DNA of 64,000 nucleotides from Geoalkalibacter sp. Lineage in GTDB: Bacteria > Desulfobacterota > Desulfuromonadia > Desulfuromonadales > Geoalkalibacteraceae. The stretch covers positions 1-64,000 of the forward strand of contig NZ_JAUWAV010000008.1 in NCBI RefSeq assembly GCF_030605225.1. Reading direction: 5' to 3'. A program made the translations under genes and the position numbers. Shown here piece after piece: positions 1 through 64,000 of this stretch. The notes under the pieces are model-generated. The model was not told the origin of the DNA, made no database searches, and was given only the letters and a program-made list of their open reading frames with translations. The first letter of the stretch is position 1, and every line of letters begins with the position of its first letter.

Positions 1-483
1 CGGCACGTCGTTGTCCATGGTCTTGGGGATGGCCACCACCTTGACGCCTTCCTCGTGCAGGCGCTGGGCGTAGCTCAGGGTGTCGTCGCCGCCGATGGGG
101 ATGAGAAAGTCGAGGCCGAGAAATTCGATGTTGCGCAGCACCTCGGGGGTGACGTCGTTGATTTCGGCGGTGTATTTGTCGCGCAGGTGCGGCGGCAGGT
201 TTGACTTGGGCAGATGGCTGGGGCGCGTGCGCGAGGTGTGCAGGAAGGTGCCGCCGGTGCGCCCGGCGCGGTTGGCCAGATCCTTGGTCAGAACCTGGAC
301 GTTTTCGCTGTTGTCGGCGTCGCGCTCGGGAATCAGTTCGACCAGCCCGGCCCAGCCGCGCCGTATGCCGAGCACCCGGTAGCCTTCGCGCAGGGCGCGG
401 ATGGTGATGGCGCGAATGGCGGGGTTGAGCCCGGGAACATCTCCGCCGCCGGTGAGTATGCCGATGGTGCCTTTGTAGCTCAT
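1..483 (-). CDS. 6-phosphofructokinase, probably pyrophosphate-dependent (3' end outside window)
   Basis: Phosphorylates fructose 6-phosphate in glycolysis. The 161 N-terminal residues visible show the nucleotide/PPi-binding loop GGGDVPGLN, then PIGGDDTL and PKTMDND at the window edge. In E. coli PfkA numbering these give Asp at position 104 and Lys at position 124, the pair that family studies associate with pyrophosphate rather than ATP as phosphoryl donor. The start ATG is preceded by AAGGAGG with a 7-nt spacer. It is the last visible gene of the minus-strand run from the rubredoxin gene, about 100 bp after trxB, so it may be co-transcribed or have its own promoter. The call to phosphofructokinase is firm; the donor preference is inferred from two residues. 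Confidence 0.9.
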   Translation of the reverse strand, partial: MSYKGTIGILTGGGDVPGLNPAIRAITIRALREGYRVLGIRRGWAGLVELIPERDADNSENVQVLTKDLANRAGRTGGTFLHTSRTRPSHLPKSNLPPHLRDKYTAEINDVTPEVLRNIEFLGLDFLIPIGGDDTLSYAQRLHEEGVKVVAIPKTMDNDVP

Positions 484-584
484 GTCAAGCCTCCTTGAGG
501 TCGATTGCCGTCCGTTGATCGGGTGCTGCCTCAATGTTACCGAAAGGCTTGAGTTTCACAAGGCGGCGCGTCTCTGCTGCTTGG

Positions 585-1532
585 TTAGTCCTCCCCCAGC
601 GTATCGAGATAGCGCTCCGCGAGCATGGCCGCCATGCAGCCCGAACCGGCGGCGGTGATGGCTTGACGGAAGTTGGGATCCTGCACGTCGCCGGCGGCGA
701 ACACGCCGGGGATGTTGGTTTCGCAGCCGTTTTTGGTGAGGATGTAGCCGTCCTGATCCATGTGCAGCTGGCCCTTGAACAGCTCGGTGTTGGGCGTATG
801 GCCGATGGCGATGAACACCCCGTCACAGGCAAAATCTTCTTCCTGGCCGCTGAGCAGGTCGCGTAGCCGCAGCCCGTTGACGCCCTGCGGTTTGTCGCCG
901 TGGATGGCCACCACCTGGGTGTTCCAGCGGAAGCTGATTTTCTTGTTGTCCAGGGCGCGCTTTTGCAGGGGCGGGGAGGCGCGCAGCTCGTCGCGGCGGT
1001 GCACCACGGTGACCCGGCGGGCAAAGCGGGCGAGAAACGACGCCTCTTCCATGGCGGTGTCGCCGCCGCCGACCACCACCACCTCCTTGTCGCGAAAGAA
1101 AAAGCCGTCGCAGGTGGCGCACACCGAGACGCCGCGACCGTACAGCTCCCATTCGTTGGGCAGGCCGAGCATCTTGGGCGAGGCGCCGGTGGCGATGATC
1201 AGGACCTTGGTCTGATAGCATTCCTCGCCCAGCCAGATGCGAAAGGGTGTCTTGGTCAGCTCGACGCGGCTCACCTCGCCTTCGAGAAAGCGGGTGCCGA
1301 AGCGTTCGGCCTGTTGCTGCATGCGCGCCATCAACTCGCCGCCGTCGATGCCTTCGACGAAACCGGGATAGTTCTCGATGACGGTGGTGGTGGTAAGCTG
1401 GCCGCCGGGCTGACGGCCGTGGATGACCAGCGGGCAGCAGCGACTGCGCGCGGCGTAGATGGCGGCGGTGAGGCCCGCCGGACCGGAGCCGAGGATCAGG
1501 GTTTCAAGGGTGCTCTTGCAGGTTTCGGGCAT
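585..1532 (-). CDS. trxB: Thioredoxin reductase
   Basis: FAD- and NADPH-dependent flavoprotein that reduces thioredoxin in the cytoplasm. The 315-residue protein has the usual family length, an N-terminal FAD-binding GSGPAGLTAAIYA motif, the redox-active CATC pair followed by DGFFF, an NADPH-binding VVGGGDTAMEEA motif and the C-terminal FAD motif FAAGDV. The chosen start (MPETCKS) is the only ATG close to the FAD motif; longer frames upstream run back into lipA. It overlaps the end of lipA by 29 bp, which implies translational coupling in the lipoate operon. Its place behind ferredoxin and rubredoxin genes suggests a cluster dedicated to thiol/iron-sulfur redox supply. Confidence 0.95.
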   Translation of the reverse strand: MPETCKSTLETLILGSGPAGLTAAIYAARSRCCPLVIHGRQPGGQLTTTTVIENYPGFVEGIDGGELMARMQQQAERFGTRFLEGEVSRVELTKTPFRIWLGEECYQTKVLIIATGASPKMLGLPNEWELYGRGVSVCATCDGFFFRDKEVVVVGGGDTAMEEASFLARFARRVTVVHRRDELRASPPLQKRALDNKKISFRWNTQVVAIHGDKPQGVNGLRLRDLLSGQEEDFACDGVFIAIGHTPNTELFKGQLHMDQDGYILTKNGCETNIPGVFAAGDVQDPNFRQAITAAGSGCMAAMLAERYLDTLGED

Positions 1533-2397
1533 CGGCGGCCTCCTCGAACTGGTGTTCGGCGTGGTAGGACGAGCGCACCAGGGGGCCCGCCTCGACGTGG
1601 GCGAAGCCGAGGGCGAGGGCCTCGCGGCGCAGCTGCTCAAATTCATCGGGATGAAGATAGCGGATCACGGCATGATGGACGCGGCTCGGCGCCAGATACT
1701 GGCCGAGGGTCAGCAGGGCGCAGCCGACGCGGCGCAGATCGGAGAGCACGGCGCGGATTTCCTCGTGGGTTTCGCCCAGCCCGAGCATCAGCCCCGACTT
1801 GGTGGGGATCCGCGGTGCGCGGCGATGCGCCGCCTCCAGCAGACCGAGGGAGCGCTGGTAGTCGGCACCCCGGCGGGCCTGGGGATAGAGGCGCGGCACC
1901 GTTTCGAGATTGTGGCCGAGCACGTCGGGTTGGGCGGCGAGGATCAGATCGAGGGCGGCCTGATGGCCGGCGAGATCGGGGATCAGCAGTTCGATGCGAC
2001 AGCCCGGCGCATGCAGGCGCACCTCCTCGACCAGGCGCGCGAACTGGGCGGCGCCGCCGTCGGGCAGATCGTCGCGGGTGACGCTGGTCACCACCGCGTG
2101 GCGCAGTTGCAACTCGGCGATGGCTTCAGCCACGCGGCGGGGTTCCTCGCCATCGACCGGCAGGGGCGCGCCCTTCTGGACGTTGCAGAAGGCGCAGGCG
2201 CGGGTGCAGAGGTTGCCGAGAATCATGAACGTGGCGGTGCCGCGGCTCCAGCATTCGCCCTGGTTGGGGCAGGCGGCGCTGCGGCACACCGAATGCAGCC
2301 CCTGCTCGCGATGGTAGCGGTCGATGCGCGCCCAGCCCGGTCCCTGGGGCAGGCGGACTTTGAGCCAGTCAGGCTTGTGTCGTTGCGGCAGGCTCAT
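1504..2397 (-). CDS. lipA: Lipoyl synthase (radical SAM)
   Basis: Inserts two sulfur atoms into protein-bound octanoyl groups to make lipoyl cofactor. The 297-residue protein has the N-terminal KPDWLKVR stretch, the auxiliary-cluster cysteines in CRSAACPNQGECW, the radical SAM cluster motif CTRACAFC and the C-terminal RSSYHA motif whose serine ligates the auxiliary cluster. The start MSLPQRHKP is chosen because the conserved KPxWLKVR follows at once. The 5' end overlaps lipB by 29 bp and the 3' end overlaps trxB by 29 bp. Radical SAM chemistry needs a low-potential reductant, so the ferredoxin two genes upstream is a plausible electron donor (inference). Confidence 0.97.
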   Translation of the reverse strand: MSLPQRHKPDWLKVRLPQGPGWARIDRYHREQGLHSVCRSAACPNQGECWSRGTATFMILGNLCTRACAFCNVQKGAPLPVDGEEPRRVAEAIAELQLRHAVVTSVTRDDLPDGGAAQFARLVEEVRLHAPGCRIELLIPDLAGHQAALDLILAAQPDVLGHNLETVPRLYPQARRGADYQRSLGLLEAAHRRAPRIPTKSGLMLGLGETHEEIRAVLSDLRRVGCALLTLGQYLAPSRVHHAVIRYLHPDEFEQLRREALALGFAHVEAGPLVRSSYHAEHQFEEAADARNLQEHP

Positions 2398-3049
2398 GGT
2401 CGCCGGCGTTCTCCAGGGCAAAGGTGGCGGCAAAACTTGCGATCAGGGCCTCTTCGACATCCGCGGGCGCCAGGTTGCGCCCGCATTCCTCGCTCAGGGA
2501 GGTCAGGGCCACGCCGTCGAGGCCGCAGGGCACGATGGCGGCAAAACCTTCGAGGTCGGGTGCGACGTTGAGGGAGAGGCCGTGCCAGGCGACCCAGCGG
2601 CGCACGCCGACGCCGATGGCGGCGATCTTGCGGCCCCTGACCCAGACCCCGGTCTTGCCGCTTCGGCGCTCGCCGGCGACGCCGAAGCGGGCCAGGGTGC
2701 CGATGAGGGTGTCTTCGAGGCGGCGCAGGTAAAGATGCAGGTCGCGACCCAGGGCGTCGAGGTGAAGGATGGGATAGGCGACCATCTGCCCCGGACCGTG
2801 CCAGGTCACGTCACCGCCGCGTCCGACGCGGTGCAGAGCGATGCCGCGTCGCTTGAGTTCGTCTTCGTCCAGCAAAACATGCCGCTCATCGGCGCCGCGC
2901 CCCAGGGTGATGGTCGGTTCGTGTTCCAGCAGTACCAGGATGTCCGGACCGCCGTGTAGGCGCTGTTCGATCAATTGCTCCTGCAAGGCAAGGCCGCCCG
3001 CGTAGGCGAGGCGGCCTGCCCGCAGAACCTTGAAGATGGGGCGGGGCAT
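2369..3049 (-). CDS. lipB: Octanoyl-[acyl-carrier-protein]:protein N-octanoyltransferase
   Basis: Moves octanoate from acyl carrier protein to lipoyl domains, giving the substrate for LipA. The 226-residue protein carries the family signature RGGDVTWHGPGQ, GKTGVWV with the active-site lysine, and VPCGLDGVALTSL with the catalytic cysteine. An upstream ATG at 3115 would overlap the ferredoxin gene; the ATG at 3049 (MPRPIFKVL) gives a normal LipB length and a 20-bp gap and is preferred. It lies directly upstream of lipA with a 29-bp overlap, the classic lipBA pairing. Confidence 0.96.
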   Translation of the reverse strand: MPRPIFKVLRAGRLAYAGGLALQEQLIEQRLHGGPDILVLLEHEPTITLGRGADERHVLLDEDELKRRGIALHRVGRGGDVTWHGPGQMVAYPILHLDALGRDLHLYLRRLEDTLIGTLARFGVAGERRSGKTGVWVRGRKIAAIGVGVRRWVAWHGLSLNVAPDLEGFAAIVPCGLDGVALTSLSEECGRNLAPADVEEALIASFAATFALENAGDHEPAATTQA

Positions 3050-3068
3050 CCGGGGTTGCCGAGCCTGG

Positions 3069-3260
3069 TCAGTTTTTCCAGGCAATGCAGCTGACCGGAC
3101 AGTTGTCGATGGCATCCTGGATCCGGTCTTCCCCCGCTCCCGCGGCGTTGTAGACTTCGGCCACGCCGTCGCTGTTCAGGCGAAAGACTTCGGGGACCAG
3201 ATCCACGCAGAGGTTGCAACTGATGCACACCTGCTGGTCGACCACGGGTGTTCGGGCCAT
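3069..3260 (-). CDS. Small single-cluster [4Fe-4S] ferredoxin
   Basis: Low-molecular-weight electron carrier of 63 residues. CISCNLC supplies three cysteines and CPVSC near the C-terminus the fourth, which fits one [4Fe-4S] cluster; the paired second cluster motif of bacterial 2[4Fe-4S] ferredoxins is absent. It lies 15 bp after the rubredoxin gene and 20 bp before lipB, so it is almost certainly in the same transcript. A role as reductant for the radical SAM lipoyl synthase is an inference from position. Confidence 0.93.
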   Translation of the reverse strand: MARTPVVDQQVCISCNLCVDLVPEVFRLNSDGVAEVYNAAGAGEDRIQDAIDNCPVSCIAWKN

Positions 3261-3275
3261 GGCGGCGGCTCCTGC

Positions 3276-3434
3276 TCAGATTTTCTCGAAGTTGCTCTTG
3301 TCGGCGCCGCACAGGGGGCAGACCCAGTCATCGGGCAGATCGGCAAAGGCGGTGCCCGGGGCGATGCCGGCGCCGGCATCGCCTTCGGCGGGGTCATAGA
3401 TGTAATCGCAGATGATGCAACGGTACTTGTCCAT
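3276..3434 (-). CDS. Rubredoxin
   Basis: One-iron electron carrier of 52 residues, the standard rubredoxin length. [10 protein letters not shown] and CPLCGADKS provide the two CxxC iron-ligand pairs, with the typical [11 protein letters not shown] loop and an acidic central stretch. The ATG is preceded by AAGGAG about 9 nt upstream. It is the first gene of the rubredoxin-ferredoxin-lipB-lipA-trxB cluster. In anaerobes rubredoxins commonly feed peroxide or oxygen detoxifying enzymes; no such partner is adjacent here. Confidence 0.96.
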
Positions 3435-3486
3435 GGGGTCATACTCCTTGGGATGAAATGGTCTCGCGGAAAAAAACACTTCTGCT

Positions 3487-3514
3487 ATTCTAGACGATTT
3501 GCCAAAGGCGGCAA
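3487..3514 (-). promoter_or_regulatory. Putative sigma70 promoter for the rubredoxin-lipoate operon
   Basis: On the minus strand a TTGCCG -35 (3509-3514) is separated by 16 nt from a TAGAAT -10 (3487-3492), about 50 nt before the rubredoxin start. It lies between the elbB terminator and the first gene of the operon. Confidence 0.5.
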
Positions 3515-3520
3515 GGGGGC

Positions 3521-3560
3521 AAGAAAAAAGGCGAACGCCGCGGCATTCGCCCTTTTTCTT
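3521..3560 (-). terminator. Intrinsic terminator after elbB
   Basis: GGCGAA/TTCGCC stem flanked by an A-tract on one side and a T-tract on the other, so the outer A/T arms also pair. It lies just after the elbB stop codon on the minus strand and separates elbB from the rubredoxin operon; the symmetry would allow it to act in both directions. Confidence 0.8.
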
Positions 3561-3582
3561 CGGTTCATGGAGCGCGCACGTT

Positions 3583-4248
3583 TCAGGCCATTTCCAGAAC
3601 CGCGCGCACGGTCTTCTCGATGCCCTCGGCCGCCTCGCTGATGCGTCCGGCGAGCATATAGGCCGGGGTGGAGACGATCTTGTTCTTTTCATCGACGACG
3701 AATTCGCTCACCGGGCAGGCGACGTGCTGGGCGCCCATGGTTTCCAGGGCCTGGGCGGTGCCCGGGTCGGTGCCGATGGTCAGCTTGTGGGCAAGCTTGT
3801 CGTTGCCCAGCACCCGCGCCACCAGGGCCGGCGCGATGCACACGGCGGCCAGGGGTTTTTTCGCCCGCACCACCTCGCGCACCAGGCGCGCCACCTCGGG
3901 ATGGACATCGCACTCGGCGCCCTTGACGGCGAAATTGCACAGGTTCTTGGCCGCGCCGAAGCCGCCGGGCAGGATCAGGGCGTCGATCTCGGAAGCCTTG
4001 ACCGTCGCCAGATCGCGGATCTTGCCGCGGGCGATGCGCGCCGCCTCGACCAGGACGTTGCGCTTCTCGCCGGCGGCGACCTCGCCGCTGAGATGGTTGA
4101 CGACATGCATCTGCTCGACGTTGGGCGCCATGCACACGGCCTCGGCGCCGGCGCGGTCGATGGCCAGCAGGGTGATGACCGCCTCGTGAATCTCGGAGCC
4201 GTCATAGACGCCGCAGCCGGCCAGAACTACACCAATCTTCTTCGCCAT
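3583..4248 (-). CDS. elbB: ElbB-type DJ-1/PfpI-superfamily protein (isoprenoid biosynthesis glyoxalase)
   Basis: Protein of 221 residues, close to the 217 of E. coli ElbB. It begins [20 protein letters not shown], and has the nucleophile-elbow cysteine in AAVCIAPAL plus the [11 protein letters not shown] and [11 protein letters not shown] stretches of the family. ElbB was linked to early isoprenoid synthesis and has weak glyoxalase activity, but its physiological substrate is unsettled. The start is set at MAKKIG, which follows a GGAGGAT element; an ATG eight codons upstream is less well placed. It forms a single-gene unit ending in a strong terminator. Confidence 0.88.
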
Positions 4249-4385
4249 GGTCAGATCCTCCTTGTGTCGCAAAAATCCGAAAACGTCGCTGTGTCCCAGG
4301 AATTGAAAACTATAGACGAGGCGAAGCCATTGTCAATCGCCCAGCGCAGACTCCATCCGCCCCCGCGCTCGGCTCTCGGCCCGGT

Positions 4386-4979
4386 TCACTCCTTGGAATA
4401 CAAGACCGCCACCGCCTGGGTGCGCCCCGGCGAGCGCGCCACGTAGCCGTGGGGCTCGGAGGAATCGTAATAGACCGAATCGCCGGGCTTCATGATCATC
4501 ACCTGCTCGCCGTAGTGCAGTTCGAGTTCGCCGCTGAGCAGAAAGAGAAATTCCTCGCCTTCGTGACGCACGAACAGCTCATCATGCCATTGGCCTTCCT
4601 CGAATTCGACGAGAAAGGGTTCCATGTGCTTGTGCTTGCGGCCGTAGGCGAGGGAATGATAGGTGTAGGGCGGCGCGGGATGGTCGGGCAGGTGGCGGCG
4701 CTGCAGGCGGCGGCGCTGGTCGGCGCGCACCAGGATGCATTTGTCGGTGTCGCCCTCTTCCTCGAAAAAGCTGTGCAGGCCCACCTTGAGGGCCTTGGAG
4801 ATGCGCAGCAGCGTGGCCAGGGGCGGAATCACCTGATCGTTCTCGATCTGCGAAATCAGCGGCTTGGAAAGCCCGGTGGCATCGGAGAGCGCCTGCAGGG
4901 TCAGGCGTTTTTCCTGCCGCAGGCGCCGAACCTTGAAGCCGATCTGCAGTTCCTTGACTTCGTCGCGGATGTTGTCCAT
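4386..4979 (-). CDS. XRE-family transcriptional regulator with C-terminal cupin sensor domain
   Basis: Regulator of 197 residues. An N-terminal helix-turn-helix (about residues 14-70, with LTLQALSDATGLSKPLISQIEN) is joined to a C-terminal cupin barrel (about 120-190; GEEFLFLLSGELELHYGE, MKPGDSVYYDSSEPHGY). This HTH-cupin layout occurs in PuuR/SutR-like regulators, in which the cupin binds a small ligand. Target and ligand cannot be read from the sequence. It diverges from a HAD phosphatase gene, with about 190 bp between the two starts. Confidence 0.9.
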   Translation of the reverse strand: MDNIRDEVKELQIGFKVRRLRQEKRLTLQALSDATGLSKPLISQIENDQVIPPLATLLRISKALKVGLHSFFEEEGDTDKCILVRADQRRRLQRRHLPDHPAPPYTYHSLAYGRKHKHMEPFLVEFEEGQWHDELFVRHEGEEFLFLLSGELELHYGEQVMIMKPGDSVYYDSSEPHGYVARSPGRTQAVAVLYSKE

Positions 4980-5013
4980 GTCGTCTTGTCCTTACCCTCG
5001 GAGCTGAAAATTT

Positions 5014-5042
5014 TTTGTACTGTGCGCCGCGACATCCGTCAA
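5014..5042 (-). promoter_or_regulatory. Putative sigma70 promoter for the XRE/cupin regulator
   Basis: Minus strand TTGACG (5037-5042), 17-nt spacer, TACAAA (5014-5019), roughly 35 nt before the regulator start. It sits in the divergent region shared with the HAD gene, where autoregulation would be expected. Confidence 0.5.
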
Positions 5043-5169
5043 GAAAATAGTCTCATGAACCCATGTCCGGCGCGAGGCATCGCGGATTTGGCCGGTTCCC
5101 TCGGCGGGCGACCTCTGCTAGAATGCCCTCTTGTGCGCGTGCTGCAACCCCTGAGGGATGGATTTTTTT

Positions 5170-5904
5170 ATGACGGCCAAAGCTTCCGCTCCCGGCGTCG
5201 ATCTGCGCGCCGTGTTCTTCGATCTCGACGGCACCCTGCTGCAGGTGGAGATGAACAGCTTCATTCCCGCCTATGTCCAGGGACTTTCGGGACATTTCAA
5301 GGATCTGGCGCCGCGTCCGCGTTTTGTCGATACGGTGATCAAGGCGACTTTCGCCCTGCTGCATGACGAGAGCGACGCCTGCACCAATCAGCAGCTGTTC
5401 CAGGGCGCCCTGGAGCGCCACCTGGGGATCGCCCCGGCGCAGTTCGAGGAGCGCCTGGCCGCCTACGTCCAGAACGGCATGCAGGGGCTCAAGCCCCTCG
5501 TCGAACCGCTGAGTCTCTCCCGCGATATTCTGGAACTCTGTTTCGCGCGCGGCTGGACCGTGGTCATCGCCACCAATCCCGTGTTTCCCCGCGCGCTGGT
5601 CGAGGCGCGCCTGCGCTGGGGCGGGCTGGAGGATTTCTCCTATCACCTGGTCACCAGCTATGAGAACACCCGCTTCTGCAAGCCCCATCCCGGCTACTTC
5701 CGCGACATTCTCGACACCTTCGCCCTGGCGCCGGAGCAATGCCTGATGGTGGGCAACGACACCGAGCATGATCTGGCCGCCGGGCAGGTGGGCATCGCCA
5801 CCTGGCTGGTCGATACCTGGCTGGTCGACCGTCTCGGCGGCGGCTATCGCTACGACCATCGCGGCGACCACCAGCGGCTGTTCGACTTTTTGCAGACGAT
5901 CTGA
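5170..5904 (+). CDS. HAD-superfamily hydrolase (phosphatase)
   Basis: Predicted small-molecule phosphatase of 244 residues. Motif I is FFDLDGTLLQ with the nucleophilic Asp and acid/base Asp; motif II lies in VVIATNPVF; motif III/IV is represented by CKPHPGYF and MVGNDTEHD. The helical cap between motifs I and II spans about residues 25-110. The ATG at 5170 is 12 nt after GAGGG and is preferred; an in-frame ATG at 5158 directly abuts that element. The substrate is unknown. It is transcribed away from the cupin regulator, which might control it. Confidence 0.85.
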   Translation: MTAKASAPGVDLRAVFFDLDGTLLQVEMNSFIPAYVQGLSGHFKDLAPRPRFVDTVIKATFALLHDESDACTNQQLFQGALERHLGIAPAQFEERLAAYVQNGMQGLKPLVEPLSLSRDILELCFARGWTVVIATNPVFPRALVEARLRWGGLEDFSYHLVTSYENTRFCKPHPGYFRDILDTFALAPEQCLMVGNDTEHDLAAGQVGIATWLVDTWLVDRLGGGYRYDHRGDHQRLFDFLQTI

Positions 5905-5941
5905 TCCCTGCGCGGGTCGGGAAAAGGAATTTTGAGATTAA

Positions 5942-5970
5942 TTGACACAAATGAATTTTTTCGTTAAGAT
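5942..5970 (+). promoter_or_regulatory. Sigma70 promoter
   Basis: Consensus TTGACA (5942-5947), 17-nt spacer, TAAGAT (5965-5970). It lies 65 bp upstream of the small gene at 6036 and would drive that gene and rluD. Confidence 0.65.
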
Positions 5971-6035
5971 TTGGGATGTTCGTCCACTATGGGTCGCGTG
6001 GGTTTTCTGGCTCTTGCGCGGCGTGGGGAGGAAAT

Positions 6036-6305
6036 ATGCCCAGACTTGTTGACAATCCCGATCTTGCCTTTCGGCTGGCGCGCGCCATCGTGTCCGATAT
6101 CGCCCTGTACAACCAGGACAAGGTGGCCTCCGGCATCCGCAACGACAATCTGTTCGACGTTCTCGCCGAGGAACTCGAAGAGGGCCGCGAGCATTTCCAC
6201 GCCCGCGTCTCGCCCGATCTGCCCCAGCGCGATCATCTCTACGACCGGGCCATCGTCGATGTGATGATCAAGCAGGCGGGAAAAATTGAAAGCGCCATCT
6301 GGTAA
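6036..6305 (+). CDS. Small conserved protein of unknown function upstream of rluD
   Basis: An 89-residue soluble, mostly helical, acidic protein (PRLVDNPDLAFRLARAIVSD ... KQAGKIESAIW). I recognise no catalytic motif, signal peptide or membrane segment. The start is fixed by GGGGAGGA four nt upstream; an earlier frame opening at 5976 lacks a ribosome site. Its stop codon directly abuts the rluD start, so the two are translationally linked. A role in ribosome or RNA metabolism would be a guess from position only. Confidence 0.75.
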   Translation: MPRLVDNPDLAFRLARAIVSDIALYNQDKVASGIRNDNLFDVLAEELEEGREHFHARVSPDLPQRDHLYDRAIVDVMIKQAGKIESAIW

Positions 6306-7286
6306 ATGCCGACCGCCCATGTCCTGACCTATCCTGCGCACAGCCCGGCGCGGCGCCTCGACCAGTTTGTCGCCGACGAACTGCCGGATCTGTCGCGCTC
6401 CCAGGTGAAAAAACTCATCGAGGAGGGCCGGGTGCTCCTTGATGGCCGCGCCGCCAAGGCCGGAGAAAAGCTCAAGGGCGGCGAGGTCCTGCGCGTCGAA
6501 ATTCCCGATCCCGTGCCCGTCGAACCCCAGGCTCAGGACATTCCCCTCGCTGTGCTCTACGAGGACGCCCATCTGATCGTCATCGACAAGCCCGCCGGGC
6601 TGGTGGTGCATCCCGCCGCCGGTCATGCCGAAGGCACCCTGGTCAACGCTCTGCTGCATCACTGCGATGATTTGGCCGGCATCGGCGGCCAATTGCGTCC
6701 GGGCATCGTGCATCGTCTCGACAAGGAGACCTCCGGGGTGATGGTGGCGACCAAGAACGATGCCGCCCACCAGCATCTTGCCCAGCAGTTCAAGGAGCAC
6801 ACCATCCACCGCCGGTACCTGGCGCTGGTGCACGGCCTGGTGCAAAACGACGAGGGCGTGATCGATCGCCCCATCGGGCGCCATGCCGTGGAGCGCAAGA
6901 AGATGAGCAGCCGCGCCCCGCGCGGCCGCCGCGCCGTGACGCGCTGGCGGGTGCTCAAGCGCTACGACCGCGACCGACTGACGCTGCTCGAACTCACCCT
7001 GGAAACCGGCCGCACCCACCAGATCCGCGTGCATTTTTCCGACCTCAACCTGCCCCTGGTGGGCGATGCGGTCTACGGCGGCAGCGGCCGCACCAATGCC
7101 CTGGGCGACATGGAGCTGCGTCGCCTGGTGCGAAAGCTCGGCCGCCAGGCCCTGCATGCGCGGCTGCTTGGTTTCGTGCATCCGGCAACAGGCGAGAGCA
7201 TCGAATGCCAGTCCTCCCCGCCCGCCGATTTTCAGGCGATTCTCAGCTATCTCGACGGCAAATACCTGATTGAAGACCAGGGTTGA
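6306..7286 (+). CDS. rluD: RluD-type 23S rRNA pseudouridine synthase
   Basis: Converts uridines in 23S rRNA to pseudouridine. The 326-residue protein has an N-terminal S4 RNA-binding domain (about residues 15-75; LDQFVADELPDLSRSQVKKL) and a catalytic domain with HRLDKETSGVMV, where the Asp is the catalytic residue, followed by ETGRTHQIRVHF. Length and motif spacing match RluD/RluC rather than the short RluA. Its ATG starts on the base after the preceding stop, with no intergenic gap. Confidence 0.92.
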   Translation: MPTAHVLTYPAHSPARRLDQFVADELPDLSRSQVKKLIEEGRVLLDGRAAKAGEKLKGGEVLRVEIPDPVPVEPQAQDIPLAVLYEDAHLIVIDKPAGLVVHPAAGHAEGTLVNALLHHCDDLAGIGGQLRPGIVHRLDKETSGVMVATKNDAAHQHLAQQFKEHTIHRRYLALVHGLVQNDEGVIDRPIGRHAVERKKMSSRAPRGRRAVTRWRVLKRYDRDRLTLLELTLETGRTHQIRVHFSDLNLPLVGDAVYGGSGRTNALGDMELRRLVRKLGRQALHARLLGFVHPATGESIECQSSPPADFQAILSYLDGKYLIEDQG

Positions 7287-7349
7287 CCTTCCCCGCAACA
7301 ACCATTAATCTTGCAGCAACACCATACCCTCCGGAGACTCTTGCTCTTT

Positions 7350-8147
7350 ATGAAATTGGCCCGTCAAGGCAAGCTTAGTTACCTGCAACCCGCGTGGACC
7401 TTTGACGCCAAGGTGGTGGCGGGCTTCACCACCCGCAACGGCGGGGTCAGCCGCGCCCCCTTCAACTCGCTCAACCTCGGTTTCAACACCGAGGATCCCC
7501 TGCACAACGTCGAGGCCAACCGCTCGACCCTGGCGCGCAGTTTCGAGGTGCCGCCCCATCTGCTGCTCACCGTGCGCCAAGTGCACGGCACCGATCTGCT
7601 GGTGCTCGATGAGCCCAATCCCGACCTGTCCCATTTTCTGCATGTGGAATGCGACGGGATTCTGACCAACCAGCCCGGCATTCTGCTCGGCGTGCTGGTC
7701 GCCGATTGCTATCCGGTGCTGTTGTTTGATCCCTTCGCCAAGGCCGTCGCGACGGTCCACGTCGGCTGGCGCGGCGCGGCCGCCGGCATCCTGACCAAGG
7801 CGGTGCGCTCCCTGGTCGCCCTTTTCGGTTGTCGGCCGGAACAGCTGCGCGCCGCCATCGGTCCGGGGATCGGCGCCCACAAGTACGAGGTCGACCGACC
7901 GGTGCGCGAGGCCTTTCGCAACGGCAATCACGACTGGGACGCCATCGCCGTGGAGAAATCCCTGGGCAAATGGCGCCTCGATCTGCGCCGGAGCTGTCAG
8001 CTTGAGTTGGAGCGGGCCGGCCTGCTCGCCGCGCATATCGAAGCGGCGGGCGAGTGCACCTGCTGCCATCGTGAGTTGCTGTTTTCCCATCGCCGCGACC
8101 ACGGTCACACCGGTCGCCAGATGGGTTTCGTGATGTTGTCCGGATGA
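7350..8147 (+). CDS. pgeF: Polyphenol oxidase/laccase-domain purine nucleoside phosphorylase (YfiH/PgeF family)
   Basis: YfiH-family zinc protein of 265 residues. The metal-site residues are visible as His in VRQVHGTD, Cys in VLVADCYPVLL and His in ATVHVGWRG. Members act on purine nucleosides and affect peptidoglycan editing in E. coli. The ATG at 7350 (MKLARQGKLSYL) is preferred because frames opening further upstream begin at TTG without a ribosome site. It follows rluD by 63 bp, the same rluD-yfiH order as in many proteobacteria. Confidence 0.9.
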   Translation: MKLARQGKLSYLQPAWTFDAKVVAGFTTRNGGVSRAPFNSLNLGFNTEDPLHNVEANRSTLARSFEVPPHLLLTVRQVHGTDLLVLDEPNPDLSHFLHVECDGILTNQPGILLGVLVADCYPVLLFDPFAKAVATVHVGWRGAAAGILTKAVRSLVALFGCRPEQLRAAIGPGIGAHKYEVDRPVREAFRNGNHDWDAIAVEKSLGKWRLDLRRSCQLELERAGLLAAHIEAAGECTCCHRELLFSHRRDHGHTGRQMGFVMLSG

Positions 8148-8179
8148 TGGCCGCAAACCCCAGCCCGCGGGAGACGGAC

Positions 8180-8833
8180 ATGGAAATCAGGGTTCTCTTC
8201 GCCGACGATCATCAGGTCTTTCATGATTGCGTCAAGGCTCTGTTCGAGCCCCATGAGAGCATCCGCATCATCGCCACCGCCGGAGATGGGCGCACCACGG
8301 TCAAACTCGCGCGCGAGCTCAAACCCGATGTGGTCGTCATGGATCTCTCCATGCCCCTGCTCAACGGCATCGACGCCACCCGGCAGATTCTCACCGAAAA
8401 CCCCGAGGCCAAGGTGCTGGTCCTCTCCAGCCACAAGGACCGCAAGACCATCGTTTCCGCCCTGAAAGCCGGCGCGCGCGGCTACATGGTCAAGGAGGCG
8501 GCCATCCGGGAACTGGTGCAGGCCATCGAGGCGGTGGCCGCCGGGCGCATGTACTTAAGTTCCCACATCATCGACAAGGTTCTCGATGCCCTGCTCGTCG
8601 AGGAGGACCCAGACAGTCCGGAGGCTTCGCCTCTCGATCGGCTTTCCGTGCGTGAACGTGAAATTCTGCAGTTGCTCGCCGAGGGGAAGAACGCCCGGGA
8701 AATCTCGCACATCCTCTCGGTCAGCCAGAAAACCATCGAATCCCACCGCCAGAACATCATGCAGAAACTCGGCGCCGAAAAGATTTCCGATCTCACCCGC
8801 ATCGCCATCCGCGAAGGGCTCACGACCCTCTGA
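8180..8833 (+). CDS. NarL/LuxR-type response regulator
   Basis: Two-component response regulator of 217 residues. The receiver domain (1-125) has the DD acidic pair at residues 9-10, phospho-acceptor Asp55 in VVVMDLSMPLL and the conserved Lys in YMVKEAA. The C-terminal LuxR helix-turn-helix (about 150-215) contains LSVREREILQLLAEGKNAREI. The start MEIRVLF follows GGGAGA by about 5 nt. No cognate kinase is adjacent. The last 16 bp before the end of its helix-turn-helix are duplicated about 1.4 kb downstream next to the traT-like gene. Confidence 0.93.
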   Translation: MEIRVLFADDHQVFHDCVKALFEPHESIRIIATAGDGRTTVKLARELKPDVVVMDLSMPLLNGIDATRQILTENPEAKVLVLSSHKDRKTIVSALKAGARGYMVKEAAIRELVQAIEAVAAGRMYLSSHIIDKVLDALLVEEDPDSPEASPLDRLSVREREILQLLAEGKNAREISHILSVSQKTIESHRQNIMQKLGAEKISDLTRIAIREGLTTL

Positions 8834-8867
8834 GGTCGCGGGCCTTTCGCCTCCCCCCGAAAACCCA

Positions 8868-8928
8868 CTCCTCCTTTTCCTGACGCAATTTCAGGTTTTT
8901 CCTGATGCAATTTCAGGGTTTTCCTGAT
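8868..8928. repeat. 61-bp direct repeat, copy 1, with internal hairpin units
   Basis: Matches 10210-10270 at 60 of 61 positions. Each copy contains two tandem 22-bp units, each a CCTGA/TCAGG inverted repeat followed by a T-run, so each unit looks like a weak intrinsic terminator. The two copies bracket the AT-rich traT-like island. Confidence 0.9.
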
Positions 8929-8929
8929 T

Positions 8930-8943
8930 GACAATTAATTGTC
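8930..8943. promoter_or_regulatory. Perfect 14-bp palindrome, candidate operator or recombination site
   Basis: GACAATTAATTGTC immediately follows repeat copy 1 and overlaps a TTGACA hexamer (8928-8933). The palindrome is not present after copy 2. Function unknown. Confidence 0.4.
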
Positions 8944-9059
8944 TGCAATTTACCCTTGCCTGGCCTGGAATTAAAAAGAATAAATTATTTATTTTTCTTT
9001 AATTTTTGGCTTCAACTAGGGTCGTCCGGCCCGTCGACCACATACCTGGAGGGTATTGC

Positions 9060-9206
9060 ATGAAACGATGGAGAAAGTTGGGCGCGGTTTTAGAGTGGGG
9101 AAAATTGCTTGGAGGTGATGGTCATCAACGGTTTTGCTCATCAATATCAAATTCAAGCCCTGACGTCATATTGGGAACGATAGATTCAGCGTTTTTTCAT
9201 ATTTGA
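9060..9206 (+). CDS. Doubtful 48-residue open frame in the AT-rich island
   Basis: Starts MKRWRKLGAVLEWGKLLGG and has a good GGAGGG ribosome site 6-7 nt upstream of its ATG. It has no recognisable domain and no codon bias I can use over such a length. It may be a remnant of a gene that arrived with the traT-like segment, or chance. Confidence 0.25.
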   Translation: MKRWRKLGAVLEWGKLLGGDGHQRFCSSISNSSPDVILGTIDSAFFHI

Positions 9207-9368
9207 CGAATACTGTTTTCGAGATTTTTTTGATAAGTTTTAACAGGGGAAGGACTTGTCGCTAATCTGGATGATCGTCGCTAAATGTCGCCTTAAGTTT
9301 TAGAGTAAAATAGTTTGTTGAAAAATTTTTTCTTGATAAAAATTCAACAAAATAAAAGGAGAGAGATG

Positions 9369-10124
9369 ATGTTGCAAAAGAAATTTTTTAGTACTGTCGC
9401 TGTGGTCGTTTTGGCCTTGTTTGTTCTTTCTGGCTGCTCCTCGACAATGAATGCGATCAAAAATAAGGATCTTCAGGTTTCTTGCAAGATGTCGGACACG
9501 ATTTTTCTTGATGCGGAATGCCTGACAGGTGGGCCGAAGGTTTTTGTTCGCGTTGCCAACACCAGTGATTTCCAGGACATGGATTTCAAGGAAGTGATTG
9601 TCCAGAAATTGCGGGAGATGGGCTATGAAGTCACGCCTGCGGCGAAAGACGCACAGTATCATGTCGCAGCCAACATTCTCTACATGGGGCAAAGAAAGGA
9701 AGGCATGGATGGGGATGCGATCCTTCGCGCTGGGTTTGGCGGCGCCGTGATTGGTGCGACGGTTGCCGGGGTTTCCGGATCGAGTCTGCGGGGGGCCGGC
9801 GCCGCTGGGCTCATCGCCGGCGCTGCGGTCGCGGGGACCGAAGCACTGGTTGGTTCGGTCTTTCATGTCGATGAATATCTCGGCGTTATCGATATCCAGA
9901 TCATGGAAGAGGTGGAAGGTGGCGTAAAGGGTACCGAAACAGCGAATGTCATGCAGGGCACCAGCACCGCAAAAGAAATTACGCGCCAGATTACGGAAAA
10001 GCGCCAGGAATATCGGACTCGAATCGTTGCCTCGGCCAAGCAGACCCGAATGGATCGCAATGAGGCCGTCAGCGTCCTCTCTGAGCGCCTGGGCGCGCAA
10101 ATCTCCGGGCTCTTCAAGATCTGA
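9369..10124 (+). CDS. TraT-family outer-membrane lipoprotein (complement-resistance/surface-exclusion type)
   Basis: A 251-residue lipoprotein. The N-terminus MLQKKFFSTVAVVV...LSGC is a type II signal peptide with lipobox LSGC. The mature part resembles F-plasmid TraT throughout: SxxMNAIKNKDLQVSCKMS near the start, VRVANTSDFQDMD, a Gly/Ala-rich central segment (about 115-150; GFGGAVIGATVAGVSG), VIDIQIMEEV, and a C-terminal QGTSTAK ... YRTRIVASA stretch. TraT blocks entry exclusion and complement attack on conjugative plasmids. Here it stands alone, is AT-rich compared with its neighbours and sits between direct repeats, which suggests horizontal arrival. The ATG at 9369 or 9366 follows AGGAGAG; both are possible. 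Confidence 0.85.
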   Translation: MLQKKFFSTVAVVVLALFVLSGCSSTMNAIKNKDLQVSCKMSDTIFLDAECLTGGPKVFVRVANTSDFQDMDFKEVIVQKLREMGYEVTPAAKDAQYHVAANILYMGQRKEGMDGDAILRAGFGGAVIGATVAGVSGSSLRGAGAAGLIAGAAVAGTEALVGSVFHVDEYLGVIDIQIMEEVEGGVKGTETANVMQGTSTAKEITRQITEKRQEYRTRIVASAKQTRMDRNEAVSVLSERLGAQISGLFKI

Positions 10125-10153
10125 TCAGGGGTTGGCGCATCAGATGAAATCAC

Positions 10154-10181
10154 GAGGAGGCGGGGGCAGCCCCTCCTCCTC
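10154..10181 (+). terminator. GC-rich hairpin after the traT-like gene
   Basis: GAGGAGG-C-GGGG pairs with CCCC-T-CCTCCTC around a GCAG loop, 30 bp after the stop codon. It lacks a T-run, so it may be a pause or RNA-stability element rather than a full intrinsic terminator. Confidence 0.45.
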
Positions 10182-10209
10182 TGCGATTGTTGCCATCCGC
10201 GAAGGGCCT

Positions 10210-10270
10210 CTCCTCCTTTTCCTGACGCAATTTCAGGTTTTTCCTGATGCAATTTCAGGTTTTTCCTGAT
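10210..10270. repeat. 61-bp direct repeat, copy 2
   Basis: Second copy of 8868-8928 (60/61 identical). It is preceded at 10192-10207 by 16 bp identical to 8804-8819 inside the response-regulator gene; the 48 bp that separate the two blocks in copy 1 are missing here. Confidence 0.9.
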
Positions 10271-10412
10271 AGTCGAAAAAATCAGAACATTGTATTGTTA
10301 GGCCGTTGTTTGGCTGTTTCAGCGGCGGTGCGAATCGGCGTTTGGATTTAGAAGACGTGAAGGAGGGACCCGGTTTTTCGGAACCGGACGAAAGATTGCC
10401 GTGACTGCTTTT

Positions 10413-10450
10413 GGCCCGGTCGGAGTTATCCGCCCGGGCCGTTTTTTTTT
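10413..10450 (+). terminator. Intrinsic terminator
   Basis: GGCCCGG-T-CGG pairs with CCG-C-CCGGGCC (10413-10440), followed by nine T residues. It would stop plus-strand transcription coming from the traT-like island before it runs into the convergent hydrolase gene. Confidence 0.8.
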
Positions 10451-11325
10451 CAGCGGTTCGACACAGGGGATGTCGGGGCGGAAGGCAGGCTGTGGAGGAA
10501 ATCCTCCCAGGCTTGCCAGTAGAGTTGGGGATGGCGGTCGAGGGTGTCGTTGTGGCCGGCCTGATCGAGCCACAGCAGGCGTTTGGGCTCGGGCGCCAGG
10601 GCGAACAGGCGCTCGGCCATGGCCGGAGGGACGATGCGGTCGCGCCGGCCGTGGATGACGAGCAGGGCCGAGGAGATGCGGGAGATTTTGTCGAGATTGT
10701 CGAAGCGTGCCTCCACCAGCCAGCCGAGCAGGGGATAAAGCAGTTTGTAGTGGTGGCGGCCCAACTCGGCGATGGAGGTGAAGGGGCTCTCCAGGATCAG
10801 CCCGGCGGGCGGGCGTTCCAGGGCGAGCTGCAGGGCGACCGCCGCGCCGAGGGAGCGGCCGAAGTAGACCTGGCGCGCGGGGGGATAACCTCGCGCCTCC
10901 AGCCAACTCTGGGCGGCGCGGGCGTCTTCGTACAGCCCCACCTCGGTGGCCCGTCCTTGGCTGAGACCGTAGCCGCGATAGCTCAGGATCAGCACCGGCA
11001 GGCCGAGGCGGTGATGGAGCAGTTCCAGATTGTACACGCGGTGGGATAGGTTGCCGGCGTTGCCGTGAAAAAACAGAAGCGCGGGCAGATCCACGTCGGG
11101 GCGGCCGGGAATGAACCAGGCATGGACGCGCACCCCGTCGGCGGTGTCGAGCCACAGATCCTCGTAGGGCAGGCCGCGCGCGGCGGGCGTTTCCACGAGC
11201 TCGGCGCTCGGAAAGAAGATGAAATGTTGCTCCAGGGCGGCTTTCACGGGTGTCGCCGTCGGCAATAAGGCCAGCACCGCCAGCAGCAGGCTGGGTATGA
11301 GGAACAAAGCATGGCGTTTGGGCAT
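10450..11325 (-). CDS. Alpha/beta hydrolase, ABHD13/YfhR (BEM46)-like
   Basis: Predicted serine hydrolase of 291 residues with an N-terminal hydrophobic segment (about 6-28) that may be a signal anchor. The oxyanion region is FFHGNAGN, the nucleophile elbow GRSLG, the acid lies in VIHGRRDRIVP and the catalytic His in DQAGHND. This spacing fits the BEM46/ABHD13 family. The substrate is unknown. It is the last gene after trkA-trkH on the minus strand, 45 bp downstream of trkH. Confidence 0.85.
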   Translation of the reverse strand: MPKRHALFLIPSLLLAVLALLPTATPVKAALEQHFIFFPSAELVETPAARGLPYEDLWLDTADGVRVHAWFIPGRPDVDLPALLFFHGNAGNLSHRVYNLELLHHRLGLPVLILSYRGYGLSQGRATEVGLYEDARAAQSWLEARGYPPARQVYFGRSLGAAVALQLALERPPAGLILESPFTSIAELGRHHYKLLYPLLGWLVEARFDNLDKISRISSALLVIHGRRDRIVPPAMAERLFALAPEPKRLLWLDQAGHNDTLDRHPQLYWQAWEDFLHSLPSAPTSPVSNR

Positions 11326-11370
11326 GCTTAGAGTATACCCAGACGCGGCTTGAGTCGGCGGGAAAAACGG

Positions 11371-12813
11371 CTATTTGCGCCAGAAGGTCGGAAAGAACAG
11401 CACCAGCACGGTGAACAGTTCGAGACGCCCGAGAAGCATGCAGGCGATCAGCACGCTCTTGCCGAAGGGCGAGACGTGGGCGTAGTTGTCCACGGGGCCC
11501 ACCGAGCCGAGCCCCGGGCCGACGTTGCCGAGGGTGGCGATGACCGCCGCGCCGCCGGACACCAGATCCATGCCGCTGGCGGCCATGAGCAGCGAGGCGA
11601 CCACGAAGATGCCGATGAACAGGGCGAAAAAGCCCAGGATCGACTGCATGACGTCCTTGTCCACGGGCCGCTCGCCGAGCTTGACCAGCCGCACCGCGCG
11701 CGGGTGGATGAGGCGATAGATCTGCACGTGGGCGTGCTTGAACAGCAGCAGGATGCGCGCCACCTTGATGCCGCCGGCGGTGGAGCCGGCGCAGCCGCCG
11801 ATGAACATCAGCGACACCAGGATGTACTGGTTGAGGAGCGGCCACTTTTCGTAATCGGCGGTGGCAAAGCCCGTGGTGGTGAGGATGGAGGCCACCTGAA
11901 AGGCGCTGTGGCGCAGGTTCTCGCTGAAGGACTGGTAGATGTCGCCCTGGTTGGTGAACACCAGGATGGCGATGGCGACGAGGGTGATGCCGGCGTAGAT
12001 GCGCAGTTCCTCGTTGCGCAGCAATTCCCTGGGGCGGCCGCGCAGCATGTAATAGTGCAGGGAAAAGTTGACCCCGGCGAGGAACATGAAAAGCGTCACG
12101 ATCCATTGCAGGTAGGCGCTGTCGTAGGCGCCCATGGAGGCGTTGCGCGGCGAGAAGCCGCCGCTGGAAAGCGTGCTGAAGGCATGACAGAGGCTGTCGA
12201 AGAAGCTCATGCCGCCCAGCACCAGCAGCACCACCTGCGCCACGGTGAGCAGCAGATAGACTTCCCAGAGCAGCTTGGCGGTGTCCTGGATGCGCGGCTT
12301 GAGACGGTCGGCGGTGGGGCCGGGCACTTCGGCCTTGAACAGCTGCATGCCGCCGACGCCGAGCATGGGCAAAATGGCCAGGGACAGCACGATGATGCCC
12401 ATGCCGCCCAACCATTGGGTGAAGGAGCGCCACAGCAGGATGCTTTCGGGCAGCGCCTCGATGTCGGTGAGAATGCTCGCGCCGGTCGTGGTGAAGCCGC
12501 TCATGGTCTCGAACACCGCATCCAGGACCGAGGGAATCGACCCGCAGAAGACAAAGGGCAGGGCGCCGAGCAGCGCATAGAGCGACCAGCCCAGGGTGAC
12601 CACGGCAAAGCCCTCGCGCACCGAGATCTCCCGGCGGGTGGGAAAGGCGCGAAACAGCACGCCGCCCAGGGTCAGGCAGACCGCCGCCGCCAGGACGAAG
12701 GCCGACCAGGCGCCGTCGTGAAAATACAGGGAGAAGGGCACCGGCACCAGCAGCGCGGCGGCGAGAAACAGGGAGAGAGCGCCGAGGATGCGCAGCAGCA
12801 AAGGCAGGTTCAT
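11371..12813 (-). CDS. trkH: Trk-type potassium uptake protein, membrane subunit
   Basis: Potassium channel-like transporter of the inner membrane, 480 residues, with the four pore-loop repeats of the SKT family. The selectivity-filter segments read TTTGAS, SSGGFS, TTTGFA and NVGPG, each with the filter glycine. The C-terminus ends in hydrophobic VLVLFFPTFW. It works with the cytoplasmic gating ring TrkA, encoded 7 bp upstream in the same orientation. Confidence 0.95.
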   Translation of the reverse strand: MNLPLLLRILGALSLFLAAALLVPVPFSLYFHDGAWSAFVLAAAVCLTLGGVLFRAFPTRREISVREGFAVVTLGWSLYALLGALPFVFCGSIPSVLDAVFETMSGFTTTGASILTDIEALPESILLWRSFTQWLGGMGIIVLSLAILPMLGVGGMQLFKAEVPGPTADRLKPRIQDTAKLLWEVYLLLTVAQVVLLVLGGMSFFDSLCHAFSTLSSGGFSPRNASMGAYDSAYLQWIVTLFMFLAGVNFSLHYYMLRGRPRELLRNEELRIYAGITLVAIAILVFTNQGDIYQSFSENLRHSAFQVASILTTTGFATADYEKWPLLNQYILVSLMFIGGCAGSTAGGIKVARILLLFKHAHVQIYRLIHPRAVRLVKLGERPVDKDVMQSILGFFALFIGIFVVASLLMAASGMDLVSGGAAVIATLGNVGPGLGSVGPVDNYAHVSPFGKSVLIACMLLGRLELFTVLVLFFPTFWRK

Positions 12814-12820
12814 GGACGCG

Positions 12821-14173
12821 CTACCCGAAGAAGCTTTCGACCTTGGCGAGGGCTTCGGGCCGGGTGAAGACCACCACCCGATCCAGGGGGCGCAGCACCG
12901 TGTCGCCCGTGGGAATCAGATACTCGCTGCCGCGCACGATGGCGCCGATGATGGCGCCGCGCGGGAAATGCAGGCTCTTCAGCGGCTGGCCGAGAATCGG
13001 ACTGTCCTCGCCGAGTTGCAGTTCGAGGACCTCGGCGTTGCTGCCCTCGACGGTGGCCAGGGACAGCACCTTGCCGCGCCGCACATGCTTGAGGATCACC
13101 GCGCCGGCCGCCAGGCGCGGCGAGACGCAGGCGTCGATGCCCAGGGAGGGCGCGAGGTTGAGGTATTCGGGTTTGTTGATCAGGGCCAGGGCGCGTTTCG
13201 CTCCGTGCTTTTTGGCGAGCAGCGAGCAGAGGATGTTGTCCTCGTCGTTGCCGGTGACGGCCATGAATACGTCGGCGCCTTCGATGCCCTCGTCGCTCAG
13301 GGTGCGGATGTCGGTGCCGTCGGTGTGGATGATCATGGAGCGGCGCAGTTTGGAGGCCAGATATTCGCAGCGCGCCTCGTCGCGCTCGATGAGGCGCACG
13401 TTGAAGTGCAGTTTTTCCAGGCGCTGGGCGATCTGCAGGCCGATGCTGCCGCCGCCGAGAATGAAAGCGCGGCGCAAACGGCAGGCCTTCTCGGGTTCGG
13501 GCTGCAGCAGGTATTGGATGGCGGGCAGGTCGTTGTGATGGGCGAAGATGAAGATGCTGTCGCCGACGCGGATGGTGTCGTCGCCGCGCGGGATGATGGT
13601 GCGTTCGCCGCGGGTGATGGCGGTGACGACGAAGCGATACATGCCGCGGATTTCGCCCAACTCCTTGAGGGTCAGGTCGCACAGCGGGCTTTTCTCGCCG
13701 ATGCGGTAGCCGAGGAACTGGATCTGGCCCTCGACGAATTCGGCCACGTCGAAGGCGCCCTGGCGCGAGGCGATCTTGATCATTTCCTCGGCGACGGCGT
13801 CCTTGGGGTTGATGAGCAGGTCGATGCCGAGCTTTTCCTTGGAGAGCACCGCGCCCTGGCCCGAGTACTCGATGCTGCGCACCCGCGCGATGCGGGTCTT
13901 GACGCCGTATTCACGCGCCAGCAGGCAGGCGAGGATGTTGACCTCGTCCATGTCGGTGACGGCGATGAAGATGTTGGCTTCCTTGATGCCGCCCTGCTCG
14001 AGAATCTCGGCGCTGGCGCCGTTGCCGAGGATGCCCAGCACGTTGAGGCGTTCCTGGGCGCGGTTGAGATGCTCCTGGTCCTGGTCGATGAGGGTGACTT
14101 CGTGGCCTTCCTCGGAGAGGCGCTCGCAGAGGAAATAGCCGACCTGGCCGGTGCCGACGATGAGGATTTTCAT
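12821..14173 (-). CDS. trkA: Trk system regulatory subunit TrkA
   Basis: NAD(H)/nucleotide-binding gating subunit of the Trk potassium system, 450 residues. It contains two tandem RCK units: the first Rossmann motif is GTGQVGYFL at residues 7-15, the second GGGSIGLQIA near 235, and each is followed by a TrkA_C domain. The start ATG gives MKILIVGTG, the expected N-terminus. It is the first gene of trkA-trkH-hydrolase and diverges from the HNH gene. Confidence 0.96.
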   Translation of the reverse strand: MKILIVGTGQVGYFLCERLSEEGHEVTLIDQDQEHLNRAQERLNVLGILGNGASAEILEQGGIKEANIFIAVTDMDEVNILACLLAREYGVKTRIARVRSIEYSGQGAVLSKEKLGIDLLINPKDAVAEEMIKIASRQGAFDVAEFVEGQIQFLGYRIGEKSPLCDLTLKELGEIRGMYRFVVTAITRGERTIIPRGDDTIRVGDSIFIFAHHNDLPAIQYLLQPEPEKACRLRRAFILGGGSIGLQIAQRLEKLHFNVRLIERDEARCEYLASKLRRSMIIHTDGTDIRTLSDEGIEGADVFMAVTGNDEDNILCSLLAKKHGAKRALALINKPEYLNLAPSLGIDACVSPRLAAGAVILKHVRRGKVLSLATVEGSNAEVLELQLGEDSPILGQPLKSLHFPRGAIIGAIVRGSEYLIPTGDTVLRPLDRVVVFTRPEALAKVESFFG

Positions 14174-14327
14174 GATGGGTTTCAGCAGCTCCCGGAGGCG
14201 CGGAATGCGGGGCGAAACACGGCGCTATTCATGGCACATTTGTCCTGTTTGCGCAAGAGGGACGGCGCCGTGGTTGCGAGGCGTCGGCGAGGGGCGCTAG
14301 AATGAGCCGCGAAAAGGAGAGCGGAGC

Positions 14328-14633
14328 ATGGATTTTTTTCTTGAGGTATCGGAGGAGGACATCCGCCGCGAGCGCGACAAGGCGCGCGAGCTGCGCAAGA
14401 GCAACTGGTGGAAGAACCGCGTCGCCCAAGGCCTGTGTCACTACTGCGGGGCGCGGGTGCGGCCGGCGGAGCTGAGCCTTGACCACATCGTGCCCCTGGC
14501 GCGCGGCGGCAAATCGAGTCGCGGCAATTGCGTGCCCGCCTGCAAGAGCTGCAACAACCGCAAGAAGGATCTGCTGCCCATGGAATGGGAGGATTATCTG
14601 GCACGACTGCGGGGTCAATCGCCGAGCGATTGA
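14328..14633 (+). CDS. Small HNH endonuclease-domain protein
   Basis: A 101-residue protein with an HNH/zinc fold: CHYC, then LDHIVPLARGG with the catalytic His, GNCVPAC and CKSCNN forming the second CxxC. The N-terminal 35 residues are charged and helical. It has an AAAGGAGA ribosome site 7-8 nt upstream of the ATG. Stand-alone HNH proteins of this size are common in proteobacterial chromosomes, and their substrate is usually unknown; no restriction or phage partner is adjacent. Confidence 0.85.
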   Translation: MDFFLEVSEEDIRRERDKARELRKSNWWKNRVAQGLCHYCGARVRPAELSLDHIVPLARGGKSSRGNCVPACKSCNNRKKDLLPMEWEDYLARLRGQSPSD

Positions 14634-14648
14634 GCGAACTCCGCCGCC

Positions 14649-16103
14649 TCAGATGAGGTGCTGCGCCATGGTCTTGCGGTAGAGCTCGACGTATTTTTCC
14701 GCGGCGCTGGTCCAGCTGAAATCCTGAGTCATGCCGCGCTTGACCAGCTTGAGCCACTGGCGGCGGTTTTCATAGGCCTCCAGGGCGCGGTCGAGGGCGC
14801 CGAGCAGGGCCTGCGGGCTCGGTTGGTCGAAGACGAAGCCGTTGCCCAGGCGCGGCCGCTCATCGATGTCGATGACGCTGTCGTTGAGGCCACCGGTGCG
14901 ATGCACCACGGGCACGCTGCCGTAGCGCAGGGCGACGATCTGTTCCAGGCCGCAGGGCTCCACGCGGCTGGGCATGAGAAAGATGTCGCTGCCGGCGAAC
15001 ACACGGCGGGCCAGGCCGGCGTCATTGCTGAGCAGAACCCGCGCGCGGCGCGGGACTTTTTCGCCGAGGGCGGCGAGCTGCTTTTCCAGGGCGCTTTCGC
15101 CCCGGCCGGCGATCACCAACTGCACGGAGCGCTTGAGCAGCTCGTCCCAGGCCGCGGCGAGAAGATCCGCGCCCTTGTCGCGACGCAGGGGCGCGACCAG
15201 GCCCACCAGAGGAACCAGCGGCTCGGGGTCGAGCCCCGCTTCCTTCTGCAGGGCGCGTTTGTTGGCCTTTTTGCCGTTCAGGTTGTCGACGTTGTAGGGC
15301 CGGCTGAGAGTCATGTCGAGGGAGGGGTCCCAGGCGCGGCTGTCGATGCCGTTGAGAATGCCGTGGAAGGTCGCGCTGCGTCTGCGCAGCAGCGGGGCGA
15401 GGTCTCCGCCGAATTCCGTGCTGTGCAGCTCGTCGCGATAAGTCTCGGAGAGGGTGCTGATCTGGTCGGCGTAATGCAGTCCACCCTTGAGAAAGGAGAC
15501 GCCGCCGTCCAGGGCCAGGCCGTTGTTGCCCAGCACGGCCGGATCGAGTCCCAGCCCGGCGAGCACCTGGGCGGGAAAGCGTCCGGCGTCATCGAGATCG
15601 TGCAGGGTGAAGAGAGTGCCCATGTGCGCGTAGAAAGGATCGCCCTTGAGCTCGGTGCGCAGCAGCACCGGGATCAGCCCGGTCTGCCAACCGTGCAGGT
15701 GCAGCACGTCGGGACGAAAATCCATGCGCCGCAGCAGTTGCAGCACCGCGTGGCAGAAAAAGCCGAAGCGCTGGGCATTGTCGGCGTAATCGCCCTTGCC
15801 GTTGCCGTAGAGTCCCTCGCGATGGAAGTATTCGCGATTCTCGATGAAATAGATCGGCACCCCTTCGAGCAGGGTCTGGCGCAAAAGCCCCTTGCGCAAC
15901 GCGCCATCGATGGGAACTTCCACGCTTTTTCGCCCTTTGCGCAACGAAAAGCCCAGGTCGTCGATCTGCTTGTAGCAGGGCAGGATCAGCCGCGCGTCGT
16001 GGCCGAGCTTACGCAGGGCGCGCGCCAGCGAACTGGCGACATCGGCCAGCCCGGCGGTTTTGGCGTAGGGGGAAGCTTCCGGGGAGACAATCAGGATTTT
16101 CAT
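14649..16103 (-). CDS. glgA: Glycogen synthase (ADP-glucose type, GT5)
   Basis: Adds glucose from ADP-glucose to glycogen in the cytoplasm. The 484-residue protein starts MKILIVSPEASPYAKTAGLAD; the Lys of the KTxGL motif is present, with Ala where Gly is more common. LHLHGWQTGL and HGILNGID mark the N-terminal domain, and EPCGLEQIVALRYG with TGGLNDSV the C-terminal donor-binding domain. It is the last gene of the minus-strand polysaccharide operon, 67 bp after the GH13 protein. Confidence 0.93.
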   Translation of the reverse strand: MKILIVSPEASPYAKTAGLADVASSLARALRKLGHDARLILPCYKQIDDLGFSLRKGRKSVEVPIDGALRKGLLRQTLLEGVPIYFIENREYFHREGLYGNGKGDYADNAQRFGFFCHAVLQLLRRMDFRPDVLHLHGWQTGLIPVLLRTELKGDPFYAHMGTLFTLHDLDDAGRFPAQVLAGLGLDPAVLGNNGLALDGGVSFLKGGLHYADQISTLSETYRDELHSTEFGGDLAPLLRRRSATFHGILNGIDSRAWDPSLDMTLSRPYNVDNLNGKKANKRALQKEAGLDPEPLVPLVGLVAPLRRDKGADLLAAAWDELLKRSVQLVIAGRGESALEKQLAALGEKVPRRARVLLSNDAGLARRVFAGSDIFLMPSRVEPCGLEQIVALRYGSVPVVHRTGGLNDSVIDIDERPRLGNGFVFDQPSPQALLGALDRALEAYENRRQWLKLVKRGMTQDFSWTSAAEKYVELYRKTMAQHLI

Positions 16104-16170
16104 GGGCGTTTTTCCCTCTCACCTACCCGCCCGAGCGGCGCGGATAGTTGTTGGAATCCCTCCGTGGAGG

Positions 16171-19100
16171 TCAGCCGGCCCGGGTGTCCTGAGTCGCCTC
16201 CCGCAAGTGATGAACCAGAAGGTCCACCTGGTAGGTACAGGCATGCGCCAGGGCCGAAAGGTCGCGCCCCCCGGCAAAGAGGGCGGCGACGGCATCGAGC
16301 AGTTTTGGATCCGTGTCCTCCCCGGACGCGAGGTGCAGGGCTCCCAGCAGACAGAGCCAATGAACAAGGGTGGTGAAACGCTCGCGGTTGAACCAGTCGA
16401 TTCCCTGATAAACATTGCAGCCGAGATAGTCTCGTGCCGCTGGCTGTTGCAAAAAATCTGCCATTCTTAGAAAAAGCTCATGGACCGAGACCACCGGCTT
16501 CTGGTCGAGGAGCAGGATCAGCAACCGGGTTTCGGCGCGCGCCTGATCGAGATTCACGGCAAAGGCCGGCTCTGAGCCGCCCTGCAGGGCGGCGCACAGC
16601 ACCTCGTCGAGCAGGCAGCGCTCCACCAGGCGGCCGCAACCGGCCTCGGGGGCCAGGCCGTGCCACAGCAGCCAGGGCGGCAGCAGGCGATATTGCTGGC
16701 CGGGCGCCCCGCCCAGGATCGGGGCCTCTTCGGCCTGGAGCACGCCGCCGGGCAGGCTCGCCCTGAGCCAGGCCAGGACCGAGCGATGCTTGGCGGCGCG
16801 GCTGCGCAGCCCGCGCAGGCGCGCCAGGGCGTCGAGATCGGCTTGCAGGACCGCGGCCAGCTGATCCTCGGTGGTGCTTAATGAGGCTTGGCGCATGATC
16901 TTTTGCCAAAAGTAAGCGAGGCGTTGGCGAAAGTCAATAGAAAATTCAGCAATTTTAATTTTAAAATTTTTATTTTCAAGCTGCATCCCCCAGGCGAGCA
17001 GCCGTTCCGGGTCGAGAATTTCGCCAGTTGCCGAAATGAGTTCCGCGTAATGACGGCGTCCCCAGGCGCGGTCCAGGTCGGCGCAGGGGCGACCGTTCAA
17101 TTCCTCGTAAACCTGCCGCCAGATTCCCTCCTTGTCGCGCAACTCCTGAAACCCGAGAAACACCCGGCTTTGGTAGGCTTGCAGATGCAGATGCAGACCC
17201 TGCTCGACGAGGTCGCGGCCGCGATGCAGGTATTCATGGCCGGCGCCATGCTCGCGCAAGCGGTAATAAAGATCGTCGTCGGCCTTGAGGTCGAGGGCCG
17301 CGCCGAGGGTGGTCTGGACCAGGCGCTCGGGATCCTCGGAGGGCGCGACGGCCCAGGCGGCGGAGGTGCGGATCCAGCCGGAGGTTTCGCCGTAGCAGTT
17401 GTGGTAGACCACCAGGGCGCGCTCGTCGCCGCGACGGTTGGAATAGGCGAAGACGTTTTCCTCGACCCGGCCGTCGCGCCAGAAGTCGTAGAGGCGGAAA
17501 TTCTCCGAGCCGCTGAACAGGTAGCGCTTGCGCAGCAGGGGAAAGATGCGCCGTTCGTGCTCGGTGACCATGCCTTCGTCGATGGGCTCATCCCAGTAGG
17601 CCTTGCGGTATTCCATGCCGTATTTCTCGCTCAGGCCCTCGATCTGGCCGTGGCCGAACATGGGCAGCCCCGGCAGGGTGGCGAGCAGGGTGGCGACGCC
17701 GTAGTATTTTTCGCCCTTGCCGAACTGCTCGACGGCCGTTGCCTCGTCGGGGTTGTTCATGAAGTTGGTGAAGCGCTTGAGGATCTCGTGATTGAACTCG
17801 AGAATGTTCTTGAGGGTCTGGCGATACTTGGCGTTTTCCTCGTTCTTGAGCATGTTCATGAAGGCGCTGTTGTAGACGCGATGCATGCCGAGGGTGCGCA
17901 CGAAATAGCCCTCCATGAGCCAGAAGGCCTCGGCGATGAGCAGGGTGTCGGGCACCTCGGCGGCCACGCGGTCGACCACCTCGCGCCAGAACTCCTTGGG
18001 AAAGGCGCGCTCGAAGTCTTCGCGGCTCATGGCGTGCTCGGCGCGCGAGGGCACTCCCGCGCCGCCGCCGGGCTGGGGGAACCACAGGCGCTGGAAGTGC
18101 TTTTTCGCCAGGGTCATGGCCGCATCGAAGCGGATCACCTTGAAGCGCCGCGCGATGTGCAGGATGGTGCCGATCATCGCCTCGCGCACCTGGGGCAGTA
18201 GGTAATTGAGCTGCGCGGTGTCGTTCCAGGGCATGTGGGTGCCGTCGTTGCCGTGATAGATGTAGCGCACCCGCCCGTCTCGATGATCGGTATATTTGAA
18301 GACCACCGCCGCGTCCGAGTGGTCGTAGTAGCCATCCTCGATCTGCAGGCTGATTTCGGGGTCGGGCGAGAGATCGCGGCCGGTGAAGCGGTAGCTGGGG
18401 TAGGGGGGATAATCGAGTTGGACGTACCAGTCGGGATGCTCCTTGAGCCAACGCGAGTAGAGCCCGGTGTGATTGGGCACGATGTCCGAGGCCAGGCGGA
18501 TGCCGCGCGCGCGGCAGCGCTCCTCCAGCGCCGCCATGGCCTCTTCTCCGCCCAGGTCGGCGGCGATCACGTAGTCGTAGAGGGAATAGGCCGAGGCCAG
18601 GGCTTCGGGATTGCCGCGCATGTGCTTGATCCACTGCGACACCTGGGAGCGCTCCCAGATACCGATCAGCCACAGGGAATTAAAGCCCCAGCGCGCCAGG
18701 CGGTCGAGTTCGGCGTCGGGGATCTGATCGAGGCGCGTGATGGGCGTGCCGTAGCGTTTGCTCAACTGATCGAGCCACACGTAGGTGGATTTGGCGATGA
18801 GGACCACGTTGCTCATCCAGTCGGCGTCGGCGGTGAAGGCCTCGGGCTCGGGGTAATCGTAATCGACCCGCGCCTCGGCGCGAAAATCGAGCACCCGCGT
18901 CGGACCCGGGCCGAAACCGCGCGGCTGGTGTTCCTCGGCGCTGATGTCGAAGGCGGTGAGCAGTTCGCCTTCGAGCTCCGGCGGCAGCCACTCGCGAAAG
19001 TGCTCGCTGACATAGCGCAGCTGCCCGTGCAGCGAATGGGGCGAGGCCTTGACGGGCGCGCTGAGCAGATCAAGCAGCGAGCGGCGCAGCCGCCCGCCGG

Positions 19101-19674
19101 GAGCGGCCTGCTCAAGTTCCCGGTCGAGTTCGGCGAGGGGGCGCCGGTAGTCGGTGCGGCGGCTGAGTTCGGCATCGTCGAAGAGCTCGCGCATGGCGCC
19201 CAGGGCGGGATTGTCGTTCTGCACGGCGAGGATGAACAGCTCGCCAAGGCTCAGCAGGCGGTTGTCGGCCTCGCGGAGAAACTCCGCGGGCCGCAGATTC
19301 TCGCGGCGCGCCGCAGCCGGGGGAAAAAGCTCGACAAAGGCCTGGAAGGTGGCCGGCAGGCGTGGATCGCGCAGCGCCCGCCCGGCGAGCCAGACCTGAT
19401 CGGTGTCGACCCGGCAGCCGCGTTCGGCGAAATAGCGCTTGAGCAGGTGCCGGAACACCCGGTTGAGCAGGGCCGCCAGGTGCAGATCCCCGGCGCGGGT
19501 CGGCGCGTCCGGCCTGCGCTCGGCGAGGGCGTCGGCCACCACCCGCAGGCGCAGCATGAGAGGCGCCTCCTCAAAGGGACGCAGACGCTCGTCGAGATCA
19601 AGGCGTTGCCAGGCCGCGGCGGAGATCTGGAGGTCAAAGGGAAAATATTCGGCGGAGCGCGGTTCAGGGGTCAT
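16171..19674 (-). CDS. Large GH13 alpha-amylase-family protein
   Basis: A 1167-residue cytoplasmic glycoside hydrolase or glucanotransferase. An N-terminal region of about 310 residues without a family I recognise precedes the GH13 barrel (about 310-760). Conserved region I is DIVPNHTG, region II IRFDAAM with the nucleophilic Asp, region III LIAEAFW with the acid/base Glu. Region IV reads FMNNPDE, with Pro in place of the usual His before the Asp. About 400 residues follow; inside them 16910-16985 is very AT-rich and encodes LENKNFKIKIAEFSIDF. Its position between glgA and the sugar-nucleotide transferase implies a role in glycogen or maltodextrin turnover. The exact activity cannot be read. 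Confidence 0.85.
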   Translation of the reverse strand: MTPEPRSAEYFPFDLQISAAAWQRLDLDERLRPFEEAPLMLRLRVVADALAERRPDAPTRAGDLHLAALLNRVFRHLLKRYFAERGCRVDTDQVWLAGRALRDPRLPATFQAFVELFPPAAARRENLRPAEFLREADNRLLSLGELFILAVQNDNPALGAMRELFDDAELSRRTDYRRPLAELDRELEQAAPGGRLRRSLLDLLSAPVKASPHSLHGQLRYVSEHFREWLPPELEGELLTAFDISAEEHQPRGFGPGPTRVLDFRAEARVDYDYPEPEAFTADADWMSNVVLIAKSTYVWLDQLSKRYGTPITRLDQIPDAELDRLARWGFNSLWLIGIWERSQVSQWIKHMRGNPEALASAYSLYDYVIAADLGGEEAMAALEERCRARGIRLASDIVPNHTGLYSRWLKEHPDWYVQLDYPPYPSYRFTGRDLSPDPEISLQIEDGYYDHSDAAVVFKYTDHRDGRVRYIYHGNDGTHMPWNDTAQLNYLLPQVREAMIGTILHIARRFKVIRFDAAMTLAKKHFQRLWFPQPGGGAGVPSRAEHAMSREDFERAFPKEFWREVVDRVAAEVPDTLLIAEAFWLMEGYFVRTLGMHRVYNSAFMNMLKNEENAKYRQTLKNILEFNHEILKRFTNFMNNPDEATAVEQFGKGEKYYGVATLLATLPGLPMFGHGQIEGLSEKYGMEYRKAYWDEPIDEGMVTEHERRIFPLLRKRYLFSGSENFRLYDFWRDGRVEENVFAYSNRRGDERALVVYHNCYGETSGWIRTSAAWAVAPSEDPERLVQTTLGAALDLKADDDLYYRLREHGAGHEYLHRGRDLVEQGLHLHLQAYQSRVFLGFQELRDKEGIWRQVYEELNGRPCADLDRAWGRRHYAELISATGEILDPERLLAWGMQLENKNFKIKIAEFSIDFRQRLAYFWQKIMRQASLSTTEDQLAAVLQADLDALARLRGLRSRAAKHRSVLAWLRASLPGGVLQAEEAPILGGAPGQQYRLLPPWLLWHGLAPEAGCGRLVERCLLDEVLCAALQGGSEPAFAVNLDQARAETRLLILLLDQKPVVSVHELFLRMADFLQQPAARDYLGCNVYQGIDWFNRERFTTLVHWLCLLGALHLASGEDTDPKLLDAVAALFAGGRDLSALAHACTYQVDLLVHHLREATQDTRAG

Positions 19675-19792
19675 GGTCTGGTCCTTTGCGGGCGGCGGAC
19701 AAAAGGTTCAGGGGGCCGGCGGATCTGGTCGGAAACGAATTCCGGCGCTTGCGTCGGCCCCCTGAAAGTTTGTCGCGACCCGGCGGTGTGAA

Positions 19793-22312
19793 TCACTGAT
19801 TGAGGAGTTCCTTTTTCCACTCTTCGAGCTTGCGGCGGTATTCCTCCACCAGGCGGTCGGCTTCCGCGGCGCTGCCCGCCTCGGCGACCAGGTGCGCCAC
19901 CGGGTTGTGCTGGTCGGGCAGCATCAGGACCCAGGCATCCTCGAACTGCACCTTCACGCCGTCGATGAAGCTCGCCTCGTGGTCGACGCTGTCCTCGCTC
20001 ATCTTGCGCATGATGCCTCCCTTGAGCTCAAAGGAGCAGGGCACCTTGAGGTGGCGGTAGGCGCGGCGCTTGACGGAGCGGCGCGCCTGGCTCAGGGAGA
20101 GTCCGGTGCGCGCCAGCAGTTCGAGGGTCTTGGCCACGGTGAACAGCGCGTCGAAGTTGGGATGGAAGGAGGGGAAAATGAAATGGCCCTCCATGGAAAA
20201 GCCCAACTGCACGTTTTTCTTTTTGGCCGCCTCGACCAGCGCGCGGCCGTCGTTCTTGGCGCGGGTCACGGTGAGGCCCGCCGCCAGGGCGAGTTCTTCG
20301 ACGGCCTGAGGCGCGGGAACCGGCGCGACCAGCTCTCCGCGACCCTCGGCGCGGCACACCAGGGCGGAGAGAGTGCACAGGGCGTCGATGTCGGAGAGAA
20401 TTTCGCCCTGCTCGTCGATGAGCGTGCAGCGCTCGCCCGAAGGTCCCAGCCAGAAGCCGGCGGTGGCGCCCAGGGTCACCACGATGCGCGAGAGCTGCTC
20501 CTTGGCGCGCTCGCGCTGCTCGGGCGTGGCCACCGAGGCGCTTTCCAGGACATGGGAGTTGAGCTCGATGACATCGCAGCCCAGGTCGTTGAGCAGACGC
20601 GGCAGCAGGTCTCCTGCGGGCGAGTGGTTGATGTCCACCACCACCTTGGGGGCGAAGGCGCGCAGAAGCTCGGTGTTCAGGGCGCGCTGGTAGCCGTCGC
20701 GGTAATAGTCGTAGATGCGCGGCAGCTCCGAGATGCCGCCGGGTTCGGAGTGGTGCACGCGGCGGAAGTTTTCCTTGTAGTAGATGCGTTCGATGCCCTT
20801 GGCCGCCGAGGAGGAGATTTCGATGCCGTCGGCGTCGTAGAAGATGATTTCGGTGGCGGCGGGATCATCGGGGCACTGGCGGAAGTGCACGCCACCCACC
20901 TCGCCGAAGGTGGTGAGCTTGTAGCGCAGCACGGGCAGGGAAATCATCTTGACGTCGATGACGTTGACCCCGGTGGAGAGCAAACCCCCGACGAAGGAGC
21001 GCTTGAGCATGCGCGAGGAGCGCACCGCATCGCGGCCGGAGAGGATGAAGCTGTCCTTGGGCAGGGTCGAGCCGTAGGCCGAGCCGAGCTTGGCGGAAAA
21101 CTCCGGGGTCAGCTCGACGTTGGTCAGGCCGCGCACCAGGGCGCCGTCGAACAGGGACTTGCGCCATTTCTCGCCCCAGATGAGGTTGGTGGTGACGATG
21201 GCGCCGCCCTCGACCAATTTGCGCGGCCAGATCTTGACGTCCTTCTTGATGTAGGCCTCGTCGCCCACGGTGGTTTCATCGGCGATCACCGCGCCTTCCT
21301 CGATGACCACCCCCTGGCCGATCTGCACGCGGTTGCACAGAGTCGCGCCCTTGAGGCGCGAGCCCTTGCGCACGTAGACGTTGCGCCACAGGATGCAATC
21401 CTCGAGCTCCACGCCGTCCTCGATGGTGCAGTTGCGCCCGATGACGCAGTTCTTGAGGCGCGCCTTGCCCTTGATGTGGGTGTTGTCGCCGACCACCACC
21501 ATGCCTTCGAGCAGGCTCAGATCCTTCTGTTCGACCTTGACGTCCTGGCCGAGGTAGATCTGCCCGGCCTCCCCACCCGCGCGCGCGCCGAGCAGGTTGA
21601 TCCTGACCTTGCCGGCGAAGACGTCGCGGCAGGCTTCCAGGTAGGCGTCGGTGTTGCCCACGTCCTGCCAATAGCCCTGCAGGTTGCAGCCGAAGAGCGG
21701 GGCGTCGTCGGCGAGCATGGCGGGGAACACATCCTTGGACCAGTCGCGGTTCTCGTTCTCGGGAATGCGCTCCAGCACCTCGGGTTCCAGCACGTAGATG
21801 CCGGTGTTGATGGTGTCGGAGAACACCTCGCCCCAGCCCGGTTTTTCGAGAAACTTGGTGATGCGCCCGTTTTTGTCGGTGATCACCACGCCGAATTGCA
21901 GGGGATCCTTGACCGAGGTCAGTACGATGGTCGCCTCGGCCTTGCGCGCGTCGTGAAAGCGCAGCGCCTCGGAGATGTCGAAATCGGTGAGCAGGTCGCC
22001 GCTGATGATGACGAAGCGCTCCTTGAGGTACTTGGCGGCCTGCTTGACCGCCCCGGCGGTGCCGAAATCCTCCAGGGGCGTGACGTAGGTGATGCGCACG
22101 CCGAATTCGCTGCCGTCGCCGAAATAGTTCTTGATCACTTCGGGCTGATGGTAGAGCAGCAGGATCAGCTCGCTGATGCCGTGTTCCTTGAGCAACTCCA
22201 TGATGTGCAGCATCATGGGGCGGTTGAACAGAGGAATCATCGGCTTGGGCATGTTGATGGTGAGGGGATGGATGCGGGTGCCGAAGCCGCCGGCCATGAT
22301 CACTGCTTTCAT
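19793..22312 (-). CDS. Nucleotidyltransferase / left-handed helix / phosphomannomutase-like fusion protein
   Basis: An 839-residue three-part protein. Residues 1-235 form a sugar-1-phosphate nucleotidyltransferase (MAGGFGTRIHPLT, MPKPMIPLFN); 250-370 contain hexapeptide repeats of a left-handed beta helix; 380-839 resemble phosphomannomutase. In the mutase part SGRDAVRSS is present, but the phosphoserine loop TASHNP is replaced by HFRQCPDDP and the metal loop DGDADR by LGPSGER, so mutase activity is unlikely. Such fusions are annotated as mannose-1-phosphate guanylyltransferase/phosphomannomutase in other phyla; the sugar is not certain here. It is the second gene of the polysaccharide operon. 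Confidence 0.88.
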   Translation of the reverse strand: MKAVIMAGGFGTRIHPLTINMPKPMIPLFNRPMMLHIMELLKEHGISELILLLYHQPEVIKNYFGDGSEFGVRITYVTPLEDFGTAGAVKQAAKYLKERFVIISGDLLTDFDISEALRFHDARKAEATIVLTSVKDPLQFGVVITDKNGRITKFLEKPGWGEVFSDTINTGIYVLEPEVLERIPENENRDWSKDVFPAMLADDAPLFGCNLQGYWQDVGNTDAYLEACRDVFAGKVRINLLGARAGGEAGQIYLGQDVKVEQKDLSLLEGMVVVGDNTHIKGKARLKNCVIGRNCTIEDGVELEDCILWRNVYVRKGSRLKGATLCNRVQIGQGVVIEEGAVIADETTVGDEAYIKKDVKIWPRKLVEGGAIVTTNLIWGEKWRKSLFDGALVRGLTNVELTPEFSAKLGSAYGSTLPKDSFILSGRDAVRSSRMLKRSFVGGLLSTGVNVIDVKMISLPVLRYKLTTFGEVGGVHFRQCPDDPAATEIIFYDADGIEISSSAAKGIERIYYKENFRRVHHSEPGGISELPRIYDYYRDGYQRALNTELLRAFAPKVVVDINHSPAGDLLPRLLNDLGCDVIELNSHVLESASVATPEQRERAKEQLSRIVVTLGATAGFWLGPSGERCTLIDEQGEILSDIDALCTLSALVCRAEGRGELVAPVPAPQAVEELALAAGLTVTRAKNDGRALVEAAKKKNVQLGFSMEGHFIFPSFHPNFDALFTVAKTLELLARTGLSLSQARRSVKRRAYRHLKVPCSFELKGGIMRKMSEDSVDHEASFIDGVKVQFEDAWVLMLPDQHNPVAHLVAEAGSAAEADRLVEEYRRKLEEWKKELLNQ

Positions 22313-22368
22313 AAAATGGCTCCTTCGCGGGAAGATTGCATGAGTGAATGGATGGAATCCGGGCCGAT

Positions 22369-22734
22369 TCAGGGTGATTTTCTTTTGGCCAGCACCTTGC
22401 GCACCTGCTCCTTGAGCTCGCTCAGGTCGGAGCTCTTCACCACGTAGGCATCGGCCAGCCAGGAGGAGAAATCATCCTTGTACATGCTGAAGGCGGTGCA
22501 CAGGATCACCGGCAGATCATCGCGCTCGCGCACGATGTCCTTGAGCAGATCCAGGCCGCTTTCGCCGCGCATCTGGATGTCGAGAATCATCAGGTCGAAG
22601 CGGTCGCGGGCCAGCAGATCGCGGGCTTCCCGGCCCGAACCCGCGCCGACGACCTCGTAGCCCTCGTCCTGCAACTCATCGGTATAGAGCAAGCGCAGAT
22701 CATCCTCATCATCCACCACCAGAATTTTCGGCAC
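22369..22734 (-). CDS. Single-domain response regulator (receiver only)
   Basis: A 121-residue CheY-like receiver without an output domain. The acidic triad lies in VVDDEDD, the phospho-acceptor is Asp52 in MILDIQM, and the conserved Thr/Lys are in ILCTAF and YVVKSSD. It starts at GTG behind AGGAGG. It lies 57 bp upstream of the nucleotidyltransferase fusion and so heads the polysaccharide operon; the kinase and target are not visible. Confidence 0.92.
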   Translation of the reverse strand: MPKILVVDDEDDLRLLYTDELQDEGYEVVGAGSGREARDLLARDRFDLMILDIQMRGESGLDLLKDIVRERDDLPVILCTAFSMYKDDFSSWLADAYVVKSSDLSELKEQVRKVLAKRKSP

Positions 22735-22773
22735 GGCAACCTCCTGAGATTGGTTTATCGTGAAAGCTTGAAC

Positions 22774-22802
22774 ATTATAGCAGAGTCATGTTTTATCGCC
22801 AG
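22774..22802 (-). promoter_or_regulatory. Putative promoter of the polysaccharide operon
   Basis: Minus strand perfect TATAAT -10 (22774-22779) with a weak CTGGCG -35 17 nt upstream (22797-22802), about 40 nt before the receiver gene start. Confidence 0.5.
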
Positions 22803-22830
22803 GCGCTGAGGGGCAAGGGCGCAAGTTGAA

Positions 22831-22912
22831 GGGACCCAAAGGACTCCAGGGACATCAGGGACGATGGCGGCGCTTGGGTCCCTGGAGTCCCTGATGTCCC
22901 TGTGGTCCCTTG
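22831..22912. repeat. Cluster of 9-bp GGGACNNCA-type repeats forming an inverted repeat
   Basis: Three to four 9-bp units on each strand face each other. The longest exact inverted matches are 16 bp (22847-22862 with 22887-22902) and 13 bp (22841-22853 with 22878-22890). The stop codon of the YgiQ-type gene lies inside it, so the repeat encodes the last residues of that protein. Confidence 0.8.
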
Positions 22913-24669
22913 GCGCCGAGCAATTCTTGCCCCTCTTTTTCCCTGCCGCACTCACGCAGCGCCTCGCGAATCTCGCCATGGTTCCGCGGCAGGTGCCAAA
23001 GCAGCAGGGCTTTTTGCAGGCGCCGCTCGCGCGGGCTTTTCGGCACATGGACGCGGGCGCCGGTGAAGGGGTCGCGCCCGGTGTGCCAGATGCAGGTGGC
23101 CAGGGTTCCCGGGGTGGGCGTGAATTCCTGCACCTGCTCGACGCGCAGGTTGCGGCGCTTGAGAAACAGCGCGGTGTCCACCATGTGCGAGAGGGTGCAG
23201 CCGGGGTGGCCGGCGATCAGATAGGGCACCACGCCCTGGCGCTTGCCCTGCTCGCGGCAGGACTCGCGGTAGTAACGCAGGAATTTCTCCAGGGGCTCGG
23301 GGCCGGGCTTGCGCATGATGGCGGTGACCTCGGGCACCACCGACTCGGGGGCGATCTTGAGCAGGCCGCCGACATGGTGGGCGAGGAGCGCTTCGAAATA
23401 TTCCTGCTGGTGGTCGAGGAGATCGTAGCGGATGCCCGAGGCGACAAACACATGCTTGACCCCGGCGAGATCGCGGATGCGCGCCAGCAGCCGCTCCGCC
23501 CGGCGCCCCCCGATCGCCAGATGCCGGCAGATGCGCGGATGCAGGCAACTGCCGCGCCGACAGACGCGCCGCGCGGCCTCATCGCCGCAGACCATGCCGT
23601 ACATATTGGCCGTGGGGCCGCCCACATCGCTCAGGGTGCCGCGAAACTCAGGGTGCCGGGTCAGGGCGCGCACCTCGGCGAGCACCGATGCTTCGGAGCG
23701 CGACTGGATGATTTTCCCCTGGTGGTGGGTGATGGCGCAGAAGGCGCAGCCGCCTGCGCAGCCGCGATGGGCGGTGATGGAAAATTTGATCTGCTCGTAG
23801 GCTGGGATAGTTTCCGTGTAACTCGGATGCGGCAAGCGGGTGAAGGGCAGGGCGTAGAGGCGATCGAGGCGCGCTTCGTCAAGGGGCGGGGCGGGCGGGT
23901 TGACCAGTACCCAACGCTCGCCGTGCGGTTGCGCCAGGGGGCGGCCGCTCCAGGGATTGGCCTGCTCGGCGGCCAGGCGAAAGGCGCCGCCGTAGCTTTC
24001 CGGATCGCCGGCGACCTCCTCGTAGCTCGGCAGCTTCAGGGCGTCGGCCGGAGGCGCGGCGACCATCAACGCCGTGCCGGGAATGTCGCGCATCTCCTTG
24101 AGGGGCTCCCCGGCGGCGGCGCGGCGCGCGATCTCCAGCAGGGCGGCCTCGCCCATGCCGAACACCAGCAGATCGGCCTTGCTGTCCACCAGCACCGAGC
24201 GGCGCACCCGATCATCCCAGTAATCGTAGTGCGCCAGGCGGCGCAGGCTCGCCTCGATGCCGCCGATCACCACCGGCAGGCCCTTGAAGGCGCCCTTGAG
24301 GGCGGCGGTGTAGGCGATCACCGCGCGCTCGGGACGTGCCCCGGCGCGGCCCCCGGGAGTGTAGGCATCGTCGTTGCGCACTTTTTTCGCCGCCGTGTAG
24401 CGATTGACGAGCGAATCCATGGCCCCCGCCGACACCGCCGCGAACAGGCGCGGCCGGCCCAGGGCGCGCAGGGCCTCGGGGTTTTTCCAATCCGGTTGCG
24501 CGAGGATACCCACGCGGTAGCCCTCGGCTTCCAGCAGCCGCGCCAGCAGCGGCACGCCAAAGGCCGGATGATCCACATAGGCATCGCCGCCGACAAAGAG
24601 AATATCGAGTTCGTCCCAGCCGCGCTCGGCCATCGCGGCGCGGCTGGTGGGGAGAAACAAGGGGGTCAT
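22855..24669 (-). CDS. YgiQ-type radical SAM protein
   Basis: A 604-residue YgiQ-family radical SAM enzyme of unknown reaction. It has the N-terminal [13 protein letters not shown] and [14 protein letters not shown] stretches, the [13 protein letters not shown] segment typical of the family, and the radical SAM motif CAGGCAFC at about residue 300, followed by a Cys-rich [12 protein letters not shown] stretch. Its last 17 or so residues, [14 protein letters not shown] plus a basic tail, are Gly-X-Y repeats encoded by the 9-bp repeat cluster and are probably not functional. It diverges from mscL. Confidence 0.9.
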
Positions 24670-24780
24670 GCAATAAGTCCGGGCAAGGAATCAAACTCTG
24701 TGGAGCGTTCCGCAGGATAGCACAGGCCGGGGTAAAAAGAACCTCTATGAGGGGTGTCGGATCGGGGTTTTCCCCGGCGT

Positions 24781-24810
24781 TTGACATTTCCCACTTTCAT
24801 GAAATATTTA
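24781..24810 (+). promoter_or_regulatory. Possible promoter of mscL
   Basis: Perfect TTGACA (24781-24786) with a weak TATTTA 18 nt downstream (24805-24810), about 65 nt before the mscL start. Confidence 0.4.
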
Positions 24811-24875
24811 ATCGCAAACTGTGCGGGATTCTGGCCCCAGCCCTGTGTCGGCAACTTTCATCAGGAGGAGTTCTT

Positions 24876-25295
24876 ATGGGAATGGTCAAGGAGTTCAAGG
24901 AATTTGCCATGCGCGGCAATGTCGTCGACATGGCGGTGGGCATCATCATCGGCGCGGCCTTCGGCAAGATCGTCAATTCCATGGTCAACGACGTGCTCAT
25001 GCCGCCCATCGGCAAGCTGCTCGGCGGGGTCGATTTCTCCAATCTTTTCATCACCCTGGGCGCGGGCGACTTCGAGAGCCTGGCGGCCGCCCAGGCGGCC
25101 GGAGCGGCGACCCTCAATTACGGGGTGTTCATCAATACCGTGGTCAACTTTCTCATCGTCGCCTTTGCCATCTTCATGCTGATCAAAGTCATCAACAATC
25201 TCAAAAAGAAAGAAGAGGCCGCACCGGCGCCGCCGCCGGAACCCACGGTGGAGCAGAAGTTGCTGACCGAGATTCGCGACTTGCTGAAAAAGTAG
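24876..25295 (+). CDS. mscL: Large-conductance mechanosensitive channel
   Basis: Pentameric inner-membrane emergency valve opened by membrane tension during osmotic downshock. The 139-residue protein has the N-terminal amphipathic helix [18 protein letters not shown], a first TM with [12 protein letters not shown], a periplasmic loop, a second TM ([19 protein letters not shown]) and the C-terminal helical bundle ending in [11 protein letters not shown]. The start is fixed by AGGAGG seven nt upstream. It is a single-gene unit with its own terminator. Confidence 0.97.
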
Positions 25296-25619
25296 CGCTC
25301 TGCTCGCTTCGCGCCCTCGCTGAAAAACGCAAAGACCCCGCTGAAAGGCGGGGTCTTTGCGTTGGTGCGCCGGCAGGGCAAGGGTTGGGGCGCGATTATT
25401 TGTGGTCGCATTTTTGCAGGAATCTCCCCAGGAAGCGCGGCTTCGGGGTGGGTGTCGCGGCTTCATCGTCCTTTGAAAAAGATTAACATATTGTAATTTC
25501 AGTCAGATTGAGATGCGTGCGTGCGCGGGAAGCCCGGAAGGCCGCCTGTGCGAAGCCACAGATGAGAAACGTCAAATGACGCTGCATGCCGTGAATCGGC
25601 GACTTTTTCAGGGGGTCTC
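25296..25619. other. Intergenic region between mscL and the GGDEF-EAL gene
   Basis: Contains the mscL terminator (25326-25363). The remaining 250 bp have an AT-rich patch near 25470-25510 but no clear promoter hexamer pair, gene or repeat. Confidence 0.6.
25326..25363 (+). terminator. Intrinsic terminator of mscL
   Basis: Perfect 16-bp stem AACGCAAAGACCCCGC with a TGAAAG loop, 30 bp after the stop codon. The T-run is part of the stem's 3' arm rather than beyond it. Confidence 0.8.
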
Positions 25620-27965
25620 ATGAGCAGGCAAGGAAGCAACTGCCCGGAGTTGGCCGCCGACAAACTCAACCGTGCGCTGCGCACTCTGAGCGCGGCGACG
25701 GCCAGCATCATCCACGGCGCCACGGAAGAGCAACTGGTCGACCAGGTGGCGCGTATCCTGGTGGAGATCGGCGGCTACCGTCTGGCCTGGATCGGTCTGG
25801 TGCGGCCGGGCGACGACGCCTTGCTGGTGCAAAAGGGCCTGTTTTTCGAGGGCCACCATCCCCGGGACGGGGTGCGCACCGATGTGCGGATGGACGGCTC
25901 GGGCAGTGCCTGCGAGATGATCAGCCGCGCCGTGCGCCTGGGGCGCTTCGCCCTGGTGCGGCGCGGTGGCCCGGATCGCTGGTCCCAGGCGTGCCGGCAG
26001 TTGACCCGTCTGCCGCACTACGGCGCGGCCCTGGCCTTGCCCCTGCGGCACGGCGCGGTGATTTTCGGCGCCCTGGCGCTTTACGCGCGAGACGTCGATG
26101 CCTTCGACGAGGACGAAATCCAGCTGCTCTCGGATCTGGCCGGACATCTCGGCCACGCCATCGCGGCCTTGCGCGATGCCCGCCGGCGCAGCGAGGCGGA
26201 AAGCGCCCTGGCTGAGGAGCAGCGGTTTTTGCAATCGGTCATCGACGGGGTCGCCGAGCCGACCCTGGTGATCGGCGTGGACCATGAAATCCTGTTGATG
26301 AATCAGGCCTCCCGGGTGTATCTGGCCAAGGGCGCGGCGGTGGCCAAAGGGGCCCGATGTCATGAAGTGATCTATCGCAGCGCAATGCCCTGCGGGAAAA
26401 ACGATCGCGTCTGTCCCCTGGAGGAAGTGCGGCACACCGGCAAAACCGCGCGCGTGGTGCAGCAGCATCTGCTGGCCGACGGCCGCAGCCGCACCTTTGA
26501 GCTCGAAGCCTCGCCGCTGTGGAATGCCGACGGATCGCTGCGCGGCATCGTGCAGACCGCCCGCGACATCAGCGAGCGGCTGGCCGTGGAGGCCAGCCTG
26601 CGCGAAAACCAGGATCGCCTCGACTATCTGGCCCATCACGATCCACTGACCAATCTGCCCAACCGCCTGCGCTTCAACTCGCGTCTGCAACAGGCCATGG
26701 CCCGGGCGCGGGATGATCGCCAGCAGGTGGCCTTGCTGTTTCTCGATCTGGATCGCTTCAAGAACATCAACGATTCCCTGGGCCATGAGTTCGGCGATCA
26801 GGTGCTGCTTGAGGTTGCGGGGCGTCTGCGTAAATGTCTGCGCGGCGGCGATACGGTGGCCCGCCTGGGCGGCGATGAGTTCGTGGTGATTCTGGAGGGG
26901 ATCGAGGATCTCAAGGGCGTGGCCCTGGTGGCGCGCAACATTCTGCGCACCTTGGGCAAGGCGTTTCGCGTCGGGCAGCACGAGCTGTTCGTCACCACCA
27001 GCATCGGCATCAGCCTATTCCCCAGCGATGCGCAAAACCTTGAGAGCCTGATGCGCTTTGCCGACGTGGCCATGTATCGCGCCAAGGAGGAGGGACGCAA
27101 TAATTATCAGTTCTATCGCCCCGAGATGAACGTGCGCACCCAGGAAATGCTGGTTCTGGAAAGCAACCTGCGGCGCGCCATGGCGGAAAAGCAGCTGCGC
27201 GTGTACTATCAGCCGCAATTTGATCTGCGCACGCGCCGAATGATCGGGCTCGAGGCGCTGCTGCGCTGGGAGCATCCCGTGCAGGGGATGATTTCGCCGG
27301 CGGATTTCATTCCTCTGGCCGAGGAAACCGGCCTGATCGTGCCCCTGGGGCAATGGGTGCTGCAAAGCGCCTGTGCCCAGGCCAAGGAGTGGCAGCAACA
27401 GGGCTATCTGCCGGTGCGCATGGCGGTCAACATCTCGGCGCGCGAATTCCGCCAGCCCGATTTCGTCGACAATCTCGATGCGATTCTCGCCGAGACGGGC
27501 CTCGATCCTCACTGGCTGGAGCTCGAAATCACCGAGAGCATCGCCATGCAGAACTTCGAGGAAACCATCCTCACCCTCACCGACCTCAAGATTCGCGGGG
27601 TGCACCTGGCCATCGACGATTTCGGCACCGGCTACTCGTCCCTGAATTATCTCAAGCGCTTTCCCATCAGCAAGCTCAAGATCGACCAGTCCTTCGTGCG
27701 TGACATCAATCGCGACAGCAACGATGAAGCCATCGCCACTTCCATCATCGCCCTGGGGCGCAGCATGAACATGCAGGTGATCGCCGAGGGGGTGGAAAGC
27801 GAGGATCAGGCCGAACTGCTGCTCAGCAAGGGTTGTCATCAGGCGCAGGGCTATCTGTTCTCGGCGGCGGTGCCGGCGGCGCGCATCGAACCCTATCTGC
27901 TGCGCCACCAACCGGGCACGGGCAGTCGCGCCGCGGTCATCCAGCTGCCGCGCGCGCAGCTCTGA
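25620..27965 (+). CDS. GAF-PAS-GGDEF-EAL cyclic-di-GMP turnover protein
   Basis: A 781-residue soluble signalling protein. Domains in order are GAF (about 20-185), PAS (about 205-330), GGDEF (about 350-505; intact LGGDEFVVIL) and EAL (about 525-770; LEALLRW, NISAREF, EITES, DDFGTGYSSL, KIDQSFV, EGVES all present). Both synthesis and breakdown of cyclic di-GMP are therefore possible from motifs alone. The PAS domain has cysteines in CHEVIYRSAMPC and CPLEEV, a pattern seen in PAS domains of iron-reducing deltaproteobacteria. No transmembrane segment is present, so the signal is likely cytoplasmic. Confidence 0.93.
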   Translation: MSRQGSNCPELAADKLNRALRTLSAATASIIHGATEEQLVDQVARILVEIGGYRLAWIGLVRPGDDALLVQKGLFFEGHHPRDGVRTDVRMDGSGSACEMISRAVRLGRFALVRRGGPDRWSQACRQLTRLPHYGAALALPLRHGAVIFGALALYARDVDAFDEDEIQLLSDLAGHLGHAIAALRDARRRSEAESALAEEQRFLQSVIDGVAEPTLVIGVDHEILLMNQASRVYLAKGAAVAKGARCHEVIYRSAMPCGKNDRVCPLEEVRHTGKTARVVQQHLLADGRSRTFELEASPLWNADGSLRGIVQTARDISERLAVEASLRENQDRLDYLAHHDPLTNLPNRLRFNSRLQQAMARARDDRQQVALLFLDLDRFKNINDSLGHEFGDQVLLEVAGRLRKCLRGGDTVARLGGDEFVVILEGIEDLKGVALVARNILRTLGKAFRVGQHELFVTTSIGISLFPSDAQNLESLMRFADVAMYRAKEEGRNNYQFYRPEMNVRTQEMLVLESNLRRAMAEKQLRVYYQPQFDLRTRRMIGLEALLRWEHPVQGMISPADFIPLAEETGLIVPLGQWVLQSACAQAKEWQQQGYLPVRMAVNISAREFRQPDFVDNLDAILAETGLDPHWLELEITESIAMQNFEETILTLTDLKIRGVHLAIDDFGTGYSSLNYLKRFPISKLKIDQSFVRDINRDSNDEAIATSIIALGRSMNMQVIAEGVESEDQAELLLSKGCHQAQGYLFSAAVPAARIEPYLLRHQPGTGSRAAVIQLPRAQL

Positions 27966-27987
27966 GGCGTTTAGTGCCCCGTGCGGC

Positions 27988-29118
27988 TCAGCGCGGCTCC
28001 TCGGCGTAGCCGGTCAGCTCCACGTAGCCGCGCCCGCTCAGCGGCCGCCCGGCGCGGCTTCCCGTCACGCCCACCGCCCCTTCCCAGTAGCGGATGCTCA
28101 CCGCGAGTTCCTGGTCGGCGAGCAGGGGCGTCACCCGTAAATCCAGATCCTCCCGGGGCACCCGCAGTCGCCAGCGCGCCGGATAGATGCCGCCGCGCGG
28201 GCTACGCCAGTGTTCGAGAACCTCCAGTTCCACCTCCTCGTCCCGCAGCAATCGACTTTGTCCGTCGGCCTCCACCAAGATCCCCTTGCTCGCCGGATCG
28301 CGGCCGCCGTTTTTGAGGCGCAGCTGGTAGAACATCAGCTCGCGCCCGTCGTCGAGCTGCAAGGCGAACCAGTCCCAGCCCTGCTGATCCGGGGCGAGGG
28401 CGCTGGTGCTCCACTCGCGGTCGAGCCAGGAGTCGCCGCGCACGGTGAAGCCCTGGGCGCCGATGCGCAGTCGGCCCGAGGTGGGCAGGCGGGTGAAGGA
28501 ATAATAATAGGAGGCGTTGCCGACCGCGGCGCTTTTGCGGCTCAGGCCCGCCTCGCCCTGCAGGACCAGGGGTTTGCCTTCATCGAGGCGCAGATCGAGG
28601 GCGACCTCGGCGCCCGCGGCTTGCAGGCGCAGGGGAAAGGTCTGGGCCGGGCCGCTTGCCTGCCAGTCCTCGAGCCACACGCGAAAGGGCGCGGCCTGGG
28701 CGCCCGCCAACTCCAGCGCGGCGCGGCTGAAGCGTTCCTCGGCGAAAAAACGGCCGCCGTCGAGATCGCTCAGGGCGAAGTGCCCCATGTAGAGCTGGTC
28801 GGCGCCCCAGGCCGAGGCGCGCGGCACGGGGCTGGGACTCAGGGCGATGCGGAAGAAGGTGAGCTGATAGCCGAAGCGCCGCCCCGCTTCATCCTTCAGG
28901 TTGCCGGTGAAATACCACCATTCGGTCTTGAACTCGGGATGCGGGCCGTGGTCGTCGGGAAAGACGAAGGGCCGCGGCGCCAGGGCGCGGGCATAGCCTT
29001 CGTCCTCCGCGGCGCCGAGGGTGTCGGCGAGGCTCAGGCGCCGCCCGGTCTCGGGCTCGGGCGACGCGGGATCGCAGGCGCACAGGAACATGATGAGGAT
29101 GAGGGTGAGCCAGGGCAT
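27988..29118 (-). CDS. AttH/CrtC-like lipocalin-fold lipoprotein
   Basis: A 376-residue protein with an N-terminal lipoprotein signal (MPWLTLILIMFLCAC; probable lipobox LCAC). The mature part has the family stretches FPDDHGPHPEFKTEWWYFTG, GYQLTFFR, DSWLDREWSTS and GWDWFALQLDDG. AttH is the secreted partner of the AttEFG ABC transporter in Agrobacterium; the fold is shared with carotenoid 1,2-hydratase CrtC, but nothing here points to carotenoids. The ATG at 29118 is preferred because GGGAGGA lies at a usable distance; an ATG at 29124 directly abuts that element. Start and stop overlap with the permease gene. Confidence 0.88.
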   Translation of the reverse strand: MPWLTLILIMFLCACDPASPEPETGRRLSLADTLGAAEDEGYARALAPRPFVFPDDHGPHPEFKTEWWYFTGNLKDEAGRRFGYQLTFFRIALSPSPVPRASAWGADQLYMGHFALSDLDGGRFFAEERFSRAALELAGAQAAPFRVWLEDWQASGPAQTFPLRLQAAGAEVALDLRLDEGKPLVLQGEAGLSRKSAAVGNASYYYSFTRLPTSGRLRIGAQGFTVRGDSWLDREWSTSALAPDQQGWDWFALQLDDGRELMFYQLRLKNGGRDPASKGILVEADGQSRLLRDEEVELEVLEHWRSPRGGIYPARWRLRVPREDLDLRVTPLLADQELAVSIRYWEGAVGVTGSRAGRPLSGRGYVELTGYAEEPR

Positions 29119-29120
29119 GC

Positions 29121-31664
29121 TCATTCCTCCCGCAGGGCCAGGGCCGGCGAGGTGCGCGCCATGCGCCAGGCCGGATAGAGCCCCGCCAGCAGCGCCGCGC
29201 CCAGGGCCAGCAGCAGCGCCTGTCCCAGGACATCCGGCGCCGGCAGCGTTTCCATGGTCCAGCCGAAGGAGCGCCGGTTGATGACGTGGATGAGCGCCAA
29301 GGCCTGAGCGATGCCCAGGGGCAGGGCGAGCAGCCCGGCGCACAGGCCCAGAAGGCCGGTTTCGGCGCTCACCAGGCACCAGAGCCGGCGCGGCGTGAGG
29401 CCGTTGACGCGCAGCACCGCCAGTTCGCGGGAGCGCTCGATCTGCATGGCCATCAGTGCGTTGAGAATGCCGACGAAGGCCACCAGCACGGCGAGCAGGC
29501 GCAGCACCGCGGTGATGGCGAAGGTGCGGTCGAAAGTCGCCATGGACGCCTCGCGCAGGGCGCGGTTGGAGTAGATGACCAGCGGCCCTCGCTCACCGGC
29601 CAGGGTGCGCAGTTCTTCCGCCAGTTGATCGGCATCCTGCCCCGGGTCGAGGTACAGGCCGAGAGCGTCGACGCCCTCGGCGTCCCAGTAGCGCGCGAAA
29701 ATCGCGCGGCTCAGGGTGACGCGCCCCTGGTCCGAGCCGTAGTCGCGATGGATGCCGAGGATGCGGAAGTCGACGGGTCCGCGATCGGTGCGCAGTTCGA
29801 GGGCATCGCCGACCCTGAGGTCGCGGTGGTAGGCGAAGGGCTCCGAAACGATGACCACCGGCTCCTGGTCGAAGCGCCGCCAGATCTCGCGGGGGTCGCC
29901 GCTTGCGAAGCGATAGCCCGGCTGGGCGCGCGGCGGAATGTCCACGGCGAAGAGCTCCGTGACCCCGGACGGCTCTTCCAGCAGCAGATGCCGGGCGCGG
30001 GTGGCGAAAGCCACCCCGGGAACCCGCGTCAGCTCCTCCGCCAGCTCGGGATCGAGGGGCGCGCGGCCGGCTTCGAAGCCCGCGCTCGGGGTGCTGATGT
30101 AGATGTCGGCGCGCAGGTAGGATTCCAGCCATTGGACGACGCTCAGGCGAAAACTGCCGATCATCAGGCCGACGCCGATGGTCGCCGCCACCGCCACCAC
30201 CAGGGCCGCCGTCGCCACGCCGCCGCGACTCAAGGTCGCGGCCAGGTCGCGCGCCGCCATTCGGCCGAGGAGTCCTCCCGCCAGTCCCAGCGGCGTCTGC
30301 AGCAGGCGCAGCAGCAGCAAAAGCAGGCCCGGCACGGCCAGGGCGTAGCCCAGGATCACCGCGAACAGTGCGAGAAAGCTCAAGACCAGGCTCTTTCCCG
30401 GCAACATCAGGAGCAGCCCGCCCAGGGCGGCGAGCAGCAGGCCGGCCAGGGCGACCCAGGGGGCGAGGCGGCGCCGGCGGCTTTCCAGGACCGAGCGGGT
30501 CAGGGCCAGGCGCGGCGCCGCGCGGGTGGCTTCCCAGGCCGGTATCAGGGCGGCGCCCAGGGTCGCCCCCAGACCCAGGGCGATGCCCTTGAAGAGGGAC
30601 CAGGGGCTCAATTCCAACTGCTCGACGTTGAGCACGAAATACAGGTCGTTGATGGTGCGCGTCACCATGCGCAGCAGGCCTTGCCCAAGGCCCACACCCA
30701 GCAGCAGGCCGCAGAGGGTGCCGGCCAGGCCGATGAGCAGGGCTTCGCCGAGAATCAGGCGAAAGATCTGGGGGCGACTCACTCCCAGGGTGCGCAGAAT
30801 GCCGAGCAGGGGACGGCGCTGCAGGACCAAGAAAGTCAGGGTGTTGTAGATGAGAAACATGCCCACCACCAGGGCGAGCAGGCTCAGGGCGTTGAGATTG
30901 AGCTGAAAGGCGCGGGTCATCCGCGCCATCGCCTCCAGGCGCGTCGAGGCCGGGATGATCTCCGCTCCGGCGGGCAACAGGGGGCGCAGGGCGGCAAGGC
31001 GCGCCTCGCCCTGCGCCCCTTCGGGAAGGATCAGCTCGATGCGCGAGAGGCGCCCGAGGTGATCGAGGGTTTCCTGGGCGGTGGCGATATCGACGACGAT
31101 GAGATGATCGAGGCCTTGGGCGCTCAGCTCATCGGGCGCGGCGAGGGTGCCCACCAGGGTCAGGAACCGAGAGCGGCCGCCCGCTTCCACCACAAACCTC
31201 TCGCCCACCCTGAGGTCCAGGCGCCGGGCGAGGCGTTCGAGGAGCAGGGCGCTGCCCGGTTCGACGAGCAGGCGGGTGATCTGGTTTTTCCCGTCGAGGC
31301 TCGGGGTGTAGCTGCGAAAGGGTCGCTCGGCGAGGGGATCGACGCCGAAAATGCGCAGCGTTCGGCCCGGCGCGGCGGGCAGGGCGGCGTAGCCCTCGAC
31401 CACCGGCGCGAGATCGCGCAGCCCGGCCTCGACGCGCAACCGCGCATAGGTTTGTTCGTCGAGTCCCTGCGGGCCGCCGATGATCTGGTGGCTGGCCCGG
31501 CCGCTCAGGGTCTCGGCCGAGAGGCGAAAGGCGCGCGCCGCGCTGCTGTTGGCCAGGTCGATGCCGATCACCACCGCCACGCCCAGGGCCACGCCGATCA
31601 CGGCAAAGAGCAGTTGCAGGGGATGGCGGCGCAAAAAGCGCAGCAGGGCGCGGGAAAGGATCAT
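29121..31664 (-). CDS. FtsX/MacB-type ABC transporter permease (fused, AttFG-like)
   Basis: An 847-residue inner-membrane protein. It has an N-terminal TM ([21 protein letters not shown]), a large periplasmic domain, a three-TM FtsX block (about 260-400), further TMs and a second FtsX block at the C-terminus (about 710-840). This double arrangement corresponds to two permeases fused in one chain. The start overlaps the ATPase gene by 4 nt and the stop overlaps the AttH start region. Such transporters move lipids or lipoproteins or transmit mechanical work; the cargo is unknown. Confidence 0.88.
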
Positions 31665-32368
31665 GCCGCCGACTCCACGAGGCGCCCCGCGCGGATGCTG
31701 AGGATGCGATCGGCGCGCGCCGCCACCTCGGCGCTGTGGGTGACCATGAGCAGGGTGCCGCCGTGCTCGCGCACCAGGGCGTCGAGCAGATCCAGGGCCG
31801 CCCGGCCGGTTTCGGCGTCGAGGTTGCCGGTGGGTTCGTCGGCGAGCAGCAGGGCGGGGCGGTGAATCAGCGCCCGGGCGATGGCGACGCGTTGCTGCTC
31901 GCCCCCGGAGAGCCGGTCGGGAAAGGCCGCGGCGCGCTCGCGCAGGCCCACGGCGCCGAGCAACTCGTCGGCGCGCTGCTGCTCCGCCTTGCCGATGCGG
32001 CCTTGCAGTTCCAGGGGCAGAAGCAGGTTTTCCAGCACCGTCAGGGTGGGGATCAGATTGAAGAACTGAAAGACAAAGCCCAGGTGGCGGCGGCGAAACA
32101 GGGTCCGTTCATGCTCGCCGAGGCGGTTGAGCACCGTGCCGTCGATGATGACCTCGCCGCGGTCAGGCTGGTCGATGCCGCTGATGAGGTTGAGCAGGGT
32201 CGATTTGCCCGAGCCGCTGCGCCCGAGCAGGGCGATGCGCTCGCCTCTTTTGATGTCGGCCTCGATGCCCGCGAAAATCGTACGGGTGCTCTCGCCTTCG
32301 CGATAGCTCTTGGTCAAATCACGCAGTTGCAGCAAAGGGACGGGCAGGGTCGGGGAGGCAGGGACCAT
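31661..32368 (-). CDS. LolD/MacB-type ABC transporter ATPase (AttE-like)
   Basis: A 235-residue ATPase with Walker [11 protein letters not shown]-loop FVFQFFN, signature [14 protein letters not shown], Walker [13 protein letters not shown] and H-loop MVTHS. It is the first gene of the ATPase-permease-AttH cluster on the minus strand. Family resemblance is to LolD and YbbA, which power lipoprotein or other envelope export. Confidence 0.92.
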
Positions 32369-32439
32369 GGCGTATTCCCAAGACTAAGGGTGACGGAATC
32401 AGTGTAGCAGACTCCCGCGCCTCGTGACGGGTCGAGCCA

Positions 32440-32467
32440 TTGACAGTTCGGGGGATCGGCCTATAGT
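32440..32467 (+). promoter_or_regulatory. Near-consensus sigma70 promoter
   Basis: TTGACA (32440-32445), 16-nt spacer, TATAGT (32462-32467), 45 bp upstream of the PP2C response-regulator gene. It lies in the divergent gap after the AttE-like ATPase start. Confidence 0.75.
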
Positions 32468-32512
32468 AGGGAAGTGCCGACGGCTTGTATCCCAGGTTGC
32501 GCGAGGTGGGTC

Positions 32513-33700
32513 ATGCCCGAAAAAATTCTCATCGCCCAGGCTCCCGGCGAAGAACGCCGCAGGCTCCAGGCGCTGATCCGCGGCCAGGGCTATTTCGCGG
32601 TGACCGCCTCAAATGTCGAGGAGGCGCTGCGTCTGCTCGCGGAACATCCCGCGCTGCTGCTCTTCGACACGGAGTTGGGTGGCGTCGGCGGAGAGATCCC
32701 TTGGACGGAGTTGGAGGCCGGCTGTCGCCGCCAGGATACGGACTGTCTGGCGCTGCTCGCGCCGGGCCGCTCGGCGGCGGCCCTGCGCGAACTCGCCCCC
32801 TGGTTGGCCGGAACTCTGGCGCGGCCCGTCGATGCGGCGGATCTGGGGGCGCGCCTCAAGGACGTGCTGACCATCCGGCGCCTCGGCCATGAGCTGTCCC
32901 TGGCCCATCAGATGCTCAACAAGACGCGGCGCGAATTCGCCGAGAGCCTGCGCGCCGCCGCGCAGATCCAGAAAAATCTGCTGCCCCGCCAGTTGCCGCG
33001 CGTCGAAAGCCTCCAGTTCGCCTATCGTTTCATGCCCTGCGCGGCCATCGGCGGCGATCTGTTCAATGTGCTGCGCCTGGATGAGGACACGGTGCTGGTC
33101 TATCTCTTCGACGTCAGCGGCCACGGCGTGTCCTCGGCCATGGTCGGGGTATCGGTGCACCAGAGCCTCTCGCCTCACAGCGGGCGCATCGTCAAGCAGC
33201 GCCTCGATCAGCCGCCCTATTATCGCATTCCCTCTCCGGCGCAGGTCATGGCGGCGCTGGAAGCCGAATTTCCCTTTGAACGTTTCGAGAAATTCTTCAC
33301 CATCGCCTATCTGCTCATCGACATCCACTGCGGTCGGGTGCGCTACTGCAACGCCGGGCATCCCCCGCCGATTCTGCTGCGGGCCGACGGACGCCTGGAC
33401 ACCCTGCAGGTCGGCGGCGGCCTCATCGGCCTGAGCGAGGTGGGGCCCTTCAGCGAGGGCGAGGTGCGGTTGAATCCGGGAGATCGTCTTTATCTGTATT
33501 CCGACGGCATCGTCGAGCATGGCGGCGACGGGCGCGAGATGTTCGGCGAGGAACGCCTGCTGCGCAAGCTGGGCGAGTTGCGGCGGCGCGATCTGGGCAC
33601 GGTGTGCGAAAAGATCATCGAGGCGCTGCTCGACTTCGGGCGGGGCGCGCCTCTCAAGGATGACGTGACCCTGCTCGGGGTCGAATACCGGGGGAATTGA
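32513..33700 (+). CDS. Response regulator with SpoIIE-type PP2C serine phosphatase domain
   Basis: A 395-residue signalling protein. Residues 1-115 form a receiver (phospho-acceptor Asp in LLLFDTEL); a helical linker (130-165) leads to a PPM/SpoIIE phosphatase (about 170-390) with GGDLFNV, DVSGHGVSSAM, CNAGHPPP, YSDGIVEH and DDVTLL, all metal ligands present. Such proteins act in partner-switching with anti-anti-sigma factors, or in signalling like HsbR/RsbU. No anti-sigma or STAS gene is adjacent. The ATG at 32513 follows GAGGTGGG; an in-frame GTG at 32474 would lie almost on the predicted transcription start and is rejected. Confidence 0.9.
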   Translation: MPEKILIAQAPGEERRRLQALIRGQGYFAVTASNVEEALRLLAEHPALLLFDTELGGVGGEIPWTELEAGCRRQDTDCLALLAPGRSAAALRELAPWLAGTLARPVDAADLGARLKDVLTIRRLGHELSLAHQMLNKTRREFAESLRAAAQIQKNLLPRQLPRVESLQFAYRFMPCAAIGGDLFNVLRLDEDTVLVYLFDVSGHGVSSAMVGVSVHQSLSPHSGRIVKQRLDQPPYYRIPSPAQVMAALEAEFPFERFEKFFTIAYLLIDIHCGRVRYCNAGHPPPILLRADGRLDTLQVGGGLIGLSEVGPFSEGEVRLNPGDRLYLYSDGIVEHGGDGREMFGEERLLRKLGELRRRDLGTVCEKIIEALLDFGRGAPLKDDVTLLGVEYRGN

Positions 33701-33703
33701 ACG

Positions 33704-33744
33704 AAAAAACCCGGGAGAGCCTCAGGGCCCCTCCCGGGTTTTTT
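33704..33744. terminator. Bidirectional intrinsic terminator
   Basis: AAAAAACCCGGGAG pairs perfectly with CTCCCGGGTTTTTT. It sits between the convergent PP2C gene (plus) and pal (minus) and has a T-run in both directions. Confidence 0.9.
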
Positions 33745-33761
33745 GCTGGGGGAAGAAAAGT

Positions 33762-34274
33762 TTAGCGCACGAATTCAGCGCGGCGGTTTTTCGCCCAGGC
33801 CGCTTCGTTGCTGGCCGGGTCGAGGGGGCGCTCTTCGCCGTAGCTGATGATGCGGGTGCGCTCGGCGGCAACGCCCAGGCTCACCAGGTAGTTCTGCGCG
33901 GCGCGGGCGCGGCGCTCGCCCAGGGCCAGGTTGTACTCGTCGGAACCACGCTCGTCGCAATGACCTTCGATGACGATGTTGACGCCGGGGTTGGCGAGCA
34001 GATACTGACCGGTGGCGGCCAGGATCTGGCGGGCTTCGGCGCTCAGGGTGTAGGAATCGAAGTCAAAGTGAATGCGCTCCATCTGGAAGGACACTTCGGC
34101 GGGAACGCGCGCGGCGTCGCGGGCTTCGCTGCCGGTGAAGGCGCTCGAGGCCGGAGCGCTTTCGACGGCGGCGGGCGCGGCGGCCTCCTGGTCGGGGCGG
34201 GGCTTCTTGGCGCAGGCGGGCAGGGAAACGATGGCGAACAGAATCAGGGCGACAGTGGCAAGCTTGCGGTACAT
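33762..34274 (-). CDS. pal: Peptidoglycan-associated lipoprotein Pal (OmpA family)
   Basis: A 170-residue outer-membrane lipoprotein linking the outer membrane to peptidoglycan. The type II signal ends in SLPAC, a low-complexity Ala/Pro linker follows, and the OmpA-like domain (about 65-170) has IHFDFDSYTLS, IVIEGHCDERGSDEYN and GERRARAAQNYL, with the peptidoglycan-binding Asp and Arg present. The start MYRKLATVAL gives a normal signal peptide. The tol genes usually found with pal are not in the window. Confidence 0.93.
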   Translation of the reverse strand: MYRKLATVALILFAIVSLPACAKKPRPDQEAAAPAAVESAPASSAFTGSEARDAARVPAEVSFQMERIHFDFDSYTLSAEARQILAATGQYLLANPGVNIVIEGHCDERGSDEYNLALGERRARAAQNYLVSLGVAAERTRIISYGEERPLDPASNEAAWAKNRRAEFVR

Positions 34275-34384
34275 GGGTTGAACCTTTCTCGATGGTGGAT
34301 GGTTGAAGAAAAACCTGCCGCACGGGGACATCCCGTCGCGCGCAGGCCCTTTGCAGGGGGATCTATGGAAAACTGCCGGGCAGT

Positions 34385-34711
34385 CTAGGCGGGGGGGACG
34401 AAGGGTTCGAAATAGACCTCGGGCCACGACAGGATGCGGCTCCAGGTCGGATTGTCCCGTTGGGGCAAGGGCGCAGGCGGCGTGTCGAGCGCGAGGCTCA
34501 GGGTGCAGTTGTCAAGGAGGGTGCGTTTGGTCTTGAACGGAAACGCCGGCGCCTTGACATCGCCGTCGGCGACATAGGCCGTTTTGGCGATGAAATGCTC
34601 GATGGGCTGGACGAAGGTTTCGTAGGAAACGCTTCCCAGGCGGATGGTCAGGAACACCCCGATGAGGGCGACGGCCAAGGTTTTGCAGAGAAAAGCCCGC
34701 AAAGGCTTCAT
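34385..34711 (-). CDS. Uncharacterised membrane-anchored protein
   Basis: A 108-residue protein with one N-terminal hydrophobic segment (about 8-28) that could be an uncleaved signal anchor, and a polar periplasmic remainder with two aromatic-rich stretches (YETFVQPIEHF, WPEVYFEPF). I recognise no family. It is 110 bp upstream of pal on the same strand and is preceded by a promoter-like region with a palindrome. Ribosome-site evidence is poor. Confidence 0.6.
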   Translation of the reverse strand: MKPLRAFLCKTLAVALIGVFLTIRLGSVSYETFVQPIEHFIAKTAYVADGDVKAPAFPFKTKRTLLDNCTLSLALDTPPAPLPQRDNPTWSRILSWPEVYFEPFVPPA

Positions 34712-34753
34712 GATGACAAAGGTACCGCCATAATAGAATGAAAAACGCCGCAC

Positions 34754-34784
34754 ATAATAAGGAAATCCCCCGGGGGATTGTCAA
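34754..34784 (-). promoter_or_regulatory. Promoter with palindromic spacer upstream of the 34385-34711 gene
   Basis: Minus strand TTGACA (34779-34784) and TTATTA/TATTAT (34754-34760) with 18-19 nt between them. The spacer contains a perfect 14-bp palindrome, ATCCCCCGGGGGAT (34765-34778), well placed to act as an operator. Confidence 0.45.
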
Positions 34785-34842
34785 TAGAAATTTTGCAGGG
34801 CCCTGACGAATTCCAGCGCCGGGTGCTCTGCCTGTTCTTTCA

Positions 34843-35079
34843 TCAGTGCTGCCCGCAACTGCCGCAGGTCGAGCGACGGCAATGCGGCTGGGCCACGGCT
34901 TCCCGGGTGTTTCCGCCGTGGGCGGCGAGGCTGGCCCGCGACACCCACCAGCAGCCCTCGATTTCGCGGCCTTCGAGCAGGCCGCGCTTGAGGTTCATGA
35001 GAATGTTGACGGTGGTGGTGCCAAGGGTCGCGGCGGCCTCTTCGAGGCTGACCAAATCCGGATCGATGGGGGTCTGCAT
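34843..35079 (-). CDS. Small MerR/excisionase-type helix-turn-helix protein with Cys-His tail
   Basis: A 78-residue protein. Residues 10-55 (LVSLEEAAATLGTTTVNIL, then GREIEGCWWVSRASLAAH) resemble the winged helix of MerR/excisionase helix-turn-helix proteins. The C-terminus carries HCRRSTCGSCGQH, with three Cys and two His that could bind a metal. No prophage or integrase gene is nearby. Function unknown. Confidence 0.65.
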   Translation of the reverse strand: MQTPIDPDLVSLEEAAATLGTTTVNILMNLKRGLLEGREIEGCWWVSRASLAAHGGNTREAVAQPHCRRSTCGSCGQH

Positions 35080-35180
35080 GGGGGGTCTCCTGGGTCGATG
35101 AGGGCTGCTGACCTCGGAGGTCTTTCAGATTTCGTGCCGAAAAGCCATGGGGCTCATGGCACAGATGAGTCTCGTGGGAC

Positions 35181-35822
35181 CTATGGCTTTTCGCCTTTCG
35201 TTTGCGCCGCCACCTCCTTGATCAATGGCAGAATCCGTCGCACGATTTCTTCCACGCCTTGAGCGTTGGGGTGGATGCCGTCGGGCAGGTTCAGTTCGGG
35301 AACTCCGGCCACCCCTTCCAGAAAAAACGGGTAGAGGGGCACCTGGTGCTGTTTGGCGAGTTGGGGGTAGAGTCCGTCAAATGGGATATAATAGTCGCTG
35401 CCCAGGTTGCGCGGCGCAAGCATGCCGGCAAGGATCGGCCGCACGCCGCGCTCCTTGAGGCGCCTGAGGATGGCGTCGAGATTGGCCTGGGTGTGCTCGG
35501 GGTCCAGTCCGCGCAGGGCGTCGTTGGCTCCCAGTTCGACAAGCACGATGTGGGGTGCGTCGGCCAGGGTCCACTCCAGGCGCGCCAGTCCGCCGGCGCT
35601 GGTGTCTCCGGAGACGCCGGCGTTGATCACCCGCACCCGGCAGCCGGCGTCCCGCAGGGCTTGTTCAAGTTGCGCGGGAAAGGCCTCGTCGGGGGCCAGG
35701 CCGTAGCCCGCGGCAAGGCTGTCGCCGAGCACCGTCAGGCGCAGGGGTTCCTGAGCGGCGGGGGCCTTGAGGGGCGTCAACAGCGCTCCGGCAAAAAAAA
35801 TCGCAAGGAGAAAGGTACGCAT
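35181..35822 (-). CDS. tesA: TesA-like SGNH/GDSL lysophospholipase-esterase
   Basis: A 213-residue periplasmic esterase/thioesterase. A signal peptide (about 1-23, ending in KAPAA) precedes block I GDSLAAG with the nucleophilic Ser, block II Gly in AGVSGDTSAGG, block III GANDALRG and block V DGIHPNAQG with the catalytic Asp/His. The start codon overlaps by 2 bp with that of the divergent ybbA-like gene, as close as two divergent genes can be. The tesA/ybbA-ybbP neighbourhood is the same as in E. coli. Confidence 0.92.
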   Translation of the reverse strand: MRTFLLAIFFAGALLTPLKAPAAQEPLRLTVLGDSLAAGYGLAPDEAFPAQLEQALRDAGCRVRVINAGVSGDTSAGGLARLEWTLADAPHIVLVELGANDALRGLDPEHTQANLDAILRRLKERGVRPILAGMLAPRNLGSDYYIPFDGLYPQLAKQHQVPLYPFFLEGVAGVPELNLPDGIHPNAQGVEEIVRRILPLIKEVAAQTKGEKP

Positions 35823-36507
35823 GTCCCTGTCCATGGTTGAGATCGAGGCTCTGCATTTGAGTCTAGTCGGCGGCGGCGGGCGGGTCAACATCCTGCGCGG
35901 CGTCGACCTGCGGGTGGCGCGCGGCGAAACCCTGAGCATCCTGGGGCCCTCGGGCGCCGGCAAGACCACCCTGCTCATGGCCCTGGCGGGGCTGGAGCGG
36001 CCCACCGCCGGGCGCATCCGCGTGGCGGGCGTCGATCTGGGCGGCCTCGACGAGGACGGGCTGGCGCGCTTTCGTCGAAAAAACCTCGGCATCGTCTTTC
36101 AATCCTTTCATCTGGTGCCGACCATGACGGCGCTGGAAAACGCCGCCCTGCCCCTGGAATTCGCCGGTGCGCCCGATGCCTGCGAACGCGCGGCGGCGGC
36201 CCTGGCGGCGGTGGGCCTGGAGGGACGCCAGGCGCATTTTCCCGGTCAGCTCTCCGGCGGCGAGCAGCAGCGGGTGGCCCTCGCCCGGGCTTTTGTCGCC
36301 AATCCCTCCCTGATTCTCGCTGATGAGCCCACCGGCAACCTCGATCGGGACACGGGGGCGCGGGTCATGGATCTGCTCTTCGGCCTGCAGGCCGAGCAGG
36401 GCACCACCCTGATCCTGGTGACCCACGATGAGCTGCTCGCCCGACGTTGCGGGCGGCGCCTGCACATGGCCGACGGGCATTTTGCCGCAGCGGAGAACGG
36501 GGCATGA
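35821..36507 (+). CDS. ybbA: YbbA-type ABC transporter ATPase
   Basis: A 228-residue ATPase with Walker A GPSGAGKTT, Q-loop FQSFHLVPTM, signature [14 protein letters not shown], Walker [13 protein letters not shown] and H-loop LVTHDE. AAGGAG lies 10 nt upstream of the ATG, inside the divergent tesA-like gene. The stop overlaps the ybbP start by 4 nt. YbbA-YbbP is a MacB/LolCDE-like transporter of unsettled cargo, conserved next to tesA. Confidence 0.92.
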   Translation: MSLSMVEIEALHLSLVGGGGRVNILRGVDLRVARGETLSILGPSGAGKTTLLMALAGLERPTAGRIRVAGVDLGGLDEDGLARFRRKNLGIVFQSFHLVPTMTALENAALPLEFAGAPDACERAAAALAAVGLEGRQAHFPGQLSGGEQQRVALARAFVANPSLILADEPTGNLDRDTGARVMDLLFGLQAEQGTTLILVTHDELLARRCGRRLHMADGHFAAAENGA

Positions 36508-39038
36508 GGGACCCGGCGCTGCTGCCCCAGGCCTGGCGTCTGGCGCGTCGCGAGCTGCGCGGCGGGCTGCACGGCTTCGGCGTGTTTCTCGCCTGTTTGT
36601 GCCTCGGGGTGTTCGCCATCAGCGCGGTGGGCTCTTTCGCCGCCTCGGCGCAGGGCGGGCTGCTCGCCGACGCCCGCGCCCTGCTCGGCGGCGATCTGGA
36701 AGCGCGGCTCACCCATCGCGAGCTCGACGCCGCCCAGCTTGAGGCGCTGGCGGGCAAGGGACGACTCTCCCAGGTCGTCGAGCTGCGCGCCATGGCGCGC
36801 GCGGTGCCCGGCGCGGGACGACTGCTGGTGGAACTCAAGGCGGTGGACGAGAACTATCCTCTCTACGGGGCGCTGAGCATCGAACCAGCCGCGTCCCTCG
36901 ATGCGGCCCTGGCGCCCGATACGACAGGCGTGCACGGCGCTCTGGCCGAGGCGTCCTTGCTGACCCGGCTGGAGATCGGGGTCGGTGACCGGCTGCGCCT
37001 GGGCGACATCGAACTGCGCGTGAGCGGCGTGCTGAGCCGCGAGCCCGACCGTACCCTGGGCGCCTTCACCCTGGGACCGCGCCTGCTGCTCAGCCGCGCG
37101 GCGCTTGCCGAAACCGGCCTGCTGCAGCCGGGCAGCCTGGTGACCCATGCCTATCGTCTGCGTCTGCCCCCGGAGCCCTCGGTCGAGGAGGTACGTGGCG
37201 CTTTGCAGGCCGCTTTTCCCGATGCCGGTTGGCGGCTGCGCACCTGGCGCGAGGCTGAGCCGCGGGTGCGCGATTTCATCGATCGCATGACCCAGAACCT
37301 CACCCTGGTCGGGCTGTGCGCCCTGCTGGTGGGCGGACTGGGGGTGGCCGGGGCGGTGCGCGGCTATCTGGGCGGCAAGGTCTACCATATCGCGGCCATG
37401 AAATGCCTGGGCGCGCCGGGGCGGGTGATCTTCAGCGGCTATTTGTTGCAGGTGCTGGCCCTGGGCGCGGTGGGCGCCGGAGTCGGCCTGCTGGCCGGGG
37501 CGGCGGTGCCCTGGCTGGCGGTGCATCTGTTCGGTAGTCGACTGCCGGTGCCGCTGCTGCCGGGCCTCTATCCCCAGCCGCTGCTCGCTTCCGCCCTGTT
37601 CGGGCTGCTCATCGCCCTGGTGTTTTCCCTCAAGGCCCTGGGCATCGCGCGGCGCGTGCCGCCCTCGGTGCTGTTTCGCGGTTACGCGGAGAGTACGCGC
37701 CTCTCGCCCGGCGCCGGGGTGTGGGCGGCCATCGGGATCTCGGCGACGGCGTTGGCGCTGCTGGCCCTGGTGACCAGCGACGATCGACGCCTGGCTCTGT
37801 GGTTCATCGTCGGCGCGCTCGCCTGTTTTCTGATCTTTCGCGGGCTTGCCGCGCTGGTCGTCGCCCTGGCGCGGCGCGCGCCGCGGCCCGCCGCGCCGAG
37901 CCTGCGCCTGGCCCTGGCCAACATCCATCGGCGGGGCTCGCCGGCGGGCAGCGCGGTCTTTTCCCTGGGGCTGGGGCTGACCGTGCTGGTGATCGTCGCC
38001 CTGGTGCAGGCCAACCTCAACCGCCTGGTGGATGAGACCGTGCCCGCCGAGGCGCCGGCGTTTTTCTTCATGGATATCCAGCACGATCAGGTGGGTGCCT
38101 TCGAGGAGGTGCTGCGCACGGTGCCGGGAGTGAGGCGCAGCGAGCGTTATCCCACCTTGCGCGGGCGCATCACCGCCATTGCCGGCGTCCCCGTGGCCGA
38201 GGCGCACATTGCCCCCGAGGTGCGCTGGGCGGTGCGCGGCGACCGTTTTCTGAGCTATGCCGCGGCCATGCCCGCCGGCACCGAGCTGGTCGCCGGGCGC
38301 TGGTGGCCGCCGGATTACGCCGGGCCGCCGCTGCTCTCCCTCACCGCCGATGTGGCCGAGGGCTTCGGCGTGGGGGTCGGCGATCAGCTGACGGTCAATA
38401 TCCTCGGGCGCGAAATCACCGCCGAAATCGCCAGTCTGCGGCGCGTCGACTGGTCGACCCTGGATCTCAACTTCGCCCTGCTCTTCGCCCCGGGCACCCT
38501 GGAGGGCGCGCCCCAGACCCACATCGCCACCGCCTATGTCGCCCCCGCCGATGAAGGGGCGCTGCTGCGCGCCGTCACCGACCGGTTGCCCAACGTCTCG
38601 GCCATCGGCACCCGCGAGGTGCTGGCCAACGTCGCACGCACCCTGGAGCGCATCGGCATCGCCTTTCAGGGCATGGCGGCGGTGGCGCTGGTCACCGGCT
38701 TTCTGGTGCTCGCCGGGGCCATCTCCGCCGATCAGCACCGGCGCATCCACGACGCGGTGATCTTCAAGGTGTGCGGCGCCACGCGGCGCGATATTCTTGG
38801 CGCCTTTGCCGCCGAATTTTTGCTGCTCGGTCTGGCGGCCGCGCTGATCAGCGCCCTGGTCGGCAGCCTGGCGGCCTGGGGCATCCTCGAAGGGCTGATG
38901 AACACGCCCTTTCGCCTGCGTGTGCCGGCGGTGCTCGCGACCCTGGGCACCGGGCTGGTTCTGACCTTGCTGCTCGGGCTGGCGGGCACCTGGAAGGCCC
39001 TGGGGCAAAAACCCGCGCCCTATCTGCGGGAAGATTGA
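36504..39038 (+). CDS. ybbP: YbbP-type FtsX-family ABC permease
   Basis: An 844-residue inner-membrane permease. It has an N-terminal TM (FGVFLACLCLGVFAISAVG), a periplasmic domain, an FtsX block (about 270-400), a second central block and a C-terminal FtsX block (about 715-840) ending in APYLRED. Length and arrangement match YbbP (about 800 residues in E. coli). The start is the ATG of the ATGA overlap with ybbA; no other start would leave the first TM intact. Confidence 0.9.
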   Translation: MRDPALLPQAWRLARRELRGGLHGFGVFLACLCLGVFAISAVGSFAASAQGGLLADARALLGGDLEARLTHRELDAAQLEALAGKGRLSQVVELRAMARAVPGAGRLLVELKAVDENYPLYGALSIEPAASLDAALAPDTTGVHGALAEASLLTRLEIGVGDRLRLGDIELRVSGVLSREPDRTLGAFTLGPRLLLSRAALAETGLLQPGSLVTHAYRLRLPPEPSVEEVRGALQAAFPDAGWRLRTWREAEPRVRDFIDRMTQNLTLVGLCALLVGGLGVAGAVRGYLGGKVYHIAAMKCLGAPGRVIFSGYLLQVLALGAVGAGVGLLAGAAVPWLAVHLFGSRLPVPLLPGLYPQPLLASALFGLLIALVFSLKALGIARRVPPSVLFRGYAESTRLSPGAGVWAAIGISATALALLALVTSDDRRLALWFIVGALACFLIFRGLAALVVALARRAPRPAAPSLRLALANIHRRGSPAGSAVFSLGLGLTVLVIVALVQANLNRLVDETVPAEAPAFFFMDIQHDQVGAFEEVLRTVPGVRRSERYPTLRGRITAIAGVPVAEAHIAPEVRWAVRGDRFLSYAAAMPAGTELVAGRWWPPDYAGPPLLSLTADVAEGFGVGVGDQLTVNILGREITAEIASLRRVDWSTLDLNFALLFAPGTLEGAPQTHIATAYVAPADEGALLRAVTDRLPNVSAIGTREVLANVARTLERIGIAFQGMAAVALVTGFLVLAGAISADQHRRIHDAVIFKVCGATRRDILGAFAAEFLLLGLAAALISALVGSLAAWGILEGLMNTPFRLRVPAVLATLGTGLVLTLLLGLAGTWKALGQKPAPYLRED

Positions 39039-39054
39039 AAAATCAAGGTTTTTG

Positions 39055-39153
39055 CCACGAATGCACACGAATGCGCACGAATTCTCAAAGAATCAGTCCA
39101 GCCCTGGTCTTGGTGCCTGAGGTCTTGAAGGCTTTATTCGTGTGCATTCGTGG
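39055..39153. repeat. Intergenic inverted-repeat element
   Basis: Two perfect 18-bp arms (39055-39072 and 39136-39153, CCACGAATGCACACGAAT and its complement) flank a 63-bp centre. The left arm also continues as tandem CACGAATG units. It resembles REP/MITE-like intergenic sequences; it lies between ybbP and the radical SAM gene and encodes nothing. Confidence 0.7.
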
Positions 39154-39202
39154 TTGCTTTTTCGTGACCTATTCCGGCACGAAGCTGTGCTAGGCTCAAG
39201 CC

Positions 39203-40507
39203 ATGACCCATTCCCCGACCCTTGAACAGAAGCTCGCGATTCTCGCCGAGAGCGCCAAATATGACGCCTCCTGCGCGTCGAGCGGCAGCTCGCGTCCGCA
39301 ATCCGGGGGGCTGGGCAATGTCGCGCGCGGCGGCATCTGCCACAGCTGGTCGGCCGATGGACGCTGCATCTCCCTGCTCAAGATCCTGCTGTCCAACGCC
39401 TGCATTTATGATTGCGCCTACTGCGTCAATCGGCGCGGCCAGGATGGGCCGCGCGCCACCCTGACGGCCGACGAGGTGGCGGAGATCACCGTCAACTTCT
39501 ATCGACGCAACTACATCGAAGGGCTGTTTCTCAGCACCGGCGTCATCCGCGACCCCGACTACACCATGGAACAGCTCATCGCCGCCGTGCGCAAGCTGCG
39601 CGAGGATCATCGCTTTGGTGGCTACATCCATCTCAAGGTGGTGCCCGGCGCCGATCCGAAGCGCGTCGCGGAGGCCGGGCGCTACGCCGATCGGGTGAGC
39701 GTCAACATTGAGCTGCCCAGTGCGCAAAGCCTCGCGCGCCTGGCCCCGGACAAGGACCGCGCGGGCGTTCTCGAACCCATGGAGCTGGCCGCGCGCCTCA
39801 TCGCCGAAAGCCGCGCCGCGCGCCGCGCAAGTCGCAAGGCGCCGCGCTTCGCCCCGGCCGGGCAGAGCACCCAGATGATCGTCGGCGCCACGCCCGAAAG
39901 CGACCGGCAGATCCTGCGCCTCTCCGAATCCCTTTACCGGCGCATGGAGCTCAAGCGCGTCTACTATTCGGCCTTTGTGCCGGTGAGTGCCGATTCGCGC
40001 CTGCCGGCTCTCAGCGCGCCGCCTCTGCTGCGCGAGCACCGTCTCTATCAGGCCGACTGGCTGTTGCGCTTCTACGGCTTTGCCGCCGAGGAGATTCTCA
40101 GCGAGGACCAGCCCGATCTCGATACCGCCCTCGATCCCAAGGCTGGTTGGGCGCTGCGCAATCTGCATCTCTTCCCCGTCGAGGTCAATCGTGCCGATTA
40201 CGATATGCTGCTGCGCGTGCCCGGCGTCGGCGTGCGCTCGGCGCGCAAGATCCTGCGGGCAAGGCGCGGCGGCCCGCTGGATTTCGACGCCCTCAAGCGC
40301 CTCGGCATCGTCCTCAAGCGCGCCCGCTATTTTCTCACCGCCCGGGGCAGGTATCTCGGCGAGGTCGATCTGGCGGTCAGCAATCTGCGCGAGCGCCTGC
40401 TGGCTCTTCCCGCGCCGCTCCAGGGAAAACCGGAACAGCTGGATCTGTTCGGCGGGGTCGCTGAGGTTCAGGAAAACTTCAACTCCCGGGTGATCGGGGA
40501 ACTCTAG
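39203..40507 (+). CDS. Radical SAM protein with helix-hairpin-helix domain, putative DNA modification/repair enzyme
   Basis: A 434-residue protein of the family described as putative DNA modification/repair radical SAM protein. The [4Fe-4S] motif is CIYDCAYC at residues 67-74, with further conserved cysteines in DASCASSG, GGICHSWS and GRCISLL upstream. The C-terminal part contains a helix-hairpin-helix DNA-binding motif, LLRVPGVGVRSARKIL, near residue 340. In many genomes this family is paired with a DUF4130 protein, often fused to a uracil-DNA glycosylase domain; a DUF4130-type gene lies one gene downstream here. The reaction is not known. Confidence 0.85.
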   Translation: MTHSPTLEQKLAILAESAKYDASCASSGSSRPQSGGLGNVARGGICHSWSADGRCISLLKILLSNACIYDCAYCVNRRGQDGPRATLTADEVAEITVNFYRRNYIEGLFLSTGVIRDPDYTMEQLIAAVRKLREDHRFGGYIHLKVVPGADPKRVAEAGRYADRVSVNIELPSAQSLARLAPDKDRAGVLEPMELAARLIAESRAARRASRKAPRFAPAGQSTQMIVGATPESDRQILRLSESLYRRMELKRVYYSAFVPVSADSRLPALSAPPLLREHRLYQADWLLRFYGFAAEEILSEDQPDLDTALDPKAGWALRNLHLFPVEVNRADYDMLLRVPGVGVRSARKILRARRGGPLDFDALKRLGIVLKRARYFLTARGRYLGEVDLAVSNLRERLLALPAPLQGKPEQLDLFGGVAEVQENFNSRVIGEL

Positions 40508-40589
40508 GGCTGCGCGCCATGGCGGGGCGATGTGGAACGCGTTGGGGTCGCGTACTCAAAGCGCATGAATTCAAACCAGGAGGCATTGC

Positions 40590-41555
40590 ATGAACATCGT
40601 CGTACTCGACGGCCATACCCTCAATCCCGGGGATCTGAGCTGGCAGGCGCTGGAGGCGCTGGGCGACTGTATCGTCTATGAGCGAACCGCCCCAGGACTG
40701 GTTCTGGAGCGTGCCGCCTCGGCCGAAATCGTACTGACCAACAAGGTGGTGCTCGATGCCGCGCAGTTGGCGCAGCTGCCGCGGCTGCGCTATATCGGCG
40801 TGCTCGCCACCGGCTACAACGTGGTGGACGTCGAAGCGGCGCGTGCGCGGGGTATCGCCGTGACCAACGTGCCCGCCTACAGCACGGCGTCGGTGGCGCA
40901 GATGGTCTTTGCCCTGCTCCTTGAGCTGACCCAGCAGGTCGGGCACCACGCCCGCCTGGTGCGGGAGGGCGGCTGGACGGCCTGCCCGGATTTTAGTTTC
41001 TGGGACAAACCCCTGGTCGAGCTCGATGGGCTGACCCTGGGCATCGTCGGCTTCGGCGCCATCGGCCGGCGCGTGGCTCACCTGGCGCAAGCCCTGGGTA
41101 TGCAGGTGGTGGTGCATACGGCCAACCCGGGTAAATACTCATCATCCGTCGACGGGCAACAGGTGCGCTTCGTCGCCCTTGACGAGCTTTTCCGTGCCGC
41201 CGACGTCCTGACCCTGCACTGCCCTTTGACCGAGGAAACGCGAAATCTGGTCGATGCGCGGCGCCTCGATCTGATGAAGCCGAGCGCCTATCTGATCAAC
41301 ACCGGGCGCGGCCCCCTGATCGACGAAGCCGCCCTGGCCGCCGCCCTCAACGCCTCTCGCATCGCCGGCGCCGGTCTCGACGTCCTCTCGGTGGAGCCGC
41401 CGCCCGCCGCCAATCCCCTGCTCCAGGCCGCCAACTGCGTCATCACCCCGCACATCGCCTGGGCGACGCGGGCCGCCCGCGAGCGGTTGATGGCAACGGC
41501 CGTGGCCAATGTGCGTGCGTTTCTGGCCGGTGATCCGCGCAATCTGGTGAGCTGA
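40590..41555 (+). CDS. D-2-hydroxyacid dehydrogenase (glycerate dehydrogenase/hydroxypyruvate reductase-like)
   Basis: A 321-residue NAD(P)-dependent dehydrogenase. The Rossmann motif is GFGAIGRRVA, with TLHCPLTEETRNL, INTGRGPLIDE (catalytic Arg region) and the catalytic His in ITPHIAWAT. The N-terminal VVLDGHTLNPGDLSW matches the glycerate dehydrogenase subgroup. AGGAGG lies upstream of the ATG. It sits between the two putative DNA-repair genes, with only 7 bp to the DUF4130-type gene, so it may share the transcript without sharing the pathway. Confidence 0.92.
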   Translation: MNIVVLDGHTLNPGDLSWQALEALGDCIVYERTAPGLVLERAASAEIVLTNKVVLDAAQLAQLPRLRYIGVLATGYNVVDVEAARARGIAVTNVPAYSTASVAQMVFALLLELTQQVGHHARLVREGGWTACPDFSFWDKPLVELDGLTLGIVGFGAIGRRVAHLAQALGMQVVVHTANPGKYSSSVDGQQVRFVALDELFRAADVLTLHCPLTEETRNLVDARRLDLMKPSAYLINTGRGPLIDEAALAAALNASRIAGAGLDVLSVEPPPAANPLLQAANCVITPHIAWATRAARERLMATAVANVRAFLAGDPRNLVS

Positions 41556-41562
41556 GGCTCGG

Positions 41563-42336
41563 GTGCCGCGCGCCACTGCCACGCAAACAGTCATGGACGC
41601 CCTGACCTATCACTACGACGGCAGCTACGTCGGCCTGCTCAGCGTGCTCTACCGCATTTTTTCCTGGCGCGAGACACCGGCGACGATCAGCGCCGTCCTG
41701 CCGCCGCAGGATGACCTGTTCGCCGCGCCGCTCTCCGTTCCTGCCGATCCGTCGCGGGCCGATCAACTGCTTGCGGCGATCCGCGCTCATCTCTCGCCCG
41801 AGACAGCCTCGTTTGTGCGGCACGCCTATTTTTCCGAAGCCCCGGGTGTCGAAATGGCCCTCTACCGCTACCTGTCCCATGGCTGGCGGGTGCGGCGGCG
41901 GATCGATGACGACCTGGCCGACCCCGCCGTAGCCGAGGTTCAGCGCCTCGCCCAAGCGGTGCGGCGCGAGGCCCATCGCCTCAAGGGTTTGGCGCGCTTT
42001 CGCGAAACCTCCGAGGGGCTGCTTTACGCCCCCTTGGAGCCCGCGCATTTTGTCCTGCCGCTGCTCGCACCTCATTTTGCCGAGCGTTTATCCGCCGAGC
42101 GCTGGCTGCTTCACGATGTGCGGCGCGGGCAAGGGGTGCTGTACGAGAACGGGCGCTGGGTGCTTGCCGACCTGCAGGTCGAGGAACCGCCGCAGTTCAG
42201 TGAGGAGGAGGCTCTCTGGCAGGATCTATGGCGCACCTTTCACCGGCGCATCGCCATTGCCGAACGCGTCAATCTTCGCCGACAACGTGGCTGCATGCCG
42301 ATGAAATACTGGAGGTATCTGGTGGAGATGGAGTGA
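41563..42336 (+). CDS. DUF4130-type putative DNA metabolism protein
   Basis: A 257-residue protein that resembles the family found linked to the radical SAM/HhH protein (YHYDGSYVGLLSVLYRIF near the N-terminus; AHFVLPLLAPHFAERL, HDVRRGQGVLYENG and RRQRGCMPMKYWRYLVEM towards the C-terminus). The C-terminal half corresponds to DUF4130. I see no catalytic motif that would define a reaction. GTG at 41563 has GAGG five nt upstream; an ATG ten codons later is an alternative. The uracil-DNA glycosylase domain found fused in other genomes is absent. Confidence 0.75.
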   Translation: MPRATATQTVMDALTYHYDGSYVGLLSVLYRIFSWRETPATISAVLPPQDDLFAAPLSVPADPSRADQLLAAIRAHLSPETASFVRHAYFSEAPGVEMALYRYLSHGWRVRRRIDDDLADPAVAEVQRLAQAVRREAHRLKGLARFRETSEGLLYAPLEPAHFVLPLLAPHFAERLSAERWLLHDVRRGQGVLYENGRWVLADLQVEEPPQFSEEEALWQDLWRTFHRRIAIAERVNLRRQRGCMPMKYWRYLVEME

Positions 42337-42364
42337 GGGAACCTTAAGGTGTTCCAAAAACACG

Positions 42365-42404
42365 ACAGGCACCCGGGCCTTTGCCGCAGGTGCCTGTTTT
42401 TTTT
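42365..42404 (+). terminator. Intrinsic terminator abutting the tRNA gene
   Basis: ACAGGCACC pairs with GGTGCCTGT, followed by a T-run that reaches the tRNA 3' end. It ends the plus-strand DUF4130 transcript. On the minus strand the same hairpin is followed a few bases later by five T residues, so it can also end the tRNA transcript. Confidence 0.8.
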
Positions 42405-42479
42405 GGTGGAGCTGAGGGGGATCGAACCCCTGGCCTATGCATTGCGAACGCATCGCTCTCCCAGCTGAGCTACAGCCCC
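42404..42479 (-). tRNA. tRNA-Ala (anticodon CGC)
   Basis: A 76-nt cloverleaf on the minus strand. The acceptor stem GGGGCTG pairs with CAGCTCC and includes the G3:U70 pair that marks alanine tRNAs. The anticodon loop reads TTCGCAA, giving CGC (codon GCG). D-arm AGCTCAGCTGGGAGAGC and T-loop GTTCGATCC are standard, and CCA is encoded. Confidence 0.96.
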
Positions 42480-42518
42480 GAAAAGTGCGCTCAATGTAGC
42501 CAAAGACCCGGGCTCTTG

Positions 42519-44801
42519 TCAAGAAGTCTGGTTTTTTTTGCGGGCCTCGGGAATTTGCAGGCTGAAGGTGGCGCCTGGGCCGTTGTTGAAGACCGAGAGG
42601 CTGCCGCGGTGATGCTCCATGATGCGGTGGCAGATGGGCAGACCCAGACCGGTGCCGGTTGTCTTGGTGGTGAAAAACGGGTTGAAGATGTTGCGCAGCA
42701 CCTCGGGCGAAATGCCGCCGCCGGTGTCGGCGACTTCCACGGTGACTGCCGGGTCGCCGCGCAGGGTCGAGGGATAGGCGCGGATGTTGAGTTTGCCGCC
42801 TTCGCTCATGGCATCGCGAGCGTTGGTGAGCAGATTGATGAGGACCTGGCGCAACTGCGCCGCATCGCCGAGGATGGGCGGCAGATCGGAGTTGAATTCC
42901 TGCTCGATGAGGATGCCTGCCTCGGTCAGTTCACGGCCGACCAGGGACAGCGCCGAGCCGATGATCTCGATGATGTTGCACTCCTCGAAGCACATCATGC
43001 GGCGCTTGGAGAAGGAGAGTATGTTGTTGAGCATATCCTCGACGCGGCGCACCTCGCGGGCGATGATTTCCGCGTAATCCCAGGCCTGGGTTCCCTGCTC
43101 AACCTGCTTGAGCAGGCGCTGGGCGAAGCCGCCGACGCAGACCAGCGGGTTTTTCAGCTCGTGGGCGACGGAGGCGGCGAATTCGCCCAGAGTGGCGAGT
43201 TTCTCGGTCTGCAGGAGGCTTTCCTGGGCGGCGCGCAGTTCGTGATGGGCGTTCTTGAGCTGCTGCACGAGCATGGCGCTTTCCATGGCGGCGCCGGCCT
43301 GGCTGGCGAAAAGTTCGAGAAAATGACGATCCTCGTCGTCGAACTGCAGGGCGCTCTCGCAGTTGTCGGTGAGAAGCACCGCGAGCACCCGATCGCGGCC
43401 GCGCAGGGGAACGCAAAGATAGGTGCCGAGGCGCAGATCGCCGACCGCGGCGGACTGTTCGTCGCCCACGCCGGTGAGAATGACCTGCCCGGTGCGCGCG
43501 GCGCGGGCCAGGGCGCTGCGGGGCTCATCCAGGGGCAGCCGTTGCTGTCGGACCATGCGGCTGAGAGCGCTGTTCTGCTGCGTCTCCTGGATGTCGCGGG
43601 GCACCAGGAGGCGGCCGGCATCGTGGACGGAGAGCGGCGGCGCCCAGCCGTCGTCGGTCAGGTCGCGCGTCACCGCCAGCATCCCCTGCAGAAAGCGGCT
43701 GCGTTCGTTGACCATGAACAGCATGGCCCGTTCGCAACCGGGACCCTGGGGGAGCACCGTCACCGAAAGAATGTAATGGACCAGTTCATCGAGGCCGTGA
43801 GTGCCGTGCATGGCCTGGGAAATCTGATAAAGAAAGGAGATTTCCTTGAGTTTCCGGTCGTTTTCCCGTGAAACCCGGGCCAGGTTCTGCATCGCGGCGA
43901 TGCGCCCCCAGGCTTCGGCGACCTGCACGGCCAGGTCGCAGAAAAAGGGGGCATCAATCTCGGTGGTGCTCAGGTCCTCGGCGCCGATGGCCTGACCGCC
44001 GATGACCACCAGGGTGCCGAGGAGCCGCTGTTGAAACAGCAAGGGTAGGCCCAGGGCCCGAAAGGGCAGGTTGAGATGGCGCAGCGCGTCCTCGTCGAAG
44101 GATTCGCGTTGAATGGGCCGGCCTTCGCTCAGCGCTTGGGCGTGAACGATGTCGGCGATCTGCTGGAGGGCGGGGCGCGCCGAGCGAAAGTCGCTCGCCA
44201 GTTCGCTGTGAGGTGAAAGCAGCGGGTCGGCGGCAGCCGGACGCACGGCGGCGAAAACGGTCTTGCCCTCGCGCACCAGGGTGTTGAGCAGTTCGCTCAC
44301 CATCTGGCGCAGGCTTTGCGCCTGATTGATGCGCCGGCTGATCTCGGCGAGAAATTGCAGGCGCGCTTTTTCGCGCCGCTCCTGGCGCAGCTGCAATTCG
44401 CCGCTCGCCAAAAGAGCCAGGTGGCCGCGGATCAGCCCCAGATCCGCCTGCCAGGGCGCCAGGCGTTCGGGACCGGCCAGACCGTGCAGGCAGAGCAGCC
44501 CGAGTTGGGGAAGCTGGTCGCTCAGGGAAAAAACGAGGGTGCCGCCATCGTGCAGGGGATGCCAGCCGGGGCTCAGGGACGGTCCGCCCGCTTTGCCTTC
44601 CGTGGAGACACTGGTGCTGGAGCGCAGGATTTGGCAGCGTCGGCCGCGATGGGGTTCATTGAGTTGGAGAGAGGCGGCCGAGACGGGGAGTTGCGCGGTG
44701 AGAACCTGGAGAACCGCGCGGGCCTGATGGGAGAAGTCCAGATCCGCAGCGCCGAGCACCTGCATGACCTGACGCAGCAGATCTGGGGTTTGCACGCCCA
44801 T
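42519..44801 (-). CDS. Soluble sensor histidine kinase with GAF domains
   Basis: A 760-residue kinase without transmembrane segments. Two GAF-like regions (about 140-305 and 330-500) precede the HisKA domain with phospho-acceptor His547 in SVAHELKNP, and the ATPase domain with N-box NLLTNARDAM, G1 DTGGGIS and G2 TGTGLGLPI. The N-terminal 130 residues form another possible sensory region. It has no receiver or adjacent regulator. It is the last gene of ileS-lspA-dksA-kinase on the minus strand. Confidence 0.92.
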   Translation of the reverse strand: MGVQTPDLLRQVMQVLGAADLDFSHQARAVLQVLTAQLPVSAASLQLNEPHRGRRCQILRSSTSVSTEGKAGGPSLSPGWHPLHDGGTLVFSLSDQLPQLGLLCLHGLAGPERLAPWQADLGLIRGHLALLASGELQLRQERREKARLQFLAEISRRINQAQSLRQMVSELLNTLVREGKTVFAAVRPAAADPLLSPHSELASDFRSARPALQQIADIVHAQALSEGRPIQRESFDEDALRHLNLPFRALGLPLLFQQRLLGTLVVIGGQAIGAEDLSTTEIDAPFFCDLAVQVAEAWGRIAAMQNLARVSRENDRKLKEISFLYQISQAMHGTHGLDELVHYILSVTVLPQGPGCERAMLFMVNERSRFLQGMLAVTRDLTDDGWAPPLSVHDAGRLLVPRDIQETQQNSALSRMVRQQRLPLDEPRSALARAARTGQVILTGVGDEQSAAVGDLRLGTYLCVPLRGRDRVLAVLLTDNCESALQFDDEDRHFLELFASQAGAAMESAMLVQQLKNAHHELRAAQESLLQTEKLATLGEFAASVAHELKNPLVCVGGFAQRLLKQVEQGTQAWDYAEIIAREVRRVEDMLNNILSFSKRRMMCFEECNIIEIIGSALSLVGRELTEAGILIEQEFNSDLPPILGDAAQLRQVLINLLTNARDAMSEGGKLNIRAYPSTLRGDPAVTVEVADTGGGISPEVLRNIFNPFFTTKTTGTGLGLPICHRIMEHHRGSLSVFNNGPGATFSLQIPEARKKNQTS

Positions 44802-44838
44802 GCCAACGCCTCGCAGCGACGGGGAAGAGACTGGCGTT

Positions 44839-45195
44839 TCAGCCGATTTTTTCCTGGCGCTCCTGCTCGGTCTTGCAGTCGATGCACAGGGTCGTTACGG
44901 GTCGCGCGCGCAGGCGGGCTTCGCCGATTTCTTCCTCGCAGGCTTCGCAGACGCCGAATTCGCCGCTGTCGATGCGCTCCAGGGCTTCACGGATTTTTTT
45001 GATGAGTTTGCGCTCGCGGTCGCGGATGCGCAGCTCGAAGTTGCGGTCCGATTCGACGGTGGCGAGGTCGGTGATGTCGGGAAGATTGGCTTTCTCCGTC
45101 GTCAACTCCGAGACCGTCTTGCCGGCTTCGCGCACCAGTTCGTCAAGCTGGTCCTGGAGAATCCGCCGGAATTCCTCAAGCTTGTCTTTTTCCAT
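44839..45195 (-). CDS. dksA: DksA/TraR-family RNA polymerase-binding regulator
   Basis: A 118-residue DksA-type protein that would bind the RNA polymerase secondary channel. A coiled-coil hairpin (about 1-75) has a DITDLA tip segment resembling the functional Asp and Ala of DksA. The zinc module CEAC ... CIDC has all four cysteines, flanked by RDRERKLIKKI and RARPVTTL. It is shorter than E. coli DksA (151 residues), lacking the N-terminal extension, which is usual in deltaproteobacteria. Confidence 0.92.
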   Translation of the reverse strand: MEKDKLEEFRRILQDQLDELVREAGKTVSELTTEKANLPDITDLATVESDRNFELRIRDRERKLIKKIREALERIDSGEFGVCEACEEEIGEARLRARPVTTLCIDCKTEQERQEKIG

Positions 45196-45271
45196 GGAAA
45201 GTCCCTCGGGGTCTGTGTAATTAAGATAATTTAAAAAACAAATGCGACTCTGTCAAGGAGAACCGCCGGCG

Positions 45272-45769
45272 TCACTTCTTGCTCAGTGTCGCCTTTTTTT
45301 CGCGTTCTTCCCGCCACAGGTCGATCAGCAGCATGCCGACGCCCAGGGTGATGGCCGAGTCGGCCACATTGAAGGCGGGCCAGTGGTGCTGGTACCAGTG
45401 CACATCGAGAAAATCGATGACTTCACCCAGGCGCACCCGATCGATCAGATTGCCCACCGCGCCGCTCAACACCAGGGCCAGGGCGAGGGGCAGCCATTTG
45501 CGCTCCGGCTCCAGGCGGGAAATATACCAGAGAATGCCGACGGTGGCTACCAGTCCGATGGTGATAAAGAACGGAATGCGAAAGGCGCTCTCGGCGAGGA
45601 TGCCGAAGGCGGCGCCGGGATTGCGCACGTAGGTGATGTTGAAAAAGTTCTCGATCACCGTCACCGACTCATACAGGGCGAAGCGGCGGTCGATATAGAT
45701 TTTCGTCAGCTGGTCGAGGGGCAGAATGACCGCCAGGGTCGCCAGCAGGATACGGTATTTGATGGCCAA
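45272..45769 (-). CDS. lspA: Lipoprotein signal peptidase II
   Basis: Inner-membrane aspartyl protease that removes lipoprotein signal peptides; 165 residues with four TM segments. The catalytic Asp residues lie in GNLIDRVR and FNVADSAI, and the N-terminal DQLTKIYI and VRNPGAAFGIL stretches are conserved. It lies 46 bp after ileS, the well-known ileS-lspA order. Substrates in this window include Pal, the TraT-like and the AttH-like proteins. Confidence 0.96.
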   Translation of the reverse strand: MAIKYRILLATLAVILPLDQLTKIYIDRRFALYESVTVIENFFNITYVRNPGAAFGILAESAFRIPFFITIGLVATVGILWYISRLEPERKWLPLALALVLSGAVGNLIDRVRLGEVIDFLDVHWYQHHWPAFNVADSAITLGVGMLLIDLWREEREKKATLSKK

Positions 45770-45815
45770 GACAGTCTCTCTCTCGGTCGAAAGTAAATAA
45801 GCCGACGGCGATTTC

Positions 45816-48590
45816 TCAGCTCAGGGCTTCGCGGCAGCGGTGACAAACACCGGGATGTTGGTCCCACTGGCCAACGCTGGTCGCGTAGTTCCAGCAGCGT
45901 TCGCATTTCTCGCCCTGCGCGGCGGCGATTTCCACTTTGAGGCCCGGCACGTTTTCGCCGGCGACGGCCTGCGCCAAATCGTCCATCAACTCGACCTGGG
46001 AGACGATGAACAACTCGGCCAGGTGCTCCTGGTAACGGCTGAGCAGATCCTTGACGCCTTCGGGCGCGGCCAGCAGTACCCGCGCCTCCAGGGAGCCGCC
46101 GATGCGCTTGTCGTTGCGCGCCAGTTCCAGGGCCTTAGAGACATCGGCGCGCACCCTGAGCAACTGCTCGTAGCGCGCTTCCAGCTCGGCGTCGACGAGG
46201 CTCGCCTCGAAGCGCGGGAAGCCCGCCAGGTGCACGCTCTCCTCGCGCTTGCCGGGAAGCTCGACCCAGATCTCATCGGCGGTGAAGGAGAGCACCGGCG
46301 CGATGAGCCGGGTGAGGGCGTCGAGAATGCGGTGCATGGCGGTCTGCGCGCTGCGCCGCGCCAGGCTCTTGGGCGGCTTGATGTAGAGCCGGTCCTTGAG
46401 TACGTCGAGGTAGAAGGCGCTCATGTCCACGGAGCAGAAATTGTGCACCGCGTGATAAAGCACATGAAACTCGTACTCGTCGTAGGAGCGCTCGACGCGC
46501 TTGACCAGACCTTCGAGGCGCGAGAGGGCCCAGCGGTCGATTTCCAGCAGATCGCCGTCGGGCACGCTGTCGGCGACGGGGTCGAAATCGTGCAGATTGC
46601 CGAGGATATAGCGCGCGGTGTTGCGGATGCGGCGATAGGCGTCGGAGAGCCGCTGCAGGATTTCCTGGCTGATGCGGATGTCGTCGCGGTAGTCCTGGGC
46701 GGCGACCCACAGGCGCAGGATCTCGGCGCCGTACTTTTTGATCACTTCCTCGGGAGCGATGACGTTGCCCATGGATTTGGACATCTTCTTGCCCGCGCCG
46801 TCCACCACGAAGCCATGGGTCAGCACCGCTTTGTAGGGGGCGTGGTCGCGCGTGCCGACGGCGCACAGCAGCGAGGAATGAAACCAGCCGCGGTGCTGGT
46901 CGCTGCCTTCGAGATACAGGTCGGCGGGAGCGCTCAGGTAAGCGCGCGCCTCGACCACGGCGGCAAAGGACACGCCTGAGTCGAACCACACATCGAGGAT
47001 GTCCATCTCCTTGGTGAAACCCTCATGGCCGCAGGCGCCGCAGCGGCTGCCCGCGGGCAGCAGGCGCGCGGCCTCCCACTCGAACCAGATGTCGCTGCCG
47101 TGCTCCTCGAAAAGATCGGCCACATGGTGCATGGTCTTGCCCTCGGCCAGGGCCTCGCCGCACTTTTCGCAGTAGAACACGGTGATGGGCACGCCCCAGC
47201 TGCGCTGGCGGCTCACGCACCAGTCGGGGCGGTTTTCGATCATGCCGTAGATGCGCTCGCGGCCCCAGCGCGGAATCCATTGCACATCATTGATGTGCGC
47301 CAGGGACTTGGCGCGCAGCTCGTTCTGCTCCATGGAGATAAACCACTGCTCGGTGGCGCGAAACAGGATGGGTTTCTTGCAGCGCCAGCAGTGGGGGTAG
47401 CTGTGGGAGACCTTGCCCGCCTTGAGCAGCGCCCCGACTTCGTCGAGCTTGGCGATGACCGCGTCGTTGGCGGCGGGCACCTTGAGGCCGCCGAAGAATT
47501 CGAGATCCTCGCGGTAGCGGCCGTAATCGTCGACGGGGTTGTAGATGTCGAGGCCGTACTTGAGGCCGATGACGTAGTCGTCCTGGCCGTGGCCGGGCGC
47601 GGTGTGGACGCAGCCGGTGCCGGCCTCAAGGGTCACATGCTCGCCGAGGATGATGAGGCTGTCGCGCTGATGAAAGGGGTGGCGGCAGGCGCGCCCCTCG
47701 AAGGCCGCGGCGCGGAAGACGGCGCTGATGCGGTAGTCGCTGACGCCCGCTTCGCGCATGACGGAGTCGACCAGTCCCTCGGCGATCACCAGCCGCTCGG
47801 CGCCCGTGTCCACCACCGCATAGGGCAGTTCGGGATTGAGGCACACGCCGAGGTTGGCGGGAATGGTCCAGGGAGTGGTGGTCCAGATGACGAAGGAGAG
47901 CGGCTTGTCGGCCAGGTGCGCCAGTTCGGCGGGCAACTCGCCGGCGTAGGGAAACCTGACGTAGATGCTGGGCGAGCTGTGGTCGGCGTACTCGACTTCC
48001 GCCTCGGCCAGGGCCGTGACGCAGGAGGCGCACCAGTGGATGGGTTTTTTTCCCTTGTAGAGGCTGCCGCGTTCGGCAAAGCGCGCCAGTTCGCGCGCGG
48101 TGGCCGCCTCGTAGCGGGTGTGCATGGTCAGATAGGGATTGTCCCACTCGCCGAGCACGCCCAGGCGCTGGAATTCGCCGCTCTGGATGCCTACCCAGGT
48201 GTCGGCGTAGGTTCGACACTCGCGGCGGATATCGGCCTTGCTCATCTCTTTTTTGCGCGCGCCGAGCTGCTGATCGACCTTGAGCTCGATGGGCAGGCCG
48301 TGACAGTCCCAGCCGGGCACGTAGGGCGCGTAGAAGCCCTGCATGCGGCGGCTCTTGATGACGATGTCCTTGAGGATCTTGTTGAGGGCGTGGCCGATGT
48401 GGGTGTGGCCGTTGGCGTAGGGCGGGCCGTCGTGCAGGGTGAAGTTGGGACGGCCTTGACCGGCCGCGTCGATTTTTTCATAGAGCTTCATGTCCTGCCA
48501 GCGCCTGAGGATTTCCGGCTCGCGCTGGGGCAGGTTGGCGCGCATGGGAAAATCGGTCTGGGGCAGGTTGAGGCTCTCTTTGTAGTCCAT
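45816..48590 (-). CDS. ileS: Isoleucyl-tRNA synthetase
   Basis: Charges tRNA-Ile; 924 residues, the usual bacterial length. The ATP-binding HIGH motif is in [13 protein letters not shown] (about residues 58-70) and KMSKS is followed by [19 protein letters not shown] and the editing domain follow the family order, and the C-terminal zinc site is CERCWNY ... CHRC. The start [16 protein letters not shown] matches the family N-terminus; the in-frame ATG 14 codons upstream has no support. Confidence 0.97.
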
Positions 48591-48632
48591 GGCGTGTGAT
48601 CTCCCGGCGGTGGCGAAAAAAGCGAAGCCCAC

Positions 48633-48660
48633 AAGGTAGCAAAAAGGCTGGTGATGTCAA
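48633..48660 (-). promoter_or_regulatory. Putative ileS operon promoter
   Basis: Minus strand perfect TTGACA (48655-48660), 16-nt spacer, weak TACCTT -10 (48633-48638), about 40 nt upstream of ileS. No T-box-like leader fits in the remaining space. Confidence 0.5.
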
Positions 48661-48745
48661 GGAAAAAGGGCTGTGGGACAAGGCTTTGCGGGGTATCGGG
48701 GGCGGGGCGCGCGGACTCTCGGGAGGGGTGGATTTCCACAGGCGA

Positions 48746-48787
48746 CCGCTGGGGAGAAAGACGCTCCGCGGCGTTTCTCCCCAGCGG
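48746..48787 (-). terminator. Strong hairpin after the ribbon-helix-helix gene
   Basis: Perfect 14-bp stem CCGCTGGGGAGAAA, with three more pairs past a GA bulge, 12 bp after the stop codon. No T-run follows, so it may need Rho or act as an mRNA 3'-end stabiliser. Confidence 0.6.
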
Positions 48788-48798
48788 CGGAAGGAGCC

Positions 48799-48969
48799 TT
48801 AGGCCTGAACCCGATCCTGGGTCTCCTCAAGCAGGTTGAGGCTGCGGCGCATCAGGGTGGAAATGCTGGTGCCGTGGGACTTGGCGATTTCCTGCAAGAC
48901 TTCCATTTCCTGGTCGCTGATGCGGCACGAGATGATGTAGCGCTTGGGGTTCTCAACGGATTTTCCCAT
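48799..48969 (-). CDS. Ribbon-helix-helix (CopG-type) DNA-binding protein
   Basis: A 56-residue protein. RYIISCRISDQEMEVLQEIA gives the beta strand and first helix, SHGTSISTLMRRSLNLL the second helix of an RHH fold. The start follows AAAGGAGA by about 9 nt. Most CopG-type proteins are antitoxins or plasmid repressors, but no toxin frame of suitable size accompanies it on either side. The upstream DNA is AT-rich and contains two inverted repeats that could be its own operators. Confidence 0.8.
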   Translation of the reverse strand: MGKSVENPKRYIISCRISDQEMEVLQEIAKSHGTSISTLMRRSLNLLEETQDRVQA

Positions 48970-49039
48970 GATTTTAATCTCCTTTGCTGATGAATGTTGC
49001 TGAGCTCTAAGCTCGAATGTGTCAATTTGTTCCGTATAC

Positions 49040-49063
49040 GCAATGCAAAGGCATTGCCATTTT
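49040..49063. promoter_or_regulatory. Inverted repeat upstream of the RHH gene
   Basis: GCAATGC and GCATTGC arms around AAAG, then CA and a run of T residues. It could be an operator for the RHH protein or a short plus-strand terminator. Confidence 0.4.
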
Positions 49064-49362
49064 TTGAGAATGTTTGGTGAAAAAATAAAAGTACCTGTAA
49101 ATTCAACGAAATAAAAATTTTCTTCCATCCGGACTGCCTTCCGAAAATGATCTGCCGATGGCGCATTTTTACACATTGTGGGGCAGGCTGAGACAAAACG
49201 GACCAGGTGCTGTGCCAATGTTGGCACGATGCGGGACGCGTTTCGCGGGCGCTTCGCAAAATCGGCCGTCCACCGCCCGCACTGGCTAAATTTGGGGGAA
49301 TCGCTCAAGGCTGTCGTGTGTCATGAGTGGCGCAGGCGAGGTGCTGCCCTGCCGGTCGAGGC

Positions 49363-49390
49363 TTGCGCGCCCGCAAGGGTGTTCTATAAT
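49363..49390 (+). promoter_or_regulatory. Putative promoter of the Mrp-type operon
   Basis: Perfect TATAAT (49385-49390) with a partial TTGCGC -35 16 nt upstream (49363-49368). The predicted start point falls just before or in the leader hairpin. Confidence 0.55.
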
Positions 49391-49397
49391 GATCTGC

Positions 49398-49433
49398 GGC
49401 GCCGGAAGATCCCGCAACTTCCGGCGCCTTTTT
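49398..49433 (+). terminator. Leader intrinsic terminator/attenuator
   Basis: GGCGCCGGAAG pairs perfectly with CTTCCGGCGCC (11 bp, 9-nt loop), followed by five T residues. It lies between the predicted -10 (ending 49390) and the first Mrp gene (49450) and looks like a complete intrinsic terminator in the leader. Confidence 0.7.
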
Positions 49434-49449
49434 GGTCCATGGGAGTCTT

Positions 49450-51750
49450 ATGATCTGGGCGGTTCTCGCAGGTTTTTTTCTGGCGCCCCTGGCGCTGCTG
49501 CCGCTTGGGTCCGTCGCGCGCTGGCGCGGCGGGCTTCATGCGCTGCTGCCCTTGGGGCTGACCTTGTTCCTGCTGCGCCATCTGGATGCCGTGGCCCAGG
49601 GGCGGATCCTGGTTGCCCGACAGCCTTGGGTTCCGGGCCTGGGGATCGATCTGTCCTTTTATCTGGATGGCCTGAGCCTGCTTTTCGCCCTGCTCATCAC
49701 CGGGGTCGGCACCCTGGTCATGGTCTATGCCGGCGCCTATCTGCACGGCCGTCCCCAGGTGGGGCGTTTTTTTTTCTGGCTGACCCTGTTCATGGCCTCC
49801 ATGCTCGGCCTGGTGCTGGCGGGCAACGTGCTGACCCTGTTCATTTTCTGGGAGCTGACCAGTCTCACCTCCTTTTTTCTCATCGGTTTCGACCATGAGC
49901 GCGAAGGAGCGCGACAGGCGGCGCTGCAGGCTCTGCTGGTGACCGCCCTCGGCGGCGCGGCGCTGCTGGCCGGTTTGCTGGTGCTGGGGCAGGCGGCGGG
50001 CGGTTATGATTTCGCGACCCTGCTGAGCCGCGGCGAAGTGCTGCGCGCCCATCCCTGGTACCTGGCGGGGCTGCTGCTGGTGCTGGGCGGCGCCTTCACC
50101 AAATCGGCCCAGGTTCCTTTTCATTTCTGGCTGCCCTCGGCCATGGAGGCGCCGACCCCGGTGAGCGCCTATCTGCATTCGGTGACCATGGTCAAGGCCG
50201 GGGTCTATCTGCTGGCTCGCCTGCATCCGGTGCTGGGCGGCACCTCGGCCTGGTTCTGGCTGCTGGTGGGCTTCGGCGGCGCCACCCTGCTCACCGGCGC
50301 CTGGCTGGCCCTCTGGCAAAGCGATATGAAGCGCATTCTCGCCTACACCACGGTGAGCGCGCTGGGGGGCTTGATTCTGCTGTTGGGGATAGGCAGCGAG
50401 GCGGCGCTGCATGCGGCCCTGGTCTACCTCCTCGCCCATGCCCTGTACAAGGGCGCCTTGTTCCTCACCGCCGGCGCGGTGGATCACGCCGTCGGCAGCC
50501 GCGACGTCAACCAGCTGCGCGGCCTGGCCAGGTCCCTGCCGCTGCTCGCCGCGGCGGCGACGGCGGCGGCCTTGTCCATGGCGGGCTTGCCGCCGCTGCT
50601 GGGCTTTGTGGCCAAGGAAGCGCTCTATCGCGCGGCTCTTGCGGCTCCCGCGGCCGGCCTGCTCACGGGGATCGTCTGGGTGTCGGGGGTGCTGCTCGTC
50701 GCGGCGGCGGCGCTCTTGGTGGCGCGGCCCTTTTTCGCCGCGCCGCGCGCCTCCCTTGCCGAACTCCATGCGCCCTCGCCGGCGCTGTGGCTGGGGCCGG
50801 TGCTTCTGGCCGCGGGCGGGCTGCTGTGCGGCCTGGCGCCGGGGCTGGTGAACCGACCCTTGCTGACGGCGGCGGGAGCCGCCCTGACGGGTGGTGCGCT
50901 GGTGCCCCTGGACCTGGCCCTGTGGCATGGTTTCGACGCCGTGCTGCTGCTCAGCCTGCTGACCCTGGCCGCGGGTGTGGCGCTGTATCTGAACCTGGCG
51001 CGTTTGGCGCGCTTGCCGAGTTTCTGGCGCGGCGCATCGAGTTGGGGCGCGGCGCGGCTCTACGATCTCGGCGTGGCGGGGCTCTACGGGCTGGCCTACC
51101 GCCAGACGCGGCTGTTGCAGAACGGCTATCTGCGTTCCTACATCCTGACCCTGGTGGGATTTGCCGTGGGCCTGACCGCCTTCACCCTGGTCGGCCGCGG
51201 CCTGTCCCCGGCGCTGCCGGGCCTTGCGGAGCCGCGCCTGTTCGAGGGCGCGGTGGCGCTCATGATCCTGTGCGGCGCCCTGTTCGCGGTGTTTTCCCCC
51301 TCGCGGCTGAGCGCCGTGGTCGCCATGGGCACCATCGGCTACGGCGTGGCGCTGATTTTCGTCGAATTCGGCGCGCCGGACCTGGCCATGACCCAGTTCG
51401 TCATCGAAACCATGACGGTGATACTGTTTGTTCTCTCCATTCATCGCCTGCCGACCTATCTGCCCCGCTCCAGCCGCTGGATACAGGGGCGTGATGCCGT
51501 GGTGGCGATTGCCGCCGGCGGCCTCATGACGCTGCTCATGCTGCTGGTGCTTGAAGCAGGCGGCGGTTCGCGCGTGGCGGATTTCTTCGCCGAACAAACC
51601 TGGCCCGCGGCCCACGGCCGCGACATCGTCAACGTGATCCTGGTGGATTTCCGCGCCATGGACACCCTGGGCGAAATTGCCGTGCTGACCCTCGCCGGGG
51701 TCGGCGTCCATGCCCTGCTGCGCCTGCGCGCCGGTGCGGGAGAAGACTGA
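49450..51750 (+). CDS. mrpA: Mrp antiporter subunit A (NuoL-like + MbhD/MbhE-like domains)
   Basis: A 766-residue polytopic inner-membrane subunit of a Mrp-type cation/proton antiporter. The N-terminal about 480 residues are NuoL/antiporter-like, with the TM5 glutamate at Glu135 (IFWELTS) and the TM7 lysine at Lys218 ([14 protein letters not shown]). The C-terminal part contains the MbhD-like [14 protein letters not shown] segment and an MbhE-like end ([16 protein letters not shown]). The start ATG ([10 protein letters not shown]) follows GGGAG; an out-of-frame ATG at 49439 is not used. First gene of the 15-gene operon, downstream of a leader hairpin. Confidence 0.92.
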
Positions 51751-52166
51751 TGCCGTCGCTGATCCTGCGCACCGCCACCCTCTATCTGATGCCCATGCTG
51801 CTCTTGCTTTCGGCCTTTTTGCTGCTGCGCGGCCATTATCTGCCCGGTGGCGGCTTTGTCGGCGGGCTGGTGGCGGCGGCGACCTTTTCCCTGCATTGCC
51901 TGGCCTTCGGCGCCCAGGCGACGCGCGAGCTGCTGCGCGTGCCGCCCGTGTCCCTGGCGGCCGGGGGGCTTCTGGTCGCGCTGCTCAGCGGGTTGCTGAG
52001 CCTGGGCGAGGGCGAGCCCTTTCTCACCGGCCGCTGGGGGCGGCTCGATGCCGGGGTGCTCGGCGTCTATGATCTGGGCACCCCTCTGCTGTTTGATCTG
52101 GGCATCTATCTGGTGGTGATCGGCGCGACTCTTTCCATCGTCGTGTCCCTGGCCGAGGAGTCCTAG
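51750..52166 (+). CDS. mrpB: Mrp antiporter subunit B
   Basis: A 138-residue MnhB-domain membrane protein with four predicted TM segments. RGHYLPGGGFVGGLVAA is the signature stretch, and VYDLGTPLLFDLGIYLVVIG the conserved fourth-helix region. Its ATG shares one base with the mrpA stop codon (TGATG), so translation is coupled. In Mrp complexes this subunit packs between the A and C subunits. Confidence 0.92.
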   Translation: MPSLILRTATLYLMPMLLLLSAFLLLRGHYLPGGGFVGGLVAAATFSLHCLAFGAQATRELLRVPPVSLAAGGLLVALLSGLLSLGEGEPFLTGRWGRLDAGVLGVYDLGTPLLFDLGIYLVVIGATLSIVVSLAEES

Positions 52167-52167
52167 G

Positions 52168-52511
52168 GTGGAAACTCTGCTCGCCATCGTCGTCGGGGTG
52201 CTGTTCGGGGCGGGCGTCTATCTGCTGCTGCGCCGCACGCCCGTCAAGCTGGTGATCGGCCTGGCGCTGCTCTCCAATGCCGTCAACCTGCTGATTTTCA
52301 CCGCCGCCGGCCTGACTCGGGCGCGCCCGCCGCTGGTGCCCGTCGATGCGCTGCGTCCCGAGGGGGTGACGGCCGACCCCCTGCCCCAGGCGCTGATCCT
52401 CACCGCCATCGTCATTTCCTTCGGCCTGCTCGCCTTCACCCTGGTGCTGTTCCGCCGCGCCTACGAGGTGCTGGGCACCCGCGACATCGACGAGATGCAG
52501 GGAGGCGGCCC

Positions 52512-52515
<4 letters not shown>
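52168..52515 (+). CDS. mrpC: Mrp antiporter subunit C (NuoK-like)
   Basis: A 115-residue NuoK-like protein with three TM segments (LLAIVVGVLFGAGVYLLL; VIGLALLSNAVNLLIF; ALILTAIVISFGLLAFTLVL). DPLPQALILTAIVI is the family signature. It starts at GTG two bases after the mrpB stop and overlaps mrpD by 4 nt. Confidence 0.92.
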
Positions 52516-54010
<1,495 letters not shown>

Positions 54011-54014
<4 letters not shown>

Positions 54015-54490
54015 GCGTCTTCTGGGGCAATATCTTTCTGCCGCTGATCTGGATGGCTTTGACCGGGCGCTTCACCCTGGCCAACTACCTGATCGGCTTT
54101 CTCATCACTTCCCTGGCCCTGTGGGTGGTGCGCAAGCCCGGCGAGGTCAATCTGCTGGTCTACCTCGCGCGTCTGGGCCGCTGGCTGCGCTTCGGCCTGT
54201 TCTTCGTCGGCGAGCTGAGCGTGGCGAGCCTGCGCGTGGTCCATGACATTCTCACCTGGCGCCATCGCATGCGTCCGGCGGTGATCGCCATACCTCTCGA
54301 TCTCAAGAGCGATCTGGAAATCACCCTGCTCGCCAATCTCATCACTCTGACGCCGGGTACCCTAAGCCTGGATGTGTCGCCCGAGCGCGATCGGCTCTAC
54401 ATTCATGCCATGTACGTCGATGACGTGGACGAGTTCCGCCGGCGCATCAAGGAGCGCATGGAACATCAGGTGCGGGAGGTGTTGCGATGA
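54011..54490 (+). CDS. mrpE: Mrp antiporter subunit E
   Basis: A 159-residue MnhE-domain protein with two or three N-terminal TM segments and a cytoplasmic C-terminal part. Conserved stretches are [16 protein letters not shown] and [14 protein letters not shown] overlaps join it to mrpD and mrpF. Confidence 0.92.
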
Positions 54491-54765
54491 CCCTGCTGCA
54501 GACCCTGGCCTTCTGGGCGGTGCTGCCGCTGCTGGCCCTGGCCCTGCTGCTGGCCTTCGTGCGCCTGGTGCGGGGCCCGAGTCTGCCCGACCGGGTGGTG
54601 GCGCTGGAGACGGTGGCGGTGGTCTCGGTGGGCATGATCGTGGTTTACGCGGTGGCCACCGATGAGCCGGTGCTGGTGGATGTGGCCAGCGTCTGGGCGA
54701 TCATCTCCTTTCTCAGCGTCATCGCCTTTGCCCATTACATCGAACGCTGGAGGCGCAAGCCATGA
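54487..54765 (+). CDS. mrpF: Mrp antiporter subunit F
   Basis: A 92-residue protein with three TM segments. RLVRGPSLPDRVVALE carries the conserved Asp at the end of TM1, and DVASVWAIISFLSVIAF forms TM3. It overlaps mrpE and mrpG through ATGA junctions. Confidence 0.92.
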   Translation: MTLLQTLAFWAVLPLLALALLLAFVRLVRGPSLPDRVVALETVAVVSVGMIVVYAVATDEPVLVDVASVWAIISFLSVIAFAHYIERWRRKP

Positions 54766-55100
54766 AGGAACTGCTGATCATCGCCCTGCTGCTCTCGGGT
54801 GCCCTGTTCATGGTGGTGGCGGCCCTGGGCATCCTGCGCATGCCCGATATCTACATGCGCATGTCGTGCAACGCCAAGGCGGTGACCATCGGCCTGGGTC
54901 AGCTGTTGCTGGCCCTGGCCCTGCATTTCGACCAGGTGGGCGTGAGCGCCCGCGCCCTGGCGACCATCGGCTTCATCGTGTTGACCGTGCCCGTGGCATC
55001 GCACCTGCTCGGGCGCGCCGCCTATCTGAGCGGCCTGCCCCTGTGGGAGGGCACCATCCGCGACGAATGGCGCGCCGAGACGGAGAGGCGCGAGGAATGA
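54762..55100 (+). CDS. mrpG: Mrp antiporter subunit G
   Basis: A 112-residue MnhG-domain protein with three TM segments. LGILRMPDIYMRMSCNAK is the family signature. It closes the first A-to-G module; its stop overlaps the start of a second mrpE-like gene by 4 nt, so the two modules are not separated. Confidence 0.92.
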   Translation: MKELLIIALLLSGALFMVVAALGILRMPDIYMRMSCNAKAVTIGLGQLLLALALHFDQVGVSARALATIGFIVLTVPVASHLLGRAAYLSGLPLWEGTIRDEWRAETERREE

Positions 55101-55615
55101 GACCTGAGGAGCGCGGATTTTTCGCCCCTGGCTGGTGGTGGGGGTTGCTCGGGCGGCTCTTGGGATTTGCCCTGCTGTGGATGGTGTTGACGGGGGGCTC
55201 CGCCGATTCCTGGCCGGCGGGCGGTCTGGCCGTGGCGACGGCGGCTCTCGCGTCCCTGGCGCTGCGCCCCGAGCGCCCCTGGCGGGTACGGCTGGGCGGG
55301 GCCTTGCGCTTAGTGCCCTTTTTCTTGCGACAATCCCTGCGCGGCGGGCTCGATGTGACGCGCCGCGCTTTTTCGCCCGCTTTGCCCCTCGACCCGGTGC
55401 TGGTGGAACATGCCTTGCGGTTGCCGCCGGGCACGGCGCGCCTTTTTCTGCTCAACACGGTGAGCCTGCTGCCCGGTACCCTGAGCGCCGATCTGCGCGG
55501 CGACCTGCTCCTCGTGCATGGTCTCGATGCGGGTTTGCCCCTGGCCGAGGACCTGCGGCGGCTGGAGACGCTGGTGGCGGAGCTCTTCGGCGAAAAGGCG
55601 GCAAGCCGTGGCTGA
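55097..55615 (+). CDS. Second Mrp subunit E-like protein
   Basis: A 172-residue MnhE-domain protein: N-terminal TM segments (GLLGRLLGFALLWMVLTGG) followed by LFLLNTVSLLPGTLSADLRG and LLLVHGLDAG, the counterparts of the conserved E-subunit stretches. It is distinct in sequence from the first E subunit, so this is not a recent duplication. First gene of module 2; starts inside the stop of mrpG. Confidence 0.88.
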   Translation: MRPEERGFFAPGWWWGLLGRLLGFALLWMVLTGGSADSWPAGGLAVATAALASLALRPERPWRVRLGGALRLVPFFLRQSLRGGLDVTRRAFSPALPLDPVLVEHALRLPPGTARLFLLNTVSLLPGTLSADLRGDLLLVHGLDAGLPLAEDLRRLETLVAELFGEKAASRG

Positions 55616-55895
55616 GCTGTGCCTGGGACTCTCCCTGCTGTTGCTGGTCACCATCCTTGCCGGGCTGGTGCGGGTGCTGCGCGGGCCGACGGCGACCGAC
55701 CGCATGCTCGCGGCGCAGCTCTTCGGCACCACCGGCGTGGCGATTCTGCTGCTGCTCGGCCAGGCGTTCGGATCCTCGGCCCTCTGGGATGCGGCCCTGG
55801 TTTTTGCGTTGCTCGCGGCGGTGACGGCGGTGGCCTTCGTGCGGCGCGGCGGGGAGCGTGCGCGGGAAGAAGGGGAGGGCGACCATGGAAATTAG
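55608..55895 (+). CDS. Second Mrp subunit F-like protein
   Basis: A 95-residue three-TM protein with RVLRGPTATDRMLAAQLFG, keeping the Asp of the F-subunit signature, and ALWDAALVFALLAAVTAVAF as TM3. GTG at 55608 is the only start that keeps TM1; it overlaps the preceding gene by 8 nt. The C-terminal tail is charged. Confidence 0.85.
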   Translation: MAELCLGLSLLLLVTILAGLVRVLRGPTATDRMLAAQLFGTTGVAILLLLGQAFGSSALWDAALVFALLAAVTAVAFVRRGGERAREEGEGDHGN

Positions 55896-56187
55896 AGAAC
55901 TGCTCGGCGCCCTGCTCCTTTTGGCGGCGGTGCCCTTTTTTCTCGCCGGAACCCTGGGGCTACTGCGCTTTCCCGATGTCTTTTGCCGCCTGCACGCCCT
56001 GACCAAGGCCGACAACCTGGGCTTGGGCCTGGTGGTTCTCGGCCTCATGGTGCAGGCCGATTCCTGGCAGAACGCGGCGCGTCTGCTCCTCGTCTGGCTG
56101 CTGGTGCTGACGGCCGGGGCCACGGTGGCCCATCTGGTCGCGCGCAAGGCCCTGCGTGAGGGCAAGCAGCCCTGGAGACGCCCATGA
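55885..56187 (+). CDS. Second Mrp subunit G-like protein
   Basis: A 100-residue MnhG-type protein with LGLLRFPDVFCRLHALTKAD, the clear counterpart of the G-subunit signature, and three TM segments. GGGAGGG precedes the ATG. It overlaps the F-like gene by 11 nt and the next gene by 4 nt. Confidence 0.88.
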   Translation: MEIRELLGALLLLAAVPFFLAGTLGLLRFPDVFCRLHALTKADNLGLGLVVLGLMVQADSWQNAARLLLVWLLVLTAGATVAHLVARKALREGKQPWRRP

Positions 56188-57170
56188 GCCTGCTGACCGG
56201 ACTGTTCGATGTGCTGCTGCTGGCGACCTTGCTGTGGCTGGCCTGGCGGGTGCTGGCCAGTGCCGATCTGTTCAAGGCGGTGGTGCTGTTCATCGCCTTC
56301 GGCCTGCTGCTGGCCCTGGCCTGGGCGCGCCTGGGCGCGCCCGACGTGGCTCTCGCCGAAGCGGCCATCGGCGCCGGCATCACCGGCGCCTTGCTGCTCG
56401 TCGCCCTGGGCCGGCTGGGTCCCGAGGAGCAAGCGGCGCGCGGGCGGGTGCAGCGCATCGGGCGCTACCTGCGGGCACGCCTGCTGCTTGCCCTGGGCTT
56501 GCCGGTCGCATTCACGCTGCTGCTCGAGCCGCTGCTGCGCCTGCCGCGCCGGGCCGCGGGCCTCGAACCCCTGGTCGCTCACCACCTGGCGCAAAGTGAA
56601 GTGGCCCATCCGGTGACGGCGGTGCTGCTCAATTTTCGCGGTTACGACACTTTGCTGGAAGTGGCGGTGCTGCTCCTGGCGGTGCTGGGCATCTGGTGCC
56701 TGGGCGAGGCGCGCGCCGTGAGCGCCCCGGAGGCGGTGTCGCCGGTGCTGGTCGGCCTGACCCGGGTGCTGCTGCCGGTGCTGGTTCTGGCCGGAGGATA
56801 CCTCTTGTGGCTCGGCGGCCATGCCCCGGGCGGGGCTTTTCAGGCCGGCGCCCTGCTGGCGGCGGGGCTGGTGCTCTGGCTGTTTGCCGGAGGAACGCTG
56901 CCCGGCGCCTGGAGCGGCCTGTCCCTGCGCCTGCCGCTGGTGCTCGGCCTGCTGGTGTTTCTGGCCGCGGCCGTGCTGCCGCTGGCGGGGGGGCAGGGGC
57001 TGCTCGCCTATCCCCCGGGCTGGGCCAAGCCGCTCATTCTGCTGGTGGAAACCCTGCTCACCGGCTCCATCGCCCTGGTGCTGGCGCTGGCGGTGATCGG
57101 CGGACGACCCGGAGCGGCGGGCGCAAGCTTTCCGCCGCTCCCCGAGGTTGAGGAGGAGCGATCCCGGTGA
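56184..57170 (+). CDS. MbhD/MbhE-MrpB fusion protein (MrpA C-terminus joined to subunit B)
   Basis: A 328-residue membrane protein. Residues 1-75 match the MbhD/DUF4040 segment (ARLGAPDVALAEAAIG, parallel to [11 protein letters not shown] in MrpA), 85-175 match MbhE (VLLNFRGYDTLLEVAVLL, parallel to [16 protein letters not shown]), and 190-305 match subunit B (LLWLGGHAPGGAFQAGALLAA, SIALVLALAVIG). So the C-terminal half of an MrpA is detached from its antiporter half and fused to B. Archaeal Mbh has these as three separate genes in the same order. Confidence 0.85.
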   Translation: MSLLTGLFDVLLLATLLWLAWRVLASADLFKAVVLFIAFGLLLALAWARLGAPDVALAEAAIGAGITGALLLVALGRLGPEEQAARGRVQRIGRYLRARLLLALGLPVAFTLLLEPLLRLPRRAAGLEPLVAHHLAQSEVAHPVTAVLLNFRGYDTLLEVAVLLLAVLGIWCLGEARAVSAPEAVSPVLVGLTRVLLPVLVLAGGYLLWLGGHAPGGAFQAGALLAAGLVLWLFAGGTLPGAWSGLSLRLPLVLGLLVFLAAAVLPLAGGQGLLAYPPGWAKPLILLVETLLTGSIALVLALAVIGGRPGAAGASFPPLPEVEEERSR

Positions 57171-57481
57171 CCATTCCCCTGCTCTATGCGGCGGGCGGCC
57201 TGCTGCTGTTTTTCCTTGGAGCGCACGGACTTTTCGTGCGTCCGCATCTGCTGCGCAAGGTGCTGGCCGCCAATCTCATGGGCAGCGGGGTGTTCATGGT
57301 GTTCATCGCCCTTGCCGCGCGTGGCCCGGAGGGCGTGCCCGACCCGGTGCCCCAGGCCATGGTGCTGACCGGCATCGTCGTGGCGGTGAGCTTTACCGCC
57401 CTGGCCCTGGCCCTGGCGGTGCGCATCGCCGAGGCCAGCGGGCGGGCGCGATTGACGGAACCGGGCGAGGAGGACGTATGA
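57167..57481 (+). CDS. Second Mrp subunit C-like (NuoK-like) protein
   Basis: A 104-residue three-TM protein with RKVLAANLMGSGVFMVFIA and DPVPQAMVLTGIVVAVSF, the latter matching the first C subunit (DPLPQALILTAIVI). It starts at GTG in a GTGA overlap with the fusion gene and overlaps the next gene by 4 nt. Confidence 0.9.
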   Translation: MTIPLLYAAGGLLLFFLGAHGLFVRPHLLRKVLAANLMGSGVFMVFIALAARGPEGVPDPVPQAMVLTGIVVAVSFTALALALAVRIAEASGRARLTEPGEEDV

Positions 57482-58956
57482 GGCTGCTTCTCGACCTGCC
57501 CTGGTGCGTCTGGGCGATCGTTCTGCCTTTGACGACGGCCGGCCTGGCATTTCTGCTGCCTCGCCAGGCCGCGCGCCTCGGCCTGGCGACGGCCCTGGTC
57601 CTGCCCCTGGCGGCGGCGTTCACGGTGACGCAGGTGCGTCTGACGGGAGCGCTGACCCATGTCGTCGGCGGCTGGGCGGCGCCGCTGGGCATCGGCCTGC
57701 GCTGCGACGGCCTGGCGGCGGCCCTGCTCGCCGTGACCGCGGTGGTCGGGCTGGTCATCAGTTTGTACGCCCTCGGCTATTTTCCCGGCGGCGACGGCGG
57801 CAAGTCCCGCTATTTCTGGCCGCTCTGGCTGTTTCTGTGGGGCGCCTGCAACGCCTTGTTCGTCTCGCGCGACCTGTTCAATCTCTACGTGACCCTGGAG
57901 TTGGTGACCCTGTCCTCGGTGGCGCTGACCAGTCTTTCCGGCGGCGCGGCGGCCCTCCGCGCGGCCATGCGCTATCTGCTCAGCGGCTTGCTTGGTTCCC
58001 TGGCCTATCTGCTCGGCGTGGCCCTGCTCTATGGCGCCTACGGCACCGTGGATATGGGTCTGCTCGGCGAACTGCTGCGCGATGATGCCCTGAGCCGCGG
58101 CGCCCTGGCGCTGATGGTGAGCGGTCTGCTGCTCAAAACGGCGCTTTTCCCCTTGCATTTCTGGCTGCCCCCGGCGCACTCCATGGCCCCGGCGCCGGTC
58201 AGCGCCCTGCTCTCGGCGCTGGTGGTCAAGACCTCCTATGTGATTCTGCTGAGGCTGTGGTTCGAAGTCTTTCCAGAGGTCGCCACGCGCGGCATGGCGC
58301 AGTTGCTCGGCGCCCTGGGCGCCGCGGCGATCCTCTGGGGCTCGCTCATGGCGTTGCGCCAGGAGCGGCTCAAGCTGCTGGTGGCTTATTCCACCGTGGC
58401 CCAGCTCGGCTATCTGTTTTTGCTCTTTCCCCTGGCGCGGGGCGAGGCGGCGGCCACGGCCTGGGCGGGCGCGGTGTTTTTCATGTTGGCCCATGCCTGC
58501 GGCAAGGCCGCCATGTTTCTCATGGCCGGCACCATTCAAAAAACCGCAGGCCACGACCGCATCGCCCAACTGGCCGGAGCGGGCGGGCCCCTGGGCGTGC
58601 AGGTGGTGGTGTTCGCCCTGGCCGCCGTGACCATCATCGGCCTGCCGCCGAGCGGCGGCTTCATGGCCAAGTGGATGCTGTTCAAGGCGGCCATTCTCAC
58701 CGGGCAGTGGTGGTATCTGCTGGTGATGGCCCTGGGCAGTCTGCTGGCCGGCGCCTATGTGGTGCGGGTGTTGACCTGGGCGTTTCTCGACGTGCGCCGC
58801 GAGAGCTACCCGGCTCTGCCCTGGGTGATGAAATGGCCGCCCCTGGCCCTGTCCCTGGTGGCGCTGCTGCTGGGTTTGGCCGCCTATGAGCCGGTGCTGC
58901 TGGCCCTGACCGCCGCGCCGGCGGCGGGGGATCTGCTTTTGGGGGTGGGGCCATGA
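57478..58956 (+). CDS. Second Mrp subunit D-like antiporter subunit
   Basis: A 492-residue NuoN/MrpD-like subunit with about 14 TM segments. The TM5 glutamate is Glu141 (LYVTLELVTL) and the TM7 lysine Lys220 (LLLKTALFPLHFWLP). HSMAPAPVSALLSALVVKT follows. GAGGAGG lies upstream of the ATG. It occupies the MbhH-equivalent place in module 2. Confidence 0.9.
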   Translation: MRLLLDLPWCVWAIVLPLTTAGLAFLLPRQAARLGLATALVLPLAAAFTVTQVRLTGALTHVVGGWAAPLGIGLRCDGLAAALLAVTAVVGLVISLYALGYFPGGDGGKSRYFWPLWLFLWGACNALFVSRDLFNLYVTLELVTLSSVALTSLSGGAAALRAAMRYLLSGLLGSLAYLLGVALLYGAYGTVDMGLLGELLRDDALSRGALALMVSGLLLKTALFPLHFWLPPAHSMAPAPVSALLSALVVKTSYVILLRLWFEVFPEVATRGMAQLLGALGAAAILWGSLMALRQERLKLLVAYSTVAQLGYLFLLFPLARGEAAATAWAGAVFFMLAHACGKAAMFLMAGTIQKTAGHDRIAQLAGAGGPLGVQVVVFALAAVTIIGLPPSGGFMAKWMLFKAAILTGQWWYLLVMALGSLLAGAYVVRVLTWAFLDVRRESYPALPWVMKWPPLALSLVALLLGLAAYEPVLLALTAAPAAGDLLLGVGP

Positions 58957-60452
58957 GCGGGTCGGCGCTTTTGCCCCTGGCCATTGTTTTAAGCTCCATG
59001 GTGCCGGGCCTGGTAATTTTCGCCCTGCCCGAGGAGCGTCACCGCCTGCGTACCCTGCTCAACCTGGCCGGGGCCATCCTCAAGCTCAGTCTGGTGGGGA
59101 TCTTGTTTCTCGGCGTCTACGCCGGGCAGGATTATCTGTTTCGCATGCCGCTGCTGCCGGGCATGGATCTGGTGCTGCACGCCGATGCCCTGTCCCTGCT
59201 GTTCATCGTGCTTTCGGCCTTTCTCTGGTTCGTGACCACGGTCTATGCCGTCGGTTACCTGGAGGGCTCGCCCCATCGCAGTCGCTTCTTCGGTTTTTTC
59301 AGCCTGTGCGTGAGCGCCACCACCGGCCTGGCCCTGGCCGGAGATCTCATCAGCTTCGTGATTTTCTACGAGATGCTCACCATCTCCACCTATCCCCTGG
59401 TGGTGCATCGCGGCACCCCCGAGGCGCTGCGCGCCGGGCGCATCTATCTGACCTACACCCTGTGCGGCGGCGCGCTGTTCGTGGTCGCCACCGCCTGGCT
59501 GCGCGCCCTGGCCGGGCCGCTGGATTTCGTCGCCACGGGGATTCTCTCGGGGCTGGACCCATCCCTGGAGCCAACCTTCAAGGTTATTTTCGTGATGCTG
59601 ATCCTGGCGCTGGGTGTCAAGGCGGCCCTGGTGCCCCTGCATGCCTGGCTGCCGACCGCCATGGTCGCGCCGGCGCCGGTCAGTGCCCTGCTCCATGCCG
59701 TCGCGGTGGTCAAGGCCGGGGCCTTCGGCATCATGCGCGTGGTCTACGACGTCTACGGCATCGAGTTCGCGGCGGCGCTCGGTCTGCTCAAGCCCCTGGC
59801 GGTCGCGGCGGCGGTCACCATCATTTACGGTTCGCTGCGGGCGCTGTTCCAGGACGATCTCAAGCGTCGCCTGGCTTTTTCCACGGTCAGCCAGGTGTCC
59901 TACATCACCCTCGGCATCGCCGTGGCCGGGCCTCTTGCGACCATCGGCGGGCTGGTGCATCTGGTGCATCAGGGGATGATGAAAATCACGCTGTTTTTCT
60001 GCGCCGGCAACCTCGCCGAAACCCTGGGCATCCACAAGATCAGTGAAATGAGCGGCGTGGGGCGGCGCATGCCCTGGACCCTGGCGGCCTTCACCCTGGG
60101 GGCGCTGGGCATGATCGGCGTACCGCCCCTGGTGGGCTTCATCAGCAAGTGGTATCTCGCCCTGGGCGCCCTGGAGGCTCACCAGCCCTGGGTGCTGCTG
60201 GTGCTGGTGGCCAGCACCCTGCTCAACGCCGCCTATTTCCTGCCGATCCTCTACACCGCCTGGTTCGGTGCGCCGCCGCCCGTCTGGCCCGAGGAGCATC
60301 TGGGCGACGCGCGGCGCGAAACGACCTGGGCGCTGCTGCTGCCGCCCCTGGTGACGGCGGCCCTGGTGGTGCTGCTCGGCCTGTTCGCCGCCGCACCCTT
60401 CAGCCCGCTGCAATGGGTCAAGCTGATCGCCGCCCTGGAGTATGGATCCTGA
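58953..60452 (+). CDS. Third D-like antiporter subunit (NuoM/NuoN-like)
   Basis: A 499-residue antiporter-like subunit. Glu140 (IFYEMLTIST) and Lys223 (GVKAALVPLHAWLP) are the TM5 and TM7 ion-path residues. The segment LVVHRGTPEALRAGRIYLTY is closely echoed in the next gene, so the two may descend from an older duplication. ATGA overlap with the preceding gene. Confidence 0.88.
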   Translation: MSGSALLPLAIVLSSMVPGLVIFALPEERHRLRTLLNLAGAILKLSLVGILFLGVYAGQDYLFRMPLLPGMDLVLHADALSLLFIVLSAFLWFVTTVYAVGYLEGSPHRSRFFGFFSLCVSATTGLALAGDLISFVIFYEMLTISTYPLVVHRGTPEALRAGRIYLTYTLCGGALFVVATAWLRALAGPLDFVATGILSGLDPSLEPTFKVIFVMLILALGVKAALVPLHAWLPTAMVAPAPVSALLHAVAVVKAGAFGIMRVVYDVYGIEFAAALGLLKPLAVAAAVTIIYGSLRALFQDDLKRRLAFSTVSQVSYITLGIAVAGPLATIGGLVHLVHQGMMKITLFFCAGNLAETLGIHKISEMSGVGRRMPWTLAAFTLGALGMIGVPPLVGFISKWYLALGALEAHQPWVLLVLVASTLLNAAYFLPILYTAWFGAPPPVWPEEHLGDARRETTWALLLPPLVTAALVVLLGLFAAAPFSPLQWVKLIAALEYGS

Positions 60453-62188
60453 TGGCCCCGGCGCTGCTTCATTCATTGTTGCTGCCCCTGACGGTGCTGC
60501 TGCCCCTGGTCCTGTTCGCGGCCCTCTGGTGGCGGTGGACGGAAGGCCCGGCCCTACGCCTGGCCCCCTATGCGGCGCTGCCGGGCCTGCTCCTGGCCGT
60601 GCTGCCCGGGGAAGACGCGAGTTTTGTCGTGCCCTGGCTGCTGCTTGGGGGGCATCTGGGGCTCGATGCCCTCGGTCGGGTCTTTTTGTTTCTCATCGCC
60701 CTGCTCTGGCTTGGCGCCGGGATTCATGCCCGCGGCTATCTGGCGCAGGATGCGCGAAAGCGGCGTTTTTTCGCTTTTTTTCTGCTCGCCATGAGCGGCA
60801 ATCTCGGGCTGCCCCTGGCCCTGGATCTGCTGGATTTCTACTTCTTTTTCGCCCTGATGAGTTTCAGCGCCTATGGCCTGGTGGTGCACGAGGGCAGTTC
60901 CTTCGCCCTGCGCGCCGGACGCGTCTACCTGTATCTGGTGATGCTCGGTGAGGTGCTGCTGTTCGTCGCCCTGGTGCTCATCGCCTGGGAGTCGGACTCC
61001 CTGCTTCTGGCCGATGCGGGCGCGGCGCTGGCGCGTTCTCCCGCGCCCGACCTGATCCTGCTGCTGTTGGTGGCGGGCTTCGGCATCAAGGCGGGCCTGG
61101 TGCCCCTGCATGTCTGGCTGCCCCTGGCCCATCCGGCGGCGCCGGTGCCGGCCAGCGCCGTGCTGAGCGGCGCCATGATCAAGGCCGGGCTGCTTGGGCT
61201 GCTGCGCCTGCTGCCCCTGGGGCTGGTCGCCTGGCCCGACTGGGCGCAGGTGCTTGTCCTGGCGGGCCTTGTCATGGCCTTTTTCGGCGTGCTGGTCGGA
61301 CTGACGCAGACCCAGCCCAAGACGGTGCTGGCCTATTCGAGCATCAGTCAGATGGGTTTTCCCATGCTCGGTCTGGGACTGGGATTGGGGCAACCCGCTG
61401 CCTGGCCGCTGCTCGGGTCGGCGGTGGCCCTCTACGCCCTGCACCACGGCCTGGCCAAGGGCGCCTTGTTCCTCGGCGTGGCCATGGCCGACGGCCTTCG
61501 GGATCGCGGACCGCGCCAGGCCCTGACCCTGGCCGGGCTGCTGCTTCCGGCTCTGGCCCTGGCGGGGGCCCCCCTGACCAGCGGCGCCCTGGCCAAGAGC
61601 GCTCTCAAACCCTTCGCGGCGGGCGCGCCGGGGTTCTGGCCGGGGTGGCTGCCCTGGCTGCTGTCCCTGGCGGCGGTGGGCACGACCCTGCTCATGGCGC
61701 GCTTTCTCTACGTTCTTTGGCCGCGCGGCGGCGCGGCCCATCCGCCCCGGGCCGCCATGTGGGGCGGCTGGAGCCTGGTGCTGGGCGCGCTGATCCTGTG
61801 CGGCGCCGGCCTGCTGCCGGTGATGGGACCGGGTGCCGCGCCCGATGATGCCAAGCTGTGGGGGCTGCTCTGGCCGCTGGGCGCTGGGATTTTGCTCGCC
61901 GCCCTGATGATGCGGCGCTTTCCCTGGCGGGAACGCGCCGAGCCGCTGGTTCCGCCCGGCGATCTGCTCGTGCCCCTGGAGGCGCTGGTCGTTCCGATAA
62001 CGCGGTGGCTGGCGCGTCCCAGGCCGCTGCTTTCGGGCAACAGCCCCAGGCTGCGGCCGCCTCCCGGCTTTTGGTGGCACAACCTGGCGCTGCTTTTGTC
62101 GCTGCGCGAGGCCGAGGCGGCTTTGCGTCGTCTGCCCGTGGCGGGCCTGGCCTTTGTGGCGATCCTGCTGTTGCTGCTGGTGTTGTAG
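60452..62188 (+). CDS. Fourth antiporter-like subunit lacking the TM5 glutamate
   Basis: A 578-residue NuoL/M-like subunit, about 80 residues longer at the C-terminus than its neighbour. The TM5 position aligned with Glu140 of the preceding subunit is Ala134 (YFFFALMSFSAYGLVVH), while the TM7 lysine is kept (Lys213, FGIKAGLVPLHVWLP). A glutamate appears one helix later at 167 (VMLGEVLLF). The C-terminal tail has a polar loop and a final TM (GLAFVAILLLLLVL). It shares one base with the previous stop codon and ends the 15-gene run. Confidence 0.88.
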   Translation: MAPALLHSLLLPLTVLLPLVLFAALWWRWTEGPALRLAPYAALPGLLLAVLPGEDASFVVPWLLLGGHLGLDALGRVFLFLIALLWLGAGIHARGYLAQDARKRRFFAFFLLAMSGNLGLPLALDLLDFYFFFALMSFSAYGLVVHEGSSFALRAGRVYLYLVMLGEVLLFVALVLIAWESDSLLLADAGAALARSPAPDLILLLLVAGFGIKAGLVPLHVWLPLAHPAAPVPASAVLSGAMIKAGLLGLLRLLPLGLVAWPDWAQVLVLAGLVMAFFGVLVGLTQTQPKTVLAYSSISQMGFPMLGLGLGLGQPAAWPLLGSAVALYALHHGLAKGALFLGVAMADGLRDRGPRQALTLAGLLLPALALAGAPLTSGALAKSALKPFAAGAPGFWPGWLPWLLSLAAVGTTLLMARFLYVLWPRGGAAHPPRAAMWGGWSLVLGALILCGAGLLPVMGPGAAPDDAKLWGLLWPLGAGILLAALMMRRFPWRERAEPLVPPGDLLVPLEALVVPITRWLARPRPLLSGNSPRLRPPPGFWWHNLALLLSLREAEAALRRLPVAGLAFVAILLLLLVL

Positions 62189-62232
62189 GTGTGTGAGCTT
62201 GCTTATTTCTTGGCGAAAGGATTCGACGATTT

Positions 62233-62820
62233 ATGTGGCATCAACTCGTGCGCCTGTTGCCGGCGGCCCTTCTGTGCCTGCTTCTGACCCCGACCTTGGG
62301 CGGCGCCGCCGAGCGCGAGCATCCCTGGGCGCTGCTCGGCTACGCTTCCATCTACACCCCGGATCGCCTCAAGGACATCTTTCTCAACCGCCATTCCTAT
62401 CAGGATTCCTATCTCGGCGTGCTCGCCCTCAGCCGCGAATTCGCCCGCACCGGCGCCTCCCTGGGCTGGGAAGGCGAGGGCCAGATCGGCAAGTATTTCG
62501 GGCGCCAATCCCATTTTGAATACAATGCCCTGGTGGTGGCGCGCTGGCATCGCTTTCCCTGGAATCACAAAGTGGACACCACCTTCGCCCTGGGTGAGGG
62601 CATCTCCTGGGCGACGCGCACGCCCAAGCTCGAAGCGCGGAATCACGAGAAAACTTCGCAATTGCTCAATTATCTGCTCTTCGAACTGACCCTGGCGCCG
62701 CCGCACAGCCGCTTGTACTTGAGCGGGCGCATCCACCATCGCTCGGGCGTGTTCGGCCTCTACAACGGCGTGCGCGGCGGCTCCAACTTTCTCGGCATGG
62801 GCCTGGGCTATCGTTTTTAA
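62233..62820 (+). CDS. PagL-like outer-membrane beta-barrel protein (lipid A 3-O-deacylase family)
   Basis: A 195-residue exported protein with a signal peptide (about 1-25). The mature sequence alternates polar and hydrophobic residues and ends in GMGLGYRF, a barrel-type C-terminus. HHRSGVFGLYNGV near residue 169 gives His169-x-Ser171, matching the HxS catalytic pair of PagL, which removes the 3-hydroxyacyl chain of lipid A; I do not see an obvious counterpart of the third PagL residue (Glu). It follows the Mrp operon by 44 bp and may be read from it. Confidence 0.6.
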   Translation: MWHQLVRLLPAALLCLLLTPTLGGAAEREHPWALLGYASIYTPDRLKDIFLNRHSYQDSYLGVLALSREFARTGASLGWEGEGQIGKYFGRQSHFEYNALVVARWHRFPWNHKVDTTFALGEGISWATRTPKLEARNHEKTSQLLNYLLFELTLAPPHSRLYLSGRIHHRSGVFGLYNGVRGGSNFLGMGLGYRF

Positions 62821-62843
62821 GGAGGCCTTCGTCGCGCTTCTTC

Positions 62844-62871
62844 TTGAACCCTTCCCGCGATTGTCTATACT
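62844..62871 (+). promoter_or_regulatory. Putative promoter of the flavocytochrome gene
   Basis: TTGAAC (62844-62849), 16-nt spacer, TATACT (62866-62871), giving a leader of about 160 nt before the gene at 63036. Confidence 0.6.
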
Positions 62872-62901
62872 TTTTCAGGCATTCGACCACCTTGCCGCGC
62901 C

Positions 62902-62938
62902 ACGGCCCGCTCGGGTGAGCAATCGCCGGGCGGGCCGT
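62902..62938 (+). other. Leader hairpin
   Basis: Perfect 9-bp stem ACGGCCCGC/GCGGGCCGT around a 19-nt loop, in the leader of the flavocytochrome gene. No T-run follows, so it is more likely a regulatory or stabilising RNA structure than a terminator. Confidence 0.4.
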
Positions 62939-63035
62939 TCCGTATTCTCGAGGAAGGCGCCGCCTGGCCGGAGGCGCTTTCCGTCGCTTTCTCCGCGAGG
63001 ACGATAATCGGCCCCTGACCAAGGACAGCACCGCC

Positions 63036-64000
63036 ATGCCTCAATCGCTGCGCGCCCTGATGTGGATCGCCGTCTATCTGCTGCTGGTCCTGGCGCCTCT
63101 CTTCGCCCTGTTGCTCGGGCCGGTGCCCGTCGGCGGCGGCTTCTGGGTCGATCTCTCCCTGGCCCTGGGGTTTGCGGCCACCGCCATGATGGCCGTCATG
63201 TTTCTGCTCACCGCGCGCTTTCAGCGGGCCACGGCGCCCTTCGGCATCGATCTGATCTATTATTTTCACCGCCAGGCGTCCATCGGCGCTTTCGGCCTGA
63301 CGCTGCTTCACCCCCTGCTGCTGGTGATCCTCGATCCGCGTCTGCTCGGGGCCATGCGCCCCTCGGTCATGCCCTGGCATCTGTGGGCGGGGCTGGTGTC
63401 CTTCGTCGCCATGACCGCGCTCATGATCAGCTCCCTGTGGCGCAAGCAGTTGCGCATTCATTACGATGCCTGGCGGGTGGGGCATGTGCTGCTCGCGGTG
63501 CTGGCCCTGGTCACGGCGGTGGCGCACATCGCCGGTGTCGCCCATTACAGCGCCACCCCCTGGAAAAAGTGGCTGTGGCTGCTCATCGCCCTGAGCTGCC
63601 TGCTCACCGTGCTTTACGCGCGCCTGCTCAAGCCCGCCCTGATGCTGCGCCGTCCCTGGCGCGTGGTGGACGTCATCCCCGAGCACGGCAGTACCTGGAC
63701 CCTGGTGCTGCGCCCCGAGCGGCACGCCGGTTTTCGCTTTCTGCCCGGACAATTTGCCTGGCTGAGCCTGAACCGCTCGCCCTTTGCCATGAAGGAGCAT
63801 CCCTTCTCCATTTCTTCCAGCGCCCAAAACCTGCGCGAGATCAGCTTCACCATCAAGGAACTCGGCGATTTCACCCGCACCATCGGCCGGGTCAAGCGCG
63901 GCACCCTGGCCTATCTGGACGGCCCCTACGGCACCTTCAGCATTGACCTCAGCCAGGCCCCCGGCTATGTTTTTGTCGCGGGCGGCGTGGGCATCGCGCC
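63036..64000 (+). CDS. Ferric-reductase-like flavocytochrome (3' end outside window)
   Basis: The first 321 residues of a membrane oxidoreductase. Six TM segments (about 5-200) carry likely haem-ligand histidines in YYFHRQASIGAFGLTLLHP and RVGHVLLAVLALVTAVAHI, typical of ferric reductase-like domains. Then comes a ferredoxin-reductase-type FAD domain with FLPGQFAWL, HPFSISSS and LDGPYGTF, and the start of the NAD(P) domain, VAGGVGIAP, at the window end. AAGGA lies about 10 nt upstream of the ATG. Such proteins pass electrons from NAD(P)H across the membrane to iron or another acceptor. Confidence 0.85.
   Translation, partial: MPQSLRALMWIAVYLLLVLAPLFALLLGPVPVGGGFWVDLSLALGFAATAMMAVMFLLTARFQRATAPFGIDLIYYFHRQASIGAFGLTLLHPLLLVILDPRLLGAMRPSVMPWHLWAGLVSFVAMTALMISSLWRKQLRIHYDAWRVGHVLLAVLALVTAVAHIAGVAHYSATPWKKWLWLLIALSCLLTVLYARLLKPALMLRRPWRVVDVIPEHGSTWTLVLRPERHAGFRFLPGQFAWLSLNRSPFAMKEHPFSISSSAQNLREISFTIKELGDFTRTIGRVKRGTLAYLDGPYGTFSIDLSQAPGYVFVAGGVGIA

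Follow-up and report, generated by a model that had tools for sequence, protein, structure and literature searches.

The traT gene of a Geoalkalibacter strain has probably become part of a defence and surface regulon that is linked to a response regulator, and the two direct repeats that enclose it are, as part of the same reading, best regarded as copies of one activator-type promoter module rather than as an insertion scar. The gene lies in the window, which is the whole stretch of 64,000 nucleotides that was analysed (contig NZ_JAUWAV010000008.1 of assembly GCF_030605225.1, forward strand). The operator-promoter identity of the repeats, their spacing, the small RNA (sRNA) family, the regulator linkage, a lipoprotein gene remnant, the defence genes downstream of operators, and the phylogeny of TraT are read from the sequences themselves.

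According to the proposed model, the response regulator would bind a tandem pair of TCAGG-N5-CCTGA palindromes, with the -10 element of the promoter exactly 23 nt downstream. The right copy of this module would drive an sRNA, and the left copy would once have driven a conserved lipoprotein gene, which is decayed in this genome. Behind the left promoter there is now a traT gene of the chromosomal type, which would thereby have joined the regulon. In Geoalkalibacter, genes for type I restriction, NERD helicases, RES-Xre, and capsule follow the module, and toxin-antitoxin and AbiE cassettes lie beside it. From this company it follows that TraT would most likely be a surface barrier within a co-regulated regulon. 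That it acts as a barrier to DNA or phage is quite possible but falls short of being probable.

The traT locus

The TraT-family outer-membrane lipoprotein is encoded on the forward strand at positions 9366 to 10124 (start at 9366 or 9369). The protein matches Pfam PF05818 over its full length (E 7.6e-50; 170 bits, curated cut-off 31), which bears out the full-length TraT match claimed in the preliminary description of this DNA, and solved TraT chains from the PDB match it as well (9fs5, E 9e-24). A lipoprotein signal with a lipobox cysteine (LSGC, MLQKKFFSTVAVVVLALFVLSGC) was recognised by eye. The gene is present in one copy in its own 3.7-Mb genome (G000). It is surrounded by genes for a regulator, an sRNA, a hydrolase, and TrkH; the context of a tra operon is absent, and no tra-like genes were seen among the neighbouring ORFs. 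The content between the repeats consists of traT and a gene remnant only, without an integrase or transposase ORF. The GC content of traT is 0.54 and its GC3 0.61, compared to 0.61-0.67 and 0.80-0.92 for the neighbouring genes, and the 440-bp spacer 5' of traT has a GC content of 0.37. The initial observation of a TraT-like lipoprotein gene of low GC content that lies between direct repeats in the absence of tra genes is confirmed by these data. One correction concerns the repeat, which also occurs at other loci.

The repeats as operator-promoter modules

The repeat pair comprises positions 8855 to 8928 and 10197 to 10270 with 92% identity over 74 nt. By BLAST, the repeat has a length of 64 nt with 96.9% identity (E about 5e-25), which is far beyond chance, and the 61-bp core (8868 to 8928 and 10210 to 10270) differs at one base, exactly as had been reported. 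Each repeat consists of two TCAGG-N5-CCTGA palindromes whose starts are 22 bp apart. In the left repeat, the putative operator of the left promoter, these are TCAGGTTTTTCCTGA at 8891 to 8905 and TCAGGGTTTTCCTGA at 8913 to 8927, and a predicted -10 element (TACCCT, 8951 to 8956) follows 23 nt after the operator. In the right repeat, the putative operator of the sRNA gene, the palindromes are located at 10233 to 10247 and 10255 to 10269, and the predicted -10 element of the sRNA promoter (TATTGT) at 10293 to 10298. The right repeat is adjoined by a 16-bp exact copy (10192 to 10207) of the end of the response regulator gene (8804 to 8819). All of these elements are on the forward strand.

A search for the repeat elsewhere in the genome, which the preliminary description had suggested, revealed related copies on three further contigs (C27, C47, and C68). 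Matches to the palindrome with at most one mismatch always occur in 22-bp pairs in this genome, namely in both window repeats, on C27, on C47, and at two places on C68, where one site has a strong palindrome with a weaker partner 22 bp upstream. Strong copies of the operator are present in five Geoalkalibacteraceae genomes. For a comparison of spacing, 29 operators were picked without regard to the -10 element (promoter-proximal sites in fetched stretches, G000, G001, G002, G003, and G005; mostly perfect matches). A TANNNT motif is found exactly 23 nt downstream of 22 of these operators, compared to about 0.9 expected (binomial 2e-27), and at none of 21 two-mismatch background sites in G000 (19 distinct). 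The second half-site 22 bp upstream is kept on average among the 29 sites. This layout resembles an activator site centred near -43 together with its -10 element and suggests activation rather than repression. A simple sigma-70 scan found no -35/-10 pair at the repeats, as is expected for activator-dependent promoters.

A remnant of the start of a conserved lipoprotein gene, broken by stops, lies behind the left promoter on the forward strand at 9042 to 9122. It is identical to the gene of G001 at 33 of 38 nt, and tblastn aligns it with the start of the G001 lipoprotein (54.5% over 33 aa, E 2.7e-6). At the equivalent place in G001, this lipoprotein gene is intact (775 aa). In G049, which belongs to another family, a conserved lipoprotein with 40% identity to that of G001 over 390 residues is encoded behind an operator with the -10 element TACCGT at 23 nt. 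The remnant together with the operator-lipoprotein arrangement in G049 indicates that the left promoter belonged to the conserved lipoprotein gene and that traT is now located behind it. The left repeat faces an AT-rich leader of 440 bp that opens with the remnant. Several features count against traT as a member of the regulon: the left -10 element TACCCT is weak, the leader between the left promoter and traT is about 400 nt long, and traT is found behind the operator in its own genome only.

The response regulator and the small RNA

The gene upstream of the left repeat (8180 to 8833, forward strand) encodes a NarL/FixJ-type response regulator (GacA/UvrY-like; Pfam Response_reg 4e-26, GerE 2e-18). 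NCBIfam models of the GacA group match it below their equivalog cut-offs (NF007018, 153 bits vs 280), which indicates membership in the same superfamily only. A scan of genome contigs with the regulator alignment yielded one congener and unrelated regulators. Orthologues share 61-88% identity within the Geoalkalibacteraceae and 42-56% in other families of the Desulfuromonadales. In G001, G002, G003, and G005, each orthologue is followed by the operator and the sRNA. In other families, a tandem operator behind the orthologue is supported in G033, G013, G020, and G049 with p=0.003, the lowest value that 300 shuffles allow, and in G450, G024, and G056 with p values of 0.007-0.03; the rest were not significant, and about half of the distant orthologues are without a recognisable operator. 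An RNA-like stretch with GGAGGGG and a terminator lies 3' of the operator in G030, G010, G521, G056, and others, and in G030 and G010 an apparent TrkH gene comes next, which is also the case in the window. In G024 and G450, a lipoprotein gene is located behind the operator of the regulator. Based on this linkage, it is rather likely that the module is bound by the response regulator encoded directly upstream.

In G016 (L143, about 1405-1430, minus strand), a GacA-box-like TGTAAG-N7-CTTACA replaces TCAGG-N5-CCTGA behind the orthologue and precedes a GGAGGGG RNA-like stretch with a terminator. A GacA box was considered as well, and this was the only related site.

The right repeat appears to be the promoter of a predicted sRNA on the forward strand with approximate ends at 10305 and 10450, a GGAGGG motif at 10362 to 10367, and an intrinsic terminator at 10413 to 10450. 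Rfam models gave nothing above the gathering score at the locus. A covariance model of the family reaches 65-108 bits at two to four loci in each congener (one only in G002), 69 bits in G005, and at most 38 bits elsewhere in the order, and it exceeds background only in G000, G001, G002, G003, and G005. The better assemblies contain three to four sRNA copies per genome, and each copy has an operator at the same distance. The terminator stem has two-sided pair changes at 5 of its 11 pairs, and 97 of 99 cells are paired.

GGAGGG is present in all 19 compared RNAs, with 18 occurrences in 11 family copies (1.9+-1.3 in shuffles) and 9 in 8 others (0.7+-0.9). GGA (58 vs 50.6) and ANGGA (13 vs 8.5) are not raised over dinucleotide shuffles, and the sRNA is therefore not called CsrB/RsmZ-like. 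The idea of a multi-GGA sponge was not supported, as GGAGGG is the only motif enriched over shuffles. In G001, a MITE-like hairpin element (AACCTGGATCCGTGA...; L028, 2070-2241) disrupts one of the sRNA copies, and a similar hairpin element is found near the sRNA of G056 (L150).

Genes behind operators at other loci

The genes that strong operators precede in G000, G001, and G003 were typed with Pfam and PADLOC. Type I restriction genes comprise HsdM (G001 2761832; E 2e-251 to the PADLOC type I methylase model), HsdM together with a NERD-helicase gene (G001 3665202), HsdM-HsdS with a DUF262-like gene (G003 C1:383098), an N-terminal HsdM fragment recognised by eye (G001 944879), and an HsdR-like gene (G001 1527055), which a transposase-like gene separates from the promoter. 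At this last site (L196, about 830-2130), the transposase-like gene apparently severs the operator from the HsdR-like gene. Further operators precede a NERD-helicase gene (G000 C27), a NERD-helicase remnant (G003 C1:4353), an Xre-RES pair without a -10 element at the standard place (G001 3975425), and capsule-type CapD genes (G003 C11, and G001 2879045 by eye). Some operators are followed by PDZ or unidentified genes, and the fragment downstream of the C47 operator had no Pfam match. In total, about 8 of 17 non-sRNA operators precede defence-type genes, two of which were judged by eye. PADLOC at 1e-15 found none among 10 genes behind weak background sites, a control too small for exact enrichment. 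Thus, a shared operator is located in front of several unrelated defence genes, as in a co-regulated defence regulon, of which no description was found in the literature searched.

Duplicated modules were also observed around other genes. On C68 of G000 (L032), two sRNA modules at 2855-3095 and 3816-4056 (241 bp, 91%) enclose a PIN toxin gene with its presumed antitoxin, on the opposite strand. At 2.546 Mb of G001 (L134), two sRNA modules at 2001-2271 and 3578-3849 (272 bp, 97%) flank ParE/Phd and PIN-type toxin-antitoxin genes. On C8 of G003 (L207), two operators at 223 and 3202, at a distance of 2979 bp, enclose an sRNA and AbiEi/AbiEii genes.

The operator search in outgroups yielded few sites per genome, which lie beside the regulator gene, a lipoprotein gene (G049), or a signalling gene (G033). 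No defence genes were found behind the outgroup operators, and the expansion to defence genes therefore appears to be confined to Geoalkalibacter.

Origin and distribution of TraT

Across the phylum, the cut-off of the TraT family is exceeded in 38 of 395 genomes. Three congeners and two family members lack the gene, and among 58 relatives only G023 encodes another full TraT. The G023 protein is chromosomally encoded, 65% identical to the window protein, and its sister in the tree with a support of 100/100. Plasmid TraT proteins from Edwardsiella, Erwinia, E. coli, Aeromonas, and Legionella form a separate clade with 29-36% identity to the window protein, which scores 113 bits with the equivalog model for plasmid TraT (NF010291; 445 needed). 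The assignment to plasmid-type TraT in the preliminary description did not hold up in this phylogeny, which places the window protein outside the plasmid clade and with a chromosomal homologue of the same order. TraT has been described as widely chromosomal and taken up by plasmids more than once (PMC11733297), and the phylogeny of the window protein agrees with this. A scan of genome contigs with the TraT protein returned nothing, and no phage records matched TraT. On a plasmid of Legionella antarctica (L164, 359-1278), a csrA-like gene lies directly 5' of traT.

A tandem operator comparable to that of the window is absent at traT of G023. Its leader contains a c-di-GMP-I riboswitch (62 bits; L011, 1051-1129), which again hints at a connection between chromosomal TraT and surface life.

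Alternative explanations

It is highly improbable that the repeats are tandem weak terminators (CCTGA-N7-TCAGG followed by TTTTT) behind the regulator gene: a pattern scan marks four such stem-loops, but the CCTGA-N7-TCAGG stem is gone in the copies of G001, G003, and G005, in which TCAGG-N5-CCTGA and the 23-nt spacing are kept. The operator could also be real and be bound by a different regulator, with the response regulator gene as a mere neighbour. This is unlikely; it would fit the distant orthologues that lack an operator, whereas at least seven genomes outside the family have the operator immediately after the regulator gene, and G004 (81% complete) is without both regulator and sRNA. 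Similarly doubtful is a Gac/Rsm system in which the sRNA would be a CsrB/RsmZ-like sponge for CsrA. A GacA-like regulator adjoins the sRNA gene, csrA is present in the genome (87 bits, E 2.4e-24), and every one of the sRNAs carries the enriched GGAGGG, but GGA and ANGGA remain at the level of shuffles, there are only one or two motifs per RNA, and csrA is followed by a fliW-like ORF (FliW by eye), the other known CsrA control.

With regard to the segment as a whole, the preliminary description had proposed a capture island with an inserted plasmid-type traT and the 61-bp repeat as junction or att duplication, which is now very unlikely and largely refuted by the promoter role of the repeat. 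What stands of this proposal is that traT is patchy and of atypical composition, and that G002 (a MAG of the same genus, matched to NZ_JAUVWH) and G003 have one repeat at the site and no cargo. Its plasmid origin and the junction are not upheld. The segment is without a mobile-element ORF, the repeat recurs as operator-promoter at many unrelated loci with a -10 element at fixed distance, it is kept behind regulator orthologues in other families, TraT does not fall among the plasmid proteins, and G001 has the two-repeat layout around other, intact genes. The pattern of empty sites is likewise compatible with a loss through recombination between two promoters, given that G001, which has two copies around other genes, is more distant (73% regulator identity to the window, 88% for G002). 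The two-promoter layout was either ancestral and lost by repeat recombination, or it arose more than once. The copy of the regulator gene end beside the right repeat points to segment duplication or conversion within the own genome. It is plausible, if somewhat less than probable, that the modules are not only promoters but also recombination units and that traT arrived as cargo gained or lost by homologous recombination between duplicates. Cargo lies between duplicated modules at five places (the window, the G001 regulator locus, G000 C68, G001 2.546 Mb, and G003 C8), and with the right repeat of the window come 16 bp from the end of the regulator gene; however, tandem duplication with gene conversion would look identical, and no mobile enzyme is encoded.

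Comparison with known systems and implications

The reading of the repeats as promoter modules of a response-regulator-linked regulon can be compared with described systems. Like the chromosomal TraT homologues described previously, which have variable contexts (PMC11733297), the window protein is a TraT-domain lipoprotein encoded on a chromosome without tra genes and distant from plasmid TraT; unlike them, it is encoded behind a multi-locus operator common to defence genes. In Pseudomonas, where Gac/Rsm controls defence (PMC11888443), and in Serratia, where Rsm controls CRISPR (PMC8450108), a GacA-type regulator and sRNA likewise go together with a broad defence set. In contrast to these systems, the operator is located directly before the defence genes here, the sRNA family is new, the bacterial class is different, and a link to CsrA is hypothetical. 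In Marinomonas, a response regulator controls CRISPR (PMC8523701), which is similar in that a two-component regulator acts on defence genes, whereas type I restriction, NERD helicase, toxin-antitoxin, and capsule genes with an sRNA-linked module are concerned here. Geobacter sulfurreducens is a related bacterium with csrA-fliW, for which CsrB-type sRNAs have been predicted and none characterised (PMC11934962, PMC13407953).

In its widest form, which is put forward tentatively, the proposal is that of an undescribed response-regulator regulon of the Desulfuromonadales with a tandem operator and a new multi-copy sRNA family. Within Geoalkalibacter it would have expanded to restriction systems, NERD helicases, toxin-antitoxin, AbiE, capsule, and chromosomal TraT, with modules that may serve as plug-in promoters and recombination sites and with TraT as a barrier to foreign DNA. 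The joint control of diverse bacterial defence genes is largely open, and known cases are mainly from Pseudomonas and Serratia. From a TCAGG-N5-CCTGA pair with a -10 element at 23 nt beside the regulator gene, a regulon of this kind can be predicted for iron-reducing, electroactive bacteria. It would provide a candidate sRNA family in a group without a characterised CsrB-type sRNA (PMC13407953), and a candidate role for chromosomal TraT, whose function was left open by a structural study of 2025 (PMC11733297).
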